This document shows positions 1 through 64,000 of a stretch of 64,000 nt of DNA, one piece after another. The stretch covers positions 372,001 to 436,000 of the forward strand of contig NZ_SSMQ01000002.1 in NCBI RefSeq assembly GCF_005144585.1, in the 5' to 3' direction. How positions within the stretch are numbered: position 1 is the stretch's first letter; the number at the start of each line of letters is the position of its first letter. The stretch comes from Polyangium fumosum. GTDB lineage: Bacteria > Myxococcota_A > Polyangia > Polyangiales > Polyangiaceae. The notes below the pieces were generated by a model. It ran no database searches. It was not told the DNA's origin and saw only the letters and a list, made by a program, of their open reading frames with translations. The translations under genes and the position numbers were made by a program.

Positions 1-562
1 CGGCGTAGTCGGAGGGCTTGCACGAATCGCCGCCGGCGGTCGAGCAGGTCTTGATGGGGAAGCCGGGCGCGGGCGGGGCGCAGGGGCCGCAGGCGGCCGG
101 ACCGCAATCGGCGTCCACATTGCAGAATGGGATCACGGGACAGACGACCCCGCTCGACTGCGGGAAATACTGGATACCGACGCCGATCCCCGCGGCGGCA
201 GGCTGCTCGAGGAACGCCTTGAGGGCCGCCGTCGTCGAGCTCCACTTGGAGTTGTCCTTCATCGAGGAGGACTGGTCGAACATGATGTACATGTCGAGCG
301 GCACCTGCTGGGCCTGGTTTTTCGTGGCGGCGCAGCTATCGCCGCCGCCCGAGCCTGTGTTGCCGCCGGCGCCGGCCGGGATGAAGCCTCCGCCGTCGCC
401 GCCTTGGCCCCCGACGTTCCCCGCGCCGGAGCCATTGTCGCTGCCCGAATTGGCGAATTCGGTGTCGTTACCTGTCGCCGAACAAGCTGCGATCCACGCG
501 CCGGACAGCGCCGCCGCGCAAACGACCCTCGAAACACCCGAAGAAAAGAACCCGTTTCGCAT
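1..562 (-). CDS. von Willebrand factor A-domain lipoprotein, 3' end outside window
   Basis: The minus strand is open from the window edge up to an ATG at 562, preceded by a GGAGGG ribosome-binding site. The N-terminus has a hydrophobic signal ending in a lipobox-like AWIAAC, then a Gly-rich linker typical of myxobacterial lipoproteins. A vWA domain follows: the stretch LDMYIMFDQSSSMKDN has the DxSxS metal-binding (MIDAS) pattern. A Cys-rich segment follows before the edge. It is probably an outer-membrane-anchored adhesion or protein-binding protein; the ligand is unknown. The C-terminus is missing only because the window ends. Confidence 0.85.
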   Translation of the reverse strand, partial: MRNGFFSSGVSRVVCAAALSGAWIAACSATGNDTEFANSGSDNGSGAGNVGGQGGDGGGFIPAGAGGNTGSGGGDSCAATKNQAQQVPLDMYIMFDQSSSMKDNSKWSSTTAALKAFLEQPAAAGIGVGIQYFPQSSGVVCPVIPFCNVDADCGPAACGPCAPPAPGFPIKTCSTAGGDSCKPSDYA

Positions 563-1105
563 GCTTTTGCCCTCCGAACCGCGGATCGGAGCAGCCGAGC
601 GGGCGTCACGTCAAGCCTGGTGAGCGACGCGAGGTCACAAAAACGACGCGCTTCGGCCACGCATCCGCCAATGTCGTCGCAAATGTCCGTGACGAGCACC
701 CTCGCCGCCACGGAGGGTGAGCACGCCGCCCGCCGCCGCGGTGCGTCGGTCCGTCAGCGCAGCGCGCAACCCCGCCGGCGAGGCGCGTAGCCCCGCCGGC
801 GAGGCGCGTCGAAGATTTGGCCCGCGGTCCGCGGCGACGGTACCTCCCCTTCGATCATGGTGAACCTCGTCCCCGGCCCGGCGAGCGAGCGCACGCCCAA
901 GGGCCCCCCGCCTGCCAGCCGCGCCCGCCCGTTCCAGAAGGCTGCTGGCCCCGGTCTTTCCAGGTTCACCCGCGACGCGGCGCAATCCCGGAACCAACGC
1001 CTCGATATCAGCACTTTCCAGGTTCCCCGGGCGATGTCCACCCATCCTCTGCCTGCTCGCCTCGAATGGCGTGCCCGTTGCCCCACGGCGACCGGCGAGG
1101 CGATC
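563..1105. other. gene-free stretch
   Basis: No convincing gene is seen between the vWA lipoprotein start and the next plus-strand gene. The stretch must hold the promoter of the lipoprotein. Its one clear structure is a perfect-period 21-bp tandem duplication at 770-811. Several long open frames cross it but have no sensible protein character. Confidence 0.5.
770..811. repeat. 21-bp tandem duplication, two copies
   Basis: Two adjacent 21-bp copies, starting CCCCGCCGGCGAGG at 770 and 791, differ at one base near their ends. The period equals that of the two large arrays elsewhere in the window, although the unit sequence is different. Confidence 0.75.
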
Positions 1106-1573
1106 ATGGGTACACAGAGCACGCCCACGAGCGGACGCAGGAGCCTGGTCGGGAATACCCTCGTCACGGTGGGCGCGCTGTCGAGCGCGTTCGGGGCGGT
1201 CGGTTGGCTCTCCGCCCTGCGTTCCCCCTCGATCCTGACGCTCGCGCTCGGGTTTGTCCTTTATGGCATGCTCCCGGTCCTTTTGGGCGTCACCTTCGTG
1301 TGGCGTGGGCTCGGCATGATCGAGGAGGTCGAGTCCGCGCGGCGCGTGGACGCCGTGAGCCGCGCGGCGCTGCTCGACGCCCTGCGCGGCGGCGGCGCGA
1401 CGGCCCGCGAGGTCGCGGCCAAGCTCGGCATGCCGAACACGCGGGAAGCCGAGCGCGCGCTCGACCGCCTCGTGCGGGACGACCTCGCGAAGCTCGACGT
1501 CACGGACGACGGCGAGCTCGTCTACCGGCGCGACCCGGAGACGATCCTGCTCCAGGACCGCGACGTCAACTGA
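1106..1573 (+). CDS. small membrane protein with C-terminal winged-helix-like domain
   Basis: A 155-residue protein beginning MGTQSTPTSGRR; GGCGAGG lies just upstream of the ATG. Longer in-frame starts (for example 857) add sequence with no protein character. Two hydrophobic segments (about residues 17-38 and 45-68) are followed by a soluble helix-turn-helix-like region (AAKLGMPNTREAERALDRLV) of the kind seen in winged-helix domains. I do not recognise the family. It converges with the gene at 1579 with 5 bp between stops. It may be a membrane-tethered DNA- or protein-binding protein. Confidence 0.65.
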   Translation: MGTQSTPTSGRRSLVGNTLVTVGALSSAFGAVGWLSALRSPSILTLALGFVLYGMLPVLLGVTFVWRGLGMIEEVESARRVDAVSRAALLDALRGGGATAREVAAKLGMPNTREAERALDRLVRDDLAKLDVTDDGELVYRRDPETILLQDRDVN

Positions 1574-1578
1574 CCCTT

Positions 1579-2847
1579 TCAATCGAGGACGCGCCGCAGC
1601 GCTCGCTCGTCGAGCTCGCCCTCGGCCGCTTCTTCGAGCGCGTGTTTCATCGCGTCGTCCGCGCACGCCTCCGCGGCCACGCGAATGCGCTCGCGCCCGT
1701 CGGGGTGCTTGGCGATGCCGAGCGCCAGGGCCGCCCCGAGCCGCTGCCCCGGCGGCAGGTCCGGATCGTCGACCACGGCGACGAGCTCCTCGTACGTCAC
1801 GGCGGATTTTCGGTATCCCGCGTGGAGCAGGAGGGACTGGAGTTTGTCCTTCCATTCCGTGAACGACTTGCCCGCCGGATCGAGCTCCGCCCCGACCGGC
1901 GGACCGCCCGCGCCGTTCGACCCGAGCGCAATCGCGAGCCGCAGCCGGCCGGCCACCGCCAGGATGAAGCTCGGGTCGCCCGTCGCGACCTCGATCCGCT
2001 GGCCGGGCCTCCCGGCCTCGCCGACGACGAGGAACAACACGCGTGGCGTCTCCTCGACCGTGCAAACAAGCGAATGCGGGATCCATCGATCGTCGAAGCC
2101 GCTCCGGATGCGCAGCCCGTCGCTGCCGACGATGATCTCGCGCGGCATCACGAGCCGCACGATGAACACCATCGTGAGCATGACGCCCCACGCGAAGGCG
2201 AGCATGGGCCAATCGGCGGAGGGGTATTCCGTGATGAAATAGCCGAGCGGGAACGCCAGGAGGAGGCAGACGATCGGGAGGCTGAAGCACCCCGTGACGA
2301 GCGGCCGATACACCGAGCCGCTCAGGACGGCCACGCGCCGCCGCGACACGTCGATGCCGAGCCGGTCGAGGATCCGATGCGCCGCAATGCCGTCGGGGAC
2401 CTCGGCCGTGAGCACGCCGCCTCGGCGAAGGTAAAGCTCGACCCGCGGGCGCTTCCCATCGAGGAGCGTGCCCGGCAGGACGAGCCCGCCCTCGATGGCC
2501 GAGCGCGCGAAATGGCGCTCCTTTCCTCCCTGCACGACCACGAGGCCCTGGCCATCGATCCGAAGCACGCCGACGCTCCGCAGCGGGAGCGATAACGCCG
2601 TGAGGACGGCGCCGACGATCGACACGAGCGGCGCGACGAGGAGCCCGAGGGCGGCGAGGAAGAAGATCAGCACCGAGAGAGGCACCGACGCATCGGCCTT
2701 CGACGGCCCCACGATCGCCAGGATCGTCACGATGAGCCCGGGGAAGCCGACGAAGCCGCCGAAGCCCACGCGCATGAGCCACCCGCCGAGCCTGGGGCGG
2801 CGGTGTTCGATGGAGGAGCTCGCGACGACGAGGGGCTCTGCGCTCAT
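1579..2847 (-). CDS. multi-spanning membrane protein of unknown function
   Basis: A 422-residue protein starting MSAEPLVVASSS at 2847; the open frame upstream has antisense character, so the shorter start is preferred. Hydrophobic pairs at about residues 25-45, 55-85, 170-195 and 200-220 predict four to five membrane helices, separated by soluble regions resembling PH-like folds (GVLRIDGQGLVVVQGG; EIIVGSDGLRIRSG). The C-terminal 70 residues are helical, HEAT-like (LGAALALGIAKHPDGRERI). No enzymatic motif was found and the family is not recognised. It diverges from the phosphatase-like gene at 2911. Confidence 0.75.
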   Translation of the reverse strand: MSAEPLVVASSSIEHRRPRLGGWLMRVGFGGFVGFPGLIVTILAIVGPSKADASVPLSVLIFFLAALGLLVAPLVSIVGAVLTALSLPLRSVGVLRIDGQGLVVVQGGKERHFARSAIEGGLVLPGTLLDGKRPRVELYLRRGGVLTAEVPDGIAAHRILDRLGIDVSRRRVAVLSGSVYRPLVTGCFSLPIVCLLLAFPLGYFITEYPSADWPMLAFAWGVMLTMVFIVRLVMPREIIVGSDGLRIRSGFDDRWIPHSLVCTVEETPRVLFLVVGEAGRPGQRIEVATGDPSFILAVAGRLRLAIALGSNGAGGPPVGAELDPAGKSFTEWKDKLQSLLLHAGYRKSAVTYEELVAVVDDPDLPPGQRLGAALALGIAKHPDGRERIRVAAEACADDAMKHALEEAAEGELDERALRRVLD

Positions 2848-2910
2848 GACGGCCGCGCGGCGGAGCCTATCATAACGACATCCGCGAACGAATTGTGTAC
2901 ATTGCGCTCC

Positions 2911-4083
2911 ATGGCTGACTTCGGACGCTCTCTTTCGCGGACGTGGCGCCTCGTCGCCTCGTCTCTCGTCCTGTGCTGCCTCGGGCCTCTCGCGATCGTG
3001 AGCTGTAGCTCGGGGGACGCGGTGAACACGTCCACGAGCACGGGCGGTACGGCGACCACCGGCGCGGGCGCGGCGGGCGCAGGCGGCGCGGGGAATGGGG
3101 GCGCCGGGAGCGGCGGCGCCGGGGCCACGGGTGGTGCAGGCGGGGCGGGTGGTGCAGGCGGGACGGGCAGCTCGTCGACGTCGAGCACGGGCCATGGCGG
3201 CGCGGGCGGAGGCCCGGGGGCGAAGGTGGTCCGTCTGCTCGCGATCGGCGACACGGGCGAGGGCAACGAGGCCCAGCACGCCGTCGCCGATCGAATGAAC
3301 GAGAAATGCGAGAAGGTGGGCGGCTGCGACGCCGTGCTCGTGAACGGCGACAACTTCTACGACAACGGCGTGGCGAGCGTGGACGACCCGCAATGGGGCG
3401 AGAAGTTCGAGGCGCCCTACGACCGGCCGAACCTCCACGGCGTGCCGTTCTACGTGGTGCTCGGCAACCACGACCACGGCCCCACGTCGAGCGGGAACAA
3501 GCAAGCGCAGATCGACTACGCGTCGTTGCCGCTCGGGAGCGGCCCCGGGATGCGGCCGAGCGACAAATGGCACATGCCCGCGGCGTGGTACGACGTGACG
3601 ATCGGCCACGTGCACCTCTTCGCGCTCGACACGGTCGATTTCCTGAACGGGACGCAGAAAGACCAGATGAGCGCGAAGGTGAAGACCTCGAAGGCGACGT
3701 GGAAGATCGTCTTCGGCCACCACCCGCGGTTCACCTCGGGCGAGCATTTCTGGGACAACAACCTGCTCGGCATCGCGGGGATGTTCGCGTTCCAGAAGGC
3801 CGTCTATTGCGGCGCGGACATGTTCATGACCGGGCATGACCACAACCTGGAGTTCATCGACAAGGGCCGCGACGGCGACTGCCCCGGCACGCATTTCGTG
3901 GTGAGCGGCGCAGGCGCGAAGACGCGCGACACGTTCGAGTTCGTCCCGAAGGACGAGAAGCAGCTCTACTTCTCGGACGCCGTCGAAGGGTTCGCGTACA
4001 TGGAGTTCGACGGGCCGAAGCTCTCGTTCGAGTTCATCGACAGAAGCGGGGCCGTGGTCTTCTCGAAGACGATGACGAAATGA
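2911..4083 (+). CDS. acid-phosphatase-like metallophosphoesterase lipoprotein
   Basis: A 390-residue exported lipoprotein: N-terminal signal with lipobox LAIVSC, a long Gly/Ala/Thr linker (about residues 35-100), then a calcineurin-like phosphoesterase domain. The metal-binding motifs are all visible in order: GDTGEG, NGDNFYDNG, GNHDH, FGHHP and TGHDH. The GDNFYDNG signature is close to purple (tartrate-resistant) acid phosphatases. It probably hydrolyses phosphomonoesters at the cell surface. Its stop codon overlaps the start of the parvulin gene (ATGA), so the two are probably co-translated. Confidence 0.88.
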   Translation: MADFGRSLSRTWRLVASSLVLCCLGPLAIVSCSSGDAVNTSTSTGGTATTGAGAAGAGGAGNGGAGSGGAGATGGAGGAGGAGGTGSSSTSSTGHGGAGGGPGAKVVRLLAIGDTGEGNEAQHAVADRMNEKCEKVGGCDAVLVNGDNFYDNGVASVDDPQWGEKFEAPYDRPNLHGVPFYVVLGNHDHGPTSSGNKQAQIDYASLPLGSGPGMRPSDKWHMPAAWYDVTIGHVHLFALDTVDFLNGTQKDQMSAKVKTSKATWKIVFGHHPRFTSGEHFWDNNLLGIAGMFAFQKAVYCGADMFMTGHDHNLEFIDKGRDGDCPGTHFVVSGAGAKTRDTFEFVPKDEKQLYFSDAVEGFAYMEFDGPKLSFEFIDRSGAVVFSKTMTK

Positions 4084-4604
4084 GGATCCCCATGCTCTCC
4101 CCGCGCTCTCTGCTCCTGCTCGTTCCCGCGCTGCTCCTCGCCTGCCAGGATCCGCCGCCGCCGGCCCCCGCGCCCGCCACGTCCGCGGCCCCCGCGGCCG
4201 CGCCCACGCCCACCCCCACGCCGACGGCGGCGCCCGCGCCCACGCCCGAGAAGGCCGCGGCCGCGCCGGAAAAACCCCCGGAGTCGATCGCGGCCCAGCA
4301 CGTGCTCGTCGCGTACAAGGGCGCGAAGAACGCGCCGAAGACGGTGACGCGCTCGAAGGCGGACGCGAAAAAGCGGGCGGAGGAGGTCGCCGCCAAGGCG
4401 AAGGCCGGCGACGATTTCACGGCGCTCGTGAAGGAGTATTCGGACGACGCGGCGACGGTGGAGAGGCTCGGCAGCCTCGGGAAGTTCAAGCCGGAGGGAA
4501 TGGTCAAACCCTTCAGCGACGCGGCGTTCGCGCTGAAGGTGGACGAGACGAGCGGCGTGGTGGAGACGCCGTTCGGGTTTCACGTGATCAAGCGCAACCA
4601 GTGA
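4080..4604 (+). CDS. parvulin-type peptidyl-prolyl isomerase lipoprotein
   Basis: A 174-residue lipoprotein: signal with lipobox LLLAC, a Pro/Ala-rich linker, then one parvulin (PpiC) domain from about residue 70. Diagnostic stretches are AAQHVLVAYKG, DDFTALVKEYSDD, LGSLGKFKPEGMVKPF and ETPFGFHVIKR. It should catalyse cis-trans isomerisation of prolyl bonds in envelope proteins. The ATG overlaps the stop of the upstream phosphatase-like gene by 4 nt, which fixes the start and suggests they are expressed together. It may assist folding of that neighbour, though this is inference. Confidence 0.9.
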   Translation: MRIPMLSPRSLLLLVPALLLACQDPPPPAPAPATSAAPAAAPTPTPTPTAAPAPTPEKAAAAPEKPPESIAAQHVLVAYKGAKNAPKTVTRSKADAKKRAEEVAAKAKAGDDFTALVKEYSDDAATVERLGSLGKFKPEGMVKPFSDAAFALKVDETSGVVETPFGFHVIKRNQ

Positions 4605-4616
4605 AACCCGCTCGGT

Positions 4617-6536
4617 TCACCCGCCCTTCCACTCCGTCCGTTGCACGACGGGCAATTGCAACGCGCGCTCGCGGTCGAGGTCGAGCGAGCCGAGGTGAAT
4701 CGCGAGCGGCGATTGCACCCACTTGAAGATCGACTGCGTGAACAGGCGCGCGAACTTCTCCGCCCACAGGGCGAGCTGCGCCGGATCCCGATCCGGGAAC
4801 ACGCTCGTGAGCGCGAGCGCGACCTCGTTCGGCGCGAGTTTTTCCGCGCCGTAGAGGTAGAGGCACGCGTCGAGCACCTCGAACGGCATGAGCTCGGCCT
4901 CGCCCGACTGGTTCGCCGCGAGCTCGGGGCCCGCCGTCGTGTCCAGCGTCGCGCGGATGCCCGGATAACCAAACCGCTTCTCCAGGCGTTCGAGCAGCGC
5001 GATGACCACGGTCTTCGGCAGGTTCGCGATCACGCTGAAGGCGCCCTCCAGATCCCCACCGACGGTCGTGTACCCGAGCGCCTTTTCGCTCATGTTCCCC
5101 GTCTGCAGGAAGAGCGCGCCGCTCGTGTTCGACCAGTTCCACATGCGCTGGCCACGAATCCGCGCCTGCACGTTCTGCTTCGTGAGCTCGGTCGGCTCGG
5201 GCCCGCCCGGTCCGAGCAGGGTGCGCGTCGCGTCGAGCTCGCGCACGAACGCGTCCTCGATCGGCACGATCATGAACGAGACGCTGAGGTCAGCACAGAT
5301 GCGCGCAGCCGCGTTCTGCGTGGCGTCGCTCGAATACCGCGACGGCATGTAGAACGCGCTGATCATGGAGCCCGCCGCCTCGCGAAGCGCCGCGCCTTCG
5401 AGGTCGGGGTGGAGCAGCTCGGCGGCGCGATGCGCGACGAGCAAGGTGAGCAGCGAGTCACGCCCGCCCGAGAGCGCGAGGCCGATGCGGCGGAACGCGC
5501 CGATCTTGCGATAGTAGTCGGCGACGCCGAGCGCGAGCGCGTCGTAGAAATCGTCGAGCAGCTCCTCGCGCGGCGTCTTCACCGGCAGGTTCGCCGAGGG
5601 CAAGAAGAACGAGGTCCCGGGCGGCGGCGCGGGGTAACGCAGCTTCGAGCGATCGGCCGTCTTCTCGTGAAGAGCGGTCACGGGCACGGGCGTCTGCTCG
5701 CGCCGGAAGGCTTCGAGGTCGCTTCTCCAGGTGCTCGCCTCGCGGCGGCTGCGGATCGTGCGATCGAGGTCGACGACCGTCGCGGCGTATCCCTCACGGA
5801 AGCGCGTCGCCTCCAGCATGGGCCGGCCGTTCTGATTGACGAACCCGCCGCCGTCGAAGACGAGGCCGTCGTTGGCGCCGACGAGGTTCGCGTACGCGAT
5901 CGTGCACTGGTTGTCCGCGGCCCGCGTCGCGATCATCTCCCGCCGCGTGCCCACGACGCCCGCGCGGAACGGCGAGGCCGAGAGGTTGCAGACGATCTCC
6001 GCGCCCGAATAACAACGCCGCCGCATCGGGCCGTCCGGCGACCAGATGTCCTCGCAGACCTCGATCGCGAGGAGGCCGAAATCGAACTGGAAGATCCGAT
6101 CGCCGCAGAACACGCCACGCGCATCGAGGTCCAAGCCGGGCACGCCGCGCGAGAAGACACGCGCCTCGTAGAAGACGTTGTACGTCGGGAGTTTTTCCTT
6201 CGGCACGAACGCGCGGATCTTCCCGCCGTGCACGAGCGCGCCGACGTTGAAGAGGTCGCCGTCGACGCCGACGGTCAGGCCGAGGACGAACACCGTGCGC
6301 AGCCGCGCGGTCTCCACGGCGAAGCGCTCGAGCTCGCGCCGCTGGCTCTCCACGAACGCCTGCCACTGCACGAGGTCCTCCGCCGCGTACCCGCCGACGA
6401 CCTGCTCCGGGAACACCGCGAGCGTGACGTCGTCCTCGGCCATCGCCGTCGCGAGGCGGATGCACCGATCCACGTTCGAGCGGACGGCGCCGATCGTCGC
6501 GTTCACGCTGGCAACCCCGATCTTTACGAGCCTCAT
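4617..6536 (-). CDS. nadE: glutamine-dependent NAD(+) synthetase
   Basis: A 639-residue cytoplasmic enzyme that amidates nicotinic acid adenine dinucleotide to NAD, the last step of NAD biosynthesis. The N-terminal half is a nitrilase-type glutaminase: catalytic Glu in VFPEQ (E44), Lys in VPKEKLPTYN, and Cys in IEVCEDIW. The C-terminal half is an ATP-pyrophosphatase synthetase with the PP-loop SGGRDS and the downstream TGNMSEKALGY motif. The start MRLVKIGVASVN fits the family; a longer frame to 6749 adds unrelated sequence. It converges with the parvulin gene. Confidence 0.95.
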   Translation of the reverse strand: MRLVKIGVASVNATIGAVRSNVDRCIRLATAMAEDDVTLAVFPEQVVGGYAAEDLVQWQAFVESQRRELERFAVETARLRTVFVLGLTVGVDGDLFNVGALVHGGKIRAFVPKEKLPTYNVFYEARVFSRGVPGLDLDARGVFCGDRIFQFDFGLLAIEVCEDIWSPDGPMRRRCYSGAEIVCNLSASPFRAGVVGTRREMIATRAADNQCTIAYANLVGANDGLVFDGGGFVNQNGRPMLEATRFREGYAATVVDLDRTIRSRREASTWRSDLEAFRREQTPVPVTALHEKTADRSKLRYPAPPPGTSFFLPSANLPVKTPREELLDDFYDALALGVADYYRKIGAFRRIGLALSGGRDSLLTLLVAHRAAELLHPDLEGAALREAAGSMISAFYMPSRYSSDATQNAAARICADLSVSFMIVPIEDAFVRELDATRTLLGPGGPEPTELTKQNVQARIRGQRMWNWSNTSGALFLQTGNMSEKALGYTTVGGDLEGAFSVIANLPKTVVIALLERLEKRFGYPGIRATLDTTAGPELAANQSGEAELMPFEVLDACLYLYGAEKLAPNEVALALTSVFPDRDPAQLALWAEKFARLFTQSIFKWVQSPLAIHLGSLDLDRERALQLPVVQRTEWKGG

Positions 6537-6870
6537 GGGGGCCGAGCGTAGCAGTGGGATGGCGCGAGCGTCAGCCCGGCGCGCGGGGCGTTCGTGGCTG
6601 CCACGACGGCGAGGATCGGCCGGCAGAAGAGGACGATGGAGGCGCGAGGTGCTTGCCCAGACATGCGCCGCCTCCATCGCCCACTTCTGCCGGTCGTTCA
6701 TCGAAAAAAGTCCCGCCCGAGCCCGCGTATGGCGCCCCATTCGTTTCATGAGGCCGGGAGCAGAGCGTTCGGCTCGGGCGGGAGGGCGACGCGCATCGCC
6801 GCCTCATCCCTGATAGTTCCTGCCGGGCCACGAACCCTCCCGCGTTCGATCGCTTTTCTGCGAGGGTGTT
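6537..6870. other. gene-free stretch
   Basis: Between the nadE start and the end of the sigma-factor gene I see no gene. It should contain the nadE promoter. Open frames crossing it on both strands look like GC-rich noise. Confidence 0.45.
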
Positions 6871-7812
6871 CTAAGGCTGGAGCAGGTGCCCAAAAAGCGC
6901 GCGCGCATGCAGGGGGTCGCGCGGGTACATCCGGAAGTAACGCACGAGGGCGGCGCGAGCGGCCTCTTGGTCTCCGTGCGCAGCGGCGTGCTCGACCTCT
7001 GCAACCAGCGCGCGTGGCCGGCTCGTGTTCAAGGCATCCACGCACGAGCAGAGCGGCGCGGGCGCGGGCGCGGGCGCGGGTGGCGGGTCTTCTGCGACGG
7101 CTCCGGCGTTCACGTTCACCTGCACGGCGGGCGAGGAAGACCGGGCGGTCTCCAGGACTTGGGGCGGCTTCATGAGGCCGTAGGCGACGCCGGCAAGGCC
7201 GGCGGTGCAGACGAGCACCTCCGCTGTGCGGCGTCCCCATTCCGCGGGACGCGCTGCGGAGCCCGCCAGGATCGCCGCCATGAACGGGCGCAGCTCGCTC
7301 TCGTACCCACGAAGAAGCTCGCGCGCCTGGGCACAGGCCCGCGAGAGGCGTGAGCGCGCGGTGCCTTCGGGAATGCCGAGAGCTTCGGCGATCTCCCCTT
7401 CGGAGAGCTCGTCGAAGACATGCGCGTACAGCACATCGCGCAAACGCGGGTCCATGCTGCGCAGGCGCCGGTCGATGAGCTGAACCATCTCCTTTCGGGC
7501 GAGGAGCGCTGCGGGCGAGGGCGCGGCCGACGCCACCCGCAGCGCGTCGTCGGGGTCGCCCCAGGAGGTGTTGCCCTCCTCGGCGACGCCTTTCTTGTGT
7601 CGAAAGGACTCGTTTTTCGCGATTCGATAGAGCCACGTCGAGAGCTTCCCCCGCTCGGGGTCGTAGCGGTCGGCGTGTGCGACGCCGATGTCGAGCACCC
7701 TCTGCGCAAGATCATCGGCGTCGGCCGGTTGATGTTCCCAGTGGAGAAACCAGCGGACCAGGCGAGGACGGAGCGCGAGAATGGCGACGCGCACGTCATT
7801 CGGGTGGCTCAT
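6871..7812 (-). CDS. ECF-type sigma factor with C-terminal membrane extension
   Basis: A 313-residue sigma-70-family protein. Region 2 (about residues 10-75) includes DADDLAQRVLDIG and KLSTWLYRIAKNESFRHKK; region 4 (about 115-170) includes IAEALGIPEGTARSRLSRAC, a classic helix-turn-helix. Unusually a C-terminal extension follows, with one hydrophobic helix (VLVCTAGLAGVAYGLM, about residues 205-220) and a Pro/Ala-rich tail ending in a short helical repeat. This suggests membrane tethering and built-in anti-sigma-like control. It is the last gene of a three-gene minus-strand operon (10099 to 6871). Confidence 0.88.
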   Translation of the reverse strand: MSHPNDVRVAILALRPRLVRWFLHWEHQPADADDLAQRVLDIGVAHADRYDPERGKLSTWLYRIAKNESFRHKKGVAEEGNTSWGDPDDALRVASAAPSPAALLARKEMVQLIDRRLRSMDPRLRDVLYAHVFDELSEGEIAEALGIPEGTARSRLSRACAQARELLRGYESELRPFMAAILAGSAARPAEWGRRTAEVLVCTAGLAGVAYGLMKPPQVLETARSSSPAVQVNVNAGAVAEDPPPAPAPAPAPLCSCVDALNTSRPRALVAEVEHAAAHGDQEAARAALVRYFRMYPRDPLHARALFGHLLQP

Positions 7813-7856
7813 GCCACTGGTAGGATCCGCGTCGAGCAGATCCCTCCCGAGAATCG

Positions 7857-9005
7857 TCAGGGCTCGCAACAAAAAGTGACGGGACCCGTCGGCGTGGCCG
7901 TCCCCTCCGGACCGCCCCCGCTCGCAGCACACGCGCCAGGGTCGTACATGAAGTCGGTCACGCGCTTGCTCCCGAGGGCTCGGTCCTCGCGGCTCATGTC
8001 GACACATGCCCCTTCTTCCGAGGAGATCGACGTGCCGAGGAGGAACACGCCGCACGCGTCGTCCTTGAATACGGTCGCCGTTGCCGTGCACGAGCTGCCC
8101 TCGACGGGCCCGCAGGAGCAAGCTGCGCACGTCCTCGTGTCCACCTTGTTTCGGTAGAAGAGGTGGCGCTCCGAATAACCCGTGGTCGGGCAGACGACGT
8201 CGCCCTCGGCGGCGACGCAATAATGGAAGCCGGGCGCGGCCTTCGGGACGCACATCTCGTCCGTCTCGCACCCGGCCCAGGCCATGGCGGTGAGCCCTTC
8301 GCATGCGATGGCGATCTCCTCCCAAGAGGTGGCGGGGATCGGCAAGGTCGACGGGGGCGTCGGTGCGCAGCTCTCGCCGAGCTTCTGGACGGGTCCGATC
8401 GCAATGGACTGGATACACGACACGCCCTCGCAGTCGAGGTCCGCCGGGACGGCGTTCTCCGCCGTGCAGGCGCCGTCCCACGCGTCGGGTGGGGCGAAGG
8501 AGGTCTCGACGGAACCCGACGCGAGATCGCAGATCGCCGCCTGCGCGACGAACGTGCTTGGTGGCGCGCAGGCGCCCGTCGATGCGCCGCACGTGCAGTC
8601 GGGGCACGCGAGCGGTGGAACGACGAGGCCCGCATATCGGACGAACTGCGGCAACATGCCGCTCGGGCAAGCAGCAGGGTTTTGCGCGGGGCCAAACCAC
8701 ACATGGTGCGGATCGGTGAATGAGTAATCCGTCGGGCGGAGCGGGACGCATTCGCCCTCGCATGGTGGACCTGCATCGTCCGCGCCGGCCTCCTCTTCTT
8801 CTCCGTCGTCGGGCTGCGTGGCGCCGTCTCCTTCCTGGGAGGTCCCCGCATCGCCTGGGCCGGCGTCCGCGTCGGCACAAGGAATGTGCCGACCTTCGTT
8901 ATCGGTACACCAGGGAACCTCCACCGTGATGCCGTCCGTGTAACACGCGCCAAGCAGGGCGGCGGCAGCGAGCGTGATGAAATACGCGACGTTGGTCACG
9001 CGCAT
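7857..9005 (-). CDS. Cys-rich secreted lipoprotein of unknown function
   Basis: A 382-residue protein with a signal and lipobox LLGAC, an acidic Asp/Glu-rich linker (about residues 40-75), and a long domain with many evenly spread cysteines (for example CPDCTCGAST, CAACSCGPVEGSSC), implying an oxidised surface protein. An AGGAG ribosome-binding site precedes ATG 9005. No enzymatic signature is seen. It lies 11 nt after the outer-membrane-like gene and 44 nt before the sigma gene, so the three are probably co-transcribed. It may be a surface sensor or target of the sigma factor. Confidence 0.8.
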   Translation of the reverse strand: MRVTNVAYFITLAAAALLGACYTDGITVEVPWCTDNEGRHIPCADADAGPGDAGTSQEGDGATQPDDGEEEEAGADDAGPPCEGECVPLRPTDYSFTDPHHVWFGPAQNPAACPSGMLPQFVRYAGLVVPPLACPDCTCGASTGACAPPSTFVAQAAICDLASGSVETSFAPPDAWDGACTAENAVPADLDCEGVSCIQSIAIGPVQKLGESCAPTPPSTLPIPATSWEEIAIACEGLTAMAWAGCETDEMCVPKAAPGFHYCVAAEGDVVCPTTGYSERHLFYRNKVDTRTCAACSCGPVEGSSCTATATVFKDDACGVFLLGTSISSEEGACVDMSREDRALGSKRVTDFMYDPGACAASGGGPEGTATPTGPVTFCCEP

Positions 9006-9016
9006 GTTCGACTCTC

Positions 9017-10099
9017 CTATTGCACATCAATGAGAACAACAATTCCTGCATGAACGAAGACCGGAGCGAGCGGCTGGTGTACGCGCGTATCGCCGTTCTG
9101 CAGCTTCACCGTGAGCGGATTGCCGCCCACGGCGAACAGGGCCTCCACAAAGGGCCGGAGCCGGAGCCGCTCGGTGACCTTGAAGTTGTATGCGAGCCGT
9201 GGCCCGAGCGCGACCGTCAAGGCGTCGCCCTCCAGGAATGTCGCGCCTTCCATGAGATAGAGAGCGCGGCCGACGCTGATGGGCGCGCATGCCGCGAAGC
9301 TCCAGGACGTCTCCAGGCACGGAACGACCAACCCGGAGAGCAGAAGGGTTTGCTCGGGGTCGATGTTCTCCTGCACGAGGGACGCAAGGACGCGAACCTC
9401 ACCGCCAAGGGAGAAGCGGGACCAGGTCACCGACACCGCGGCGGACCCGCCAAACCCGATCCTGGGCAAACCGTACGGCGCGAACAGTCCCGCCGCGCCA
9501 AGTTCCCACTTTGGCCCTTGACTCTCCGTCAGGTTTGTCGGAGGGGCGGGGACCGTCGTCACCTCATAGAACGGATCCGGCGTGCGTCGACGAAGCGGGC
9601 CGTCATCGTCGTAGGCGACGAAGGGTCGCAGCGAGGGGGACGGGGCCGAGAGCCCGACCTCGATCTGCGGGCGCAAAAGCAGCCACTCCGGCGCCGGCTG
9701 CTTCTGCAGCTCCCACCGCCCGAGGTTCAGCGCGATCGCGTAGGCCGCGTCCTGCACGAGCTCGCGGCAATCGAGCGGCGTCGGGATGACGGCGTTCCAA
9801 CGCTCGGCGCCGTGCTCGTCCAAAGCAGAGACGTGCGCCTCGATCTCGCGGCCTCTGCGCTTCAGCTCGACGCGCACGAGGGCGCGCGCGTCGTCCCGGA
9901 CAACCGGATAACCGAACCCCGACGCGAGCCACATGATGAAGTCGTCGCGGCCCATGCAGCCGCGGATCGTGCGGGGCGGGGTATAGTCGAACCGGAACGC
10001 CACGCGGTTCGGCTCATCGCCTGCGCGCGCGCTCGCAGGCGCGAGGATGAGGAGGAGGGAAAGGCAAAGGAGCGGGACGAGGGCTGCGGCGCGCGGCAT
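9017..10099 (-). CDS. secreted/outer-membrane beta-barrel-like protein
   Basis: A 360-residue protein with a cleavable signal peptide (MPRAAALVPLLCLSLLLILA, cut near ASARA-GD). The N-terminal half has a repeated beta pattern and two cysteines (RGCMGRDDF, PLDCRELVQ); the C-terminal half (about residues 195-360) alternates hydrophobic residues and glycines and ends in aliphatic residues, as in small outer-membrane barrels. A longer frame to 10222 is rejected because the signal peptide starts at 10099. First gene of the operon ending in the ECF sigma factor; a good promoter lies at 10207-10235. Function unknown. Confidence 0.78.
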   Translation of the reverse strand: MPRAAALVPLLCLSLLLILAPASARAGDEPNRVAFRFDYTPPRTIRGCMGRDDFIMWLASGFGYPVVRDDARALVRVELKRRGREIEAHVSALDEHGAERWNAVIPTPLDCRELVQDAAYAIALNLGRWELQKQPAPEWLLLRPQIEVGLSAPSPSLRPFVAYDDDGPLRRRTPDPFYEVTTVPAPPTNLTESQGPKWELGAAGLFAPYGLPRIGFGGSAAVSVTWSRFSLGGEVRVLASLVQENIDPEQTLLLSGLVVPCLETSWSFAACAPISVGRALYLMEGATFLEGDALTVALGPRLAYNFKVTERLRLRPFVEALFAVGGNPLTVKLQNGDTRVHQPLAPVFVHAGIVVLIDVQ

Positions 10100-10206
10100 G
10101 ATGGGGATAGCATACTGCAACCTGCGCCGGAAAAGACGAGGCTGACGCGAGCGTCTTGGTGCTACTCGGGTCAGGAGCGCACGCCCAGCGTCAGCCTCCG
10201 CGGACA

Positions 10207-10235
10207 ACCCTACCCGTGACAAACCGAGTTGTCAA
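10207..10235 (-). promoter_or_regulatory. sigma-70-like promoter of the sigma-factor operon
   Basis: On the minus strand TTGACA (10235-10230) is followed after 17 nt by TAGGGT (10212-10207), leaving a leader of about 100 nt before ATG 10099. GACAA/TTGTC half-sites at 10218, 10229 and 10243 overlap it as inverted repeats and could be an operator. Confidence 0.45.
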
Positions 10236-10368
10236 GCGCCGCGACAAACTTTTCGGACGGTTCCGGGACGAACGGGTGGTGAGGGATCACTTGCCGGCGA
10301 AGCGGAAGAGCCAGGCGAGCGTCGCGGGGGGTGGTCCACCCGTGGCCCGGGCCCGCCCATGGGAAACG

Positions 10369-10500
10369 TCATGGGGGGTTCCCGGTTTCGCTCGGAGGAG
10401 ACGCCGGCTTCAGCTCTGCGGCTCGCTCCGTGAACGTCGGACCCTTCAACGGCATAGCCGGCAGCGCGCCGAACGACTTGTCGTTCGTCTTCGTCGCCAT
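10369..10500 (-). CDS. possible 43-residue protein
   Basis: A short minus-strand frame starts ATGGCGACGAAGACGAACG at 10500 and ends at TGA 10369. The peptide (MATKTNDKSFGALPAMPLKG onward) has balanced composition unlike the other frames here. It lies 27 nt after the stop of the 10528 gene, so it could be the next gene of that unit. No clear ribosome-binding site is seen. An alternative frame (10531-10232) overlaps the upstream stop as ATGA but has poor protein character. Confidence 0.35.
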   Translation of the reverse strand: MATKTNDKSFGALPAMPLKGPTFTERAAELKPASPPSETGNPP

Positions 10501-10527
10501 TGGTCTTGTTCGTGATGTTTGGACAGA

Positions 10528-10818
10528 TCATTCGTTCGACGAATTGGTGGCAGCGGCCAGCCGCGCTCTGGCCCTATTGGCTGCAATATCCCCCCAGGTA
10601 TCCTCATCTACTTCGAGTCCTGGATATTCTTCCAGCACAGGGTTCACGAGATTGTCGAGTATCGCCGTCATGCTCCTTGCGACTGCCAATCGTAGGGCCT
10701 TGCTGCTGGCCTCCGACAATAGGGGGGCGACCTCGACCACGACCGAATTTAGAGCATCCATTGCCTCGATGCTGGCATCGCGTACGACTCGTGCAGCTTC
10801 CACCGTGTCTAATTTCAT
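10528..10818 (-). CDS. small helical protein of unknown function
   Basis: A 96-residue protein starting MKLDTVEAARVVRDASIEAM, preceded by AGGAG at proper spacing, which supports ATG 10818 as a real start. It is almost entirely helical and soluble, with no cysteines or membrane segment. The frame runs without a stop into the broken lipoprotein gene upstream, so the two can be misread as one 178-residue protein. Local base use is less GC-rich than the core genes, suggesting accessory DNA. It could be an immunity-type partner of the upstream lipoprotein, but that is only inference. Confidence 0.55.
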   Translation of the reverse strand: MKLDTVEAARVVRDASIEAMDALNSVVVEVAPLLSEASSKALRLAVARSMTAILDNLVNPVLEEYPGLEVDEDTWGDIAANRARARLAAATNSSNE

Positions 10819-11287
10819 AGCCTTACTCCTAAAATGAACACCCTTCTGCCTCCATGCACTCTCGCATGCATCGGGCGGCGCCCACGTGTTCGCCAGCATG
10901 CCTCGCGTCGGCAAGAGGCCGCCGCGCGAGACCAGCTCGTCAGGGTCCGGCGAGAACCCCGCGTCCACCATCCTCCGCAGCGCTTCCCTCATGCACTGCT
11001 GGACACCGGTATCGTCGAGCCGCGGTCCCTTGGGCCTCACCTCCGTGACGTGGTCGCCCGTCATCTCGACCGCGAACTCGATCTCGTACGCGTTGTGCCG
11101 AAGCCGCTGGCCCCCCTCTTCGACGCACGCTTGAAGCGCCCGGACCGTCCTCGGAGGAAGCGCGAGCCCGCTGCCCTGCCTGGGCGCGGCGGTCGTGCTC
11201 GTCGCGCGCCCCGCATCCGATCGGCACCATGCACACCGCCATGCACGTCGCGACCAAGGTCGCCCCTGCGAGCCGCTGCCCCCTCAT
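10819..11287 (-). pseudogene. frameshifted and truncated lipoprotein gene
   Basis: ATG 11287 begins a clear lipoprotein signal (MRGQRLAGATLVATCMAV, then IGCGA). That frame then becomes meaningless. From about 11190 a second frame, +1 relative to the first, carries a sensible domain: VRALQACVEEGGQRL, YEIEFAVEMTGDHVTEV and VQQCMREALRRMVDAG, resembling the cysteine-paired AgmX/TonB-C-like module of myxobacterial proteins. It has no start codon until an internal ATG at 11064. One inserted base (or sequencing error) near 11180-11200 would rejoin them. After LLPTRGMLANTW the expected C-terminal region is missing and the frame fuses with the gene at 10818. Confidence 0.6.
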
Positions 11288-11487
11288 GACCCCGCCTCCT
11301 CGGCCTCGACGCAGGTGGGGAAGGCTACGAGTGCCGAAACGCCTCCGTCAACCGTTCTCATGGCATTTCCCGCGTCCACACGCCGCAAGTCGTCCCGCAA
11401 CGGGGTGTCTCGTACGGGGACAACCTTTCGGTTCCGGGACGAACGCGCTCTGGAGGCCCTGCACGACGGGTCGGTGCGTGGGCAGTG

Positions 11488-11799
11488 TCATTTGAAGCTT
11501 GGAAACATGAGATCCTCCCCTCCGAGGAATGTCACCTTGCCGCCCGTCAACATTTCAATTCCTCGCACGTCGACGGGCACGCTTCCCATTGCCATATGAA
11601 GCGCTTGCACGGAATCGATCCCCCAAACTTTCCGCTTTTCTCGCCGCCTACCGGGCCCGCGTATCTCGTACTCGACGGACCAATCGTTTCCTTCTTTTTG
11701 AGGCGCGCCGATTCGCACCCTGACATTTTTAGGCTTTGACTCCTGGGACTGACGGAATTCGAGTATCCTTTCGGCGACGACCCTTTTCATCGTGGGCAT
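11488..11799 (-). CDS. small DUF6968-like protein
   Basis: A 103-residue soluble protein (core KRVVAERILEF, VRVRIGAPQKEGNDWSVEYE, WGIDSVQALHMAMG, TFLGGEDL). The order of an AERIL start, RIGAP, a W-containing strand and D-SVQAL fits what I recall of the DUF6968 family, small proteins of unknown role. GAAGGA lies upstream of ATG 11799; ATG 11790 is also possible. The start overlaps the end of the upstream Cys-rich gene (11787). Small proteins of this kind in such islands are often immunity or orphan factors; no direct evidence here. Confidence 0.7.
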   Translation of the reverse strand: MPTMKRVVAERILEFRQSQESKPKNVRVRIGAPQKEGNDWSVEYEIRGPGRRREKRKVWGIDSVQALHMAMGSVPVDVRGIEMLTGGKVTFLGGEDLMFPSFK

Positions 11800-12053
11800 T
11801 TGTCCTTCATTGCCTCTCGTTCGCAGGCGCGCCGACAGTTCGCCCGGTCCTCATTCGATTGCGCCCAGCAAATGGCCCTGTCCCTCGCACTTGGCAACTT
11901 GCGGCAGCGCGCATTGTCCATATTCCAAATTGCTTCGCACGCATTGTAACATGCCTCAAGTGGGGTATAGGCCGCATTCTTGCACCGTTCCCTCTCAGCT
12001 TCCTCGTCGGTTTTATCCTTCAACGACACGGCCGCGACCACGACGAGAACCAT
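11787..12053 (-). CDS. Cys-rich small protein whose 5' end abuts the 21/22-bp array
   Basis: An 88-residue frame from ATG 12053: a short hydrophobic start (MVLVVVAAVS), a charged stretch, then a Cys-patterned helical domain (CKNAAYTPLEACYNACEAI, ICWAQ, NCRRACE). No stop separates it from the repeat array, so the same frame continues upstream through array units to 12341. Its natural N-terminus, probably a signal or lipoprotein region, seems to have been replaced by the array. It resembles the Cys-rich C-terminal parts of myxobacterial surface proteins. The 3' end overlaps the next gene by 13 nt. Confidence 0.5.
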   Translation of the reverse strand: MVLVVVAAVSLKDKTDEEAERERCKNAAYTPLEACYNACEAIWNMDNARCRKLPSARDRAICWAQSNEDRANCRRACEREAMKDKCPR

Positions 12054-12564
12054 GCCGGCATCCGCCTGGGAGCATGCCGACATCCGCCGAGCGCATGCCG
12101 ACATCCGCCTGAGAGCATGCCGACATCCGCCTGGGAGCATGCCGACATCCGCCGAGCGCATGCCGACATCCGCCTGGGAGCATGCCGACATCCGCCGAGC
12201 GCATGCCGACATCCGCCGAGCGCATGCCGACATCCGCCTGGGAGCATGCCGTCGTCCGCCGAGCGCATGCCGACATCCGCCGGGGAGCATGCCGACATCC
12301 GCCGGGGAGCATGCCAACATCCGCCGAGCGCATGCCGTCATCCGCCTGGGAGCATGCCGTCATCCGCCTGGGAGCATGCCGACATCCGCCGAGCGCATGC
12401 CGACATCCGCCGAGCGCATGCCGTCATCCGCCGGGGAGCATGCCGTCATCCGCCGGGGAGCATGCCAACATCCGCCGAGCGCATGCCAACATCCGCCGAG
12501 CGCATGCCAACATCCGCCGAGCGCATGCCGTCATCCGCCGAGCGCATGCCGTCATCCGCCGAGC
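12051..12564. repeat. tandem array of 21/22-bp units, 23 full copies
   Basis: From 12072 to 12564 there are 23 contiguous units, each starting GCATGCC, with one degenerate copy at 12051-12071. Thirteen units are 21 bp (ending CCGAGC) and ten are 22 bp (ending CTGGGA, CTGAGA or CGGGGA). The middle varies between GACATC, GTCATC, AACATC and GTCGTC. No unit has a stop codon in any frame, and each contains the palindrome GCATGC, giving an ATG on both strands. There are no unique spacers, so this is not CRISPR. Confidence 0.95.
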
Positions 12565-12674
12565 GCGGCATCAACGTATCCGCGAGCGTCAGCAGCCGAT
12601 CGATCTCGGCCTGCGTGAGGTGAAGGTCGCTCTTCCCCTGCGCGCCCTCGGCGCGGAACACGACGGGCGCGAAG
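12565..12674 (-). pseudogene. duplicated 3' tail of the lipoprotein gene at 14174
   Basis: These 110 bp match 14179-14288 with six mismatches by eye. On the minus strand they encode the last residues of that lipoprotein (VVFRAEGAQ, LTQAEIDRLL, TLADTLMPR). Here the stop codon is lost and the frame reads directly into the repeat array (LMPRSADDGM). Only the gene tail is present, so it is a non-functional fragment. Confidence 0.85.
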
Positions 12675-12847
12675 GGATCCTCCCCCGGATCAGCGCTCCT
12701 CGCCGAACTCTCCGGAGGCAATGGGGAGCCACGCCCATAACCAAAGAACCACGGCACACGAGGCGAGCGCCACGCGCACTTTCCTTTTTCCCATCCCCTG
12801 CGCTCGCGTGTCTCTGCGCGGAACCTTTCCACGTGGAGCACACAAGC

Positions 12848-14137
12848 ATGAGACAGCCCCTCCTTGCCTTCGCCTTCCTCCTCGTCGGCTGCGGAGATGT
12901 TCCTCCGGACAACCTCCTTTCCTCCGGACCATCTTCCGAAGCGCTGGAGGCCGAGCCACAAGGCGCGGAAGCGACCCTGAGCTGCACCCTGCCCGATCGG
13001 CCCGTCACGCACGGTCCCAGCACGAGCGAGGCGTGGGAGCTCGTCGAGCTCTCGACCGCGACCTATCCCAAGGCGCTCTGCAATGACGGCACCCCGGGCA
13101 CGTACATGATCCACCGAAACACCACGTCCACGAAGTGGCTCATCTGGCTCGAGGGCGGAGGCAATTGCTACGATTCGGCGACCTGCGCCCAGCGCTGGAA
13201 CAGCAGCGGGAACAAGTTGATGAGCTCCAAGCAGCTCACCACCCGATTCGCGCAGGGCACGCTCGAATTCCCCTCGCGGGGCGTCTTCTCCGTCGATCCG
13301 AACGAGAACCCGACGTTCCACGACGCCAACGTCGTTCGTCTCAATTACTGTTCGAGCGACGTCTGGTCGGGGGATCGCGCCGCAGACCCGGCCGCGGCCG
13401 ACGTGACGGACGTGAAGCACTGGCACTTCCGCGGCCGCGCGATCATCCAGGCCGTGTTCCGCGAATTGATGCTGCACGAGAACCTCCCCGCCGCGACGGA
13501 CATCGTCTACGCGGGCGGCTCGGCGGGCGCCGGAGGCGTTCATTTCACGGTCGACGACGTGCAAGCGCAGATGCCCGCCGGCGCGCGCTTCATGGGTATG
13601 CCGGACGCCGGCTTCCGCTTCGATCACCCGTCCTACGATCCGAACACGGGCCTGGAGAGCACCGCCGTTCCCACGGATCAACGGATCTTCATCGAGGTCG
13701 CCGCGGGCAACTGGGGAGGCCGCGGCGACGCGAGCTGCCATGCCGCGGCCACGACCTCGGACGAGCACACGTCCTGCCGCGAGCCCGGCTGGCTCACGAC
13801 CCACGGCCATATCCGCACGCCGCTGCTCATCATCCAGAACCAGTACGATCACAACCCCCTCGGGCACCTCGGCGTCGATGTCGACAGCAACATGGATGCG
13901 GGCGAGACCGGCTACACCGAGCGCTACGCGGCGCGGACGCGCGAGCTGCTCGCGAGCACGGACTCCCTTCATTCGTGCTTCGCCGACTACGACTCGCAGC
14001 ACGTCACCTCGCACGGCCCCGCGGCGGGCACGAGCACGATCGACGGCACCGTCCTGCGCGACGCCATCGACGCGTTCTACCGGCGGCCCTGCACGCCGGA
14101 GCGGCGCATCGAGGCGCCCCCTCCCGGCGCGCCGTGA
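12848..14137 (+). CDS. pectin acetylesterase/Notum-family serine hydrolase lipoprotein
   Basis: A 429-residue secreted protein with lipobox LLVGC after MRQPLLAFAF. The alpha/beta-hydrolase signatures of the pectinacetylesterase/Notum family are visible: WLIWLEGGGNCYDSATC (oxyanion region), the nucleophile elbow GGSAGAGG and a late QHVTSHG carrying the likely catalytic His. The family removes acetyl or acyl esters from polysaccharides or proteins; the substrate here is unknown. ATG 12848 has GTGGAG upstream; the frame upstream is repeat-array read-through. It sits between the duplicated gene tail and the intact lipoprotein gene and converges with the latter. Confidence 0.85.
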   Translation: MRQPLLAFAFLLVGCGDVPPDNLLSSGPSSEALEAEPQGAEATLSCTLPDRPVTHGPSTSEAWELVELSTATYPKALCNDGTPGTYMIHRNTTSTKWLIWLEGGGNCYDSATCAQRWNSSGNKLMSSKQLTTRFAQGTLEFPSRGVFSVDPNENPTFHDANVVRLNYCSSDVWSGDRAADPAAADVTDVKHWHFRGRAIIQAVFRELMLHENLPAATDIVYAGGSAGAGGVHFTVDDVQAQMPAGARFMGMPDAGFRFDHPSYDPNTGLESTAVPTDQRIFIEVAAGNWGGRGDASCHAAATTSDEHTSCREPGWLTTHGHIRTPLLIIQNQYDHNPLGHLGVDVDSNMDAGETGYTERYAARTRELLASTDSLHSCFADYDSQHVTSHGPAAGTSTIDGTVLRDAIDAFYRRPCTPERRIEAPPPGAP

Positions 14138-14144
14138 CCCCGCG

Positions 14145-14168
14145 GGACGCGGCCCCCGCGCCGCGTCC
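14145..14168. terminator. hairpin between convergent genes
   Basis: GGACGCGGC and GCCGCGTCC form a perfect 9-bp stem with a 6-nt loop, between the stop codons of the hydrolase (14137) and the lipoprotein (14174). It could terminate transcription from both sides; no T-run follows. Confidence 0.6.
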
Positions 14169-14173
14169 TGGCC

Positions 14174-15115
14174 TCACCGCGGCATCAACGTATCGGCGAG
14201 CGTGAGGAGCCGATCGATCTCGGCCTGCGTGAGGTGCAGGTCGCTCTTCACCTGCGCCCCCTCGGCGCGGAACACGACGGGCGCGAAGAGACGAACTTTT
14301 ACGATCCCGAGGTTCAGCGAGGTCGCCCGATCCACCGAGGCCGTGAGCGCCGCCGCGTCCGCGCCCGCCTGCACCGGGTCCGTGCTCTCGCCCGTGCTCG
14401 ATACGTCGACGCCGCCGTCCGCGGCGAGGCGCAAGCGCGCTTCGGCCGAACGGATCGTCGACGGCACGGGCGGCGCGTGCGAACCCGCGAGGCTCCGCGA
14501 AGGGTCCGTGGCGGTGGCGACGACGGCCTCGGGCCCGAGGGGATCCGGAAACCCACCCGTGCCCTCGAAGCGCGCCGCCTGCAGGGCGAGCGACTCCGGC
14601 AAGACCGCGAGGAAGCCCTCTTCGACGAGGGCGACGACGCGCGTTTGGCCGCGCACCGTGACGCGCGCCGTGGGTACGCTCGTGGTCGTGAGCCACTCGC
14701 CGCGCGGCTGGCTGCGAGCGATCATCATGTTGAGGCCCTGGCGCGCGCGCTGCTCGTCGAGCTTGTGCTGCACGATGGCCACCACGAGATCACTCTGCGT
14801 GACGCCGGTGGAGGCGACGTAGGCCGCGGCGACGTCGTTGATCGCGTCGATGCCCGTGCCTTCGAGCATGCTCCGGAGCGGGTTCATCACGCGCAAGCGC
14901 AGCTCGAGCGGGTGGCCTTTCAGCCGCTCGGGCCAGACCATCACGCCGACGCGGGCGCCCACGATCACGCGCGCGATCTCCGCGGCGTTTTTCGGCCTGG
15001 GCGCGGGCGGCGTGGCCGCCTCGGGCGTCTGATCTTGCGACGCGCAGCCGGCTGTCGCGAGCGGCGACGCGACGAGCGCGAACAAGAGGACGACCGAACC
15101 AAAGCGCCTCGTCAC
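14174..15115 (-). CDS. lipoprotein of unknown function
   Basis: A 313-residue protein with a lipoprotein signal (lipobox TAGC at about residue 24), a Pro/Ala linker, and a mixed alpha/beta domain (IVGARVGVMVWPERLKGHP, DINDVAAAY-like helix, LVVAIVQHKLDEQRA). The C-terminus ends LTLADTLMPR. No catalytic motif is recognised. Its last 110 bp are duplicated at 12565-12674. It diverges from the phosphofructokinase gene with about 47 bp between starts. Confidence 0.78.
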   Translation of the reverse strand: MTRRFGSVVLLFALVASPLATAGCASQDQTPEAATPPAPRPKNAAEIARVIVGARVGVMVWPERLKGHPLELRLRVMNPLRSMLEGTGIDAINDVAAAYVASTGVTQSDLVVAIVQHKLDEQRARQGLNMMIARSQPRGEWLTTTSVPTARVTVRGQTRVVALVEEGFLAVLPESLALQAARFEGTGGFPDPLGPEAVVATATDPSRSLAGSHAPPVPSTIRSAEARLRLAADGGVDVSSTGESTDPVQAGADAAALTASVDRATSLNLGIVKVRLFAPVVFRAEGAQVKSDLHLTQAEIDRLLTLADTLMPR

Positions 15116-15162
15116 CCGTCCAGATTAGCGAAAGCCCTCCAGGGATGCTAGGGGCCGAAGTC

Positions 15163-16485
15163 ATGAGCCTCGGTCCGAAGAAGGTCGGTATCCTCGTCGG
15201 CGGCGGGCCCGCGCCGGGCATCAACGCAGTCATCGGCGCGGCCACGATCCGCGCGGTCCTCTCCGGCTACGACGTGATCGGGATCCAGGACGGGTTCCAG
15301 TGGATCATGAAGGGCGACCTGGAGCACGCCCGCCCGCTGTCCATCGACGACGTGAGCCGCATCCATTTCCGCGGCGGCTCGTACCTCGGGATCGCGCGCG
15401 CGAACCCCACGAAGTCGAAGGAGCTGCTCGAAGAGACGGTCCTGTCCTTGTTGCGGCTCGAAGTGGACAAGCTCATCACGATCGGCGGCGACGACACGGC
15501 GTTCTCGGCGTCGCAGATCGCGCTCCAGTCGAAGGGGCGGCTGCGCGTGGTGCACGTGCCGAAGACGATCGACAACGACCTCGATCTGCCGGGGCAAGCC
15601 GACACGTTCGGCTTCCAGACGGCGCGCCACATCGGCGTCGAGCTCGTCGAAAACCTGATGGTCGACGCGAAGACCACGCACCGCTGGTACTTCGTGGTCG
15701 CGATGGGCCGCAAGGCCGGGCACCTCGCGCTCGGCATCGGCAAGGCCGCGGGCGCGACGCTCACGCTGATCCCCGAGGAGTTCCCGCAAGAGGGGCACGT
15801 CCGGCTGAAGACCGTGGTGGACCTGCTCGCGGCCGCGATCGTGAAGCGCCTCGCGACAGGGCGCGCGGACGGCGTGGCCATGATCGCCGAGGGGCTCGTC
15901 GAGCGCATGGAGGAGCACGACCTCGAAGGGCTCGCGGGCGTGGAGCGCGACGCGCACGGGCACGTACGGATCGCGGAGATCGCGTTCGCCGACATCCTGA
16001 AGGCCGAGGTGCAGAAGCGGCTGCGTCAGTTCGGGGTCAAAGCGACGATCATCCCGAAGAACATCGGCTACGAGCTTCGCTGCGCCGACCCGATCCCGTA
16101 CGACATGGAGTATGCGCGGGACCTCGGGTATTGCGCGGCGAAGTATCTCGCGGAGGGCGGCACGGGCGCGCTCGTGGCGATGGTGCAGGGCTCGTTCCAG
16201 GCCGTGCCGTTCGATACGATCATGGACCCGAGGACGGGCCGCATGCGCGTGCGGATGGTGGACATCGCGAGCGACCGGTACATGATCGCGCGGAGATACA
16301 TGCTGCGGCTGCGCAAGGACGACTTCGACGATTCGAGCCAGCTCGCCCGGTTCGCGAACGTGCTCGATATCTCGATCGAGGATTTTCAGAAGGAGTTCGG
16401 CTACCTCGTGGAGCACGAGCCGATCCCCCGCACGTTTTACCCCGACGAACGGCAAAAGCCTTCGATCGCGCCGCCGGGGAAGTGA
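15163..16485 (+). CDS. pfp: phosphofructokinase, pyrophosphate-type signature
   Basis: A 440-residue enzyme phosphorylating fructose 6-phosphate to the 1,6-bisphosphate. The nucleotide loop GGGPAPGIN, the active-site VPKTIDNDL and the substrate region MGRKAGHLALGIGKAAGA are clear. Two positions separate ATP- from PPi-dependent enzymes: here GGDDT has Asp where E. coli PfkA has Gly104, and PKTIDND has Lys where PfkA has Gly124. Both point to pyrophosphate as donor. ATG 15163 has AGGGG 8 nt upstream and is preferred over 15145. A GNAT gene follows after 11 nt. Confidence 0.88.
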   Translation: MSLGPKKVGILVGGGPAPGINAVIGAATIRAVLSGYDVIGIQDGFQWIMKGDLEHARPLSIDDVSRIHFRGGSYLGIARANPTKSKELLEETVLSLLRLEVDKLITIGGDDTAFSASQIALQSKGRLRVVHVPKTIDNDLDLPGQADTFGFQTARHIGVELVENLMVDAKTTHRWYFVVAMGRKAGHLALGIGKAAGATLTLIPEEFPQEGHVRLKTVVDLLAAAIVKRLATGRADGVAMIAEGLVERMEEHDLEGLAGVERDAHGHVRIAEIAFADILKAEVQKRLRQFGVKATIIPKNIGYELRCADPIPYDMEYARDLGYCAAKYLAEGGTGALVAMVQGSFQAVPFDTIMDPRTGRMRVRMVDIASDRYMIARRYMLRLRKDDFDDSSQLARFANVLDISIEDFQKEFGYLVEHEPIPRTFYPDERQKPSIAPPGK

Positions 16486-16496
16486 GGCAAGCGCCG

Positions 16497-16961
16497 ATGG
16501 AGCCTGTGTCGATTCGCCTCGCGCACGCGGGGGACGTGGAGGCGCTCGCGCAAAACCACCGCGCAATGGCGCTCGAGACCGAAGGAAAGACCCTCGATCC
16601 GGAGACGACGATCCGGGGCACGCGGGCGGTGATCGAGGATGCGGCGAAGGGATTTTACCTCGTGGCCGAGCGCGAGGGCGTGACGGTCGGGCAGCTCCTC
16701 GTGACGTTCGAGTGGAGCGACTGGCGAGACGGGATGTTCTGGTGGATCCAGTCGGTCTACGTCGCCGAGGGCGCGCGGCGCACGGGGGTCTACCGGGCGC
16801 TGCACGATCACGTGCTCGGCAAGGCGCGGACTGACAAAGGCGTCTGTGGCGTGCGGCTCTACGTGGACAAGGAAAACCACCACGCGCAAGCGACGTACGC
16901 GGCGATGGGGATGCACGCCGCGCATTACGACGTTTTCGAGATCGATTTCGTGCTCGGCTGA
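16497..16961 (+). CDS. GNAT-family N-acetyltransferase
   Basis: A 154-residue single-domain acetyltransferase. The GNAT fold is shown by VSIRLAHAGDVEALAQ at the start, the beta-4 strand FWWIQSVYVAEGARRTG (the acetyl-CoA loop is degenerate) and the C-terminal GVRLYVDKENHHAQATYAAMGM motif. The substrate is unknown. GAGG precedes ATG 16497. It is probably co-transcribed with the phosphofructokinase gene 11 nt upstream, and converges with the MuiA-like gene after 8 nt. Confidence 0.85.
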   Translation: MEPVSIRLAHAGDVEALAQNHRAMALETEGKTLDPETTIRGTRAVIEDAAKGFYLVAEREGVTVGQLLVTFEWSDWRDGMFWWIQSVYVAEGARRTGVYRALHDHVLGKARTDKGVCGVRLYVDKENHHAQATYAAMGMHAAHYDVFEIDFVLG

Positions 16962-16969
16962 GCGCGACG

Positions 16970-18583
16970 TCAGAACGCGGGCAACATGACGCGCGCGCCG
17001 GCGCGCAGCTCGAACGTGTACACGAGCGTGCGCGTCGCGTGCGCGCCGACGTCAATCGTCGCGCGCAAGAAGCCGTCCTTGTCCAGGGAGAAGCCGCCCG
17101 CCTCGGCGAGGTGGATCTCGACGTCCTCGATCTCGCTGACCGGGATCCGCTCGGTGACGACGACCTTCCGCGCCTTGTTCGACAGGTTCGAGAGGTACAA
17201 CGTGACCTTGCGTTCGATGCGTTGCGCGCCGGTGATCGCTTGCGTGTCGCGCTTCTCGTCCTCGCTGCGGCGCACGCGGATCGCGTCGTCCGGGCCAAAG
17301 CCGAGCTCAAAAGGCTCGCCCTTGCCCACGAAATCGAGGCGCGCGCGGCCGACGAGGCTCGCCCCGCGCGCGAGGCGCACCGGGCCCGCGAGCAGCGGCC
17401 CCGCACCTTCGAGCGTGGCCGTGGCGCGAAGGTGCGCGGCAGGCGAACGAACGGCGATGACCACACGGGCAAGCTCGGCCTTCACGGTCACGCGGCCGAT
17501 CTCCACGCGGCACGGGCGTCCATTCGAGGGGAGCGAGGCGCGCTCCTTGCCGGCGTAGGTGATCGGCTCGCCGCCGTCGTCGACGCCGGGCATCTCGGCG
17601 GCGGCGCGATCGCCGCGATCGAGGCCCGCGAGCTGGATCGATTGCTCGCGCGCGGCGACGACGATGTTGCGGCGCTCTTCGTCGGTCTTCTTGCGGCTCG
17701 CGAGCACGTCGTCGGCGAGCAGAGGCGGCGAGGCCGCGCGCGTGGGCCGGGCCGTGGAGAAGCGCAGATCGACGTCGTCCCATTGCTCGCCCGTGCGTTG
17801 CCACGCGGTCGCGTACGTGACGATCTCGACCGACCCCGCGGTCGCCTCGGGCCCGTCCGAGACGAGGCGCGCGAGGTGCTCGGGGCGCCAGAGCGCGCAG
17901 GGCAGGCGGTAGGTGATCTCGACCTCGACCTCGCCCGCCTCGGCCGCGTCGATCTCGACCTCGATCACCGCGTCGTACCGGGGTTTTTCCGCGCGTCCTT
18001 CGGCGAGGCGCGTCTCGGCGCGCCGACGATCGAGCTCGGCCTGGGCGCGCTCTTCGCGGAGGCGGGCGACCTCGTCGAGGGAGGCCTTCGCCGCGCCGTC
18101 GATCGCGCGCCATCCGTCGCGGTACGCGCCCGCGACGTCCGGATCCGACGCCTTGCGCGGGCCGAGCGAGGCGCTCTTCACCCATTGCGTGGCGAGCTCG
18201 TAATGGTGCTGCAAACCGCGCTGCGAGCGCTCGATCGCGCGGTCGGCCGCGGCCACGCGATCCCGCGCCGCGCGCGCCTCGCGTTCGAGCGCCTCGATCT
18301 CCTCACGCCCGAGCGCCCGCTCCTCGTGCGCGCGCCGGAGCACGCGGGCCGAGAGCACACGCGCCTCGCCTTTCGTGACCTTCGCTTGCACCGTGCCGTC
18401 GTCGACGAGGAGCGAGACGCCGGCGAGGGCCTCCCAGCGCGCGCCTTTCGAGGCGTGGAAGGAGGCGCGGCGCACGACCTCGGCGCGGTCCTCGAAGAGC
18501 GTGACGCGCGCAGGACGGCTCGGATGAGCGCGATCCTGCGAAGGCTCGTCCGAACGAACCTGCTCCACCACGGGCTCACTCAC
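16970..18583 (-). CDS. MuiA-like protein, DUF4140/DUF4139 domains
   Basis: A 537-residue protein of the mucoidy-inhibitor MuiA family. The N-terminal DUF4140 part is seen in VTLFEDRAEVVRRASF; a charged coiled coil (about residues 85-210, EIEALEREARAARDRVAAAD) follows; then the beta-rich DUF4139 domain (EVEITYRLPCALWRPEH, YATAWQRTGEQWDDVDLRFS, RKVVVTERIPVSEIEDVEI). The role is unknown; family members are secreted or periplasmic, but no signal peptide is evident here. The start overlaps the end of the paralogous gene upstream by 8 nt, so translation is coupled. Confidence 0.88.
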   Translation of the reverse strand: MSEPVVEQVRSDEPSQDRAHPSRPARVTLFEDRAEVVRRASFHASKGARWEALAGVSLLVDDGTVQAKVTKGEARVLSARVLRRAHEERALGREEIEALEREARAARDRVAAADRAIERSQRGLQHHYELATQWVKSASLGPRKASDPDVAGAYRDGWRAIDGAAKASLDEVARLREERAQAELDRRRAETRLAEGRAEKPRYDAVIEVEIDAAEAGEVEVEITYRLPCALWRPEHLARLVSDGPEATAGSVEIVTYATAWQRTGEQWDDVDLRFSTARPTRAASPPLLADDVLASRKKTDEERRNIVVAAREQSIQLAGLDRGDRAAAEMPGVDDGGEPITYAGKERASLPSNGRPCRVEIGRVTVKAELARVVIAVRSPAAHLRATATLEGAGPLLAGPVRLARGASLVGRARLDFVGKGEPFELGFGPDDAIRVRRSEDEKRDTQAITGAQRIERKVTLYLSNLSNKARKVVVTERIPVSEIEDVEIHLAEAGGFSLDKDGFLRATIDVGAHATRTLVYTFELRAGARVMLPAF

Positions 18584-20687
18584 GGCGGTTTCCTCCGACG
18601 ATCTCGCTCTTGGCAGGCAACTTGATGCGATAGGCGTAGGTGATCTTCGACTTGCCGCCCGCGGGCACCTCGACCCGGAAGCGACGGCCGCCGCGCACGG
18701 GCGCGCCGATGTCCGCTTGCTCGTAGACCTCGGGCTCGGGCTCGGCGGAGGTGAGCTTCACGGTGACGTCCTTGTCGTCGGTGACGGGGATCCGCTCGAG
18801 GACCTCGACGTGAATGGGCACGCCGAGCGACGAGGTGAGGTCCACCGTGACGTGGTGATCAACGACGGTGGATCCGCCGAGCAAGCCGGCCGAGCTCTCG
18901 TCGATGCGGGCGTTTCGCGCGATGCGCACGCGCTCCTCGACGCCGAGGCCGACCTGCACGTAGCCGCCGCGATCGACGGCCGCGATCTCCGCGGTCGTGA
19001 CGAGCGCGCCTTCGAGGAAGACATCGACGGGGCCGGCGCAGAGCGGCGCGCCGAGGGGATTTTCGATGCGGGCCTCGCGGTAGACCTCGGTCGATTCGCG
19101 CGGGACGGCGCGGAAGCGCGGGCTCGCAGGGCCCTCGCCGACCTTGACGTGTACGCGGTGCGGGCGGCCGTTCGAGGGGACGTCGCCGCGGCCTTCGGCG
19201 TCGTAGCGGTGATCGAAGCGGCCGCGGGAGACGAGGGGATCCTGCGTGCGCGCAGGGCTCGGCAGGTGCTCGATGCGCTCGCGCGCGGCGCTCGCCTCGC
19301 GGCGGGAGGCGTCGTCGGGGACGCGGCCGAGGCGGCCGCGGCGCGGTTTGTCGTCGACGGGGGCGAGCACGAGGGCGTCGAATTCGAGCCAGCTATCGTC
19401 GGGCTCGGAGGGCGGCAGCGGCGCGCTTTCGTCGTAGGCGCCGCCCCTCGTTTCTTCGAGGGAATCCCCGGAGCCGCCATACCCGCCGAGCGTCGCCGCG
19501 AGAGAATACAAGACCTCTCCCTCCTCCCTCGCCGCCGCCGCCTTTTTGGCCGGCGCAGGCGCCGACCGCGCGGGCATGGGCATGGCGGCCCTTGGCATGG
19601 CCGCCGCGGGCGCAGGCATATCCATCGGCGGGCCAAACCCCGGCGGCGGAGACGGCGCGGCGGCGGATTGCGGCTGCGGCACCACGCCGGCCCGGGGAGG
19701 CGCCGCCACACCGGGCCGCAGAGGACGCGGCGGAGGAGGCGGTGCAGGGATGTTCTCCACGGCGCGCGGCAGCTTCGCCATGGCCGCATCGTACGATTCG
19801 AACATCGCGTCGAGCCCCGGCGGCGGCGGGCGATACCCACGCTTCGCCGGGGGCTGCGCCCGGCCAAACCGGAGCGATTGAAGCTCGGGCAAACGCGCGT
19901 CGTGCACGAGGTCGGCCGTCGAGAGGGAGAGCTCGACGTCCTTCCAGTCCTCGCCCGAGTCCTGCACGACGAGCGCGTCGAGCTCGAGCCGCACGCGCGT
20001 CGCATTCTTCGTGAGCCACGCCTTGTACGTCGGCCACCAGCGCGCGGCGAGCACGACATACTCGATTTCGAGCGCCTCGATCGCGCCTTGCCCCGCGCCG
20101 AGGCGCACGTGGCAAGCGAGGGTCGGTCGGGACGACCCCGCGCGCTCCTCGACGCTCGCCTGCGATTCGGCGAGGCGCGCGGCGTCGATTGCGCGCTGGA
20201 CGCGTTCGAGCGAGGCCTCGGTCTCCGCGAGGCGCGCGTCGAGCACGGCGAGCTCCTCCTGGGCAAGGCGCGAGGTCGCGAGGGCATCCTCGATCCGCAC
20301 GCGGGGATTCGCCTGCCGGAGGCGTCGATCCATGCCGAGGTCGAAGGACAACCCGGCAAGCAAGTTGCGGCGGCCCGTGACGTGCGTGCGCGTGTCGTTC
20401 AGCGCGTCGCGCTCGGCTTCGAGGACACGCAGGCGTTCACGCGCCGAGCCCGTCTTGGCGGGCCCTTCGGGGACGACGAAGCGCGCGCCGACGGAGACGA
20501 CCTCGCGTGCGCCCTTGGCGAGCGCGCGGAAGCTCGACGGCTCGGAGAGCGGCGTCACGCCGGGGACGACGAGCTCGCACGGCTCGCTCGGGAGCGCGGT
20601 CGGGAGCGTGACGACCCGGGTGACGAGGGCGCCGCGCGCGTGGACCACGACGCGGCGGATGTGGCTGCCGAGGGCGAGCGAGGTCAT
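18576..20687 (-). CDS. MuiA-like protein, longer paralogue
   Basis: A 703-residue paralogue of the downstream protein, with DUF4140 (HIRRVVVHARGALVTRVV), a coiled coil (residues about 85-180) and DUF4139 (WWPTYKAWLTKNATRVRLEL, DSGEDWKDVELSLS, PIHVEVLERIPVTDDKDVTV). It differs by a long insertion (about residues 300-480) rich in Pro/Ala with PPPP runs and acidic patches. No signal peptide is obvious. The two paralogues overlap by 8 nt, suggesting a heteromeric pair made in equal amounts. Confidence 0.88.
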   Translation of the reverse strand: MTSLALGSHIRRVVVHARGALVTRVVTLPTALPSEPCELVVPGVTPLSEPSSFRALAKGAREVVSVGARFVVPEGPAKTGSARERLRVLEAERDALNDTRTHVTGRRNLLAGLSFDLGMDRRLRQANPRVRIEDALATSRLAQEELAVLDARLAETEASLERVQRAIDAARLAESQASVEERAGSSRPTLACHVRLGAGQGAIEALEIEYVVLAARWWPTYKAWLTKNATRVRLELDALVVQDSGEDWKDVELSLSTADLVHDARLPELQSLRFGRAQPPAKRGYRPPPPGLDAMFESYDAAMAKLPRAVENIPAPPPPPRPLRPGVAAPPRAGVVPQPQSAAAPSPPPGFGPPMDMPAPAAAMPRAAMPMPARSAPAPAKKAAAAREEGEVLYSLAATLGGYGGSGDSLEETRGGAYDESAPLPPSEPDDSWLEFDALVLAPVDDKPRRGRLGRVPDDASRREASAARERIEHLPSPARTQDPLVSRGRFDHRYDAEGRGDVPSNGRPHRVHVKVGEGPASPRFRAVPRESTEVYREARIENPLGAPLCAGPVDVFLEGALVTTAEIAAVDRGGYVQVGLGVEERVRIARNARIDESSAGLLGGSTVVDHHVTVDLTSSLGVPIHVEVLERIPVTDDKDVTVKLTSAEPEPEVYEQADIGAPVRGGRRFRVEVPAGGKSKITYAYRIKLPAKSEIVGGNRRE

Positions 20688-20755
20688 GGGCGAGGAGAGG
20701 ATACGCGAAATCGATGAACGATTGCCCGCAAATTCTCCGCGTCGAAATCCCGGGC

Positions 20756-22558
20756 TCAGGGCGCGAGGCGTGTCACGAACACGTCGTGCTCGCCCTGGCT
20801 CACGAGCGGCGCGACCGGGGCGTCGAATTCGATCGTCCCGGCAAACCCGCCCGCGAGGAGCGTCCTCGACTCCGGCAAGGCCGCGACGCCAAAGGCATGT
20901 TGCGCCTGGTCATCGCCGTCCGTCCTCGCCCAGAGGAGCGCGCCGTCGACGCTCCCGTATTTCGCGACGAACACGTCGGAGGCCCCCGCCGAGGGGACCG
21001 CGCCGGCGCCGAAATCGATGGCGCCGTCGAAGCTGCCCGTCACGACGACGTTGCCCGCCGCGTCGAATGCGACGGCCGTGCCGATCTGATCACCGCCGGT
21101 CGTGTCGCCGAGCTTTTTTCCGAAACGGAGCGCGCCGTCGGGCTCGAAGACGAGGAGGAATGCGTCCACCGACGTCATGCTGGTGAGCGTCGTGCCAGCG
21201 ACCGTGATCGATCCGGCGAACATCCCCGTCACCGCGATTTCGCCCGAGGGGCCGACCGCGACCGCGTAGGCGCGCTGCTGGGACGCGTCGTCGCCGATCT
21301 TGACGCTCCATTTCGAGTTCGTATGGATGCCCGAGAGCCGCGCCACGAAGGCGTCGCCGCCGCCCGCCGATTGCAGGACGCCGCTGCCGAGATCGAGCGA
21401 GCCGTCGAATTCACCCGCCACGACGACGTCGGCGCTCGCCGTGAACGCCACGCCGTAGGCCGCCTGCGGGGCGGCGTCGCCGAACACGCGGCTCCAGATG
21501 TGGTTGCCGTCGGCGTCGAGGATGGCGACGAATCCGTCGGCGCCGCTCGCCGGGCGGTCGCCGCCGCCGAAATTGACGACGCCCGACGCCTCGCCGGCGA
21601 CCGCGATCCACCCATCCGGCCCGGCCGCGACGGCATTCGCGATCTGGACCTGGTCGCCCCCGAACGCCCGCGCCCACCGCACAGCGCCGCCCGCGTTCAC
21701 CGCGACGACGAAGGAATCGGTGTCGCTCGCCGCGCTCGTCAGGACCTTGCCATTGCCGAAATTCATCGAGCCCTGGAATTCCCCCGCGGCGAGGATGTCC
21801 CCGGACCCGGCCGCGACCGCGACGCCACGCGCCAGCGCCTTGCCATCCATGGCAGGGACCTCCAGGCTCCACATCGAGGTCAGGCTCGAAAGGCGCCGAT
21901 CCACATAAAACGAGCCGGCACTCACGGTCCGGAATGTCACGTCGCCGTCGACCACGCCGGCCGTCGCGTGGACGAGTCCATTCGTCGCGACGCCGAACGC
22001 CACGTCCGAGAGCAGGCCGCCACGGGAGAGGCCGAGATCGGTGGTCCCCGTGCATCCGGGCGCGACGCCGTCGCAATCGTCGTCGGCCTCGGTCGCGCAA
22101 TCCTCGGGGAGAGGCGTCATGGCGGGGAGGCAGGGCCCAAAGGAGAGGCCGTCGGGCGTGCACGTGCGGACGCCGCCCGCACACACGCCGGGCTGCCCGG
22201 TCTCACACGGCAGCGTGTCGCCGGGCGCGCAGAGGCACTCGTCGTCCCCGAGGGCTTTGCCGTCGCAATCCTCGTCCCCGGGCGCGAAACAATCTTCCTT
22301 TTGGGGGACGACCTCGCCCAAGCACGCGCCGAACGTGCGATCGATACGACAAACGTGCGTGCCGGACTTGCAGGCCCCGACGCCGGCCGTGCCGAGCGGG
22401 CCCGAGTAGCAGGGCGCCGAGACGCCGACGGTGCAGGGCGCGTCAGGATCGAACGAGCCGTACACGTCGAGCGCGCAGGCCGAAGGGAGCGCGGAAGCGA
22501 AGAGCGAGACGAGCCCCACGGCGGCGAGGCGCAGGTAGGTTCGTCTTCGTCGGACCAT
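20756..22558 (-). CDS. lipoprotein with Cys-rich neck and SBBP-like beta-propeller
   Basis: A 600-residue exported protein (signal plus lipobox ALPSAC). Residues about 35-170 hold Cys-rich MopE-like repeats (EDCFAPGDEDCDG, EDCATEADDDCDG) with Asp-rich loops likely to bind calcium. The rest is seven or so blade repeats with the pattern D-FVVAV--GG--W-R-FGG (for example SFVVAVNAGGAVRWARAFGG, DGFVAILDADGNHIWSRVFG, ending VFVTRLAP), as in SBBP/beta-propeller proteins. It is probably a cell-surface binding protein; the ligand is unknown. It stands alone on the minus strand. Confidence 0.85.
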   Translation of the reverse strand: MVRRRRTYLRLAAVGLVSLFASALPSACALDVYGSFDPDAPCTVGVSAPCYSGPLGTAGVGACKSGTHVCRIDRTFGACLGEVVPQKEDCFAPGDEDCDGKALGDDECLCAPGDTLPCETGQPGVCAGGVRTCTPDGLSFGPCLPAMTPLPEDCATEADDDCDGVAPGCTGTTDLGLSRGGLLSDVAFGVATNGLVHATAGVVDGDVTFRTVSAGSFYVDRRLSSLTSMWSLEVPAMDGKALARGVAVAAGSGDILAAGEFQGSMNFGNGKVLTSAASDTDSFVVAVNAGGAVRWARAFGGDQVQIANAVAAGPDGWIAVAGEASGVVNFGGGDRPASGADGFVAILDADGNHIWSRVFGDAAPQAAYGVAFTASADVVVAGEFDGSLDLGSGVLQSAGGGDAFVARLSGIHTNSKWSVKIGDDASQQRAYAVAVGPSGEIAVTGMFAGSITVAGTTLTSMTSVDAFLLVFEPDGALRFGKKLGDTTGGDQIGTAVAFDAAGNVVVTGSFDGAIDFGAGAVPSAGASDVFVAKYGSVDGALLWARTDGDDQAQHAFGVAALPESRTLLAGGFAGTIEFDAPVAPLVSQGEHDVFVTRLAP

Positions 22559-22660
22559 GGCGAGGCTCCTCGGGGCGAGGCCCCAGAGACCGAGCGAGGA
22601 AAAGCGAACGCCGATTCTACGGAACGTGGGGCCCGCAGATCAACATCGCGGCGAATCTCG

Positions 22661-24529
22661 TCACGCCTCGGGGAGCGCGACGTTGATCCCCACGAGCCGC
22701 ATGAGCCGGAGCGCGTTCGTGGTGGAGACGACGCCGGACCGGAGCACGTAATCGAACGTCATCTTCCCCTCCTCGACGTGCTCCTCGAAATGCACGTTCA
22801 CGACGCGGCCGCCCGTCTGCTCTTCGAGGTCCGCGAGCGCGAGGTCGTGCGAGGTGACAGCGCCGATCGCGCCCTTGTCGAGGAGGTGGACGACGACGGC
22901 GCGCGCGCCGATGTGGCGTTCGCGCGAGTTCGTTCCGTGGAGGACCTCGTCGAGGAGGAAAAAGACGGGCTCGTCACGATCCGCCGCGTCGACCACGGAT
23001 TTGAGCTTCTCGAGCTCGGCATAAAAATGCGAGACGCCCTGCTCGAGCGAGTCGCTGATCCGCATGCTCGTGCGCACCGAGAGCGGCGTCATGCGGAGCT
23101 TCTTCGCGCACACGGGCGCCCCCGCCTGCGCGAGCACGGCCGCGAGGCCCATCGAGCGGAGCCACGTGCTCTTGCCGCTCATGTTCGAGCCCGTGACGAG
23201 CATCCCGCGCCCCGGCCCGTCGATCGAAAGGTCATTCTCCCGGCGCGAGCGCGTCGGGATCAGCGGATGGCCAAGCCGCTCGGCCACGAAGCACGGCGGG
23301 CCCTCCTCGACGACGGGAAACGTGAACGTCGGATGCTCGTACGCAAGCGCGCCGAGGCTCGCGAGCGCCTCGATCTCGCCGAGGGACTTGAACCAGCCGC
23401 GCACGTGGCGCCCCGCGCGCAGGCGGAATCGCTCGAGCGCGGCGATGCAGAAGACGTCCCAAAGCAAGAAGACGTTCGCGAGCATGTGCACGAGCCCCGA
23501 GTGGCGAAGCTCGACGAAGCCGAGGACACGCTCGAACGTGGCAAGCTCGCGGCAAGCCGAGGCGCCGTCGTCGCCGCCGAGCAGCGCCGCGCGGAGCTCG
23601 ACGAGGCGCGGCGCGCGCAGCGGCTCGGCCTCGATGCGCGCGAAGAGGTCGCGGTATCGGCCGAACGGAGCCTCCTTCGACGCGGCCTGCGCGAGCACGG
23701 GCTGGATCTTCGCGCTGATGAGGAAAAGGACGACGACCTGGAGGACGAACGGGACGAGGTACGCCCGGCGGAGCAGCGGCGGGAGCGCGCTCCCGAGCCC
23801 CTGCGAGAGCGCAAAGAGGCCCACGGTGAGCGGCACGAGGACGAACGCCGCGCGCACGAGCGTCCGCGCAAAACCGCCGCGGAGCACGGGCTCGGCCTCG
23901 GCCCATGTGACGAGAGGCTCGGTGGGGCGGCCGCGCGTGCCCGCGGAGGCGCCGATCGTGGCGAGGTCTTCCCGGAACGCAGGCATGCCCGCGAGCTCGC
24001 GCACGGCCTCCTGTCGGGCCGCGATCTCGGCGGGCGAGGCGCGCTCGCCGAGCCAGCGCGCGAGGGTCGTGGTGCCGGGCGTGGTGCGCGTCTCGTCGAG
24101 GAGGCGGAAGATCGAGGCGGATCCGAAGACGTCGAGGTCGACCGCATACGGATGGCGCGGCTCGGCCGCGGGCCCGTGCGGGAGCGCGTCGGGCAATTTG
24201 CCGGCGAGGCGAGCGAGCGAGCGGTCCACGATCCCGAGCCGCGTCTGCACCTCGGACTCGCGCGTGACGAGCGCGCCGTGCACGGCGACGACGGCGATGA
24301 ACACGACCCAGCCGAGCGCGACGAGCACCCAGCCGAGCGTCGGGAGCGAACGGAAAAATCCGTATCCGAGCGAGCCGAGGGCCACGAGGAAGAGGAGCCC
24401 GCGGAGGCCCGAGAGGCGCGCGGAGCGGCGCGCGAGCTCGTCCGCCTCGGCCGCGAGCGTGTCCCGGCGCGCGCGCTGCGCGGCGTGAGGATCGGCGGAT
24501 GTCGAAGAGGTTTCAGGCGCGTCGGACAC
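22661..24529 (-). CDS. membrane-anchored MutS-family ATPase
   Basis: A 622-residue protein with two pairs of hydrophobic helices (about residues 45-85 and 220-265) followed by a MutS core/lever-like region and the MutS ATPase domain: Walker A TGSNMSGKST, the MutS motif FYAELEKLKSVV, Walker B FFLLDEVLHGTN and switch TSHDLALADL. It lacks the mismatch-recognition domain and is shorter than canonical MutS (about 850 residues). Family members of this type are of unknown function, not proven mismatch repair proteins. It diverges from coaBC with only 26 bp between starts. Confidence 0.88.
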   Translation of the reverse strand: MSDAPETSSTSADPHAAQRARRDTLAAEADELARRSARLSGLRGLLFLVALGSLGYGFFRSLPTLGWVLVALGWVVFIAVVAVHGALVTRESEVQTRLGIVDRSLARLAGKLPDALPHGPAAEPRHPYAVDLDVFGSASIFRLLDETRTTPGTTTLARWLGERASPAEIAARQEAVRELAGMPAFREDLATIGASAGTRGRPTEPLVTWAEAEPVLRGGFARTLVRAAFVLVPLTVGLFALSQGLGSALPPLLRRAYLVPFVLQVVVLFLISAKIQPVLAQAASKEAPFGRYRDLFARIEAEPLRAPRLVELRAALLGGDDGASACRELATFERVLGFVELRHSGLVHMLANVFLLWDVFCIAALERFRLRAGRHVRGWFKSLGEIEALASLGALAYEHPTFTFPVVEEGPPCFVAERLGHPLIPTRSRRENDLSIDGPGRGMLVTGSNMSGKSTWLRSMGLAAVLAQAGAPVCAKKLRMTPLSVRTSMRISDSLEQGVSHFYAELEKLKSVVDAADRDEPVFFLLDEVLHGTNSRERHIGARAVVVHLLDKGAIGAVTSHDLALADLEEQTGGRVVNVHFEEHVEEGKMTFDYVLRSGVVSTTNALRLMRLVGINVALPEA

Positions 24530-24555
24530 GGCCGGAGCCTACCGCGGCGGGGGGC

Positions 24556-25818
24556 ATGTACGCTCGCCCCATTTCGTGCAACCTTTCCGGCCCCGTGATC
24601 GCCGCTCTCCCCTCGTCCGTCCCCCCGACGATCGTGCTCGCCGTGAGCGGCAGCATCGCCGCCTACAAGGCCGTGGAGGTGGCGCGGCTGCTGAAGAAGG
24701 CCGGAGCGCGGGTCGTCCCGATGATGACCCGTTCGGCGCGCGAATTCGTGGGACCTCAAACGCTCGCCGGCATCACGGGCGAGCCGGTGCACGAGGAGAT
24801 GTTCGATCCGGGCTACCCCGGAGAGAAACACGTCGAGCTCGGGCGCGCCGCGGATCTCGTGTTGATCGTGCCGGCGACGGCGGATCTCCTGGCGCGGCTC
24901 GCCGCGGGCCGCGCGGATGATCTGCTGACCGCGCTCGTGCTCTGCGCGCGCGGGCCCGTGCTCGCGGCGCCCGCGATGCACCCGCGCATGTGGGGGCACC
25001 CGGCGACGATGCGGAACGTGGCGACGCTCGCGGCCGATGGGCGCGTGTCGCTGATCGGTCCGATCGAGGGCGAGGTGGCCTCGGGCGAACGAGGCATGGG
25101 GCGAATGGCCGATCCCGACGAGATCGCGCACGCGGCGCTCGCGGCGGTGGAGACGCGGGATCTCGTGGGGATCCGGATCGTGGTGACGGCGGGGCCGACG
25201 GTCGAGGACCTCGATCCGGTGCGCTTCCTCGGCAACCGATCGACGGGGAAGATGGGCTTCGCGATCGCGGAGCGCGCGGCGTCACGAGGCGCGTCGGTGA
25301 CGCTCGTTTCGGGGCCGGTGGCGCTCGCGACGCCGCGGGGCGTGACGCGGGTCGACGTGCGGAGCGCGCTCGCGATGAAGGAGGCGCTCTGGGAGGTGAT
25401 GGGCGCCGATCTCGGGCGCGCGGACGCGCTGATCATGTCGGCCGCGGTCGCCGACTACCGGCCCGCCGAGCAGAGCACGACGAAGCGGAAGCGCTCGGCG
25501 GAGCCGCTCGAGATCAAGCTCGTCCCGAACCCGGATCTGCTCGCCGAGGTGGGCGCGGCGCGGACGGGGGCGCGGCCGGTGCTCGTGGGCTTCGCCGTGG
25601 AGACGGCCGACGACGCGGGGATCGTGGGGTACGCGCGCGGAAAACTCCAGGCGAAGCGCGTGGACATGGTGGTGGCGAACCACGCGCAGGACTCGTTCGG
25701 GCGCGAGGACAACCGGGCGACGATCGTGACCTCGCACGGCGCAGAGGCGTTCGGGGTCCTGTCGAAGCGTGATCTCGCGGATCACATCCTCGATCGCGTG
25801 GCGCAGAGGTGCCGGTGA
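24556..25818 (+). CDS. coaBC: bifunctional phosphopantothenoylcysteine decarboxylase/synthase
   Basis: A 420-residue enzyme of coenzyme A biosynthesis. The N-terminal CoaC half binds FMN (IVLAVSGSIAAYKAVEVARLL, PAMHPRMW with the substrate Asn replaced by His); the C-terminal CoaB half has the CTP-dependent ligase motifs (VTAGPTVEDLDPVRFLGNRS, AAVADYRP, KLVPNPDLL). CoaC enzymes usually have PAMNxxMW; His at this position is a variation worth noting. ATG 24556 is the best start; in-frame 24499 overlaps the divergent mutS-like gene. The stop overlaps the GTG of the CPBP gene. Confidence 0.93.
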   Translation: MYARPISCNLSGPVIAALPSSVPPTIVLAVSGSIAAYKAVEVARLLKKAGARVVPMMTRSAREFVGPQTLAGITGEPVHEEMFDPGYPGEKHVELGRAADLVLIVPATADLLARLAAGRADDLLTALVLCARGPVLAAPAMHPRMWGHPATMRNVATLAADGRVSLIGPIEGEVASGERGMGRMADPDEIAHAALAAVETRDLVGIRIVVTAGPTVEDLDPVRFLGNRSTGKMGFAIAERAASRGASVTLVSGPVALATPRGVTRVDVRSALAMKEALWEVMGADLGRADALIMSAAVADYRPAEQSTTKRKRSAEPLEIKLVPNPDLLAEVGAARTGARPVLVGFAVETADDAGIVGYARGKLQAKRVDMVVANHAQDSFGREDNRATIVTSHGAEAFGVLSKRDLADHILDRVAQRCR

Positions 25819-26567
25819 GCGAGGCCTCGGACGAAGAGACCCCGGACGAGGACGTCGACGCAGGTGAAGACGTCGAAGCCGAGCCCACGTCGAAGCGCGA
25901 GGCTCTCCTCATCGCGGGCGGCGTGACCGTGGCGAGCGGGCTCGCCGTGGGGTTTGCGTTCTCGGACGAGTACGCGGGCACGCCGTGGATGCTCGGGTCG
26001 CTCGTGATCGTGTACGCGGCGCTCGCGGCGTTCACGGTGTGGCGCCTGCGCGCGCGGGGCGAGCTCGACGAGCAGCTCCGGCCGCGCGGCGGGGATCTGA
26101 CCGTGGGCGCGATCGTGGCGGCGGTGCTGTACGGCGTGGCGACGGGCGTGCACCTGCTCGTGACGTCGCCGCCGTCGCCGCGGGCTGCGTGGATCATGCA
26201 CGTCTACGCCACGCTCGGGGATCCGTCGGCGGAGGGGCGGCACCTGCTCGGGGGCGTGGTCTTCGTGGTGGCGGCGCTGGAGGAGCTCGTCTGGCGGGGC
26301 CTCGTGCAGCGCGTGCTGCTCGCGCCGTTCGGGTGGCTGCGCGCGTGGCTCCTGCAGGCGGCGCTGTTTGGCGTGGCGCACCTGCCGACGATGTTCCTGC
26401 TCGGCGATACGCGCGTGGGGCCGAACCCGCTGCTCGTCGCGGCCGGCGTCGCTTATTCGCTCGTGTGGGGGCGGCTCGCGATGCGGATGGATCGCTTGCC
26501 GCCGGCCCTCTTCGCGCACGCGCTCTTCACGTGGGGCGTGTTCGAGTTCCCGATCTGGAGCCCTTGA
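25815..26567 (+). CDS. CPBP-family intramembrane protease
   Basis: A 250-residue membrane protein with about six predicted helices after an acidic N-terminus. The CPBP/Abi (Rce1-like) motifs are present: EELVWRG (EExxxR) and a His in FGVAHLPTMF. Members are intramembrane glutamic proteases or act in bacteriocin self-protection. GTG 25815 forms a GTGA overlap with the coaBC stop and has GAGG upstream; GTG 25809 is a less likely alternative. Probably co-translated with coaBC, though no functional link is known. Confidence 0.85.
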   Translation: MSEASDEETPDEDVDAGEDVEAEPTSKREALLIAGGVTVASGLAVGFAFSDEYAGTPWMLGSLVIVYAALAAFTVWRLRARGELDEQLRPRGGDLTVGAIVAAVLYGVATGVHLLVTSPPSPRAAWIMHVYATLGDPSAEGRHLLGGVVFVVAALEELVWRGLVQRVLLAPFGWLRAWLLQAALFGVAHLPTMFLLGDTRVGPNPLLVAAGVAYSLVWGRLAMRMDRLPPALFAHALFTWGVFEFPIWSP

Positions 26568-26582
26568 GCCCGAAATGGCGAA

Positions 26583-26607
26583 GCGCCCGCGGACAGCCCG
26601 CGAGCGC
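26583..26607. terminator. hairpin between convergent genes
   Basis: GCGCCCGCGG (26583-26592) pairs with CCGCGAGCGC (26598-26607) with one mismatch and a 5-nt loop. It lies between the CPBP gene and the Cys-rich gene that converges on it. Confidence 0.55.
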
Positions 26608-26636
26608 CTCGACTCCACCTCGATCGCGCGAGCGGA

Positions 26637-27479
26637 TCAGCCGTTCTTGCGATTGCGACGCCGCGAGGCCGAGATGCCCATCGCCGCGAGGCCGAGCGCG
26701 ATGCCCGTCATGGCGAAGGGCGACTCGGCTTGTCCCGGCGACGCCGAGCAGCCGAGCCCGCTGGCCTCGCCCGAGCCCGCGCAATCCGCGCCGCCGAGCG
26801 TGATCGTGCACTCGCCCTGCGCCTGGGCCGAGACGTCGACCTGGAGGCCCTGCTCGAGCAGGGCGCTGATGCAGCCCTTCACGTCGGAGGCGAACACGTA
26901 CTGATCGTTGCAGAAGAGCGCGCCCGTGGGCTCCTGGCACTGCACCCTGCAGCCGCCTTCGAGCTTCGCGTAGCAGGTGAGGTCGCAGTCCATGTTGATG
27001 TTCGCCGTGCACGCGCCCGTGCAGCACGTGTCGCAGTGCTCGATGCAGTTGCTCGGCTGCACCTGGCACTGGGTGCGGCAGCGGCTGGTGCAGCTCGCCT
27101 TCGCATCCGTCACGCAATCACGCTGCGGGTAGTTCGCCTGGCAATCCGCGATGAACGGCTGCTCGCATTCGTCGTGGCAGCCCTGGATGCAATCGAGCTT
27201 CGAGGGGTCGCACTCCGCGATGCAGCTCTCGCCGCAGTTGTTGGTGCACGACGTCGACGCCGACGCGGTGCATCCGCCCTCGCAGCCGGCGGTGAACCGC
27301 AGCGACGTGCAGTCGGCTTCGCAGCCGCCCTCGACGCGGATCTCGCAGCCGAGGCCGTTCTTGTTGAAATCGAATTTCCCGCACTCGGGAGGGGTCGTGA
27401 TGGCGAGCGCCTGGGACGAGGCGAGGAGCAACGCCGGGAACGCGAGGACCGAAAGCACGAGCTTGCCAAAGTCAGCCAT
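26637..27479 (-). CDS. Cys-rich secreted protein with MYXO-CTERM-like anchor
   Basis: A 280-residue exported protein: Sec signal (cut near SQALA-IT), about thirty cysteines in repeating Cx3C/Cx7C patterns (CEADCTSLRF, CNDQYVFASDVKGC) and a C-terminal sorting tail made of a Cys-Ser (LGCSASPGQ), a hydrophobic helix (AMTGIALGLAAMGI) and an arginine-rich end (SRRRNRK). That tail resembles the MYXO-CTERM signal used for cell-surface display in myxobacteria. The body must be extensively disulphide-bonded. Function unknown. It stands alone between two hairpins. Confidence 0.85.
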   Translation of the reverse strand: MADFGKLVLSVLAFPALLLASSQALAITTPPECGKFDFNKNGLGCEIRVEGGCEADCTSLRFTAGCEGGCTASASTSCTNNCGESCIAECDPSKLDCIQGCHDECEQPFIADCQANYPQRDCVTDAKASCTSRCRTQCQVQPSNCIEHCDTCCTGACTANINMDCDLTCYAKLEGGCRVQCQEPTGALFCNDQYVFASDVKGCISALLEQGLQVDVSAQAQGECTITLGGADCAGSGEASGLGCSASPGQAESPFAMTGIALGLAAMGISASRRRNRKNG

Positions 27480-27515
27480 GGGGTCTCCTTCCGATGCGAA
27501 GGCAGAGGGTATCAG

Positions 27516-27570
27516 GGACCGTCTTGATCGAGGCCCACGCGATCACGTGGGCGGCCTCGTAAGACGGTCC
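27516..27570. terminator. long perfect hairpin (cruciform-like)
   Basis: A 55-nt nested inverted repeat: GGACCGTCTT pairs with AAGACGGTCC, GAGGCC with GGCCTC and CCCACG with CGTGGG. It lies downstream of yebC and just upstream of the Cys-rich gene, so it may terminate yebC read-through or regulate the Cys-rich gene. No T-run follows. Confidence 0.5.
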
Positions 27571-27623
27571 TTCCCCAGGCTCGTTGCAGAGCTCGTCCGA
27601 GTCCGAATGTTGCTCCACACGCA

Positions 27624-27655
27624 GAAGGGGCCTTCCGACGCGGAAGATCCCCTTC
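27624..27655 (-). terminator. yebC terminator hairpin
   Basis: GAAGGGG (27624) pairs with CCCCTTC and CTTCCG with CGGAAG around a 3-nt loop, starting 12 nt after the yebC stop. It is GC-rich and lacks a T-run. Confidence 0.6.
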
Positions 27656-27666
27656 GTTCGTGTGTC

Positions 27667-28416
27667 TCAGCCCGCGATGCGGGCGAGCTCGTCTTCGGAG
27701 ACGTCGAAGTCAGCGTAGACGTTCTGCGTGTCGTCGTGATCGTCGAGCGTGTCGAAGAGGTTCAAGCAGAGCTCGGCGTCACGCCCCTCGACCTGCTTCT
27801 TGTTCTTCGGGACGTACGCAGGGCCGCTCGACTTCACCGCGATCTTCGCGTCCTCGAGCGCCTTCACGACGGGGTCCGTGAGCTCGACGCTGCACGTCAC
27901 CTGCCACTCCTCGCCCTGGTCGGTGTAGTCGTCGGCGCCCGCGCCCACGGCGATCTCCATGAGCTGGTCCTCGGTCGCCGCTTCCTTCGCGAGCGTGATG
28001 AGGCCCTTGCGATCGAAGGCCCACGCCGCCGAGCCGCCCGAACTCATCTGGCCGTTGTGCTTCTCGAAGATCTTGCGGACCTCGGCGACGGTGCGGTTCT
28101 TGTTGTCCGTCATCACGTCGACGATGAAGAGCGTGCCGCCGGGGCCCGTGCCCTCGTAGACGATCTCCTCGTAGTTCACGCCCTCGATCTCGCCGGTGCC
28201 GCGCTGGATCGCCCGCTTGATCGTGTCGGCGGGCATCGCCTGGCTGCGCGCGTCCGTGACCGCCTTCCGCAGGCGCGGGTTGCCGTCGACGTTGCCCCCG
28301 CCCATGCGCGACGCGACGGTGATCTCCTTGATCAGCTTCGTGAAGAGCTTGCCGCGCTTCGCGTCGAGCGCGCCCTTCTTGCGCTTGATCGTGGCCCATT
28401 TGGAGTGGCCGCTCAT
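27667..28416 (-). CDS. YebC/PmpR-family regulatory protein
   Basis: A 249-residue cytoplasmic protein of the YebC/TACO1 family, now linked to translation of difficult (proline-rich) stretches as well as transcription control. The signature start MSGHSKWATIKRKKGALDAK, the central GPGGTLFIVDVMTDNKNRTV and the C-terminal LFDTLDDHDDTQNVYADF are all present. A longer frame to 28593 is rejected because MSGHSKW is the conserved N-terminus. It diverges from thrS across a 275-bp spacer. Confidence 0.95.
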   Translation of the reverse strand: MSGHSKWATIKRKKGALDAKRGKLFTKLIKEITVASRMGGGNVDGNPRLRKAVTDARSQAMPADTIKRAIQRGTGEIEGVNYEEIVYEGTGPGGTLFIVDVMTDNKNRTVAEVRKIFEKHNGQMSSGGSAAWAFDRKGLITLAKEAATEDQLMEIAVGAGADDYTDQGEEWQVTCSVELTDPVVKALEDAKIAVKSSGPAYVPKNKKQVEGRDAELCLNLFDTLDDHDDTQNVYADFDVSEDELARIAG

Positions 28417-28691
28417 GCCTTCACTACTCCTCGAAAGTGTGCGCCCCGGGCGCACCGCGCCGCAAAGCGCGCGGAAGGTAGCGAGGTGGCCCCTCGGAGG
28501 CAACCTCGGCCTGCGCTCCCCCGGGCGTTTTTCCGACCCGGAGGCGGCCAGCGCGGGCGGACCTCGCTTGCTTTCGGGGCCGCGGTGGCGCACGTTCTGC
28601 GCCCCAAACCAAGAGCTTTGTGCTGGCCGGGGCCTCGACCGAGAGGGCTCGGCCGGTGGACAGGGCCGAGCCCAACCGAGAGATCCGAGTC

Positions 28692-30521
28692 ATGCCCGTC
28701 ATCGAAGAGAAACCCCAGGACGAGAAGCTGTTTCGCATCCGCCACTCGCTCGCTCACGTCATGGCGCAGGCGGTCCAGACGCTCTACCCGGGGACGAAGC
28801 TCGGGTTCGGCCCGGCCATCGACGACGGCTTCTACTACGACTTCATCCTGCCGAAGACGTTGAGCGACACGGAGCTGCCCGCCATCGAGGCGAAGATGCG
28901 CGACATCATCGCGGCGGCGCAGACCTTCTCGCACGAGGACCTGCCCCTCGACGCGGCACTCGCGCGCATCGAGGGCCAGATGGGCGAGCCCTTCAAGGCC
29001 GAGTACGCGCGGGAGCTCGCGGACAAGAAGGGCCACCGCGAAATTAGTTTCTACGCAAACGGTGGCTTCGTCGACATGTGCGAAGGGCCGCACGTTTCGA
29101 GCACGAGCGACATCCCGGCGGACGCCTTCAAGCTGCACGCGCTGGCGGGCGCGTACTGGCGCGGCGACGAGCGCAACGCGATGATGACGCGGATCTACGG
29201 CTACGCGTTCAACACGAAGGCGGAGCTCGACGAGTACGTCGCGGCCGTGGAGCAGGCCAAGCAGCGGGATCACCGCAAGCTCGGGCAAGAGCTTCGCATC
29301 TACGCGATCCGCGACGAGATCGGCAAGGGCCTGCCGCTCTGGCTGCCGAACGGCGCGGCGATCCGGCACGAGCTCGAGAAGCTCGCGCACGAGATGGAGT
29401 TCCGCGCGGGCTACAAGAAGGTCGCGACGCCGCACATCACGAAGCGCGGCCTCTACGAGACCTCGGGGCACATCCCGCTCTACGAGGACGGCATGTACCC
29501 GCCGATGGTCCTCGAAGAGGAGGGGCGCGGCGCGGGCGGGCCCGAGGAGTCGTACTACCTCAAGCCGATGAACTGCCCGCACCACCACATGGTGTTCGCC
29601 TCGGAGAAACACTCGTACCGCGATCTGCCGCTGCGCTACACCGAGTACGGCTCGGTCTACCGCTTCGAGCGCGCGGGCGCGCTCCAGGGCCTCACCCGCG
29701 TGCGCGGCATGGCGATGAACGACGCGCACATCTACGTGACGCCCGAGCAGCTCAAGGAGGAGTTCCAGGCCGTCATGAAGCTCCACGAGCGGTACTACGC
29801 GCTGTTCGGATTGACGAACTACTTCATGCGTTTGTCGCTCTGGGACCCGGCGGATCCGAAGCGCGGAGCGAAGTACGTCGACGATCCGGAGAACTGGGCG
29901 CTCTCGGAGCGGCTCGTGACCGAGGCGCTGGAGGAGATGGGGGCGAACTACAAGCTCTCGCCCGGCGAGGCGGCGTTCTACGGGCCGAAGGTGGATTTCC
30001 AGTTCATCACGGTGACGGGCCGCGAGTTCACGCTCTCCACGAATCAGCTCGATTTCGCGGTCCCGGCGCGCTTCGGGCTCGCGTACACGGACAAGGACGG
30101 CAAGGAGAAGACGCCGTACTGCATCCACCGCGCGCCGATGGGCACGCACGAGCGCTTCATCGCGTTCCTCATCGAGCACTTCGGCGGCGCGTTCCCGACG
30201 TGGCTCGCGCCGGTGCAGGTCGTGATCATCCCCGTGAGCGACAAGTTCCTCGCGTACGGCAAGAAGATCGAGGCGCTGCTCCGCGAGGACCTCGTGCGCG
30301 TGGAGCTCGACACGAGCTCGGCCACGATGGGCAAGAAGATCCAGGAGGGCGCGACGCGGAAGGTGCCGATCCTGCTCGTCGTCGGCGGCAAGGAAGAGAC
30401 GGAGCAGACGGTGACCGTGCGCAGGTACGGCATCAAGGAGCAGAAGGCGATGCCGCTCGCGGGCTTCGTCGAGATGCTGTCGCAGGAGATCAAAGAGCGG
30501 CGGCACGTGAAGTCGTGGTAA
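28692..30521 (+). CDS. thrS: threonyl-tRNA synthetase lacking the TGS domain
   Basis: A 609-residue class II synthetase charging tRNA-Thr. The editing domain is shown by RHSLAHVMAQAVQ, the zinc/active-site region by MNCPHHHMVF and the class II motifs by YRFERAGALQGLTRVR and HRAPMGTHERFIAFL; an anticodon-binding domain follows. The protein starts directly before the editing domain (MPVIEEKPQDEKLFRIRHSL), so the usual N-terminal TGS domain of about 60 residues is missing; upstream in-frame sequence does not encode one. It heads a plus-strand run of genes with a 16-nt gap to the next. Confidence 0.93.
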   Translation: MPVIEEKPQDEKLFRIRHSLAHVMAQAVQTLYPGTKLGFGPAIDDGFYYDFILPKTLSDTELPAIEAKMRDIIAAAQTFSHEDLPLDAALARIEGQMGEPFKAEYARELADKKGHREISFYANGGFVDMCEGPHVSSTSDIPADAFKLHALAGAYWRGDERNAMMTRIYGYAFNTKAELDEYVAAVEQAKQRDHRKLGQELRIYAIRDEIGKGLPLWLPNGAAIRHELEKLAHEMEFRAGYKKVATPHITKRGLYETSGHIPLYEDGMYPPMVLEEEGRGAGGPEESYYLKPMNCPHHHMVFASEKHSYRDLPLRYTEYGSVYRFERAGALQGLTRVRGMAMNDAHIYVTPEQLKEEFQAVMKLHERYYALFGLTNYFMRLSLWDPADPKRGAKYVDDPENWALSERLVTEALEEMGANYKLSPGEAAFYGPKVDFQFITVTGREFTLSTNQLDFAVPARFGLAYTDKDGKEKTPYCIHRAPMGTHERFIAFLIEHFGGAFPTWLAPVQVVIIPVSDKFLAYGKKIEALLREDLVRVELDTSSATMGKKIQEGATRKVPILLVVGGKEETEQTVTVRRYGIKEQKAMPLAGFVEMLSQEIKERRHVKSW

Positions 30522-30537
30522 TTTCCGGGGGGACTCG

Positions 30538-31872
30538 ATGATCCCCCCGGCGCGCCTCGTTTCGTTCGTTCGAGAGGCGCCCTTCCTCGCGTTCGTCCTG
30601 CTCGCGCCCGTCGCCGGGTGTGTCCTCCTCACCGACGTCGACGAACGTCGAATCCCCAAAGATCACACGTCGTCCGCTTCGTCGTCCGGAAGCTCGTCCG
30701 CGTCGACCGGCGCGGGCGGCGCGGGCGGGCAAGGCGGCGCGGGCGGCGCGTTTTCGTGCACGAGCGACGCCGATTGTCCGGGGCTCGCCTCCGCGTGTGG
30801 CGAGCCCCGATGCTTCGAGGATGGTCGCTGCGGCTTCGACAACCAGCCGATCGGGGCGCCCTGCGACGAGGGCGGGGCAGCGTGTGACGGCAAGGGTCAG
30901 TGCGTGGAGTGCACGGCCGGCGTGCACTGCGCGAGCGGCAAGTGCGGGCCGGATCGAACGTGCATCCCGGCGACGTGCAGCGACGCGATCGAGAACGGCG
31001 ACGAGACGGACATCGATTGCGGCGGATCGTGCGTCGCGAATTGCGGGCCGGGCGCGGGTTGCATCGCGGACGACGATTGCGTGGGTGGGCTCTGCGAGGC
31101 GGGCACGTGCGCGCCGACGTGCAAAGACGGAGCGACGAACGGCGAGGAGACGGGCGTGGATTGCGGCGGGCCGACGTGTCCCGCGTGTCCGCTCGGCGTG
31201 GCCTGCGAGATCGACGCGGATTGCGTTTCGGGGTTCTGCGAGGCCGGCGTCTGCGCGGCGATCCCGACCTGCTCGGACGGCGTGAAGAACGGGTCCGAGA
31301 CGGACGTCGATTGCGGCGGGTCGGACTGCGTGAAATGCGGCGTGGGCGGGGCTTGCGAGGGTGGAATCGATTGCGAGAGCACGTCGTGCGTGGCCGGGGT
31401 GTGCGCGGGCCCCTCGTGTACGGACGGCGTGCGGAATGGGGACGAGACGGGGATCGATTGCGGCGTGGTTTGTCCGACCGGATGCGCGCCGGGCACGCCG
31501 TGCACGAACGGGCTCGATTGCGCGAGCAAGATCTGCGAGGGCCCGGCGGGCAGCGCCGTCTGCTCGACGCCCTCCTGCTTCGACGGCGAGCACAACGGCG
31601 ACGAGACGAGCTACGACTGCGGCGGCTCGTGCGACGTGAAATGCCCGCCGTTCTACCCGTGCCTCGTCCACGCGGATTGCAAAGGCGGCGTGTGTGATCC
31701 CGTGAAGCTCACGTGCACGCCGACCTGCGCCGACGGCTACCAGAACGCCGGCGAGACGGACCCGGATTGCGGCGGCCCGTGCCCCAAGAGATGCCCCGAG
31801 GGCGGCCATTGCAACACGAGCATCGACTGCGTCCCGAATTTGAATTGCTTCCAGGGGCATTGCTTGCCATGA
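30538..31872 (+). CDS. Cys-rich repeat lipoprotein
   Basis: A 444-residue exported lipoprotein (lipobox VAGC) with a Ser/Gly linker and then about seven repeats of roughly 45 residues. Each repeat has the frame C-DGVKNGDETDIDCGG-C-C----C---DC-SG-C--G-C (for example CSDGVKNGSETDVDCGG, CTDGVRNGDETGIDCG). The acidic NGDETD loop may bind calcium. Such proteins are common on myxobacterial surfaces; function is unknown. The stop overlaps the start of the next gene (ATGA), coupling it to the Asp-box protein. Confidence 0.85.
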   Translation: MIPPARLVSFVREAPFLAFVLLAPVAGCVLLTDVDERRIPKDHTSSASSSGSSSASTGAGGAGGQGGAGGAFSCTSDADCPGLASACGEPRCFEDGRCGFDNQPIGAPCDEGGAACDGKGQCVECTAGVHCASGKCGPDRTCIPATCSDAIENGDETDIDCGGSCVANCGPGAGCIADDDCVGGLCEAGTCAPTCKDGATNGEETGVDCGGPTCPACPLGVACEIDADCVSGFCEAGVCAAIPTCSDGVKNGSETDVDCGGSDCVKCGVGGACEGGIDCESTSCVAGVCAGPSCTDGVRNGDETGIDCGVVCPTGCAPGTPCTNGLDCASKICEGPAGSAVCSTPSCFDGEHNGDETSYDCGGSCDVKCPPFYPCLVHADCKGGVCDPVKLTCTPTCADGYQNAGETDPDCGGPCPKRCPEGGHCNTSIDCVPNLNCFQGHCLP

Positions 31873-33224
31873 GGCGCCTCGGAGGCCTCGCCGCCCTCGC
31901 CGCCCTCGCCTTGCCTGCGGGCCCGGCGCTCGCGAATGGTCGATTTCCTTCGGCCGGGCACGTCGAGGTCGATCCGATGGATCCGGCGCACGTGGTCTTG
32001 CGGGCGACGTACGGGCTCGTCGTGAGCACGGACGGGGGCGCGCGCTGGTCGTGGGTGTGCGAGGAGGCGATGTCGTTCGCGGGGATCTGGGACCCGCCGA
32101 TCGGCATCACCGCGGGCGGCGCGCTGCTCGTGGGGTTGCCCGATGGGCTCACCGTCTCGACGCCCGACGGCTGTGGATTTTCGCGGGTAGGCGCGCTCGA
32201 AGGAAAGCTCGTCATCGATCTCGCGGTGGACAAGAAAAACCCAGCCCGCGCCGTGGTGCTCACGTCCACGCCGCTCGGCGCGAGCTTTGATACGCGGCTC
32301 TTCTGGACCGAGGACGGCGGCGCGTCGTTCACGGACGCGGAGGCCGTTTTCCCGGACAATCTGCGCGGATGGACGGTCGATCTCACGCCGCAGCCTTCGA
32401 TCGTCTACGTGAGCGGCGTGCTCGGCGGATCGATGCCGATGGGCGTCGTGCTTCGGTCCACGGACGGCGGAAAGACCCACGAAATCACGCCGGTGCCCGG
32501 GAGCGACGACACGCGCGGCCCCTTCATCGGCGCGGTGGATCCGGCGGACGCGGACCGGTTGTACGTGCGGCTCGACGGCGCCCCGGGGAGGTTGCTCCAT
32601 TCGGCGGACGGCGCGAAGACGTGGGAGGAGCTTTTCGTCGGGGAAGGAGCGCTCTTGGGGTTTTCCCTGTCGCCCGACGGCAGCGCGCTCGTCGTGGGCG
32701 GCGAAAAGGATGGCATCTGGCGCTCGCCGGCGCCGGAATGGGCTTTCGAGCAGGTGTCTCGATTGCACGCGCGGTGTTTGCGCTGGGCGGAGCCGGGTGT
32801 GTACGCATGCACCGAGGAGGCGCTCGACGGCTTCTCCGTGGGTTTGTCCGTGACCGCGGGCTCGACGTTCGGCGTGGCCTCGCGCCTCGCCGATCTCTGC
32901 GGGCCGCTCCCCTGCCCCGCAGGCAGCACGACGCGCTCGTTTTGCGAGCCACGCTGGCCAATGTTGCAGACGATGCTGAATCCGGTGTCCTGTGACGGCG
33001 CAGGCGGCGCAGGCGGCGCAGGGCCGGTGGACGCTGGCGTGCCGCCCGGGGAAATCCCGGGAAAGGAGCCGCCGGGCGCCTGTGCCTGTGGCCTCGCGCG
33101 GGGGGTCCCGGGCGGCGAGGCGGGCGCTTTTTGGGCGGCCCTCGCCGCCTTCGGGCTCATCGGGGCGCGTCGCGCGCACCCCAAAGGATTTCGCTCGGGC
33201 GAGCCGAGAGGAAGGCGACCGTGA
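31869..33224 (+). CDS. Asp-box (BNR) beta-propeller surface protein
   Basis: A 451-residue exported protein with signal MRRLGGLAALAALALPAG. The body carries Asp-box repeats (STDGGARWSW, TEDGGASFTD, STDGGKTHEI, SADGAKTWEE), typical of sialidase- or sortilin-like propellers; no sialidase catalytic residues are recognised. The C-terminus has a Gly/Ala/Pro linker, a Cys pair (CACGLARG), a hydrophobic helix and a basic end, resembling a MYXO-CTERM anchor. It overlaps the genes on both sides by 4 nt (ATGA, GTGA), forming a tightly coupled trio. Confidence 0.85.
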   Translation: MRRLGGLAALAALALPAGPALANGRFPSAGHVEVDPMDPAHVVLRATYGLVVSTDGGARWSWVCEEAMSFAGIWDPPIGITAGGALLVGLPDGLTVSTPDGCGFSRVGALEGKLVIDLAVDKKNPARAVVLTSTPLGASFDTRLFWTEDGGASFTDAEAVFPDNLRGWTVDLTPQPSIVYVSGVLGGSMPMGVVLRSTDGGKTHEITPVPGSDDTRGPFIGAVDPADADRLYVRLDGAPGRLLHSADGAKTWEELFVGEGALLGFSLSPDGSALVVGGEKDGIWRSPAPEWAFEQVSRLHARCLRWAEPGVYACTEEALDGFSVGLSVTAGSTFGVASRLADLCGPLPCPAGSTTRSFCEPRWPMLQTMLNPVSCDGAGGAGGAGPVDAGVPPGEIPGKEPPGACACGLARGVPGGEAGAFWAALAAFGLIGARRAHPKGFRSGEPRGRRP

Positions 33225-33595
33225 ACTGTCCCAAATGCAAAGCGGTGATGGAGATCGTGGTGTTCGAGGACGTCGAGGTCGATCGCTGCACGGGCTGCAA
33301 AGGTCTCTGGTTCGACAGCCGCGAGAACGAGCGGCTCAAATCGATGCGTGGCTCCGAGATCATCGACTCGGGGGATCCGAAGACCGGGCGGAAAAACAAC
33401 ACAATCCCGTACGTGCGCTGTCCACGCGACGGAAACCCGCTCGTGCGAATGGTGGACCCGGCGCAGACGCACCTCTGGTACGAGACGTGCTCGACCTGCG
33501 GCGGCGCGTATTTCGACGCGGGTGAGTTCCGCGATTACAAGAACCTCACGGTGCTCGATTTCATCAAGGATCTGTTCGCGAAGCCGCGGGCTTGA
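33221..33595 (+). CDS. zinc-knuckle (zf-TFIIB-like) protein
   Basis: A 124-residue cytoplasmic protein with two zinc-binding knuckles of the zf-TFIIB type: MNCPKCKAVMEIVVFEDVEV followed by CTGCKGLWFD, and VRCPRDGNPL followed by CSTCGGAYFDAGE. The family role is unknown; such proteins are thought to bind nucleic acid or protein. The GTG start at 33221 overlaps the upstream stop as GTGA, and the longer ATG start at 33131 would run through the upstream gene. Confidence 0.88.
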   Translation: MNCPKCKAVMEIVVFEDVEVDRCTGCKGLWFDSRENERLKSMRGSEIIDSGDPKTGRKNNTIPYVRCPRDGNPLVRMVDPAQTHLWYETCSTCGGAYFDAGEFRDYKNLTVLDFIKDLFAKPRA

Positions 33596-33632
33596 GCCGC
33601 TGCGGGCGCCTCAGCGGTTGCGCCGTTCGTAT

Positions 33633-34460
33633 CTATCGACGGGTCCGATAGGCGTCGAGCTCGGCCTTGCGCTCCCGACCGACCGCATCGAGCTTGTCCT
33701 GCCAGACCTTTTTGTAGGGCCGGAGCGTCTGCACGAGCTCGCGGGCGATGACCAGGTTGCGGTACCATTTCGAGTCCGCGGGCACGATCGTCCACGGGGC
33801 GCGCTTCGTCGCGGTGCGCGAGATGGCGTCCTCGTAGGCGTCGGTGTACTCGCCCCACTTCTCGCGCTCTTTCCAGTCGCCGGGGTTCAGCTTCCAGGCG
33901 GTGCGCGGGTCCTGCTCGCGCTCGACGAGGCGCTTTTTTTGCTCGTCCTTGCTGATGTGAAGGAAAAACTTCAGCACGATCGTGCCGTGCTCGCAGAGCA
34001 GCTCCTCGAAATCGCGGATGTGGCCGAATCGCTCGCCCCAGATGTCGCGAGGGACGAGGTCGTGGACGCGCACGACGAGCACGTCTTCGTAATGGGAGCG
34101 GTTGAAGATCGAGAACTCGCCCCTGCGCGGCGTGTGGCGGTGAATGCGCCAGAGGAAATCGTGCTCGCGCTCCTCCTCGGTGGGCACGCCGAACGAGGTG
34201 ACGTGCACGCCGCGCGGATTGAGCAGGCCCACCACGTGCTTGATCGCGCCGTCCTTGCCCGCGGTGTCGCGGCCCTGAAGAACGACGAGCACCGAATGCG
34301 TGCGCGCGCCCCACAGGAGATCCTGGAGCTCGAACAGCTCCTCGCCGAGCTCCTCGAGCTCCCGCGCCGCCGCCTCGCGCGTCAACCCGCCGGGCGGCGA
34401 CTCGCTAATCGCGCCGAGATTCACTTTCTCCCCGGTCTTGTCGAACGTGACGACGCCCAC
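33633..34460 (-). CDS. ppk2: polyphosphate kinase 2 family protein
   Basis: A 275-residue PPK2-type kinase that transfers phosphate between polyphosphate and nucleotides. Walker A VLQGRDTAGKDGAIKHV, the PPK2 motif FNRSHYEDVLVVRV, a Walker B-like VLKFFLHISKDEQKKRL and the lid with NPGDWKEREKW are present. The start is GTG 34460 (GTGGGCGTCGTC) with AAGGAG upstream; no ATG is in place. Which nucleotide it prefers cannot be told from sequence alone. It diverges from the gene at 34569. Confidence 0.9.
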   Translation of the reverse strand: MGVVTFDKTGEKVNLGAISESPPGGLTREAAARELEELGEELFELQDLLWGARTHSVLVVLQGRDTAGKDGAIKHVVGLLNPRGVHVTSFGVPTEEEREHDFLWRIHRHTPRRGEFSIFNRSHYEDVLVVRVHDLVPRDIWGERFGHIRDFEELLCEHGTIVLKFFLHISKDEQKKRLVEREQDPRTAWKLNPGDWKEREKWGEYTDAYEDAISRTATKRAPWTIVPADSKWYRNLVIARELVQTLRPYKKVWQDKLDAVGRERKAELDAYRTRR

Positions 34461-34568
34461 GCGCACTCTCCTTTCGAGGTCCCTTGGCCACGGGGCCCGC
34501 CCCGCGAACCGAGCAAACGCAAAGATTCGCCGCACGTCAAGCTTTATTCGTGTATCGTTGGTGCTCGC

Positions 34569-35744
34569 ATGGTCAGCGCGAGCGGGACGGATCCGGCGGC
34601 ACAAGTAGAGACGAAAGCTCCGCTGCTCGAACGGCTCGGGGTGCGTTATTTTCGCCGGCTCTCGGCGTCCTTGCCGCGCGTCGCTTCGGCCGACGCGGTG
34701 AGCGTACTGAACGCCGAGGAGCGACGTCACCTCTCGGTCGTGGTGCGCGGCGCCGTGATCCGCGCGAGCGTCGCGGGCGCGGTGAGCGCGGCGCTCGCGG
34801 CCGGCGCGGAGGTGCTCGCGGATCGGCTCTTCGGGGCCGAGCACGCGAGTTTCGATGTGGCCGCGCGATACTGGGCGCTCGTCGGCGGCGTGACGATCGT
34901 CGCGGCGGTGGCGGAGATCTTGTATCTTTATTGGGATTCGCTGCGCGCCGTGCATCAGCTCTCCCGCGCCGCGGGGCTCGATCCTTTCGCGACCGAGACG
35001 AGCGGCGATGGGGCGGCCGTGGCGGCGGCGCTCGCGCGCGCCGCGCTCGAATTGCCGAACCCGACGGAGCGCGTGTTCGGGGTCGATCCGCGGCGTGAGG
35101 CATCGAAATTCAAATTGGCGATCGCGTCGCTGCTCTACAAGGTGAAGGTGAGCGTCACCAATTTCGCGGTGAAGGTGCTCGTCCGTCGCCTGGCCGGCCG
35201 CGCGCTCGTGCGCACGTGGCTGCCTTTCGTCGCGGTGCCCGGCACGGCCGCGTGGAACGGGATCGTTTGCTGGGTCGTGCTGCGCGAGGCGAAGATCCGG
35301 GTGATGGGCCCCTCGGCCGCGCGCGAGCTCGTGGGGGCGATCTTCGATCAGGGAATCACGCCTTCGGCCGAGGGGCGCCTCGCGCTCGTGCGCGCCGTGG
35401 CGAGCTCGATCGTGCGCACGGAGGACTTGCACCCGAATCTGCACGCGGTGCTCGTCGAGGTCCTGCGGCGCGTGGACGATCCGTTGCCGGACGGGATCGA
35501 CGATTCGCGGGTGTTCCTCGACATCCTTGCGCGCCTGCCGTCCGCGGAGCAACGAATGGCGCTGCAGGTCCTGCTCTCGGCGGCGATCATCGACGGACGC
35601 TTCACGAGCGCCGAGACGCGGCTGCTCCACGAGGCGCAAGCCGCCTGCGGGCGGACCCCGGACGTGCGTCCGGCGGAGCGGCTGCGGCGCGCATTCGTGG
35701 CCGGCACCGGGTCGCTCGACGAGCTGATTCGCACGCTCGTCTGA
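34569..35744 (+). CDS. membrane protein, LBF_2804-like
   Basis: A 391-residue protein opening PLLERLGVRYFRRLSASLP, with two hydrophobic helices at about residues 65-85 and 95-120 and two more at about 215-245. The C-terminal part (LLSAAIIDGRFTSAETRLLH) resembles the acidic helical TerB fold. The layout fits what I recall of the LBF_2804 family described in Leptospira and myxobacteria; that assignment is from memory and needs a profile search. Function unknown. It converges with the large VIT/vWA gene. Confidence 0.75.
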   Translation: MVSASGTDPAAQVETKAPLLERLGVRYFRRLSASLPRVASADAVSVLNAEERRHLSVVVRGAVIRASVAGAVSAALAAGAEVLADRLFGAEHASFDVAARYWALVGGVTIVAAVAEILYLYWDSLRAVHQLSRAAGLDPFATETSGDGAAVAAALARAALELPNPTERVFGVDPRREASKFKLAIASLLYKVKVSVTNFAVKVLVRRLAGRALVRTWLPFVAVPGTAAWNGIVCWVVLREAKIRVMGPSAARELVGAIFDQGITPSAEGRLALVRAVASSIVRTEDLHPNLHAVLVEVLRRVDDPLPDGIDDSRVFLDILARLPSAEQRMALQVLLSAAIIDGRFTSAETRLLHEAQAACGRTPDVRPAERLRRAFVAGTGSLDELIRTLV

Positions 35745-35768
35745 ACGGTCACGCGAGCGTCAGCGAAT

Positions 35769-38700
35769 TCAGCGCGGCGCCGGCAGCTTGCCGGTGACGA
35801 CCCCGAGATCCACGAACGCGCGGTCGGTCATGACCACGAACGGACGCTCTTCGAGCCGGATGTCGCCATTTCCGTCGTGCTCGACGATCTGGAGTTTTCC
35901 CATGCCGTAGCCCATCGGGCCTTTCGAGTAATAATGGGCCTGGAGGCGATACGGGTAGGCCGCGGCGCGGCCTTCGATGGCGAAACACTCGGGGCCATAC
36001 CCCGTGGTGACGTCGGCGAAGAGCTCGCCACCCGAGCGGAGCTTTCGGTGGCTGTAATAGGCGTGTCCGCGGCGACTGTCGCGAATATGGAAATCGACGT
36101 CGTTCGCGTCCGTCTCCCACGTGAGGACAAACCGGAGCGAGGGGCGCTTGGCGAGGGGGACGCCGATCTCGCGCAACGTCTTCTCCACCTCGGCGCGGCG
36201 CTCGGGTTTGGCGCGGAGGAGCGCAGCGGCGAGGATGCCGACGTCGTCGGCGAGGACGCGGCGCACGCCGGCGAAACGGCCGCTCGGATAACGACGCGCG
36301 AACGCCGCGGTGATGACCTCGAACGCCTCGGCGAACCTTCCGGCGCGGGCGAGCGCATACGCGAGGAGCCGGTGCCCGGAGGGATGATCGGGGCGCGACG
36401 CGACGGCCTTTTCGTAGGTGTCGACGACGAGGAAAGAGACGCCGTCGGCGCGATTGCCAATGCGCTCGAGCCGCGCGCCGGCAAACCTGCGGAGGTCGGC
36501 GCGGGACGGGAAGAGGTCGATGATCGAGCCGTAGGCGCGCGCGGCCTGGGGGAGGTCGCCGAGCCCTTCGAATGATTCGCCGAGCGCGACGAGCGCGAGC
36601 GCGTCGCCCGGCTCGGCCGTGCGCCACGCGGAGGCCAGGGAGAGCGCTTCGGCGTGTTTCTTCGCCTGGATCAGGCTCATGACGTCGGCGAATTTGCCCT
36701 CGTAGGGCAGGACGCCGGAGTCACCCTCGTCCTCGTCGTCCTCGAATTCGCTCGGCGGGCGGGGCGGCGGCGGCGGCGGCCTACGGTTCGGCGGCGGTCG
36801 CCAGGAAGTGCTCGGCGCGTCGTCGAAAGGATTGAGGATCGACTCGGCCTCGCTGCTGCGGGGGCGTGATGCGCCCGAGGCCGCGGTCGCGGCCGGTGCT
36901 GCCTTTGCGGCTGCGCGAGGCGTGCTCGCGGGGCGCGGGGACGGGGACGGCTCGGCATCGGCGGGCTCGGTTTTGGCCTCGCGCGCGAGCTCTTCCCGGG
37001 AAAGGGTCTCCGATTGCGGAGGAGGAGGCGGCGCCGCTGCCTCGGCCGCCGGGGCCGCCGCGGCTTGCGCGGCCGGGGCGCCGGTATCCTTCTTTTTGCT
37101 TTCTTTGTTTTCGCTCTCGTTTTTTTCCTGGGCGACCTTCGGGGGCTCGTCCGAGCCCGCGGCGACGGCCACGGGGCCACCTTTGCGGCTTTGCAGCTCG
37201 ACGCCCGAACGGCCGACCACGAGGATGTCCGCGAGCGCGGTCCGGTCGATGCCGAACCGAGCGTAATCGTTCTCGGTCTCCAGGACGAGCAGCGCCGTGA
37301 GGTCGGAGAGCACCCGGAAGCGCGTCGAGAGCGAGACGATCTCGCGCCCGATCGCCGCGCGCCGGCCCTCGTCCGGGGCCGTCTCCCTTTCGAGGGAGAG
37401 GCGCTCGATTTTTGCCTGCGTCGCCGCGCGTTCGAGCAGCGGGCGCTCGGCGAACTCCGTCGCGACCTTCGTCCGCGCTGTGCCGGAAGGCCCCTGCACC
37501 TCGACCTCGAAGGGCGCGCTCGGCGGGATCTCCGCATACACGAGCGCCTCGTCGCCGGGCTGCACGGCGTCGAGTTTTTCCGGGTAAACCCATTTCGCGC
37601 CGGGGACGCGCACCTTGAGGCCCGAGACGGTGGCGCGGCCGAGGCGATCGGCGAGCGCGCGCGGGCTCTCCGCCGCGTCGAGGACCACGCCGTCCTGCGG
37701 GAACGTGCCCGTCGTGAGCCGGCGCAGGAGCGCCTCGTCGCGAATGCCGCCGGCCACGATGGCGTCGAGCCTGCGAATGCCTGCGTCCCGGAGTTTTCCG
37801 AGCTCGGTCGCGATCTCGCCGGGCGTCGTGGGCCCGGCCGTGGGAATGCCGTCCGTGAGGAGCAAGGCGCGCGTGAAGCGGCCGCCCTGCTTTTTGGCAT
37901 ACCCCGCCGCGCTCTCCAGCGCGAGCCCGAGGTCGGAGGCGCCGAGCGCCTTGCGCTGCAGGATCGTCTCGATCTCCTTGCGGCCAAACCCCTTTTTGGG
38001 CCCCATGTACACGGGTTCGAGCCCTTGATCGAAGCACGCGACGGCGATCGGCATGTCGCTGCCCGCCTCGTCCGGCAGCGCCGCGAGCAAGGCCGCGAGC
38101 CGCTCGGCCTGGGTGGAGAGGTCGAGCGCGCGCGAGGCGCTCGTGTCGAGCAGGACGAGCAGATCCCGGACCGGCTCGGGGCGATTCTCCGCGAGGGGCG
38201 TGACCCGCGCGACCGCGAGCTCCTCATGGCGCAGGCCGACGGCCGACGCTCCGCCCGCGCCGAGCGGGAGCACGAAATCACGGTCCGGCGCGAAATCGGC
38301 CTGCTTGAAGGCGTGCATGCGGCGCACGGGCTCGCCCTTGTCCCCGCGGCGGCGCTCGATGACGCGCATGTCGAATTTGCTGATGCGCGGCAAGCCCCGA
38401 AGATAGGCGCGGTAAGGATCGGCGCGCGAGGCGAGCGACTGCGAATAGGAGACGATGATCTCTTTTTCGCCCGAGGCAGGAATGGGGAAAACCCGCGCCT
38501 GGAAGCGATTTCCGGCCTGCTTTTCGAGCAGCGCCGGGTCGGCCCTGCGGTGGAGGAAATCCTCGTACGCGACGCGCGCCGCCTGGAGCTCGACGACCTC
38601 GCCCTCTTTCCAGCCGTCCGCGTTTTTCATGGCGAACCGGCTGATCGTGGCCCCGGGCGGCAGGACGAGCTCGAAGCGGCCCTCGATGGTGCGATCCTCG

Positions 38701-39044
38701 GGGTTCTTGAAGGTGAAATGGAGCTCGGTGAAGGCGAGCGGATCCTCGACGGCCGCCGCGACCTCGAGCGAGGTGATCACGAGGCCGACGCCGTCGGGTG
38801 AGGTGAGCGAGACGGGCGCCCCGCTGCGATCGCCCCCGGCGACCTCCAGGGTCTGCGTCGGCTGCTCCTCCCAGCGCACGGGGACGATCGGGAGGTCGCC
38901 CGCGGGGCCCCCATTCTTGTCGCCCGCGCCGCCGAACTCCGCGGACTGCGGGCCCGTGACGACCGTGGGTCCCGGGCCGCAGCTCGCGAGGGCCTGAGCG
39001 AGGACGAGGAGGGCGAGGCGGGAGAGGCGGCGGCGCAGGCGCAT
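35769..39044 (-). CDS. VIT-vWA-TPR-YfaP (DUF2135) lipoprotein
   Basis: A 1091-residue exported lipoprotein (lipobox LASC). Domains in order: VIT (about residues 80-240, EGRFELVLPPGATISRFAM), vWA (about 290-470, LLVLLDTSASRALDLS with DxSxS, LLLTDGIPT), a linker of Lys/Glu and Pro/Ala repeats (about 620-770), TPR helices (about 780-930, LALVALGESFEGLGDLPQAA) and a C-terminal YfaP/DUF2135-like beta domain (LRFVLTWETDANDVDFHI, HAYYSHRKL). It probably forms a surface protein-interaction platform. It is much longer than most VIT/vWA proteins because of the TPR and YfaP additions. Confidence 0.9.
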   Translation of the reverse strand: MRLRRRLSRLALLVLAQALASCGPGPTVVTGPQSAEFGGAGDKNGGPAGDLPIVPVRWEEQPTQTLEVAGGDRSGAPVSLTSPDGVGLVITSLEVAAAVEDPLAFTELHFTFKNPEDRTIEGRFELVLPPGATISRFAMKNADGWKEGEVVELQAARVAYEDFLHRRADPALLEKQAGNRFQARVFPIPASGEKEIIVSYSQSLASRADPYRAYLRGLPRISKFDMRVIERRRGDKGEPVRRMHAFKQADFAPDRDFVLPLGAGGASAVGLRHEELAVARVTPLAENRPEPVRDLLVLLDTSASRALDLSTQAERLAALLAALPDEAGSDMPIAVACFDQGLEPVYMGPKKGFGRKEIETILQRKALGASDLGLALESAAGYAKKQGGRFTRALLLTDGIPTAGPTTPGEIATELGKLRDAGIRRLDAIVAGGIRDEALLRRLTTGTFPQDGVVLDAAESPRALADRLGRATVSGLKVRVPGAKWVYPEKLDAVQPGDEALVYAEIPPSAPFEVEVQGPSGTARTKVATEFAERPLLERAATQAKIERLSLERETAPDEGRRAAIGREIVSLSTRFRVLSDLTALLVLETENDYARFGIDRTALADILVVGRSGVELQSRKGGPVAVAAGSDEPPKVAQEKNESENKESKKKDTGAPAAQAAAAPAAEAAAPPPPPQSETLSREELAREAKTEPADAEPSPSPRPASTPRAAAKAAPAATAASGASRPRSSEAESILNPFDDAPSTSWRPPPNRRPPPPPPRPPSEFEDDEDEGDSGVLPYEGKFADVMSLIQAKKHAEALSLASAWRTAEPGDALALVALGESFEGLGDLPQAARAYGSIIDLFPSRADLRRFAGARLERIGNRADGVSFLVVDTYEKAVASRPDHPSGHRLLAYALARAGRFAEAFEVITAAFARRYPSGRFAGVRRVLADDVGILAAALLRAKPERRAEVEKTLREIGVPLAKRPSLRFVLTWETDANDVDFHIRDSRRGHAYYSHRKLRSGGELFADVTTGYGPECFAIEGRAAAYPYRLQAHYYSKGPMGYGMGKLQIVEHDGNGDIRLEERPFVVMTDRAFVDLGVVTGKLPAPR

Positions 39045-39086
39045 ACGGTCGAGAGTACGCCGACCGCCGGGCGCCGCGAAAGGTGA

Positions 39087-39470
39087 TCAGCTCGCCTTGA
39101 CCGCGATTTGCCGAGGCTTCTGGGAGGACACCTTGGGCAGGCGGACCTTGAGGACGCCCTGGGCCACCTCGGCGGTGATCCCGTCGGCCACGATGCCTTG
39201 CGGGACCAGGAAGGTCCTCGAAAAATCCCCCGGGCGGCCCTCGACGGCGAGGGCGTTGCCCTCCGGCGCGCTCGCTCGCTTTCCCGCAATCGTGAGCTCG
39301 TTCTTGTCGAGGCGGACCGCGATGTCGCCGGGGCCGACGCCGGGCAGGTCGGCGACGATCAAGAGCTCGGTCTTGTTCTCGAAGATATCGACCGCGGGCG
39401 CCACGCCGCGCCGCGTCTCCGGCGCCTCGGTCTGATGGTCCCGCTCGTCACGGCTAATCTGCGCGTTCAT
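39087..39470 (-). CDS. small heat-shock protein, Hsp20 family
   Basis: A 127-residue alpha-crystallin chaperone. The core has VDIFENKTELLIVADLPGV, IAVRLDKNELTIAGKR and the C-terminal ADGITAEVAQGVLKVRLPK signature. It holds unfolding proteins during stress in the cytoplasm. It lies 32 nt after another Hsp20 gene and is probably in the same transcript; small Hsps often form mixed oligomers. The start ATG 39470 has GGAGAGAG upstream. Confidence 0.93.
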   Translation of the reverse strand: MNAQISRDERDHQTEAPETRRGVAPAVDIFENKTELLIVADLPGVGPGDIAVRLDKNELTIAGKRASAPEGNALAVEGRPGDFSRTFLVPQGIVADGITAEVAQGVLKVRLPKVSSQKPRQIAVKAS

Positions 39471-39502
39471 GGCTGCTCTCTCCTTTTCCTTCCAGAATCG
39501 AT

Positions 39503-39997
39503 TCACGACGCCGATTTCACAGAGATCTTCCGGGGCTGCGCCTCGGGCGACTTCGCCAGCGTGAGCGTGAGGACGCCGTCCTTCAGCACCGCGCTCGCCT
39601 TCTCGGTATCGACCTTGCAAGGCAAGGACACGCTGCGCGAGAACTTCACCGGGGCGCGCTCCCTCTTGTGGAGCGCATAACCCTCCGGGATGTCGGCCTT
39701 GCGCTCGCCCGAAAGCGTGAGCACGTCCTGATCGATCTCCAGCTTGATGTCCGATTCTTTCATTCCGGGAACATCCGCCGCGATCACCAGCGCTTCGCCC
39801 TTGTCGTACACCGAGAGGCGCGGCCACGTCGCGACCGTGCGCGACGAAAGCCCGGCCTCGAAGGGCTCGAAGAAGAAGGTCGATCGCGGCGAGGCACCCC
39901 CGCGCGGCTCGTACTCGTCGAAGAGCCGGTCCATTCTCCGGCGCAGCTCATCCATCGCAGCAAAGGTCCTGTTCACGTCACCGAATCGCATCAACAT
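39503..39997 (-). CDS. small heat-shock protein, Hsp20 family, first of pair
   Basis: A 164-residue alpha-crystallin chaperone with an N-terminal arm (MDELRRRMDRLFDEY) and core stretches RLSVYDKGEALVIAADVPG, IKLEIDQDVLTLSGERK and SAVLKDGVLTLTLAKS. ATG 39997 is preceded by GGAGG. The leader upstream contains an inverted repeat that could mask this ribosome-binding site at low temperature (see 40001-40053). It is the first gene of a two-gene Hsp20 unit. Confidence 0.93.
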   Translation of the reverse strand: MLMRFGDVNRTFAAMDELRRRMDRLFDEYEPRGGASPRSTFFFEPFEAGLSSRTVATWPRLSVYDKGEALVIAADVPGMKESDIKLEIDQDVLTLSGERKADIPEGYALHKRERAPVKFSRSVSLPCKVDTEKASAVLKDGVLTLTLAKSPEAQPRKISVKSAS

Positions 39998-40000
39998 GGT

Positions 40001-40053
40001 CGCCTCCGTATGCCCTCGCAGGGCGTGGCTCTGCCCCCACGGGCCCCGAGGCG
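40001..40053 (-). promoter_or_regulatory. possible RNA-thermometer-like leader of the Hsp20 genes
   Basis: In the mRNA the ribosome-binding site GGAGGCG can pair with CGCCTC 47 nt upstream (plus positions 40001-40006 with 40048-40053), and a perfect GCCCT/AGGGC hairpin (40012-40024) lies inside. This would hide the start site until it melts. A TTGACA at 40204-40199 on the minus strand, with CCATGTAGAGA just after, may be the promoter. Confidence 0.3.
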
Positions 40054-40297
40054 CCGCCGGCAGGGCAAACCATGCCCCGACCGCGAACGCGCGCTCGGTC
40101 CCGTCTCGTGCACTCATCCCCAAGCGCGGAGAACCGTTCTCGATTCTCTTCCGCCACCCGGGCTCCGACGACCTGCAATCTCTACATGGGTCGGCCGCTG
40201 TCAAGAGCCGCCCCCGCAACACACCCCCACCCCACCCACCACGGGCCCGCCCCCACCCCGTCCCCCGCGGCGCGACCGTATGAACACGAAACAAAGA

Positions 40298-40325
40298 TTG
40301 ACATCGGCGTCGAACCTTGTACAAA
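40298..40325 (+). promoter_or_regulatory. promoter of the thioredoxin-fold gene
   Basis: TTGACA (40298-40303), a 16-nt spacer and TACAAA (40320-40325) make a good sigma-70 promoter reading toward the gene at 40372. The -10 box is embedded in the TGTACA direct repeats at 40318-40334. The rest of the 39998-40371 spacer holds no gene. Confidence 0.6.
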
Positions 40326-40334
40326 GAGTGTACA
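40318..40334 (+). promoter_or_regulatory. candidate CarH operator 1
   Basis: Two TGTACA hexamers start exactly 11 bp apart (40318 and 40329) and cover the -10 box of the promoter. CarH repressors bind tandem sites with 11-bp spacing, and carH is the next gene, so a light-relieved repression site is plausible. This is inference from spacing and context. Confidence 0.5.
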
Positions 40335-40371
40335 GCTTCAACGGGACGCGTGTTGCGCGGAGGATTCGGCG

Positions 40372-40920
40372 ATGAGCTCCAAGGGAAAAGCTTCGAAGTT
40401 CGTCTCGGCGGCCGCGCTCGTGGCCGCGCTCGTGCCCGGGGTCTCCCTCGCGCTGCCCAAGGAAGGCGCCGAAGCCCCGAATGCGCGGGTGGAGGACGCC
40501 GACGGCCGCGCGCTGCAGATGAGCTCTCTCAAGGGCAAGCCGATCCTCATCGTATATGAAGACAAGGACTCCGCAGCGCAAAACCAGCCGCTTAAGGACG
40601 ACCTGTCGAAGCTCGCCCAGGGCGACAAGTACAAGCAACAGATCGCGCTCGCCGCGGTCGCGGACGTGAGCGGCTACGACTGGTGGCCCGCGAAAGGCTT
40701 CGTGAAGGACGCGATCCGCGAGGAGTCGAAAAAGCAGAAGACCACGATTTACTGCGACTGGGACGGCTCGTTCGGAAAGGCCTACGGCATTCGCAAGGGC
40801 GTGAGCAACGTGATCCTCGTCGGCAAAGACGGGCGCGTGCTGTTCGCCGGCTCGGGCGCGCTCGGCACAGCCGATCGGAAGAAGCTCATCGAGCTGCTCG
40901 GCGCGCAGGTCGAAGGCTGA
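40372..40920 (+). CDS. exported thioredoxin-fold protein without CxxC
   Basis: A 182-residue protein with a signal peptide (SAAALVAALVPGVSLA, cut before LPKEG). The mature part has a TlpA/redoxin-like fold (VEDADGRALQMSSLKGKPIL, GVSNVILVGKDGRVLFAGSG) but no CxxC pair and only one cysteine (IYCDWDG), so it is not a classic disulphide oxidoreductase; a heme-binding, copper or stress role is possible. AGGA precedes ATG 40372. It sits beside carH with possible CarH sites over its promoter, suggesting light control. Confidence 0.75.
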   Translation: MSSKGKASKFVSAAALVAALVPGVSLALPKEGAEAPNARVEDADGRALQMSSLKGKPILIVYEDKDSAAQNQPLKDDLSKLAQGDKYKQQIALAAVADVSGYDWWPAKGFVKDAIREESKKQKTTIYCDWDGSFGKAYGIRKGVSNVILVGKDGRVLFAGSGALGTADRKKLIELLGAQVEG

Positions 40921-40933
40921 CGCGCTCGACGCG

Positions 40934-41896
40934 TCAGTCCTTGCTGCCCCGCGACGGGCGCCTCCGCTTCTGCGCCGCCAGGACACGCTCGATCGTCTGC
41001 CGCGCGCCCGCGAGGTCGCGGCCGACGTAAATGCCGCCGCGATCCTCGATCCATGCGCGCATGGTCTCCGAGCCGTCGCCGCCGATGAGCCACGCAGCGC
41101 CGCGGCAAGCATCGGCATAGGCGTCGACGAGCTCACGCGCGCGCGGCGACGGCGGGGCGATGGTGACGCTGAGGCCCACGAGGTCGGGCGCGAGCGAGTC
41201 GACGACACGCGAGATCGCCGCCGGCGGCGTGCGCGCCCCGAGCATGAGCGTGCGGAACCCCCACGAAGTGAAGCGCAAGCCGACGCCGTAGAGGCCAAGG
41301 ACGTGGTCTTCGTCGGCGAAACAAGCAAGCGCGACGCGGCGCGTGGCGTCCGCCGGCTGCGCGAGGCGCAAGAGGTGGATGAGGGTGCCGCCGAGCACGT
41401 TGGAGGCGAGGTGCTCCTGCGCGACGGTGATCATGCCCGCGTGCCAGAGGTCGCCGATCTCGCGGAGCGCAGGGCCGATCGTCCGTTCGAAGATCGCCAC
41501 GGCGGGGCCGAGGGTGAGCGTCTTCGAGACTTCTTCTTCGAGCGCGTCGGGATCGAAGCGGCGCGTGGCCTCGACGATCCGATCCTTCGCGGCGGTGAAC
41601 GGGTCGGTATCGAGGGGCGCGGCGCCGGGCGGAGGCGCACTGGGCGCGGCGACGATCGCGGGCTCGCTGAGCAGGAGGCGCGCGGATTCGGCCGGCGCCA
41701 TGCCCGCCTTCACGAGGTCGCGCATCTTGACGATGAGCGCGACGTCCTCCTCGCTGTAAAGCCGGTAGGCGGAGGGCGTTCGCGACGGCGCAGGGACGCC
41801 GTAACGACGCTCCCAGGCACGCAGCGTCGCAGAGCTCACGCCTGTCAGTTCCGAGACGGTGCGGATTCGGTAGAGGCTCAACGGATCGCTCTCCAC
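40934..41896 (-). CDS. carH: CarH-type B12-dependent photoreceptor repressor, MerR family
   Basis: A 320-residue transcription repressor. Residues 8-75 form a MerR winged helix (YRIRTVSELTGVSSATLRAW, SAYRLYSEEDV). Residues about 105-185 form the four-helix cap with the W-x9-EH signature of adenosylcobalamin photoreceptors (W151, E161, H162). Residues about 186-310 form the cobalamin-binding Rossmann domain, with H198 in E-D-H-V-L-G (ExHxxG) as likely lower ligand. In dark CarH-AdoCbl tetramers bind operators; light breaks the Co-C bond and releases them. It diverges from crtI and should control carotenogenesis. Confidence 0.93.
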   Translation of the reverse strand: MESDPLSLYRIRTVSELTGVSSATLRAWERRYGVPAPSRTPSAYRLYSEEDVALIVKMRDLVKAGMAPAESARLLLSEPAIVAAPSAPPPGAAPLDTDPFTAAKDRIVEATRRFDPDALEEEVSKTLTLGPAVAIFERTIGPALREIGDLWHAGMITVAQEHLASNVLGGTLIHLLRLAQPADATRRVALACFADEDHVLGLYGVGLRFTSWGFRTLMLGARTPPAAISRVVDSLAPDLVGLSVTIAPPSPRARELVDAYADACRGAAWLIGGDGSETMRAWIEDRGGIYVGRDLAGARQTIERVLAAQKRRRPSRGSKD

Positions 41897-41937
41897 GGTC
41901 GCCCCGACCGATCGTCAGGACCGACCAAGAGAAACCT

Positions 41938-41954
41938 TTGTCAAACTTGATACA
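41938..41954 (+). promoter_or_regulatory. candidate CarH operator 2
   Basis: TTGTCA (41938) and GATACA (41949) are 11 bp apart, matching TGTACA at three and four of six positions. The first hexamer is also the -35 box of the crtI promoter, so binding would block polymerase. It lies in the 75-bp carH-crtI spacer. Confidence 0.45.
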
Positions 41955-41965
41955 GACCTTATATT
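41938..41965 (+). promoter_or_regulatory. crtI promoter, probably leaderless
   Basis: TTGTCA (41938-41943), a 16-nt spacer and TATATT (41960-41965) form a strong sigma-70-like promoter in otherwise GC-rich DNA. Only six bases separate the -10 box from the crtI ATG at 41972, so the transcript probably starts at the ATG itself. Confidence 0.65.
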
Positions 41966-41971
41966 GTCCGC

Positions 41972-43471
41972 ATGCAAGGTTCAACCCCCAAGCCTCACGC
42001 GGTCGTCATCGGCAGCGGTTTTGGCGGTCTGGCCGCAGCGGTCCGCCTGGGCGCGCGTGGCTACCGGGTGACGGTGCTGGAGAAGCTCGATGCTCCGGGC
42101 GGACGAGCCTATGTCCACCGGATCAACGGCTTTACCTTCGACGCGGGGCCGACGGTCATCACGGCGCCCTTTTTGCTCGAAGAGTTATGGACGCTCGCGG
42201 GCCGGCGCATGAGCGACGACATCGACATGCGGCCGGTCACCCCCTTCTACCGCATCCGGTTCCACGACGGCGCCTTGTTCGACTACACGGGGGACGCTGC
42301 GGCGATGCGCAAGGAGGTCGCCGCGCTCGCGCCGGGGGACGTGGAGGGCTACGAGCGGTTCCTCCGCACGAGCGAGGAGATCTTCCGCGTGGGCTTCGAG
42401 GAGCTCGCGCACGTGCCGTTCGGCTCGTGGTGGGACATGGCGAAGATCGTCCCCGACATGGTGAAGCTCGAGAGTTATCGCTCGGTCTACAACCTCGTCG
42501 CCAAGCACGTGAAGGACGACCGGCTGCGGCAGGTGATGAGCTTCCACCCGCTGCTCGTCGGGGGAAACCCGTTCTCGACGACCTCGATCTACACCCTGAT
42601 CGCATTCCTCGAGCGCAAGTGGGGCGTGCATTTCCCGATGGGCGGGACGGGCGCGCTCGTGAAAGGGCTCGTGCGCCTCATCGAGGGCCAGGGCGGCGAG
42701 GTCCGCTGCAACGCGGAGGTGCGACGCATCCTGCTCGACGGGCGAAGGGCGCGCGGCGTGGAGCTCCAGAACGGCGAGCGCATCGAGGCCGAGGTGGTGG
42801 TTTCGAACGCGGATTCGGCCTGGACCTATCGCCACCTCGTCGACGACAACGTCCGCAAGCGCTGGACGAACGAACGTTTGGAGAAGCAACGATATTCGAT
42901 GGGCCTCTTCGTCTGGTACTTCGGGACGAAGCGAACCTACGAGGACGTCGCGCATCACACGATCTGCCTCGGTCCGCGCTACGAGGGTCTCCTGGACGAC
43001 ATCTTCCAGCGGCACGTGCTGGCGGATGATTTCAGCCTCTATTTGCACCGGCCGACGGCGACGGATCCGTCTCTCGCGCCCGAGGGCTGCGACGCGTTTT
43101 ACGTGCTCTCGCCCGTGCCGAACCTGGCGAGCGGGACGAACTGGGAGAGAGAAGCGGAGCCGTATCGGAAGAAGGTCGAGCGGTACCTCGCGACAACGCT
43201 GATGCCCGGACTCGAAAAGGAGATCGTGGCCTCGCGGGTGACCCATCCGCAGGAGTTCCAGGACCGGCTGCTCTCGTTCCGCGGCGCGGCCTTCGGAATG
43301 GAGCCGGTGCTCACGCAAAGCGCGTTCTTCCGACCGCACAACGAGAGCGAGGACGTGGAGCGGCTCTACATCGTGGGCGCAGGGACGCATCCAGGCGCGG
43401 GTCTGCCAGGCGTGCTCTCGTCGGCGCGGGTGCTCGACAGGCTGGTGCCCGATGCGTCCTCGCTCCATTGA
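41972..43471 (+). CDS. crtI: phytoene desaturase
   Basis: A 499-residue FAD enzyme of the CrtI family that desaturates phytoene toward lycopene. The dinucleotide fold AVVIGSGFGGLAAAVRLGAR, the GGRAYVHRINGFTFDAGPTV region and the C-terminal GAGTHPGAGLPGVLSSARV signature are complete. No ribosome-binding site is possible if transcription starts at the ATG, as the promoter suggests. First gene of the plus-strand unit crtI-crtB-acyltransferase, divergent from carH. Confidence 0.95.
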   Translation: MQGSTPKPHAVVIGSGFGGLAAAVRLGARGYRVTVLEKLDAPGGRAYVHRINGFTFDAGPTVITAPFLLEELWTLAGRRMSDDIDMRPVTPFYRIRFHDGALFDYTGDAAAMRKEVAALAPGDVEGYERFLRTSEEIFRVGFEELAHVPFGSWWDMAKIVPDMVKLESYRSVYNLVAKHVKDDRLRQVMSFHPLLVGGNPFSTTSIYTLIAFLERKWGVHFPMGGTGALVKGLVRLIEGQGGEVRCNAEVRRILLDGRRARGVELQNGERIEAEVVVSNADSAWTYRHLVDDNVRKRWTNERLEKQRYSMGLFVWYFGTKRTYEDVAHHTICLGPRYEGLLDDIFQRHVLADDFSLYLHRPTATDPSLAPEGCDAFYVLSPVPNLASGTNWEREAEPYRKKVERYLATTLMPGLEKEIVASRVTHPQEFQDRLLSFRGAAFGMEPVLTQSAFFRPHNESEDVERLYIVGAGTHPGAGLPGVLSSARVLDRLVPDASSLH

Positions 43472-44471
43472 ACCCGCCATGACCCTCGGCGCGCCGCTCC
43501 TCCCGTCGCCTGCCGAGCGCACGGCCACGGCCGACGATCTCGCCGCGTGTCGGGAGCTCTTGCGAAAAGGTTCGAAGAGCTTCTTCGCCGCGTCGCTCCT
43601 CCTGCCGAAGCGGGTGCGCGTGCCGATGCTGCCGGTCTACGCGTTCTGCCGCGTGGCCGACGACGTGGTCGATCAGGCGAGCGAGCCCGGCGCGGTGGAG
43701 GCGCTGCAAGCGCGGCTCGCCGCGGCGTACGAGGGCAAACCCCACGATTCGCCGGTCGATCGGGCGTTTTCGGACGTGGCGCGCGCGCACGACCTGCCGC
43801 GCGCCGTGATGGAAGCGCTCATCGAAGGGTTTGCCTGGGACGCCGCGGGGCGGCGGTACAAGACGCTCTCCGATTTGCACGCGTACTGCGCGCGTGTGGC
43901 CTCGACGGTCGGCGTGATCATGAGCGTGCTCATGGGCGTGCGGGACCCGAAGGCGCTCGCGCGCGCGTGTGACCTCGGCGTCGCCATGCAGCTCACGAAC
44001 ATCGCGCGCGACGTGGGCGAGGACGCGCGAAACGGGCGCGTGTACCTGCCCCTCGCGTGGCTGGAGGAGGCCGGGATCGACGTGGAACCATGGGTCGCGC
44101 GGCCCGTGTTCACGGCGGCGCTCGGCGGCGTGGTGGAGCGGCTCTTGCGCCACGCGTCGGGGCTCTACACGCGCGCGGACCTCGGGATCACGATGCTGCC
44201 GCGCGACTGCCAGGCCTCGATCCGCGCGGCGAGCTTGATCTACGCCGACATCGGGCGCGTGGTCTTTGGCGCGGGCTTCGACTCCGTGACGAGCCGCGCG
44301 TACGTGCCGCTCGGGCGCAAGCTCTGGCTGCTCCTGCGCGCGCTCGCCGCGCCCACGCCGCGGGTGCCGCTCCCGCACGTCGACCGCGATGCGCAGGTCG
44401 GGCCGCCGGCGCTGCCCGAGGTGCAGTTCCTCGTCGACGCGTGCGCGCGCTCGAACCGCAGGGGTCGATGA
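43452..44471 (+). CDS. crtB: phytoene synthase
   Basis: A 339-residue squalene/phytoene synthase that condenses two GGPP into phytoene. Both Asp-rich motifs are present: RVADDVVDQ (DxxxD) and IARDVGEDA (DxxxD), plus GKSFFAASLLLP-like and YCARVASTVG stretches. ATG 43452 overlaps the crtI end by 20 nt; ATG 43479, 8 nt after the crtI stop, is an equally possible start, and neither has a clear ribosome-binding site. The stop overlaps the next gene as ATGA. Confidence 0.94.
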   Translation: MRPRSIEPAMTLGAPLLPSPAERTATADDLAACRELLRKGSKSFFAASLLLPKRVRVPMLPVYAFCRVADDVVDQASEPGAVEALQARLAAAYEGKPHDSPVDRAFSDVARAHDLPRAVMEALIEGFAWDAAGRRYKTLSDLHAYCARVASTVGVIMSVLMGVRDPKALARACDLGVAMQLTNIARDVGEDARNGRVYLPLAWLEEAGIDVEPWVARPVFTAALGGVVERLLRHASGLYTRADLGITMLPRDCQASIRAASLIYADIGRVVFGAGFDSVTSRAYVPLGRKLWLLLRALAAPTPRVPLPHVDRDAQVGPPALPEVQFLVDACARSNRRGR

Positions 44472-45274
44472 TCCCTGCACGCAAGGTGTCCTGGTTCAAC
44501 ACGTGGTTCTCGGGCCACGCGCGCTCGCGGATCCAGGCGACGTTCGGCGAGGTGCGCGCGCAGGGGCTCGATCGGGCGCGGGCGCTCGCGAAGGAGGCGC
44601 CGCTGCTCGTCGTCTCGAACCACACGTCGTGGTGGGATCCGCTCGTCGCGATGCACGTCTCGACGCACCTGCTCGGCACGGACGGCTACGCGATGATGGA
44701 CGCGAAAAACCTCCGGCGCCTGCCTTTCTTCTCGCTCGTCGGCGCGTTCGGCGTGGACCTCGACAAACCCGCGGACGGCGCGCTCGGGATGCGCCACGCG
44801 GCACGTCTACTCGATACGCCGGGCAAGCTCGTGTGGGTGTATCCGCAAGGGCAGGAGCGGCCGGTCACGGAGAGGCCGCTCGGGTTTCGGCCGGGATCGG
44901 CGGAGATCGCGCGGGTCTCGCGCAAGGCGCGCACGCTGCCGGTGGGGCTCCGGTACGAGTTCGGCGGAACGGAGCGGCCTACGTTGTGGCTCTCGTTCGG
45001 CGAGCCCCTGCCGGCCGAGCGGGACACGGCGAAGGGCCGCGCGGCGCAGGAAGAGGCCGTGGAGGCGGAGCTTGTCCGGATCGAGCGCGCGCTGCGCGGC
45101 GAGGGCGCGGCGGGCTTCGAGGTGGTGTTTCGCGCGGCGCCCTCGCGCGTGGGCGGCGTGCTCGAAGTGATGCTCGCCGCGATGACGCGGCCGTGGGTGA
45201 TGCGGGCGCCGAAGGCCGCGCCGCCGCTCAGCGCCGGGGACGCGCGTCGGAAGGCGACCTCATCGCGGCCTTGA
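44468..45274 (+). CDS. PlsC-like acyltransferase of the carotenoid cluster
   Basis: A 268-residue 1-acylglycerol-phosphate acyltransferase-fold protein. The catalytic NHTSWWDP (HxxxxD), the substrate block WVYPQGQERP and PVGLRYEFGG are present. Being translationally coupled to crtB (ATGA) inside the carotenoid unit, it more likely acylates a carotenoid glycoside than a phospholipid; myxobacteria are known to make carotenoid glycoside fatty-acid esters. That assignment is inference. The 3' end overlaps the convergent STAS gene by 47 nt. Confidence 0.85.
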   Translation: MIPARKVSWFNTWFSGHARSRIQATFGEVRAQGLDRARALAKEAPLLVVSNHTSWWDPLVAMHVSTHLLGTDGYAMMDAKNLRRLPFFSLVGAFGVDLDKPADGALGMRHAARLLDTPGKLVWVYPQGQERPVTERPLGFRPGSAEIARVSRKARTLPVGLRYEFGGTERPTLWLSFGEPLPAERDTAKGRAAQEEAVEAELVRIERALRGEGAAGFEVVFRAAPSRVGGVLEVMLAAMTRPWVMRAPKAAPPLSAGDARRKATSSRP

Positions 45275-45845
45275 TCGCCTCGCGCAGGTTGCTCCGCACC
45301 GTCGTCTTCGTGAGGTCGGCCCCGAGCGCGACGAGCGTCTGCGCCACGGCGGGGCGAACGCCCGTGATGATGCTTTGCGCCCCAAGGAGCGACGTCGCGC
45401 GGATGATGCGCAGGAGGTGATCGGCGGTCGCGTCGTCGACGGCCTCGACGCCGGTGAGGTCGAGGATCACCTGCGCCGCGCCGAGCGAGACCACGGTCTG
45501 GAGGAGGCGCTCGGTGATGTCCGCGGCGCGCGCCTCGTCGAGCTGACCCACGACGGGGAGCGCGAGCACGCCGTCCCAGACCTGGATGATCGGCGCGGAC
45601 ATGGAGTGGATCGTCGAGCGCTGCTGCTCGATGATCGCGAGCTTTTCCTGGAGCTCGAGCTCGCGCCGCTTCTTGTCGTGGATGTCCTGGAAGGCGCCGA
45701 AGATTCGCACGACCTCGCCGTCCTCCACCTGCGCGTGGCCGGCCGCGCGCACCCAGAGCCTGCGCTTGTGGTAGGTGAGCAGCTCGAGCTCGAGGTCGAA
45801 CGGCTCGGCCTCCCCCACGCACCGCTCGACCGCCTTCGAGATCAA
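45228..45845 (-). CDS. 5'-truncated PAS-STAS (RsbR-like) protein
   Basis: The frame encodes the second half of a PAS fold (LELELLTYHKRRLWVRAAGH, GEVVRIFGAFQDIHDKKRRE), a linker helix and a full STAS domain (IQVWDGVLALPVVGQLDEAR, QVILDLTGVEAVDDATADHL), as in RsbR-type stressosome proteins. The only start is a TTG at 45845 with no ribosome-binding site, placed in the middle of the PAS domain. Upstream the frame stays open to 46010 without ATG, GTG or TTG and without PAS character. The gene therefore seems to have lost its 5' end; it may be expressed only weakly or be decaying. Confidence 0.65.
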   Translation of the reverse strand: MISKAVERCVGEAEPFDLELELLTYHKRRLWVRAAGHAQVEDGEVVRIFGAFQDIHDKKRRELELQEKLAIIEQQRSTIHSMSAPIIQVWDGVLALPVVGQLDEARAADITERLLQTVVSLGAAQVILDLTGVEAVDDATADHLLRIIRATSLLGAQSIITGVRPAVAQTLVALGADLTKTTVRSNLREAIKAAMRSPSDARPRR

Positions 45846-46002
45846 GGCGCAACGACCAACGACCCCCCGACCGACGCTCGATCGATACCACGAACCTTCC
45901 TCGTCGGGGCAGCGCTCGACGACGCAACCTACGCGGGAAATGCGCCAATTTTGCGACGTTTCTCTCGCGTCGTCGTTACCAAGATCCCCAGGAGGGCCGA
46001 CC

Positions 46003-47196
46003 TCACGGTTTCAGGGCGGAGGGCTGACGCAAAAGGCCGGCACGGTCGACGACGAGGACACGATCCCGCCACAGGACCGTACGCGATCGTAGGGCACGCG
46101 TGAACGCGAAGGCGAGCACGACGTCGGCGAGGACGGCATCCCGCAACGCAGAGGCGAGGCCCACCGGGCGCCCCGCAGCGCGCGCGGCGGCGAGCGCGAT
46201 GACGAGGCGCGCGAGCAGCGCGAGCAGCGCGGCGCCGAGCGCGACCTGCGGGACGACGAAGGCAAACACGGCCGCGAGCAGGACGATGGGCCAGGTGGCG
46301 AAGAAGAGCGCGGGGTAGCTCCACAAGAGGAGCGGGCGCTGCACGCGGATCACCGTGAGCCACCGAGAGAAGCGAGCGATCACGGCCTCCCACGATCGTC
46401 CCTCGGCGAGCGAGCGCGCCACGATCGGCACGGCCACGACCGAGCCCCCCTTCGCGCGGACGCGCCGCGCGATCTCCATGTCCTCGCCGAGGTAGTGGAC
46501 GAGCGAGCCAAAGCCGCCGATCGCGGCGAGCGCGCTCGCGCGGATGGCGAAGAGCTTGCCGACGAGGCCACGTGGATCGAGGCGCGCGAGGAGCGGGAAG
46601 GCGTGAAGCGAGGCGCCGAGGACAGCCGCGGAGGCGTGATCGCCGAGCGTCCGCGGAGGCGCATGCTCGGCCGGCGGCGCCCACGCGACCCACGCAGGCG
46701 ATGGCCCGACGAGCGGCGCGACGAGGGCATCGAGGTCGACCCCATCGAGATCGACGTCGCTGTCGGTGACGATCAGGACGTCGGCGCCCTCGGCCACGGC
46801 CGCGAGCTGCGCGGCCTTGCGGTTCGGTCCGCCGCCACCAGTGAAGACGATTTCGGCCTCGATCCCAGCGCGCGCGAGCGCCTCGGCCGCCATGCGCGCC
46901 GCGGGCAAGGCGAGGTCGGAGGCCTCCTCGATGGCGAAGCGGCACCGGACGTCGAAGGAGCGCTTCGCGCGGGCGAGCGAGGCGAGCGTACGTTCGAGCG
47001 AGGGTTCGCTGCCCGCGCACGGGCGCACGACGAGGACCGTGGGGTTTTCCTTCCGGACGTCCGCCTCCGCGCCTCTCCGGAGGGCGGCGCGCGGGGCGAA
47101 GGTCGCGCGCCGGACGGCTTCGAGCGAGGTCGAGGCGACCGCGAAGGACCACCCGAAGAGCAGGAAACCGAGGAGGCTCGGGACGTCCGTCGTCAT
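46003..47196 (-). CDS. membrane glycosyltransferase, GT2/GT21-like
   Basis: A 397-residue processive-type glycosyltransferase similar to ceramide glucosyltransferases. An N-terminal membrane helix, the donor-site DSDVD, the acceptor-site LGEDMEI, the ARFSRWL ((Q/R)xxRW) motif and two to three C-terminal helices are present. ATG 47196 overlaps the crtC stop by 4 nt (ATGA). In this context it most likely adds a sugar to the hydroxyl introduced by CrtC, giving a carotenoid glycoside; the sugar cannot be read from the sequence. Confidence 0.87.
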   Translation of the reverse strand: MTTDVPSLLGFLLFGWSFAVASTSLEAVRRATFAPRAALRRGAEADVRKENPTVLVVRPCAGSEPSLERTLASLARAKRSFDVRCRFAIEEASDLALPAARMAAEALARAGIEAEIVFTGGGGPNRKAAQLAAVAEGADVLIVTDSDVDLDGVDLDALVAPLVGPSPAWVAWAPPAEHAPPRTLGDHASAAVLGASLHAFPLLARLDPRGLVGKLFAIRASALAAIGGFGSLVHYLGEDMEIARRVRAKGGSVVAVPIVARSLAEGRSWEAVIARFSRWLTVIRVQRPLLLWSYPALFFATWPIVLLAAVFAFVVPQVALGAALLALLARLVIALAAARAAGRPVGLASALRDAVLADVVLAFAFTRALRSRTVLWRDRVLVVDRAGLLRQPSALKP

Positions 47197-48146
47197 GGCG
47201 AGACGCGTCGCATCCGATACGGCAGCATGAACTGCACCACCCGGGTGCGGAACCGATCGAGCGAGAGCGCCTCGTGCACGCCGTGCGCGTGTTCGCCGAG
47301 GTAACGGCCGGAGAGCTGCGAGCGCGCGTAGAACGGTGTGTCTTCGAGCGTGCGCACGACCCGCGGGGACGTGCCCGGATCGACCCGCACGGGGCGCTCC
47401 ATGCCCCACAGCGTGCGCGGCGCGCGCGCGAGGGCGAGCGGTTCGAGCGGCTCGGACCGTCCGTCGGCGCCGAAGCTGTGCTGGATGAGATCACGGGTTC
47501 CGTCACGACGAACCGAGTCGTACGTCACGACCGTGCGGCGCCGCGTGGTGGCGCGGCTCCAGTTCCAGCCGGTGAAGCCGTCTTCGAGCGGCTCGCTGCC
47601 GAAGTTCGAGTCGACGTACGCCATGCCCGTCCAGCGCGTGCCCTCGGGGCGGCGGATGTCGACTTCGGCGCGGGCGATCGGCGCGATCGGCGCCCAGCGG
47701 TGACGGCCGTGCGTGTCGAGGACGAACGATTCGTGGACGATCGCGAGCGGATGGATCCGCACGGTGCCCGAAACGCGGCCCGGCAGCGGCGCGGTCTCCT
47801 CCTCGAAACGGACGACGAGCGTATCGTCCTGCCACTCCATCGAGCTCGTGCCGATGACGAGCGCCGTGCCATACCGGCGCACGTCGGTCCCGCCGCGCTC
47901 GGTGAACGACCACGCATCACGCGCGGGCCCATACAGCGCGACGTTCATCGAGCAATGGGCGAGCGGGTCGGCGGGGCCGCGCTTGCGTGCGGCCGCATAA
48001 AACGGCGAAAAGACGCTCCCGACGAGGCCGATGATGGTGATGCCGCTGCGGCCGTCGTCGCTGAGCGCGTCTAGATACCACCACGCATAACCGTTTCGCG
48101 GGACCGGCTCGTCGAAGCGAGGTCCTCGATCACGGCTTTCGCGCAC
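47193..48146 (-). CDS. crtC: carotenoid 1,2-hydratase
   Basis: A 317-residue protein matching the CrtC (hydroxyneurosporene synthase) family, which adds water to the psi-end of acyclic carotenoids. Typical stretches are GYAWWYLDALSDDG, ITIIGLVGSVFSPFYAAA, FGSEPLEDGFTGWNWSRA and RYLGEHAHGVHEALSL. No ATG exists; GTG 48146 (GTGCGCGAAAGC) is the likely start, overlapping the crtD end by 76 nt. Middle gene of the minus-strand unit crtD-crtC-glycosyltransferase. Confidence 0.88.
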   Translation of the reverse strand: MRESRDRGPRFDEPVPRNGYAWWYLDALSDDGRSGITIIGLVGSVFSPFYAAARKRGPADPLAHCSMNVALYGPARDAWSFTERGGTDVRRYGTALVIGTSSMEWQDDTLVVRFEEETAPLPGRVSGTVRIHPLAIVHESFVLDTHGRHRWAPIAPIARAEVDIRRPEGTRWTGMAYVDSNFGSEPLEDGFTGWNWSRATTRRRTVVTYDSVRRDGTRDLIQHSFGADGRSEPLEPLALARAPRTLWGMERPVRVDPGTSPRVVRTLEDTPFYARSQLSGRYLGEHAHGVHEALSLDRFRTRVVQFMLPYRMRRVSP

Positions 48147-49603
48147 AGGCGCCCGCTCAGCGCCGCCATCGGCACGCCCGCCCCCGGATGCGCGGCTCCA
48201 CCCGTCAGGTAGAGCCCCGGGATCTTCGTGCGCGACGCCGCCCGGACGAACGGGGACTTCCACCCGTGCGACGCCGGGCCGTACAGGGCCCCCCCCGTCG
48301 CTGGGAACATGCGATCGAACTCGCTCGGTGTCGTCACGACGGGCGGCGCGGCAAACGGCGGTAAGACGAGACCCGCCCGTTCGAGGAGCGAGAACGCTGC
48401 TGTTTCGCATTGCTTGATCTCCGAAGTGGTAAGGGCGCGCTGATCCCCGCGGGCCGGCGCATTGACGAGGCAGAGGAACCGCTCGGGGCCCGGAGGCGCT
48501 TGATCCCCGTCGTCGCGATCCTGGGCGCAGACGTACACCGTGGGCTCTCGGGGCAAGACGCCACGATCGAAGAGGTCGCGGAACTCCTCGTGATAATCCT
48601 TCGAGAAAAAGACGTTGTGGCGCGTGAGCGGATAGCCGCCCCGCGCCTCGGCCACGAACGCCCAGGTGAGGGCCGAGAGCGAGCGCTCCGCGGGGGCCGG
48701 GATTGCGCGCCTCCCGGACGCGCCGAGCATTCCCTGGAAGAGCGCCGCGGGGTCGCCATTGTGGACGACGAGGTCGGCCTGCAGCCGCTCGCCCGAGGCG
48801 AGGCGCACGCCCGCGGCCCGGTTGCCTTCCACGACGAGCTCCGTGACGTGCTCGCCGCAGCGAATCGTGACCCCGAGGCGCTCGGCCACCCGCGCGAGCG
48901 CCTCGGCGACCCGGTACATGCCGCCCTCGACGAGGTAGACGCCGTCGCGCTCGACGTGGGCGATCACGTTGAGCGTCGCCGGCGCGAGGAACGGCGAGGA
49001 GCCGCAATACGTGGCGTAGCGGCCGAAGAGCTGGCGCAAACGTGCGTCTTGGAAAAACTCGCCGAGGGCCTTCCAGAGGGTCCGGTGTCCGTCGATGGAG
49101 AGCATTCCCTGGAGGCCGAGCGAGCCGACCGCGACCATCGCCGAGCTGAGGCTCGGGCGCTCCGAACAGAGAAACGGCTTCTGCACGGTCTCGTAAATGC
49201 GCTGGGTATACGCGCAGAACCGCCGGTATCCCTCGCCCTCGGCGCGGCCGGCGAACGTCGATACGGCCGCGACGGAGCGGTCGAGATCGGCGTACAAATC
49301 GAGCGTGGGCCCCTCTCCCCAGGCGTGTCGCGCAAGCACCTCCGCCCGCCGAAGGGTAATCTCAGCGTCGAGCGAGGCTCCCGCCGAAGAAAACACCTCT
49401 TCGAGGACCCAGCGCATGGTCATGACCGTAGGTCCGGCATCAATCGCCCGTCCGCCCACGTCGACCTGCCGCATCTTGCCGCCGACCCTGGGCGCACGTT
49501 CGAGGACCACGACTTCGATCCCCCGACGAGCCAGCTCCAGCGCCGACACCAGGCCGCCCACGCCGGCGCCGATCACCACCGCACGGCTCGTCCTGTTCGC
49601 CAT
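48071..49603 (-). CDS. crtD: CrtD-type carotenoid 3,4-desaturase
   Basis: A 510-residue FAD enzyme of the CrtI/CrtD family: dinucleotide fold AVVIGAGVGGLVSALELARR, GGKMRQVDVGGRAIDAGPTV and C-terminal LTGGAAHPGAGVPMAALSG. Placed before crtC, it is best read as the 1-hydroxycarotenoid 3,4-desaturase rather than a second phytoene desaturase, though a role in splitting the phytoene desaturation steps, as in Myxococcus, cannot be excluded. AGGAAC precedes ATG 49603. It diverges from crtE. Confidence 0.87.
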   Translation of the reverse strand: MANRTSRAVVIGAGVGGLVSALELARRGIEVVVLERAPRVGGKMRQVDVGGRAIDAGPTVMTMRWVLEEVFSSAGASLDAEITLRRAEVLARHAWGEGPTLDLYADLDRSVAAVSTFAGRAEGEGYRRFCAYTQRIYETVQKPFLCSERPSLSSAMVAVGSLGLQGMLSIDGHRTLWKALGEFFQDARLRQLFGRYATYCGSSPFLAPATLNVIAHVERDGVYLVEGGMYRVAEALARVAERLGVTIRCGEHVTELVVEGNRAAGVRLASGERLQADLVVHNGDPAALFQGMLGASGRRAIPAPAERSLSALTWAFVAEARGGYPLTRHNVFFSKDYHEEFRDLFDRGVLPREPTVYVCAQDRDDGDQAPPGPERFLCLVNAPARGDQRALTTSEIKQCETAAFSLLERAGLVLPPFAAPPVVTTPSEFDRMFPATGGALYGPASHGWKSPFVRAASRTKIPGLYLTGGAAHPGAGVPMAALSGRLCAKAVIEDLASTSRSRETVMRGGI

Positions 49604-49633
49604 GAGCCCGTTCCTACAACAACCTTGGACATC

Positions 49634-49650
49634 TGTCTAGAGTTTGTTCA
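49634..49650 (-). promoter_or_regulatory. candidate CarH operator 3
   Basis: In the crtD-crtE spacer the minus strand has TGAACA and TAGACA, starting 11 bp apart (plus TGTTCA 49645-49650 and TGTCTA 49634-49639). Spacing matches operators 1 and 2, with five and four of six bases like TGTACA. It could control both divergent units. Confidence 0.35.
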
Positions 49651-49688
49651 TCATGGACCACCAAACCCTTGACAAGGGTTCCACATCC

Positions 49689-50612
49689 ATGGACGATACC
49701 CCTTGCATGGACGTCTCCAGTCGCGTCGAGCGCGCTCTGCGCGCAGCCCTCGATCCGATGTGCGCCCCGGGTGCCCCGCCCCGCCTCGCGGCCGCCGTCT
49801 ATCACTCCGTGTTCCCGGCCGGCGCTCGCATCCGGCCGCAGCTCTGCCTGCGCGTCGCCATGGCCTGCGGGGAAGACGTGCCGGGGCTCGCCGACGGAGT
49901 CGCCGCGGCCGTCGAGCTCATGCATTGCGCGTCGCTGGTCCACGACGACCTGCCCTGCTTCGACGCCGCCCTGACCCGGCGCGGACAACCTTCGACACAC
50001 CGTGCCTTCGGAGAGCCGCTCGCCGTGCTCGCCGGCGACCAGCTCCTCACGCTCGCCTTCGAGGTCCTGGCCCGCGCGTCGGCCGCGGCGCCGCTGCGGC
50101 TCGGCAAACTCGTGACCACGGTCGGCCGCGGCGTGGGCATGCCGTACGGGATCATCGCGGGCCAGGGCTGGGAGAGCGAGCCGAGCATCCCGGCGACGCT
50201 CTATCGAAGGGCCAAGACGGGCGCGCTCTTCGAGGCTGCCGCGGTGGGCGGCGCGGTCGCGGCCGGCGCCGATGCGGAGGAGGCGGAGGCGTGGCGCGGG
50301 TTCGGGCAGCGGATCGGCGAGGCCTACCAGATCGCCGACGACATGCTCGACGTGCTCAGCAACGCGGCGAGCGCAGGCAAACCCGTGGGCCGCGACGCAG
50401 CGCTCGGGCGGCCGAACGCGGCGTCCGACCTCGGGCTCGGCGCCTCGACGCACCTCTTCGAACAGCTCGTCGACGCCGCGATCCTGTCGATCCCGGACTG
50501 CCCCGGCCGCGAGGATCTCGCGCGCTGGGCCACGCAGGTGGTCGAGCGCATCCGCCGCCGCGCCCACGTGGCCGTGTCGCAAGGCGCGCAGGCCGAACAA
50601 CCCGAGGTTTGA
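49689..50612 (+). CDS. crtE: geranylgeranyl diphosphate synthase
   Basis: A 307-residue trans-isoprenyl diphosphate synthase supplying the C20 precursor for CrtB. The first Asp-rich motif SLVHDDLPCFDAALTRRG and the second YQIADDMLDVLS are intact, as are GARIRPQL and GDQLLTLAF. Start choice is uncertain: ATG 49689 (AAGGG upstream) is used here; 49653 and 49707 are also in frame. Last biosynthetic gene of the carotenoid region; converges with the HTTM gene after 7 nt. Confidence 0.92.
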   Translation: MDDTPCMDVSSRVERALRAALDPMCAPGAPPRLAAAVYHSVFPAGARIRPQLCLRVAMACGEDVPGLADGVAAAVELMHCASLVHDDLPCFDAALTRRGQPSTHRAFGEPLAVLAGDQLLTLAFEVLARASAAAPLRLGKLVTTVGRGVGMPYGIIAGQGWESEPSIPATLYRRAKTGALFEAAAVGGAVAAGADAEEAEAWRGFGQRIGEAYQIADDMLDVLSNAASAGKPVGRDAALGRPNAASDLGLGASTHLFEQLVDAAILSIPDCPGREDLARWATQVVERIRRRAHVAVSQGAQAEQPEV

Positions 50613-50619
50613 AGCGGCC

Positions 50620-52113
50620 TCAAGGGTGATGGAGAATCTGCGTCTTCCGTAGATTGCGGGGCGTCGTTTCGCCGGGAGGTGGGGCATCGGCGGAGACCCA
50701 CCAGACGTCGAGCGCGACGATCCGCTCGGAGGCGGCGAGCCCTTCGCGACGGTGCCAGTCGAGGAGCCAGCGCGCGAGCGCGTCGCGGTAGCGCGCGAAG
50801 GGCTCGCGCCGCACGTGATAAAAGTATTCGCACCGGAGCTGGCTCATCGCGCCCGGGCCGCGCATGAGCACGTCGAAATCGGGGGGCGCGCCGGTGAGCG
50901 GGTCGATGTGCCGACCGGATTCGGTGCGCGCATCCACGACGAAGGTCCCGTCGTGGCGCGGCGCCTCGGGGGCGAATTGGTTCCAGCCCTGGATCAGGCG
51001 CAGGTACCGGACCGGCGTGGGAAACGGCGGAGGCACGCGCAACCACGTCGGCACGACGGCATTGTCCTGGGTGATCTGCGCGCCGATCGTGACCAGCACG
51101 AGCAGCACAGCCGTCTCGCGCAGCGCGCGTCCCCAGCGATGAACGTGCTCGAAAAAGGGCAAAGGACTCGGCGGCGGGAGGCTCGACGCCGCGCTCGATC
51201 GGGAGAGCCTCGCGAAAAAGGGGACGCGACGGAGCAGGGCGTCGATGGCCGTCGGCGGCAAAAGCAGCAGGTTGAAGCCGATCATCGCCCAGGAAAAGAC
51301 GCCCACCGAAAAGAGCAACGCGATGCCGAGGTGCAGCGCCGTCGTGAGCACGAAGTGGAGCGTCCGCGTGGCGCCTGTCCGCAGCGGAGACAACACGAGC
51401 AGCGGCGCGCTCCACTCGATCACGAGCGTGAACCACGACAGAGCCGGCGACAGCCACGCGGGCTCGTGAAGCCGAAGCAGGCCCGCGGCCGACGTGGTGA
51501 GGCGGTGTTGCCAGAGGACATCGTGCACCGCCTCGCCCGCGCGCCACGTCGCTCCGCTCTTCTGGACGGCGTTGAGCAGGTAAATCGCGGCGATCTGGAG
51601 CGCGAGGGCGAGCACGGCGAGCGAGGTGAAGGCCGCTTCGCCTTCGGGCTCGCCGCGCCGCGCCTTTCGCCAGGCGTCGACGGAGTACCGATCGCCGAGC
51701 GGGAGAAACGTCGTCCACACGAGCAGCGCCGCCATCGCCGCGTTGCCCGAGTTCTCCAGGAACAGGTTGCGCGCGCCGAGGCTCGTCCAGACGAGCAGCG
51801 CGAGGATCTGCGCGAGCTTCGTGTGAAAGCCCGCGACGAGCGCGAGGTAGACACACGCGAACAGGACGAACGCGAAGGCCACCTCGCCCGGCGAGGTGAA
51901 GGCGTGCAGCAGCGAGAAGTTCGGGGATGCGAGCGGCGCGAACAGCGACAGGTGGGAAGGCAAGACGCCTTCGTCGCTGTAGAAAAGCGCGAGCTCGGGC
52001 AACCTGCGGCCGAGATCCCCGAGCAGGACCACGCCGAGGTAGATCCGAAACAGACCCAGCAGGCGCCGATCGATCGAGAGGTACGACGCCCGGAGGGATC
52101 CGGGTTCGGTCAT
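50620..52113 (-). CDS. HTTM-domain membrane protein
   Basis: A 497-residue integral membrane protein with the HTTM (vitamin-K-dependent carboxylase-like) layout: RRLLGLFRIYLGVVLLGDL at the start, FYSDEGVLPSHL, paired helices up to about residue 330, FLENSGNAAMAALLVW, then a soluble C-terminal part (RYLRLIQGWNQFAPEAPRHD, FYHVRREPFARYRDALARWL). The enzymatic activity of bacterial HTTM proteins is unknown. It starts 4 nt after the zinc-ribbon Gly-rich gene, itself 31 nt from the radical SAM gene, so the three are one unit. Confidence 0.85.
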   Translation of the reverse strand: MTEPGSLRASYLSIDRRLLGLFRIYLGVVLLGDLGRRLPELALFYSDEGVLPSHLSLFAPLASPNFSLLHAFTSPGEVAFAFVLFACVYLALVAGFHTKLAQILALLVWTSLGARNLFLENSGNAAMAALLVWTTFLPLGDRYSVDAWRKARRGEPEGEAAFTSLAVLALALQIAAIYLLNAVQKSGATWRAGEAVHDVLWQHRLTTSAAGLLRLHEPAWLSPALSWFTLVIEWSAPLLVLSPLRTGATRTLHFVLTTALHLGIALLFSVGVFSWAMIGFNLLLLPPTAIDALLRRVPFFARLSRSSAASSLPPPSPLPFFEHVHRWGRALRETAVLLVLVTIGAQITQDNAVVPTWLRVPPPFPTPVRYLRLIQGWNQFAPEAPRHDGTFVVDARTESGRHIDPLTGAPPDFDVLMRGPGAMSQLRCEYFYHVRREPFARYRDALARWLLDWHRREGLAASERIVALDVWWVSADAPPPGETTPRNLRKTQILHHP

Positions 52114-52117
52114 CGCA

Positions 52118-52573
52118 TCACTTGCTGCCGGAGCCGCCGTCGCCGCCGTCGCCACCCGCGCCGCCCACGCCGCCCACGCCGCCCATCCCGCCGCCGCCCA
52201 CGCCGGGACCGGTCGTCCAACCCGGGCCGCCGCCGTACGCGCCGCCGACACCGGGAGAGCCGCCCATGCCGCCGCCCCCCCAACCGGGGCCGCCGCCATA
52301 TGCGCCACCGACGCTGGGAGAGCCACCGAAGCCGCCCACGTCACCCGTGCTGCCCGCACCTCCCGAGCCGTCTTTGACGTCGCTGCCACACGCGGCCGCG
52401 GCGAGCGTGCTGCCGAACGCGAAGATCATCGCGCGGGTCAGGCGCCCCGTGGGGAGCGTGCGCGCGCGCGATTCCATGTCCTCGGGGACGGCTTGTCCGC
52501 AAAACGGGCACGTGGCCTCGGATATGCGGATGTGACGGTTGCAAGAAGGGCAAGGCGCGAGGGAAGCTTTCAT
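52118..52573 (-). CDS. zinc-ribbon lipoprotein with Gly/Tyr/Trp repeats, possible modified precursor
   Basis: A 151-residue protein with four parts: a zinc ribbon (C8, C11, C22, C25), a hydrophobic segment (about 47-61) ending in a lipobox-like AAAAC with Cys62, a Gly-rich region, and within it two 16-residue repeats, GGSPSVGGAYGGGPGW (83-98) and GGSPGVGGAYGGGPGW (104-119). The tail is nearly pure Gly/Val/Asp. Lying between a radical SAM/SPASM enzyme and an HTTM protein, it is a plausible substrate whose Tyr/Trp residues are modified. This is inference. Confidence 0.75.
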   Translation of the reverse strand: MKASLAPCPSCNRHIRISEATCPFCGQAVPEDMESRARTLPTGRLTRAMIFAFGSTLAAAACGSDVKDGSGGAGSTGDVGGFGGSPSVGGAYGGGPGWGGGGMGGSPGVGGAYGGGPGWTTGPGVGGGGMGGVGGVGGAGGDGGDGGSGSK

Positions 52574-52604
52574 TCCTTACAGGTCTCCGGACTCGCGCTT
52601 CGTG

Positions 52605-53981
52605 TCAAGGCACAACCGGGGCGAGGCCGTAGCGTCGCCGCGCGTCGTCGAGATCGTGCGCGGGCCAGTCCTCCTCGATCAGCTCGAAACGCCCGTGATC
52701 GAAGGGTTTGCCCGAGGCCGCCTCCGCAGGGACGAGCCGCTCGCGCCGCCCCTTGCGCAAAAGTTCGAGCGAGCGGTGATGGCAAAACGGGTTGTTGCCA
52801 CGTCGCCCGAAGAGCACATGCGCCGTCCAGCTACAGCCGGCCATGCAGGCGTCGCCGTAATAGCAGTCGCCGCAGTGGCCCCATAACTCGTCCACGGTGC
52901 GGTCGCGCGTGAAGCGCAGCGCATCGGTCTGCTCCCAGACCTCTCGCAACGATCGCTCCCGGATGTTGCCGCCCACGTACGCTTGCGACGGTAGCGACGG
53001 GCAACCCTTGAGATCGCCGTTGGCCTCGACGCCGAGCAACGTGCGGCCCGCGCCACACGAGCCGTTGTATCCCATGGGGAACGAGCCCCGCAGCACGTGC
53101 TCGTACGGGCCGAAGTAGCCGATGTTGTTGGCGGGCCAGATGCGCAGCCCGTGCCGATCGCCGCGCTCCTTCAAGGCCGCGAGCATCGGCATCACCTCCA
53201 GCATCTGCCACGGTTCGAGCAGCACCTCGGGCTGGTCGGCGGCGCGGCCCATGGCGACCGTGATCTGCACCTGCCACGTGTCGACACCCGCCGCGATCAA
53301 CCCCTCGAACACCGCAGGAACCTCGGCGAGGTTGAGGCGGCCGATCTGCGTGTTGGCGTTGACGACGAGCCCCGCCTCCTTCGTGTTCCGGAGCGCCTCC
53401 ATCGCGCTCGCGTGGCTGCCCTTCACGCCGCGCAACATGTCGTGGGTCGCGGCGAGCCCGTCGATCGACACCGAAACGCTACGCACGCCCGCGGCCTTCG
53501 CGCGCCGCGCGCGTTCGGCGGAGAAACCTCGACCTCCCGTGGTGATCGTGCAGGTCATCCCGGCGTCGACGATCGCCTTCGCGATGACGTCCCAGTCGTC
53601 ACGCAGGTACGCCTCGCCGCCGATCAGCGTGATTTCGGTGACCTCGAGGTCCCGCATCTGCCGCACGAGGTCGAGCGCCTCCTCGGTGGAGAGCTCCTCG
53701 GGTCGCGCTCGTCCCGCGCGTGATCCGCAATGATGACAGGCGAGATCGCAGCGCAGCGTGATCTCCCAGATCACGTAGATCGGCCGCCACGCCTGGTCGA
53801 CGCCACGCGAAGGACCCGCGAGCGGCAGATGACGCCGCGGCGGATCGGCCAGCGGCGCCACGGGGAGCGAGCGATTGCGGACGAGGACCGTTCGCGGCGT
53901 GAGGAGAGGTGTGGGCACCGGCGGCTCGAAGCCGTCGGCTTCCCGGAGAGGGATCAAGGAAGGATCAGAAGCCGAAGACAC
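52605..53981 (-). CDS. radical SAM/SPASM-domain enzyme
   Basis: A 458-residue enzyme. The SAM-binding cluster CDLACHHC (C78, C82, C85) follows YVIWEITLRC; GGEAYLRDDW matches the GGE motif; a TIM-barrel region follows. The C-terminal half has SPASM-type cysteines (SCGAGRTLLG, LKGCPSLPS, HCGDCYYGDACMAGC, PFCHH) for auxiliary Fe-S clusters. SPASM enzymes mostly modify ribosomal peptides or proteins. An N-terminal extension of about 65 residues might bind substrate. First of a three-gene unit with the Gly-rich lipoprotein and HTTM protein. Confidence 0.9.
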   Translation of the reverse strand: MSSASDPSLIPLREADGFEPPVPTPLLTPRTVLVRNRSLPVAPLADPPRRHLPLAGPSRGVDQAWRPIYVIWEITLRCDLACHHCGSRAGRARPEELSTEEALDLVRQMRDLEVTEITLIGGEAYLRDDWDVIAKAIVDAGMTCTITTGGRGFSAERARRAKAAGVRSVSVSIDGLAATHDMLRGVKGSHASAMEALRNTKEAGLVVNANTQIGRLNLAEVPAVFEGLIAAGVDTWQVQITVAMGRAADQPEVLLEPWQMLEVMPMLAALKERGDRHGLRIWPANNIGYFGPYEHVLRGSFPMGYNGSCGAGRTLLGVEANGDLKGCPSLPSQAYVGGNIRERSLREVWEQTDALRFTRDRTVDELWGHCGDCYYGDACMAGCSWTAHVLFGRRGNNPFCHHRSLELLRKGRRERLVPAEAASGKPFDHGRFELIEEDWPAHDLDDARRRYGLAPVVP

Positions 53982-53990
53982 ACGAAGAGT

Positions 53991-55601
53991 CTACGCCACG
54001 GAGGAAGCCCCCGCGATTGGCAACTTCCGAGGCGCATGCCCACGGGACACCGGAATTCGCAGCACGAACACGCTGCCGCGGCCGTCTTCCAGGATGGGGC
54101 TCTTCACCTCGATGCTGCCGCCGTGGCTCTCGGCGATGTGCTTGACGAGCGCGAGCCCGATGCCGCTGCCGCGGATGCGCTGCTCGCCCGCCCGCCGCCC
54201 GCGCACGAAACGCTCGAAGATGCGCTCCTGCTCGTCGGGATCGATCCCGGGGCCCCGATCACTCACGCGCACGACGACCGCGTCGTCCTCCGAGGCGACC
54301 TCGACGTCGACCCGGCCGCCGTCCTTCGCGTACTTGAAGGCGTTGTCGAGCAGGTTGATGATCGCAAGCTCCATGGCGCGGGCGTCGAGCATCGCCTCGG
54401 GCATGCCCTCGGCGCTCACGAGGTGCACGACGATGCCGTCCCGCTCGGCGCGGTAGCGATAGACGTCGACGGCGCGGCTGACGACGTCCTCCAGCTTGCC
54501 GGGCGCGAACTCGTACGCGGCCTTTCCACGCTCGACCTTGGCGAAATCGAGGACGTTCTCGATCAGCGCCGTGAGCCGCTCGCTCTCGCTCACGATGATC
54601 TGGAGGTACTGCCGGCGCTTGTCCTCGCTGGCCACGCGATCGGCGAGCAGGATCTCGCCGAACATGCGGACGAGCGCGAGCGGGGTCTTCAGCTCGTGCG
54701 AGACGTTCGCCACGAAGTCGCTCTTCAGCGCGGCGAGCCTGCGCTCCTTCATCGACGCGAAGATGATGATCGTGACGCCGACGAGCACCACGATCGCCGC
54801 GAAGCCGACCATGCCGAGCTCGACCATACGCTGCCGCTCGACCTTGTCGCCGAGGTCGTCGGCGCTGGTCAGCGCGATCTGGAGCCGCCAGTTGTAGAGC
54901 GTGGTCGGGAAGGGGCGGCCGACGGTGAACTCGCCGCCTTTGATGGGCGGGCCGAAGACGATGCGGCCCTCCTCGTCGATGACGTTCATGCGGCTGTTGC
55001 CGCGATCGATGTCGCGGTAGAGCCGCGGGAAGACGTCGTGCACGAGGCGCGGCACGTCGTGCCAGGCGACGACGAGGTAACGCCGGCCCGCGTAGGTGCG
55101 CTGCCAGTAGCTGATCAGGATGCTCTGCTGATCGATGATCTGGTGCAGGTGGCGCAGCTCCTCCGTATCGCCGTCGAAGTTCAGGCTGGAGAAGAGCCGG
55201 CCAAGGAGGAGCCTGCGAAACGCGTCGTCCTCGCGGCCCGGCGCGCGCGAGGCGAAGGCGAGCACGTCGCGCGACTCGTGGCTCAGGTCGAGCACCAGGA
55301 TCGCGCGCACCGTCGGCGTCTCGCGGGAGGCCGTGGGCAACCAGCGGCGCGCGATCGTGTTGAGGTTCGCGATGTCGACGTGCGCCGCGACGACGTTGTC
55401 CTGCGCGATGATGAGCTTGTCGAGCCGGTCGACGCGCTCGTCGGCGAGCGTGAGCGTGGCGTCGAAGACGGTCTGCTGGCGCGCCTTCTCGATCTGGAGC
55501 GTGGTGCGCAGCGCGATGCCGCCGAGCACGAGGACGGCGAAGACGATCGAGGGGACGATCGCGAAGTAGAGCAGCCGCTCGCGCAGCCGACGACGCTGCA
55601 T
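53991..55601 (-). CDS. sensor histidine kinase
   Basis: A 536-residue membrane kinase. One helix near the N-terminus (about residues 12-32) and another at about 265-290 flank a sensory domain of about 230 residues. Then come the H-box FVANVSHELKTPLAL, the dimerisation helices, N-box INLLDNAFKYA, and G-boxes DRGPGIDP and GSGIGLALVKHI. No response regulator is adjacent, so the partner lies elsewhere. It ends 9 nt before the radical SAM gene start, so read-through into that unit is possible. Confidence 0.92.
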   Translation of the reverse strand: MQRRRLRERLLYFAIVPSIVFAVLVLGGIALRTTLQIEKARQQTVFDATLTLADERVDRLDKLIIAQDNVVAAHVDIANLNTIARRWLPTASRETPTVRAILVLDLSHESRDVLAFASRAPGREDDAFRRLLLGRLFSSLNFDGDTEELRHLHQIIDQQSILISYWQRTYAGRRYLVVAWHDVPRLVHDVFPRLYRDIDRGNSRMNVIDEEGRIVFGPPIKGGEFTVGRPFPTTLYNWRLQIALTSADDLGDKVERQRMVELGMVGFAAIVVLVGVTIIIFASMKERRLAALKSDFVANVSHELKTPLALVRMFGEILLADRVASEDKRRQYLQIIVSESERLTALIENVLDFAKVERGKAAYEFAPGKLEDVVSRAVDVYRYRAERDGIVVHLVSAEGMPEAMLDARAMELAIINLLDNAFKYAKDGGRVDVEVASEDDAVVVRVSDRGPGIDPDEQERIFERFVRGRRAGEQRIRGSGIGLALVKHIAESHGGSIEVKSPILEDGRGSVFVLRIPVSRGHAPRKLPIAGASSVA

Positions 55602-55620
55602 GGACGGTCTCGCCGCGCGC

Positions 55621-57084
55621 CTAGCGCGCCGCCGCCTTGTTCGCCGTGGCCCGGATCTTCTCCGGATCGAGCACGACGCCCTGGATGGTGAGGAACTCCG
55701 CGAGCTCCTTGCCGACGTAGGTGAGCGCGTTGCCCTCGGCCGTGGCGTATCGACCGCCGCCCGTGGGGTTCACGATCTCGATGAGGCCGAGCGTCTTGCC
55801 GCCGCCGAGCGCGGGCGCGCAGGCGATGCTCTTCGGATCGATGCCGAAGGCCTTCCAGCGCGCGTCGACGGCGCGTGGATCGCGCTGCGCGTCGGTGATG
55901 ACGAGGGCCTTCTTGTTGGCGATGGCCGCCTGCGCGAGACCCGTGCGATCGGGCATGCGGGCGAGGAGCCTGTCGTGCTTGCCGCCTTGCTGGCGCACGA
56001 GGACGAGCTCGCGTTTCTCGGCGTCGTGGAACCAGACGAGGATGAGCTCGCTCGGGAGCTGCTCCCGGAGGATCGAGATCACGAAGTCGGCGCCTTCGAG
56101 CGCGTCGCTCAGGAAGTGCAGATCGGTCGAGGCGCCTTCGAGCTCCTTCATCAGCTCTTCGGCGGAGCGAACACGCGCCTTCGGCGGCGTGGACTTCGTG
56201 GTCGTCGTGACCGCGGCCTTGATCGCGGGGCTCGACCCGGCCGCCGCGCGCGGAGGCGGCGCCGAGGGCGAACGTGCCGGCGGCGTCGAGACGGACCGCT
56301 GCGCAGGCGGCGGCGACGAAGGCGAACGCGCAGGCGGCGTCGAGACGGACCGCTGCGCGGGCGGCGGCGTCGAGACGGCGCGTTGCGCAGGCGGCGGCGT
56401 CGAAGCGGGACGCGGCGCGGCGGCGGCCACGGACTTGCTCGGCTGCGGCGCCGGCGGACGCACCTCCGGCTCGCCGCGCCAGTCCTTCCACATCAGCGTG
56501 ACGAGCGGCGCGCGCGCGGGTTTCCCCTCGTAGGCGTGATCGAACACCGCGAGGTTCACGAGCACGCCGCGCTCGCCGTCGAGCGCCTTCTTCACGGCCT
56601 CGAACCGATCCAGCACGACCCGCCGCGCCACCTCGACCGCCGTCCCCTCGGGCACGACGTACACGTGCTCGCGGTACGTCAGCGGCGAGCTCTCCGTGGC
56701 GGCCACCTCGCGGCTCGAAAGCACGCGGGGGTTCGGCAGCGGCGTGGCCGCGGGCGCGGGCGTCGCGCGGGGCGGGGTTGCGACGCGCGGGGGGGCGGTG
56801 ACGGCCGGCCGGCCCTTCGGCGGCTCGGCGGCGGCTTGCCCGCCGGGGGAGAGCTCGGCCGTGTCGGGCGCTTTGCGCACCACGTAGCGGAGCTTCTTTA
56901 CCGGATCGACGGCCTTGTAGCCGTCGTCGAGAAGCTCGATCGAGAAGTTGCCGAGCGACCCGTCGTCCCCGCGCATCGCGCGGGCCTTCTGGAGCGCGGG
57001 CTGCCACTGCGGGGCCTCCACGGTGAGCTTTGCCGGAGGTTCGGCGGAGGGCCCGGCCGACGAGATTTCCACGAACCAGCGCAT
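55621..57084 (-). CDS. GAF-domain protein with Pro-rich repeat linker
   Basis: A 487-residue cytoplasmic protein. The N-terminal 75 residues are a small alpha/beta domain (MRWFVEISSAG, FSIELLDDGYKAV); a variable linker (about 80-310) has repeats of STPPPAQRSV and STPPARSPS; the C-terminal 170 residues resemble a GAF domain (LHFLSDALEGADFVISILRE, GLAQAAIANKKALVITDAQ, LGLIEIVNP). It may sense a small molecule. It precedes the histidine kinase by 19 nt, so the two are probably one operon and could share a signalling role. Confidence 0.82.
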   Translation of the reverse strand: MRWFVEISSAGPSAEPPAKLTVEAPQWQPALQKARAMRGDDGSLGNFSIELLDDGYKAVDPVKKLRYVVRKAPDTAELSPGGQAAAEPPKGRPAVTAPPRVATPPRATPAPAATPLPNPRVLSSREVAATESSPLTYREHVYVVPEGTAVEVARRVVLDRFEAVKKALDGERGVLVNLAVFDHAYEGKPARAPLVTLMWKDWRGEPEVRPPAPQPSKSVAAAAPRPASTPPPAQRAVSTPPPAQRSVSTPPARSPSSPPPAQRSVSTPPARSPSAPPPRAAAGSSPAIKAAVTTTTKSTPPKARVRSAEELMKELEGASTDLHFLSDALEGADFVISILREQLPSELILVWFHDAEKRELVLVRQQGGKHDRLLARMPDRTGLAQAAIANKKALVITDAQRDPRAVDARWKAFGIDPKSIACAPALGGGKTLGLIEIVNPTGGGRYATAEGNALTYVGKELAEFLTIQGVVLDPEKIRATANKAAAR

Positions 57085-57269
57085 CGGTCGTCCATTCGGC
57101 GTCGGCGCCTTCCGCGACGCTCGAACGCGGTTCTTTTCTACAGGTGCGGCAAGGGCCGGTCAACGCGCGCGCCCTTGGAATTCATGGTCCCCGGGTTCGG
57201 CCGGGCCCCGTGCGTCACGACGAGGTCGGCGCGCGGGCCGAACCGGGGATCGTGTAATAAGAGTCCCCC

Positions 57270-59471
57270 GTGCCCGCCACACTGGACAAAGACGAAGCGG
57301 AAGCGGCCTCCCCCCACGGGGCCCAGCAACGCGGCGACACCTACGACCCGGGCTTTTTCGCGCGTGTCGTCGAGAGCTGGCCCGCGATCGACCGCGTGCT
57401 CTACCCCGTCTACGCCTGGGCCTGCGTCCTCTACGCGGCCACGGTGTTCTACGGGTACATGCACGTGCAGACGCGGGGCGGCTGGTCGGCGCCGCTCGAC
57501 GACGTCTTCATCCACTTCGACTACGCGCGCGCCGCGGCCCGCGGCTTTCCCTTCCAGTGGTCCGAGGGCAACGGCTTCTCCAGCGGCAACACGAGCCTGC
57601 TCTACCCGTTCACGCTCTCGCTCGGCTACCTCCTCGGCTTCCGCAGCCTCGACCTCATGGCGTGGGCGGCGCTCATCGCCTGCATCTCGACCACGTTCTT
57701 CCTCGTCGTCGCCGGACGCGCATGTGAGCCGCTCGGACGCGCTGCGAAGTACCTCTTGCCGCCGGCCGTCCTCTCGCTCGGCGCCCTCGACTGGTCGCTC
57801 TTCAGCGGCATGGAGAACGCGTTCCACCTCGGCGTCTGGGCGCTCATGCTCCTGCCGATCCTCTCGATCGGCAAGACGCCCGACGATCCCCGCGCCGTGC
57901 GCCGCGACGGCTTGCTCGCGGGCCTCGCGGGCGCGCTGCTCTACGCGACGCGGCCCGAGTCCGTCGTGTGCATCGCGATCTTCGCGTTCTACGCCGCGCT
58001 CCTCGTGCGCAGGCCCCTCGGCCTCCGCGCCGCGTTCGCGACCTTGCTCCGCGCCTCGATCCCCGGCGCGATCGTGGCCGTGGCGCAGGCCGTGGCGAAC
58101 CGCCTCTTCACCGGCGAATGGGCGGCGGCCGGCGCGATCGTCAAGCTCGCGCTGAACCACCCCTACATGAACGGGGAGCAGAAGCTCGACGAGTACCTCT
58201 CGCACCTGAAGTACGTCGTCCTGCGCAACACGCAGCACCACTTCGCCGACTGGATCCCCGGCCAGAACCTCCCTTGGGGCTGGGTCGTCCCGCTCGTCGC
58301 GCTGATCCCGTTCTTCTCGAAAAAGACCCGCAGGATCGCGGCCATGCTCTGGGCGCAGGTCGTGGGCTGGCTCCTGCTCGTCTCGCTGAACGGCCAGGTC
58401 CGCTGGCAAAACGAGCGCTACACGATGAGCGCCGTCGCGTGGCTGTTCATCCTCGCCGCGATGGGCCTCGGCGTGCTCCTCATGCCCGCGCTCGAAGCGA
58501 CGCGCCGCGCGCGGGGCCTCCTCGCGCTTCGGATCGCGATCGCGTGCGGCGTGGTCGTCCTCTACGGCGTCCACCAGGCGCCGAACATGCGTGATCAGAT
58601 CTGGTTCTTCGGCCGCGCGAGCCGCAACATCCGCGACCAGCACGTGGTCGCGGGCAAGGTGCTCGCCGAGCGCAAGGCGAAGCGCGTGCTCGTCGGCGAC
58701 GCGGGCGCGCTCATGTATGCGTCGGACCTGCCCGGCCTCGACATCATCGGCCTCGGCGGCTACCACGACCTTCCTTTCGCGCGTGCCGGCGTGAACGGCC
58801 TCGGCGCCACGATCGAGCTGCTCGAACGTATCCCGCCCGAGGATCGGCCCGACCACATGGCCATCTACCCGTCGTGGTGGGGCGACCTCCCGGGCCTCTT
58901 CGGCCGTCGCCTCGTGGGCGTGCCCGTCGTCGGCAACGTGATCTGCGGCGGCGCGGAGAAGGTCATCTACAAGGCCGACTGGAGCGCGCTCGACAGGAAC
59001 GGCTGGCCCCGCACGCAGCGGGAAGGCGAGCGCGTGATCGACGAGCTCGACGTCGGGGATCTCGTCAACGAAAAGGCCCACGGCTACAACTTCCCGCGTC
59101 CGGGCATGGGCTTCGTCGTGCACCGCGTCCTGCCCGAGCCCGGCCAAAGGCTCCGCGATCTCTTCGACGCCGGCCGCATCGTCCCGCACGGCGAGCCCGA
59201 GCGCGCCCTGATGAACGCGCCGAGGCGCGGCGGCCGTCTCGTCGTGCGCACCGTCGCGGGCCGGCAGGTCGCGGCCGAAGTCCGCGCCGACGGCCGCCTT
59301 CTCGGCAAGCTCGAAGCGCGCCCCGGGCCCACGTGGACCGAGCCGAGCGTCGATCTGCCGGCCGACCTCCCGCCGCGCTTTGAACTCGCGATCACGCCCG
59401 TCGAGGGCGAGTGGATCACGTACCACGCGTGGATCCTGGAGGACGGCGGAGCGCCGTCGGCGGGACGCTGA
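57270..59471 (+). CDS. GT-C-like multi-spanning membrane protein
   Basis: A 733-residue protein with about ten to twelve membrane helices up to residue 450 and a large soluble C-terminal domain. The first loop carries DDVFIHFDYARAAARG, the Asp pair typical of GT-C glycosyltransferases, followed by SSGNTSLLYPF. The C-terminal part contains a nucleotide/sugar-handling-like region (KRVLVGDAGALMYASDLPG, IIGLGGYHDLPF). It could glycosylate surface lipids or proteins. The start is GTG 57270. It overlaps the next gene by 1 nt (TGATG). Confidence 0.8.
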   Translation: MPATLDKDEAEAASPHGAQQRGDTYDPGFFARVVESWPAIDRVLYPVYAWACVLYAATVFYGYMHVQTRGGWSAPLDDVFIHFDYARAAARGFPFQWSEGNGFSSGNTSLLYPFTLSLGYLLGFRSLDLMAWAALIACISTTFFLVVAGRACEPLGRAAKYLLPPAVLSLGALDWSLFSGMENAFHLGVWALMLLPILSIGKTPDDPRAVRRDGLLAGLAGALLYATRPESVVCIAIFAFYAALLVRRPLGLRAAFATLLRASIPGAIVAVAQAVANRLFTGEWAAAGAIVKLALNHPYMNGEQKLDEYLSHLKYVVLRNTQHHFADWIPGQNLPWGWVVPLVALIPFFSKKTRRIAAMLWAQVVGWLLLVSLNGQVRWQNERYTMSAVAWLFILAAMGLGVLLMPALEATRRARGLLALRIAIACGVVVLYGVHQAPNMRDQIWFFGRASRNIRDQHVVAGKVLAERKAKRVLVGDAGALMYASDLPGLDIIGLGGYHDLPFARAGVNGLGATIELLERIPPEDRPDHMAIYPSWWGDLPGLFGRRLVGVPVVGNVICGGAEKVIYKADWSALDRNGWPRTQREGERVIDELDVGDLVNEKAHGYNFPRPGMGFVVHRVLPEPGQRLRDLFDAGRIVPHGEPERALMNAPRRGGRLVVRTVAGRQVAAEVRADGRLLGKLEARPGPTWTEPSVDLPADLPPRFELAITPVEGEWITYHAWILEDGGAPSAGR

Positions 59472-60367
59472 TGCGCTCCCCGACGAGGATCCCGCTCGGC
59501 CTCGTGCTCGCCGTCGCCGTGACCGGCTGCGGTCGAACGGACGCGGAGAACGCGAGGCGCCTGGCGGTCTCGCCGCGGGGCGCGCGCCTGGTCTCGATCC
59601 CCGGGGCGACCTTCTCGTTCCGCGAATCGATGGCGGTGAACCGCACGGTCGTCACGGTGCAGCCGTTCCAGATCGAAGCGACCGAGGTGACGGTCTCCGG
59701 CTATGCCGCGTGTGTCGGCGCGAAGGCGTGTGTCGCGCCGGTGGGCGAAGGCCGCGTCCAGAAGTTCCACGAGCCGAATTGCAACTGGGGCAAGCCTGGT
59801 CGCGGCGATCATCCGATCAACTGCGTGAGCCCGGCCGAAGCGGAGGCGTACTGCCAGTGGAACGGCGGCCGGCGCCTGCCGACGATTTACGAGGCGTACT
59901 GGGCCGCGCTCGGGGATGGGCGCATGAGCGAAGCGGAGCGGCTCGGCGAGCGGCACCGGACCTACCCGTGGGGCCGCGACGAGCCGGAGAAGATCGAGCA
60001 TTGCTGGCAACGCGGCGCGATGGGCGGGACGCAGGGCGGCGTGGTGGGACCGATCACGAGCAGCACGCCGCCGGTCGCCGTGGATCTCGGGACCTGTCCG
60101 GTGGCGAGTTACACGGGGGATCGGAGTCCCTTCGGGCTTTACGACACGGCGGGGAATGTGGCCGAGTTCGTGTTCGACCCGAAGCCGATCACGTGCATTT
60201 CGACGGCGGGTGAGCAGCCGTGTCCGCGGGAGAAGATGTTCCGCGTGACGGGAGGCACCTGGCACGACCATGGGCTCATGGGGAACCAGTCCCCGGCGGA
60301 CAACCATCCCGTCGCGAGCGAGCGGCACCCTTGGTATGGGTTTCGGTGTGTGGTGGGGGCGGGGTGA
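59471..60367 (+). CDS. formylglycine-generating-enzyme-fold (FGE-sulfatase) lipoprotein
   Basis: A 298-residue lipoprotein (lipobox AVTGC) with one FGE-sulfatase/SUMF1-like domain: VSIPGATFSFRE, FQIEATEVTVSGYAAC, PINCVSPAEAEAYCQWNGGRRLPT, LYDTAGNVAEFV and HPWYGFRCV at the end. The catalytic cysteines of true FGE are not clearly conserved; most such bacterial proteins are ligand-binding. It is coupled to the membrane protein upstream (TGATG), so may act with it at the cell envelope. Confidence 0.85.
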   Translation: MRSPTRIPLGLVLAVAVTGCGRTDAENARRLAVSPRGARLVSIPGATFSFRESMAVNRTVVTVQPFQIEATEVTVSGYAACVGAKACVAPVGEGRVQKFHEPNCNWGKPGRGDHPINCVSPAEAEAYCQWNGGRRLPTIYEAYWAALGDGRMSEAERLGERHRTYPWGRDEPEKIEHCWQRGAMGGTQGGVVGPITSSTPPVAVDLGTCPVASYTGDRSPFGLYDTAGNVAEFVFDPKPITCISTAGEQPCPREKMFRVTGGTWHDHGLMGNQSPADNHPVASERHPWYGFRCVVGAG

Positions 60368-60415
60368 TTCGCTCCGACGCGGCTCCCTGAGCAGCCGAGC
60401 ACCTGACCTGCGAAG

Positions 60416-60943
60416 CTACGGGATGGCCCGTCCAAGTGCCGAAACGAGCTTGTCCGTGATATCGACAATTACCTTTACCGTTGCCTCGTAGCGCTTCAGC
60501 TCACCCTTGCTGAACGTGGCCGGTGTGCAAGGTGCGCACCAAACATCACCCGCGGCTTGCTGGAAGGGGTATTCGGAGTTCCGCCTGGCAAGCTGCCCCT
60601 TGGCCGGGTATTGAGGCACGACCGAATCGAGCTGTTTGATAATTTCGATACGATGTCGGGCAAAAGCTTTCAGGAGCAATTGCTTGAGATCCTTGTACTG
60701 CCGACTCCACGCTGGCGCTGCCGCCTGAATACTCGATGCGATTCGCGCGACATCATGAGCGCTGCCCACATCATAACTGGCAATCTTCGCTCGAGTCAGG
60801 GCCACGGCGAGCGCTTTGACCGACTTTTCGACCGCCTGCTGGTACTTCGCTACCCGTTGACAATCGTCTACTTCGGTGGTGAGCAGCAGGGCCGTCTTCC
60901 AATCGGACTTCGCCTGCGTCATCCAAGCTTGCTCCAGCTTCAC
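60416..60943 (-). CDS. HEPN-domain protein
   Basis: A 175-residue all-helical HEPN protein: KSDWKTALLLTTE, the second helix RVAKYQQAVEKSVKALAVAL, a conserved His in SAHDVARIA, and RRNSEYPF. HEPN proteins are often RNases or nucleic-acid-binding partners in toxin-antitoxin or defence pairs; the strict R-x4-6-H motif is not evident here, so activity is unsure. The GTG start overlaps the stop of the upstream gene as GTGA, typical of two-gene modules. Confidence 0.82.
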   Translation of the reverse strand: MKLEQAWMTQAKSDWKTALLLTTEVDDCQRVAKYQQAVEKSVKALAVALTRAKIASYDVGSAHDVARIASSIQAAAPAWSRQYKDLKQLLLKAFARHRIEIIKQLDSVVPQYPAKGQLARRNSEYPFQQAAGDVWCAPCTPATFSKGELKRYEATVKVIVDITDKLVSALGRAIP

Positions 60944-61380
60944 GCAATACGCCTCTTCTTCGCGTTCGCGGCTCCGTGCTGAAGATCAGCGAGTAGGTGT
61001 TTACCAATCGAATCGCTGAAGAGCACCGTGGCAGCGTCGTCAGCAAAGGCTTTCTTGATGGGGGTCAGAGATGCCCAACCCGCACGCAGCGCCTCGCGAA
61101 GTTCCTCCGGACTCGTGAGCACGAGCCTCAAAGCATCCCTCGAAGAAAGGCGGGAACCAACGCTTGCGGCCGCAAAGGCCACTTCGAATAACTTCTTGTC
61201 CTCGTGAATCGAGCCACTACCGAAGTTACCGAGCACTTCGAACAAGCAGAGATCCCTCTTGTGTCTCGCGTGCTCGAAGTGGATGGCCAGATGCAGGGGC
61301 TCGTCCTTCCGCTTCCGATGCTCGCGAATCAGGGACTTCAGCAGTTGATCCTCGTGGGCGGCGCGTGTCATGACCCTCAT
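60940..61380 (-). CDS. partner gene of the HEPN protein
   Basis: A 146-residue protein (from MRVMTRAAHEDQLLKSLIRE) with a beta-rich centre (RDLCLFEVLGNFGSGSIHED, LRLVLTSPEELREAL) and no membrane segment. It is not a recognisable MNT nucleotidyltransferase (no GSxAxG motif). Starts at 61380, 61371 or 61401 are all possible. The stop overlaps the HEPN GTG start by 4 nt, so the two form one module, possibly toxin-antitoxin. Less GC-rich than flanking genes, suggesting acquisition. Confidence 0.65.
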   Translation of the reverse strand: MRVMTRAAHEDQLLKSLIREHRKRKDEPLHLAIHFEHARHKRDLCLFEVLGNFGSGSIHEDKKLFEVAFAAASVGSRLSSRDALRLVLTSPEELREALRAGWASLTPIKKAFADDAATVLFSDSIGKHLLADLQHGAANAKKRRIA

Positions 61381-61649
61381 TCCGTAGCACACATTACGCA
61401 TGCGTGTCTCTACCGCACGTACTCCATGGCACCCGGCCGACTGGCCAGACAAAGAGAAATCAGGAAGCCGCACCCGCACGATCGTGCACCCGCGAGCACG
61501 CTCGACCACAACGGCAGAACCAGCCGGGGCCATTGGCACGGCGACGAGCGACCCAACGGTCGGCGCGCCTGGACCTGCCTTTGGCGCAACGCCAAGCGCT
61601 ACCCGACACGCCCGAGCCTGCCTTTGGCCGCCGCGAGGGCGGGATCGTT

Positions 61650-61997
61650 TTCGGGAAGGGCGGGATGCTGTTCCGCAAGGGCGGCGTGGCGTTCCGCAAG
61701 GGCGGCGTGGCGTTCCGCAAGGACGGGGCGCTGTTCCGCAAGGGCGGCGTGGCGTTCCGCAAGGGCGGGGCGCTGTTCTGCAAGGGCGGGATGCTGTTCC
61801 GCAAGGGCGGCGTGGCGTTCCGCAAGGGCGACGTGGCGTTCCGCAAGGGCGGCGTGGCGTTCCGCAAGGGCGGCGTGGCGTTCCGCAAGGGCGGCGTGGC
61901 GTTCCGCAAGGGCGGCGTGGCGTTCCGCAAGGGCGGGGTGCTGTTCCGCAAGGGCGGGGCGCTGTTCCGCAAGAGCGGCGTGGCGTTCCGCAAGGGC
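61650..61997. repeat. tandem array of 21-bp units, 16 full copies and a half copy
   Basis: Sixteen units of exactly 21 bp run from 61650 to 61985, with a partial copy to 61997. The base unit is TTCCGCAAGGGCGGC plus GTGGCG; variants end GGGGCGCTG or GGGATGCTG. All copies keep the reading frame and none has a stop in any frame, so long open frames appear on both strands (FRKGGVA on plus, LRNATPP on minus). No flanking gene clearly uses it. The rest of the 61381-62076 spacer shows no gene. Confidence 0.95.
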
Positions 61998-62076
61998 CCC
62001 CCTTCCGCTTCCGATGTACCCTCTCCCTCCACCCGCTCCCGGACACCTCCCGCGCTTCCCCCCTTGACATCCCCCC

Positions 62077-64000
62077 GTGCGCTTCGGCCTCCCCCGTGAC
62101 CCCGCTCAGCTCGCCGCCCTCCTCGCCGCGCTGATCGCCCTCGCGTTCGCCCCGCGCATCGTTCGACCTGCAACCAAATCCCGCCTCTTCCTCGCCCTCG
62201 CCGCCCTCTCCGCCGCCGCCCTCTCCGCCGCGTACGTCGCGCTCTACCTCCGCGGCGGACCTCGCATCATCGACGCCACCAGTTACTTCCTCGAAGCGCG
62301 CGCCCTCGCGGCCGGCCACCTCGCCTTCCCGCTCGACGAGCCCGTCGCCTCCACGCTCGGCCGCTTCCTCGTGCGCACCGACGGCCCCGACGGGCCCACC
62401 GCCGCCGTCCTCTTTCCGCCCGGGTACCCCGCGCTCCTCGCGCTCGGCTTCCTCGCCCACGCGCCTCTCGCGATCGGCCCGCTCCTCGCCGCGGCCCTCA
62501 CGATCGCCACCTACGCCCTCGCCGAGCGGGCCCTCCCCGCAAACACGCCCGCCGCCGATCGCGTCTCGATCCCGCGCCTCGCGACCCTCTTCTCCGTCCT
62601 CTGTGCCGCGCTCCGCTACCACACCGCCGACACCATGTCGCACGGCCTCGCCGCGCTCTGCTTCACGGGCGCGCTCGCCCTCGCGCTCTCGGCCGTGCGT
62701 GCGCTCGAAGCCGGAGAGCGCGCCCTTCTCCCCTCGCTCGGCGCAGGCTTGTTCGCAGGCTGGCTCGCCGCGACGCGCCCTCCCTCCGCGCTCGCCCTCC
62801 TCCTCGCGCTCGCCTTCCTCGTCGTCACGACACGCTTTGCCACGGCACGCGCGCCCCGCAGCGCGCGCCTCACCGCCCTCGTGCTCCTCGCCCTCGGCGC
62901 GCTCCCTGGCCTCGGCTTGCTCCTCGCCCACCAACATGCGGCCACCGGCGAGCTCTTCACCTCGTCGCAGCGCCTCTATTACGCCCTCTCCGACGGCCCG
63001 CCCGGCTGCTTTCGGTACGGCTTCGGCGCCTCGATCGGTTGCCTCGGCGAGCACGGCGACTTCGTCCAGCACAACCTCCCGCACGGCTACGGCGCCTACG
63101 CCGCCGCCGCGACCACGCTCCGCCGCCTCAAACAACACCTCGTCGACGCCGGCAACGCCGAGCCCTTCACGCTCCTCGTCCTCCTCGGCGTGATCCTCGC
63201 CGCGCGCCTCCCACGCGCGCGCCTGCTCCCAATCGCCGTCGCCCTCCAGATCGCCGCGTACGTCCCCTTCTACTTCGACGGCAATTACCCCGGCGGCGGC
63301 GCGCGCTTCTACGCCGACGTCCTCCCGCTCGAACACATCCTCGCCGCGCTCGCCGCCGCGCACCTCGCCGCGCGCGCAAAAGACCTCCGCGGCGCGTCAC
63401 GTCGCATCGCGGCCCTCGTCGCGCTCGTCCCGCTCGGCTTCGCCTTCCGCGCCGGCTTCGATCACGCCTTGCTGCGTGATCGTGAAGCCGGCCTCCCGAT
63501 GTTCGAGCCGGCCCGCCTCGCGGGCCTCCCCGCACGTGCGCTCGTCTTCGTCGACACCGACCACGGCTTCAACCTCGCCTACGATCCTTGGACCTCGAAC
63601 GGACGACCGATCGCCCGGTACCGCGGCGACGCCTTCGATCGCTTCGCCTGGGAGGCGCACGGCCGTCCTCCTGCGTATCGCTACCTCTTCCCGATCCCGC
63701 CCGACGGCGAGGCGCCCCCCGCCCCGCCGCACCTCGTCCCGTACTCGTTGGATCTCCAAGCACCCCTCGCCCTCGAAGGCGAAAACCTCTGGCCCGCGCT
63801 CGCGCAACAGGACGCCTGGGCCTTGCCCGCCTGGGCCACCGACGCCTGCGCCTCCGCGCGCCGCTGGCTCTCCGTCACGCCCGCCGATCCCGCGAAGAGC
63901 GGCGCTGTCTCCCTCGCCCTCCCCGCCCCCTTCCTCGCCGGCCGCCGCGTCGCGCCGCGCCTCGCCATCCTCGGCGCCGCCTCCGTCACCGTCTCGCTCG
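62077..64000 (+). CDS. large membrane protein, runs past the window end
   Basis: A continuous plus-strand frame from GTG 62077 to the edge (641 codons so far). About ten hydrophobic helices alternate with short loops; a first loop has RIIDATSYFLEARALAAGHL and FPPGYPALLALG, the pattern of GT-C-type or Dol-P-sugar-using membrane transferases. After about residue 460 a soluble part follows (ALVFVDTDHGFNLAYDPW). It is the second GT-C-like gene in the window. The start codon is the least certain part; TTGACA lies just upstream. Confidence 0.72.
   Translation, partial: MRFGLPRDPAQLAALLAALIALAFAPRIVRPATKSRLFLALAALSAAALSAAYVALYLRGGPRIIDATSYFLEARALAAGHLAFPLDEPVASTLGRFLVRTDGPDGPTAAVLFPPGYPALLALGFLAHAPLAIGPLLAAALTIATYALAERALPANTPAADRVSIPRLATLFSVLCAALRYHTADTMSHGLAALCFTGALALALSAVRALEAGERALLPSLGAGLFAGWLAATRPPSALALLLALAFLVVTTRFATARAPRSARLTALVLLALGALPGLGLLLAHQHAATGELFTSSQRLYYALSDGPPGCFRYGFGASIGCLGEHGDFVQHNLPHGYGAYAAAATTLRRLKQHLVDAGNAEPFTLLVLLGVILAARLPRARLLPIAVALQIAAYVPFYFDGNYPGGGARFYADVLPLEHILAALAAAHLAARAKDLRGASRRIAALVALVPLGFAFRAGFDHALLRDREAGLPMFEPARLAGLPARALVFVDTDHGFNLAYDPWTSNGRPIARYRGDAFDRFAWEAHGRPPAYRYLFPIPPDGEAPPAPPHLVPYSLDLQAPLALEGENLWPALAQQDAWALPAWATDACASARRWLSVTPADPAKSGAVSLALPAPFLAGRRVAPRLAILGAASVTVSL

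Follow-up and report, generated by a model that had tools for sequence, protein, structure and literature searches.

A radical SAM/SPASM enzyme and a zinc-ribbon-led lipoprotein form a candidate protein-splicing unit in Polyangium and related bacteria

What does a radical SAM/SPASM enzyme do beside a Gly-rich lipoprotein that begins with a zinc ribbon? The question is raised by a stretch of 64,000 nucleotides of Polyangium fumosum DNA (contig NZ_SSMQ01000002.1; "the window" hereafter means this whole stretch), in which three minus-strand genes stand in a row: a splicease-like radical SAM/SPASM enzyme (52605..53981; 458 aa, GTG start; assigned from Pfam, NCBIfam, tree and cysteines), the zinc-ribbon-led lipoprotein (52118..52573; 151 aa) and an HTTM membrane protein (50620..52113; 497 aa; PF05090, 4.6e-14, from residue 8 on). 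The gaps of 31 and 4 nt given for this row in an initial annotation of the sequence are both correct; the HTTM gene lies outside the interval 52118-53981 to which that annotation was assigned. The trio goes beyond chance, since a same-genus genome (enzyme 98% identical, lipoprotein a near-copy, HTTM 93%) and a second genus (HTTM 47%) carry the corresponding three genes. The interval 48071-50612, next to the HTTM gene, holds what we take, as a guess at the pathway, to be carotenoid-type genes: a minus-strand gene for an amino-oxidase resembling phytoene desaturase and a plus-strand polyprenyl synthetase gene.

The window lipoprotein matched neither a Pfam family (limit 1e-3) nor an NCBIfam family (limit 0.01). 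Its order, on the minus strand, is a CxxC-CxxC leader (CPSCNRHIRISEATCPFC, residues 8-25; 52499..52552; placed by leader alignment and profile), a hydrophobic stretch running into a lipobox-like Cys62 (LAAAAC; residues 44-62; 52388..52444; assigned by sequence pattern alone) and a 90-residue Gly-rich remainder. Within the remainder lie two repeats, GGSPSVGGAYGGGPGW (residues 83-98; 52280..52327) and GGSPGVGGAYGGGPGW (residues 104-119; 52217..52264), identical at 15 of 16 positions and recurring with a DNA period of 63 nt. Both tyrosines behind the lipobox (2/2) sit in Ala-Tyr-Gly, at residues 91-93 (52295..52303) and 112-114 (52232..52240); these are the predicted splice sites. Leader, lipobox and two 16-residue repeats had already been described, and we agree with the earlier remark that a zinc-ribbon leader is unusual on a lipoprotein precursor. 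Across the family the leader reads PCPxCxRHVRxxExxCPFCG, with C, C, R, H, C, P, F and C invariant among 14 aligned leaders. It is present in 36 of 59 relatives (limit 0.01) and, at 1e-4, in 64 of the 282 phylum genomes, with up to 25 matches in one genome ("relatives", "order" and "phylum" denote kinship classes assigned by genome search).

The window enzyme matched the Pfam families Radical_SAM (3.7e-21) and SPASM (2.2e-7). The SAM and SPASM cysteines first noted in it are present as a CxxxCxxC motif (C78, C82, C85) and seven SPASM-type cysteines (309, 327, 370, 373, 379, 383 and 400), each at least 97% conserved across 97 related enzymes. Its two top NCBIfam matches were TIGR04103, for nif11-class peptide radical SAM maturase 3, at 502 bits, and TIGR03913, for the GDL-motif maturase, at 448 bits; the third reached 160. 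Both scores fall below the equivalog cut-offs (725 and 591.75, respectively); a Nostoc plasmid enzyme scores 853 against TIGR04103. Identity was 48-53% to 20 cyanobacterial TIGR04103-type enzymes versus 32-41% to the SPASM enzymes used as controls (n = 12). A quickly built tree took in 109 sequences: 74 of the window's order, the 20 cyanobacterial enzymes, three from plasmids of Azospirillum, Aureibacter and Tropicibacter, and the 12 controls; PlpX (WP_019503880.1) was not among them. It placed the window-order, cyanobacterial and plasmid enzymes on one branch (SH-aLRT 100) apart from the controls. The window enzyme grouped there with its same-genus copy first and then with the locus of the second genus. 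Six residues (E116, N210, G395, G411, E414 and D428) were kept in at least 97% of the 97 branch enzymes and in at most 20% of the 12 controls. Sequence searches of the PDB returned distant relatives only, the best being SkfB and PqqE, and a structure model of modest quality (mean pLDDT 65.9, from 23 sequences) was not used for any conclusion.

Enzyme and lipoprotein recur together. Among 72 enzyme loci, taken in score order with a small number of contig-end fragments omitted, and including the window and its two paralogs, the leader profile was found within 3 kb in 44 (42 within 500 bp, 32 on the same strand) and in none of 11 control loci with weaker SPASM relatives. Three of the 28 enzyme loci without a match (L086, L109 and L112) do carry a leader, whose open frame overruns the enzyme region and was excluded by rule. 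A broader ribbon-lipobox-YG pattern, which also covers a second class of lipoprotein (see below) and was accepted at any distance inside the fetched locus, occurred in 58/72 enzyme loci and 0/11 controls, leaving 14/72 without even that. The same association held between genomes, in counts that ignore kinship and are hence non-independent. Where relatives had a strong enzyme (1e-100), 35 of 39 carried the leader, versus 1 of 20 where they did not (counted by eye). In the phylum sample (n = 282; enzyme limit 1e-90), the enzyme was present in 60/64 leader-positive genomes versus 88/282 overall, and the leader in 60/88 enzyme-positive versus 4/194 enzyme-negative genomes (p = 1.9e-34, with related genomes counted as if independent); 28 of the 88 enzyme-positive genomes lacked a leader of the window type. 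Where a contig carried both, the pair lay within 1.5 kb in 31 of 33 cases (read off two lists). The pair seen in the window is found in many related bacteria.

Co-occurrence of all three families had been proposed as a check, and here the answer is divided: the enzyme and lipoprotein pair is upheld, while HTTM lies near 3/72 enzyme loci (0/11 controls), namely the window, its same-genus copy and one other-genus locus. The HTTM protein was accordingly dropped as a core part or regular partner and is regarded as a lineage-specific neighbour. All three HTTM-bearing loci have AYGGGP repeats, and HTTM could be active on this subtype or simply be carried along.

The feature held constant in the lipoproteins is Tyr followed by Gly. 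Once duplicates were removed, 43 enzyme loci (the window, its two paralog loci and 40 fetched regions) yielded 57 ORFs with the zinc-ribbon leader, and YG was found downstream of it in 57/57. The strict lipobox pattern, a test of pattern only, was matched by 49 of these, in which 98 of 110 mature tyrosines were YG; 2000 composition shuffles gave a mean of 20.5 (sd 3.8, max 35). In 44 loci away from listed enzyme hits (on short contigs, the enzyme could sit beyond the visible DNA), YG occurred in 46/47 ORFs and at 90 of 108 tyrosines in the 45 ORFs with a strict lipobox. A held-out set, comprising 18 of 30 phylum leader loci in genomes unused before and selected by leader only, gave YG in 32/35 ORFs and at 68/89 tyrosines (shuffles 16.1 ± 3.5, max 29); two of the three misses are truncated by the locus end and one (L297) is a true full-length miss. 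The bias is specific: with the enzyme-locus and away sets pooled, YG accounted for 188/218 Tyr, against 6 GY, FG at 9/83 Phe, WG at 3/24 Trp and MG at 12/127. At 98 XYG sites in relatives, X was Ala, Leu, Pro, Val or Met in 86, and Pro preceded X in 48 and stood at +3 from Tyr in 69 and at +4 in 57. The window context, VGGAYGGGPG, is unlike the commoner P-X-Y-G-x-P-P. The pair and the tyrosine of the lipoprotein are both conserved, and the lipoprotein is, as originally suggested, likely to be the enzyme's substrate.

Several variants of the lipoprotein were observed. In a second class (CxxCxxFxP...C..C...LMAC-YG or similar; L014, L115, L246, L250-L254, L256, L258-L262 and, in the held-out set, L298, L303, L304, L307 and L309), the lipobox Cys is itself the X of the XYG site, which would make X the lipidated residue. 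This Cys-Tyr-Gly was also seen behind type-A ribbons in held-out loci. Another subtype has a PYGCVFP tail (L101, L103, L104, L106, L108 and L075), with the C-terminus ...PDEACD where printed in full; its loci belong to same-genus genomes plus L106, and L075 has no listed enzyme nearby. Two longer zinc-ribbon-leader proteins (L230, 262 aa; L231, 508 aa) have their last Tyr as the sole YG (CYGAP and PYGCVWP), as if larger proteins were decorated by splicing too.

A chemistry for Xaa-Tyr-Gly has been described in the plp system, where PlpX with PlpY removes tyramine from this motif and the chain is rejoined as an alpha-keto amide (PMC11002830, PMC10533398, PMC10373908); such splicing is reported to be broadly distributed in bacteria (PMC10373908). 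The architecture of the cyanobacterial relatives examined here matches that of plp as published (PMC11002830): a PlpY-like small gene was found in 78 of 80 cyanobacterial loci, and an XYG precursor lay close by in 55 of 80, as judged by a simple ORF criterion that admits some chance ORFs. The Nostoc plasmid enzyme, 53% identical to that of the window, adjoins a Nif11 precursor ending IALYGLPPELF and is itself followed by a 71-residue protein, the PlpY-like small gene product; one zinc-ribbon lipoprotein carries the near-identical core MMALYGLPPA. The window type thus resembles the PlpXY and cyanobacterial TIGR04103 systems in its SPASM enzyme, which falls on the cyanobacterial branch, and in having one or several Xaa-Tyr-Gly sites with similar cores. 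A place for PlpX itself on this branch is suggested by published description, annotation and architecture. Pleurocapsa sp. PCC 7319, the source of PlpXY, was absent from the 80 of 198 relatives kept in a contig scan with the Nostoc enzyme, and the published splice tag, searched as a degenerate pattern, occurred in 0/3 and 0/388 genomes. Within the window's own family, one relative (L265:4657-6123) carries a GG-leader precursor containing GGAAPFIPMYGVPLPG, next to an enzyme placed among the cyanobacterial ones.

The differences from PlpXY concern the leader and the partner. The window type has a zinc-ribbon lipoprotein where PlpXY-type systems have a Nif11/nitrile-hydratase leader, often has many leader genes per genome, scores below the TIGR04103 cut-off, and was not found with PlpY. 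A PlpY profile that matches 82 cyanobacterial ORFs had 0 matches in the 43 zinc-ribbon-type loci, in L240-L279 and in the plasmid GDL-type loci, and the leader profile had no match at 1e-3 in the cyanobacterial loci. The leader profile did match the enzyme itself in three plasmid systems: in the N-terminal part in Tropicibacter (31.8 bits, 2e-9) and at the C-terminus in Azospirillum (22.4 bits, 1.7e-6) and Aureibacter (only 14.8 bits, 4e-4). In the loci examined, the ribbon is borne either by the substrate or by the enzyme, and ribbon and PlpY were not found in one locus, a pattern which suggests that the ribbon replaces PlpY. Since it is fused to enzymes of the same branch, few as these are (n = 3), and PlpY was not found, the ribbon is probably a docking module.

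The plasmid loci invite comparison with the GDL-motif system (TIGR03913 enzymes with DUF1843 peptides), which shares the enzyme branch and in which some peptides have an N-terminal XYG. There, however, the ribbon is on the enzyme rather than the precursor and those peptides that were observed are small, non-lipoprotein ones, whereas the neighbour of the window enzyme is a lipoprotein, not a DUF1843 peptide. In two such loci (L117:4091-6488 and L118:4159-6362) the enzyme C-terminus is a related zinc ribbon, and the N-terminal motif of the DUF1843 peptides is XYG in some and XYA or XYM in others; these GDL-motif enzymes may be spliceases too. The Tropicibacter plasmid enzyme with its N-terminal zinc ribbon (L119:4695-6317) lies beside annotated trypsin-like peptidase and M23 peptidase genes, and no clear splice peptide was seen in its three other translated neighbours.

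We consider it probable, from sequence comparison, that enzyme and lipoprotein form a protein-splicing unit in which tyramine is excised under guidance of the ribbon and the product is anchored by lipid. Gene pairing, motif constancy, the branch shared with cyanobacterial enzymes, the ribbon fusions and the failure to find PlpY all come from the analysis itself; the reaction, leader docking, lipidation and location are what we infer from them. In the cytosol, the enzyme would dock on the lipoprotein precursor through the N-terminal zinc ribbon, which would act as a RiPP leader, and would excise a tyramine equivalent at each Ala-Tyr-Gly. The hydrophobic segment would then lead to export, Cys62 would be lipidated and the chain cut before it. 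Because this cut would take off ribbon and signal peptide in one piece, lipoprotein signal peptidase would double as the leader protease. The predicted end product is a 90-residue Gly-rich chain, anchored in the membrane and bearing two reactive ketoamides. As PlpXY is reported to dispense with its leader (PMC10533398), docking may serve selection among the proteins of the cell. The routing predicted here would be comparable to that of DAG-RiPPs, RiPP-lipoprotein hybrids made by MNIO enzymes and reported in 2025, in which a precursor modified by a RiPP enzyme passes through the lipoprotein pathway (PMC12636315). Enzyme family and chemistry differ, and leader-independent pathways are deemed likeliest in that report, in contrast to the leader domain that lies ahead of the predicted signal peptide in the present case.

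The same Tyr-Gly sites might instead be modified with tyramine retained, by cross-linking, epimerisation, Tyr oxidation or partial cleavage. We regard this as unlikely, although SPASM enzymes are chemically diverse, the window enzyme is under the TIGR04103 cut-off, PlpY was not found and, in the literature excerpts at hand, tyramine excision is described for PlpXY only. The motif and near-identical cores are common to the cyanobacterial Nif11 precursors, whose enzymes share the branch, and a Tyr cross-link alone would need no Gly after Tyr. The initial annotation had proposed that the Gly/Tyr/Trp repeats are modified in the manner of GRRM or cyclophane-forming systems, and the window protein does have Gly-rich repeats with Tyr and Trp. 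The conservation check proposed with it bore out the Tyr, kept as YG, and failed for the Trp: in the sister locus the repeats (AYGGGPLAG, AYGGGPFAG) retain Tyr-Gly and have lost the Trp, 94 mature chains contain 24 Trp, and YG is constant while Gly content varies. No GRRM maturase was among the best 25 of 62 NCBIfam matches, and the top curated matches were TIGR04103 and TIGR03913 instead. We have dropped this reading as very improbable, together with a role for Trp and the expected change of -2 Da, in place of which the motif predicts a loss of C8H9NO (~135 Da) per site. That an ordinary SPASM enzyme merely lies beside an unrelated low-complexity lipoprotein would fit the absence of the leader type from 28/88 enzyme-positive genomes and, within 3 kb, from 28/72 loci, but is hardly credible against its presence in 44/72 loci within 3 kb, the broader pattern in 58/72 (each 0/11 in controls), the genome co-occurrence (kinship ignored) and the YG enrichment in held-out ORFs.

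If splicing is accepted as the preferred reading, its function is the weakest step of the explanation. Elastase- and subtilisin-like proteases prefer residues such as Ala, Leu, Pro, Val or Met, and Pro-X pairs, of the kind found at the sites in relatives, and on this ground the spliced chains could, tentatively, be anchored inhibitors of such proteases. Protease inhibition has been reported for spliceotides in papers citing Scott 2022 (PMC11117315, PMC10373908), which fits the Pro-X sites of the relatives; the Gly-Ala-Tyr-Gly of the window is less typical. It is more doubtful still that the envelope in this phylum is coated with families of proteins bearing lipid-anchored ketoamide arrays, spliced under ribbon guidance and trapping proteases covalently, the second class being spliced from the lipidated Cys itself.

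In literature titles and abstract openings, none among the matches listed dealt with zinc-ribbon leaders or with lipoproteins that undergo splicing. Such cases may be treated in Scott et al. 2022 (Chem 8:2659), reportedly, by its title, an account of the splicing of peptides and proteins. What appears new here is a zinc-ribbon-guided, lipid-anchored class of predicted splicing substrates, some of which may well have been described already in that work.

The pairing suggests that the bacteria which carry it anchor chemically rewired proteins in their envelope. If true, backbone protein splicing would extend from RiPP precursors to membrane-anchored lipoproteins, phylum-wide, and a new type of leader, a metal-binding knuckle placed on substrate or enzyme, could explain spliceases that work without PlpY. 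The new spliceases, with their many natural substrates, would be useful for ketoamide labelling of proteins, and the cellular role of ribosomal beta-amino acids would become directly testable.
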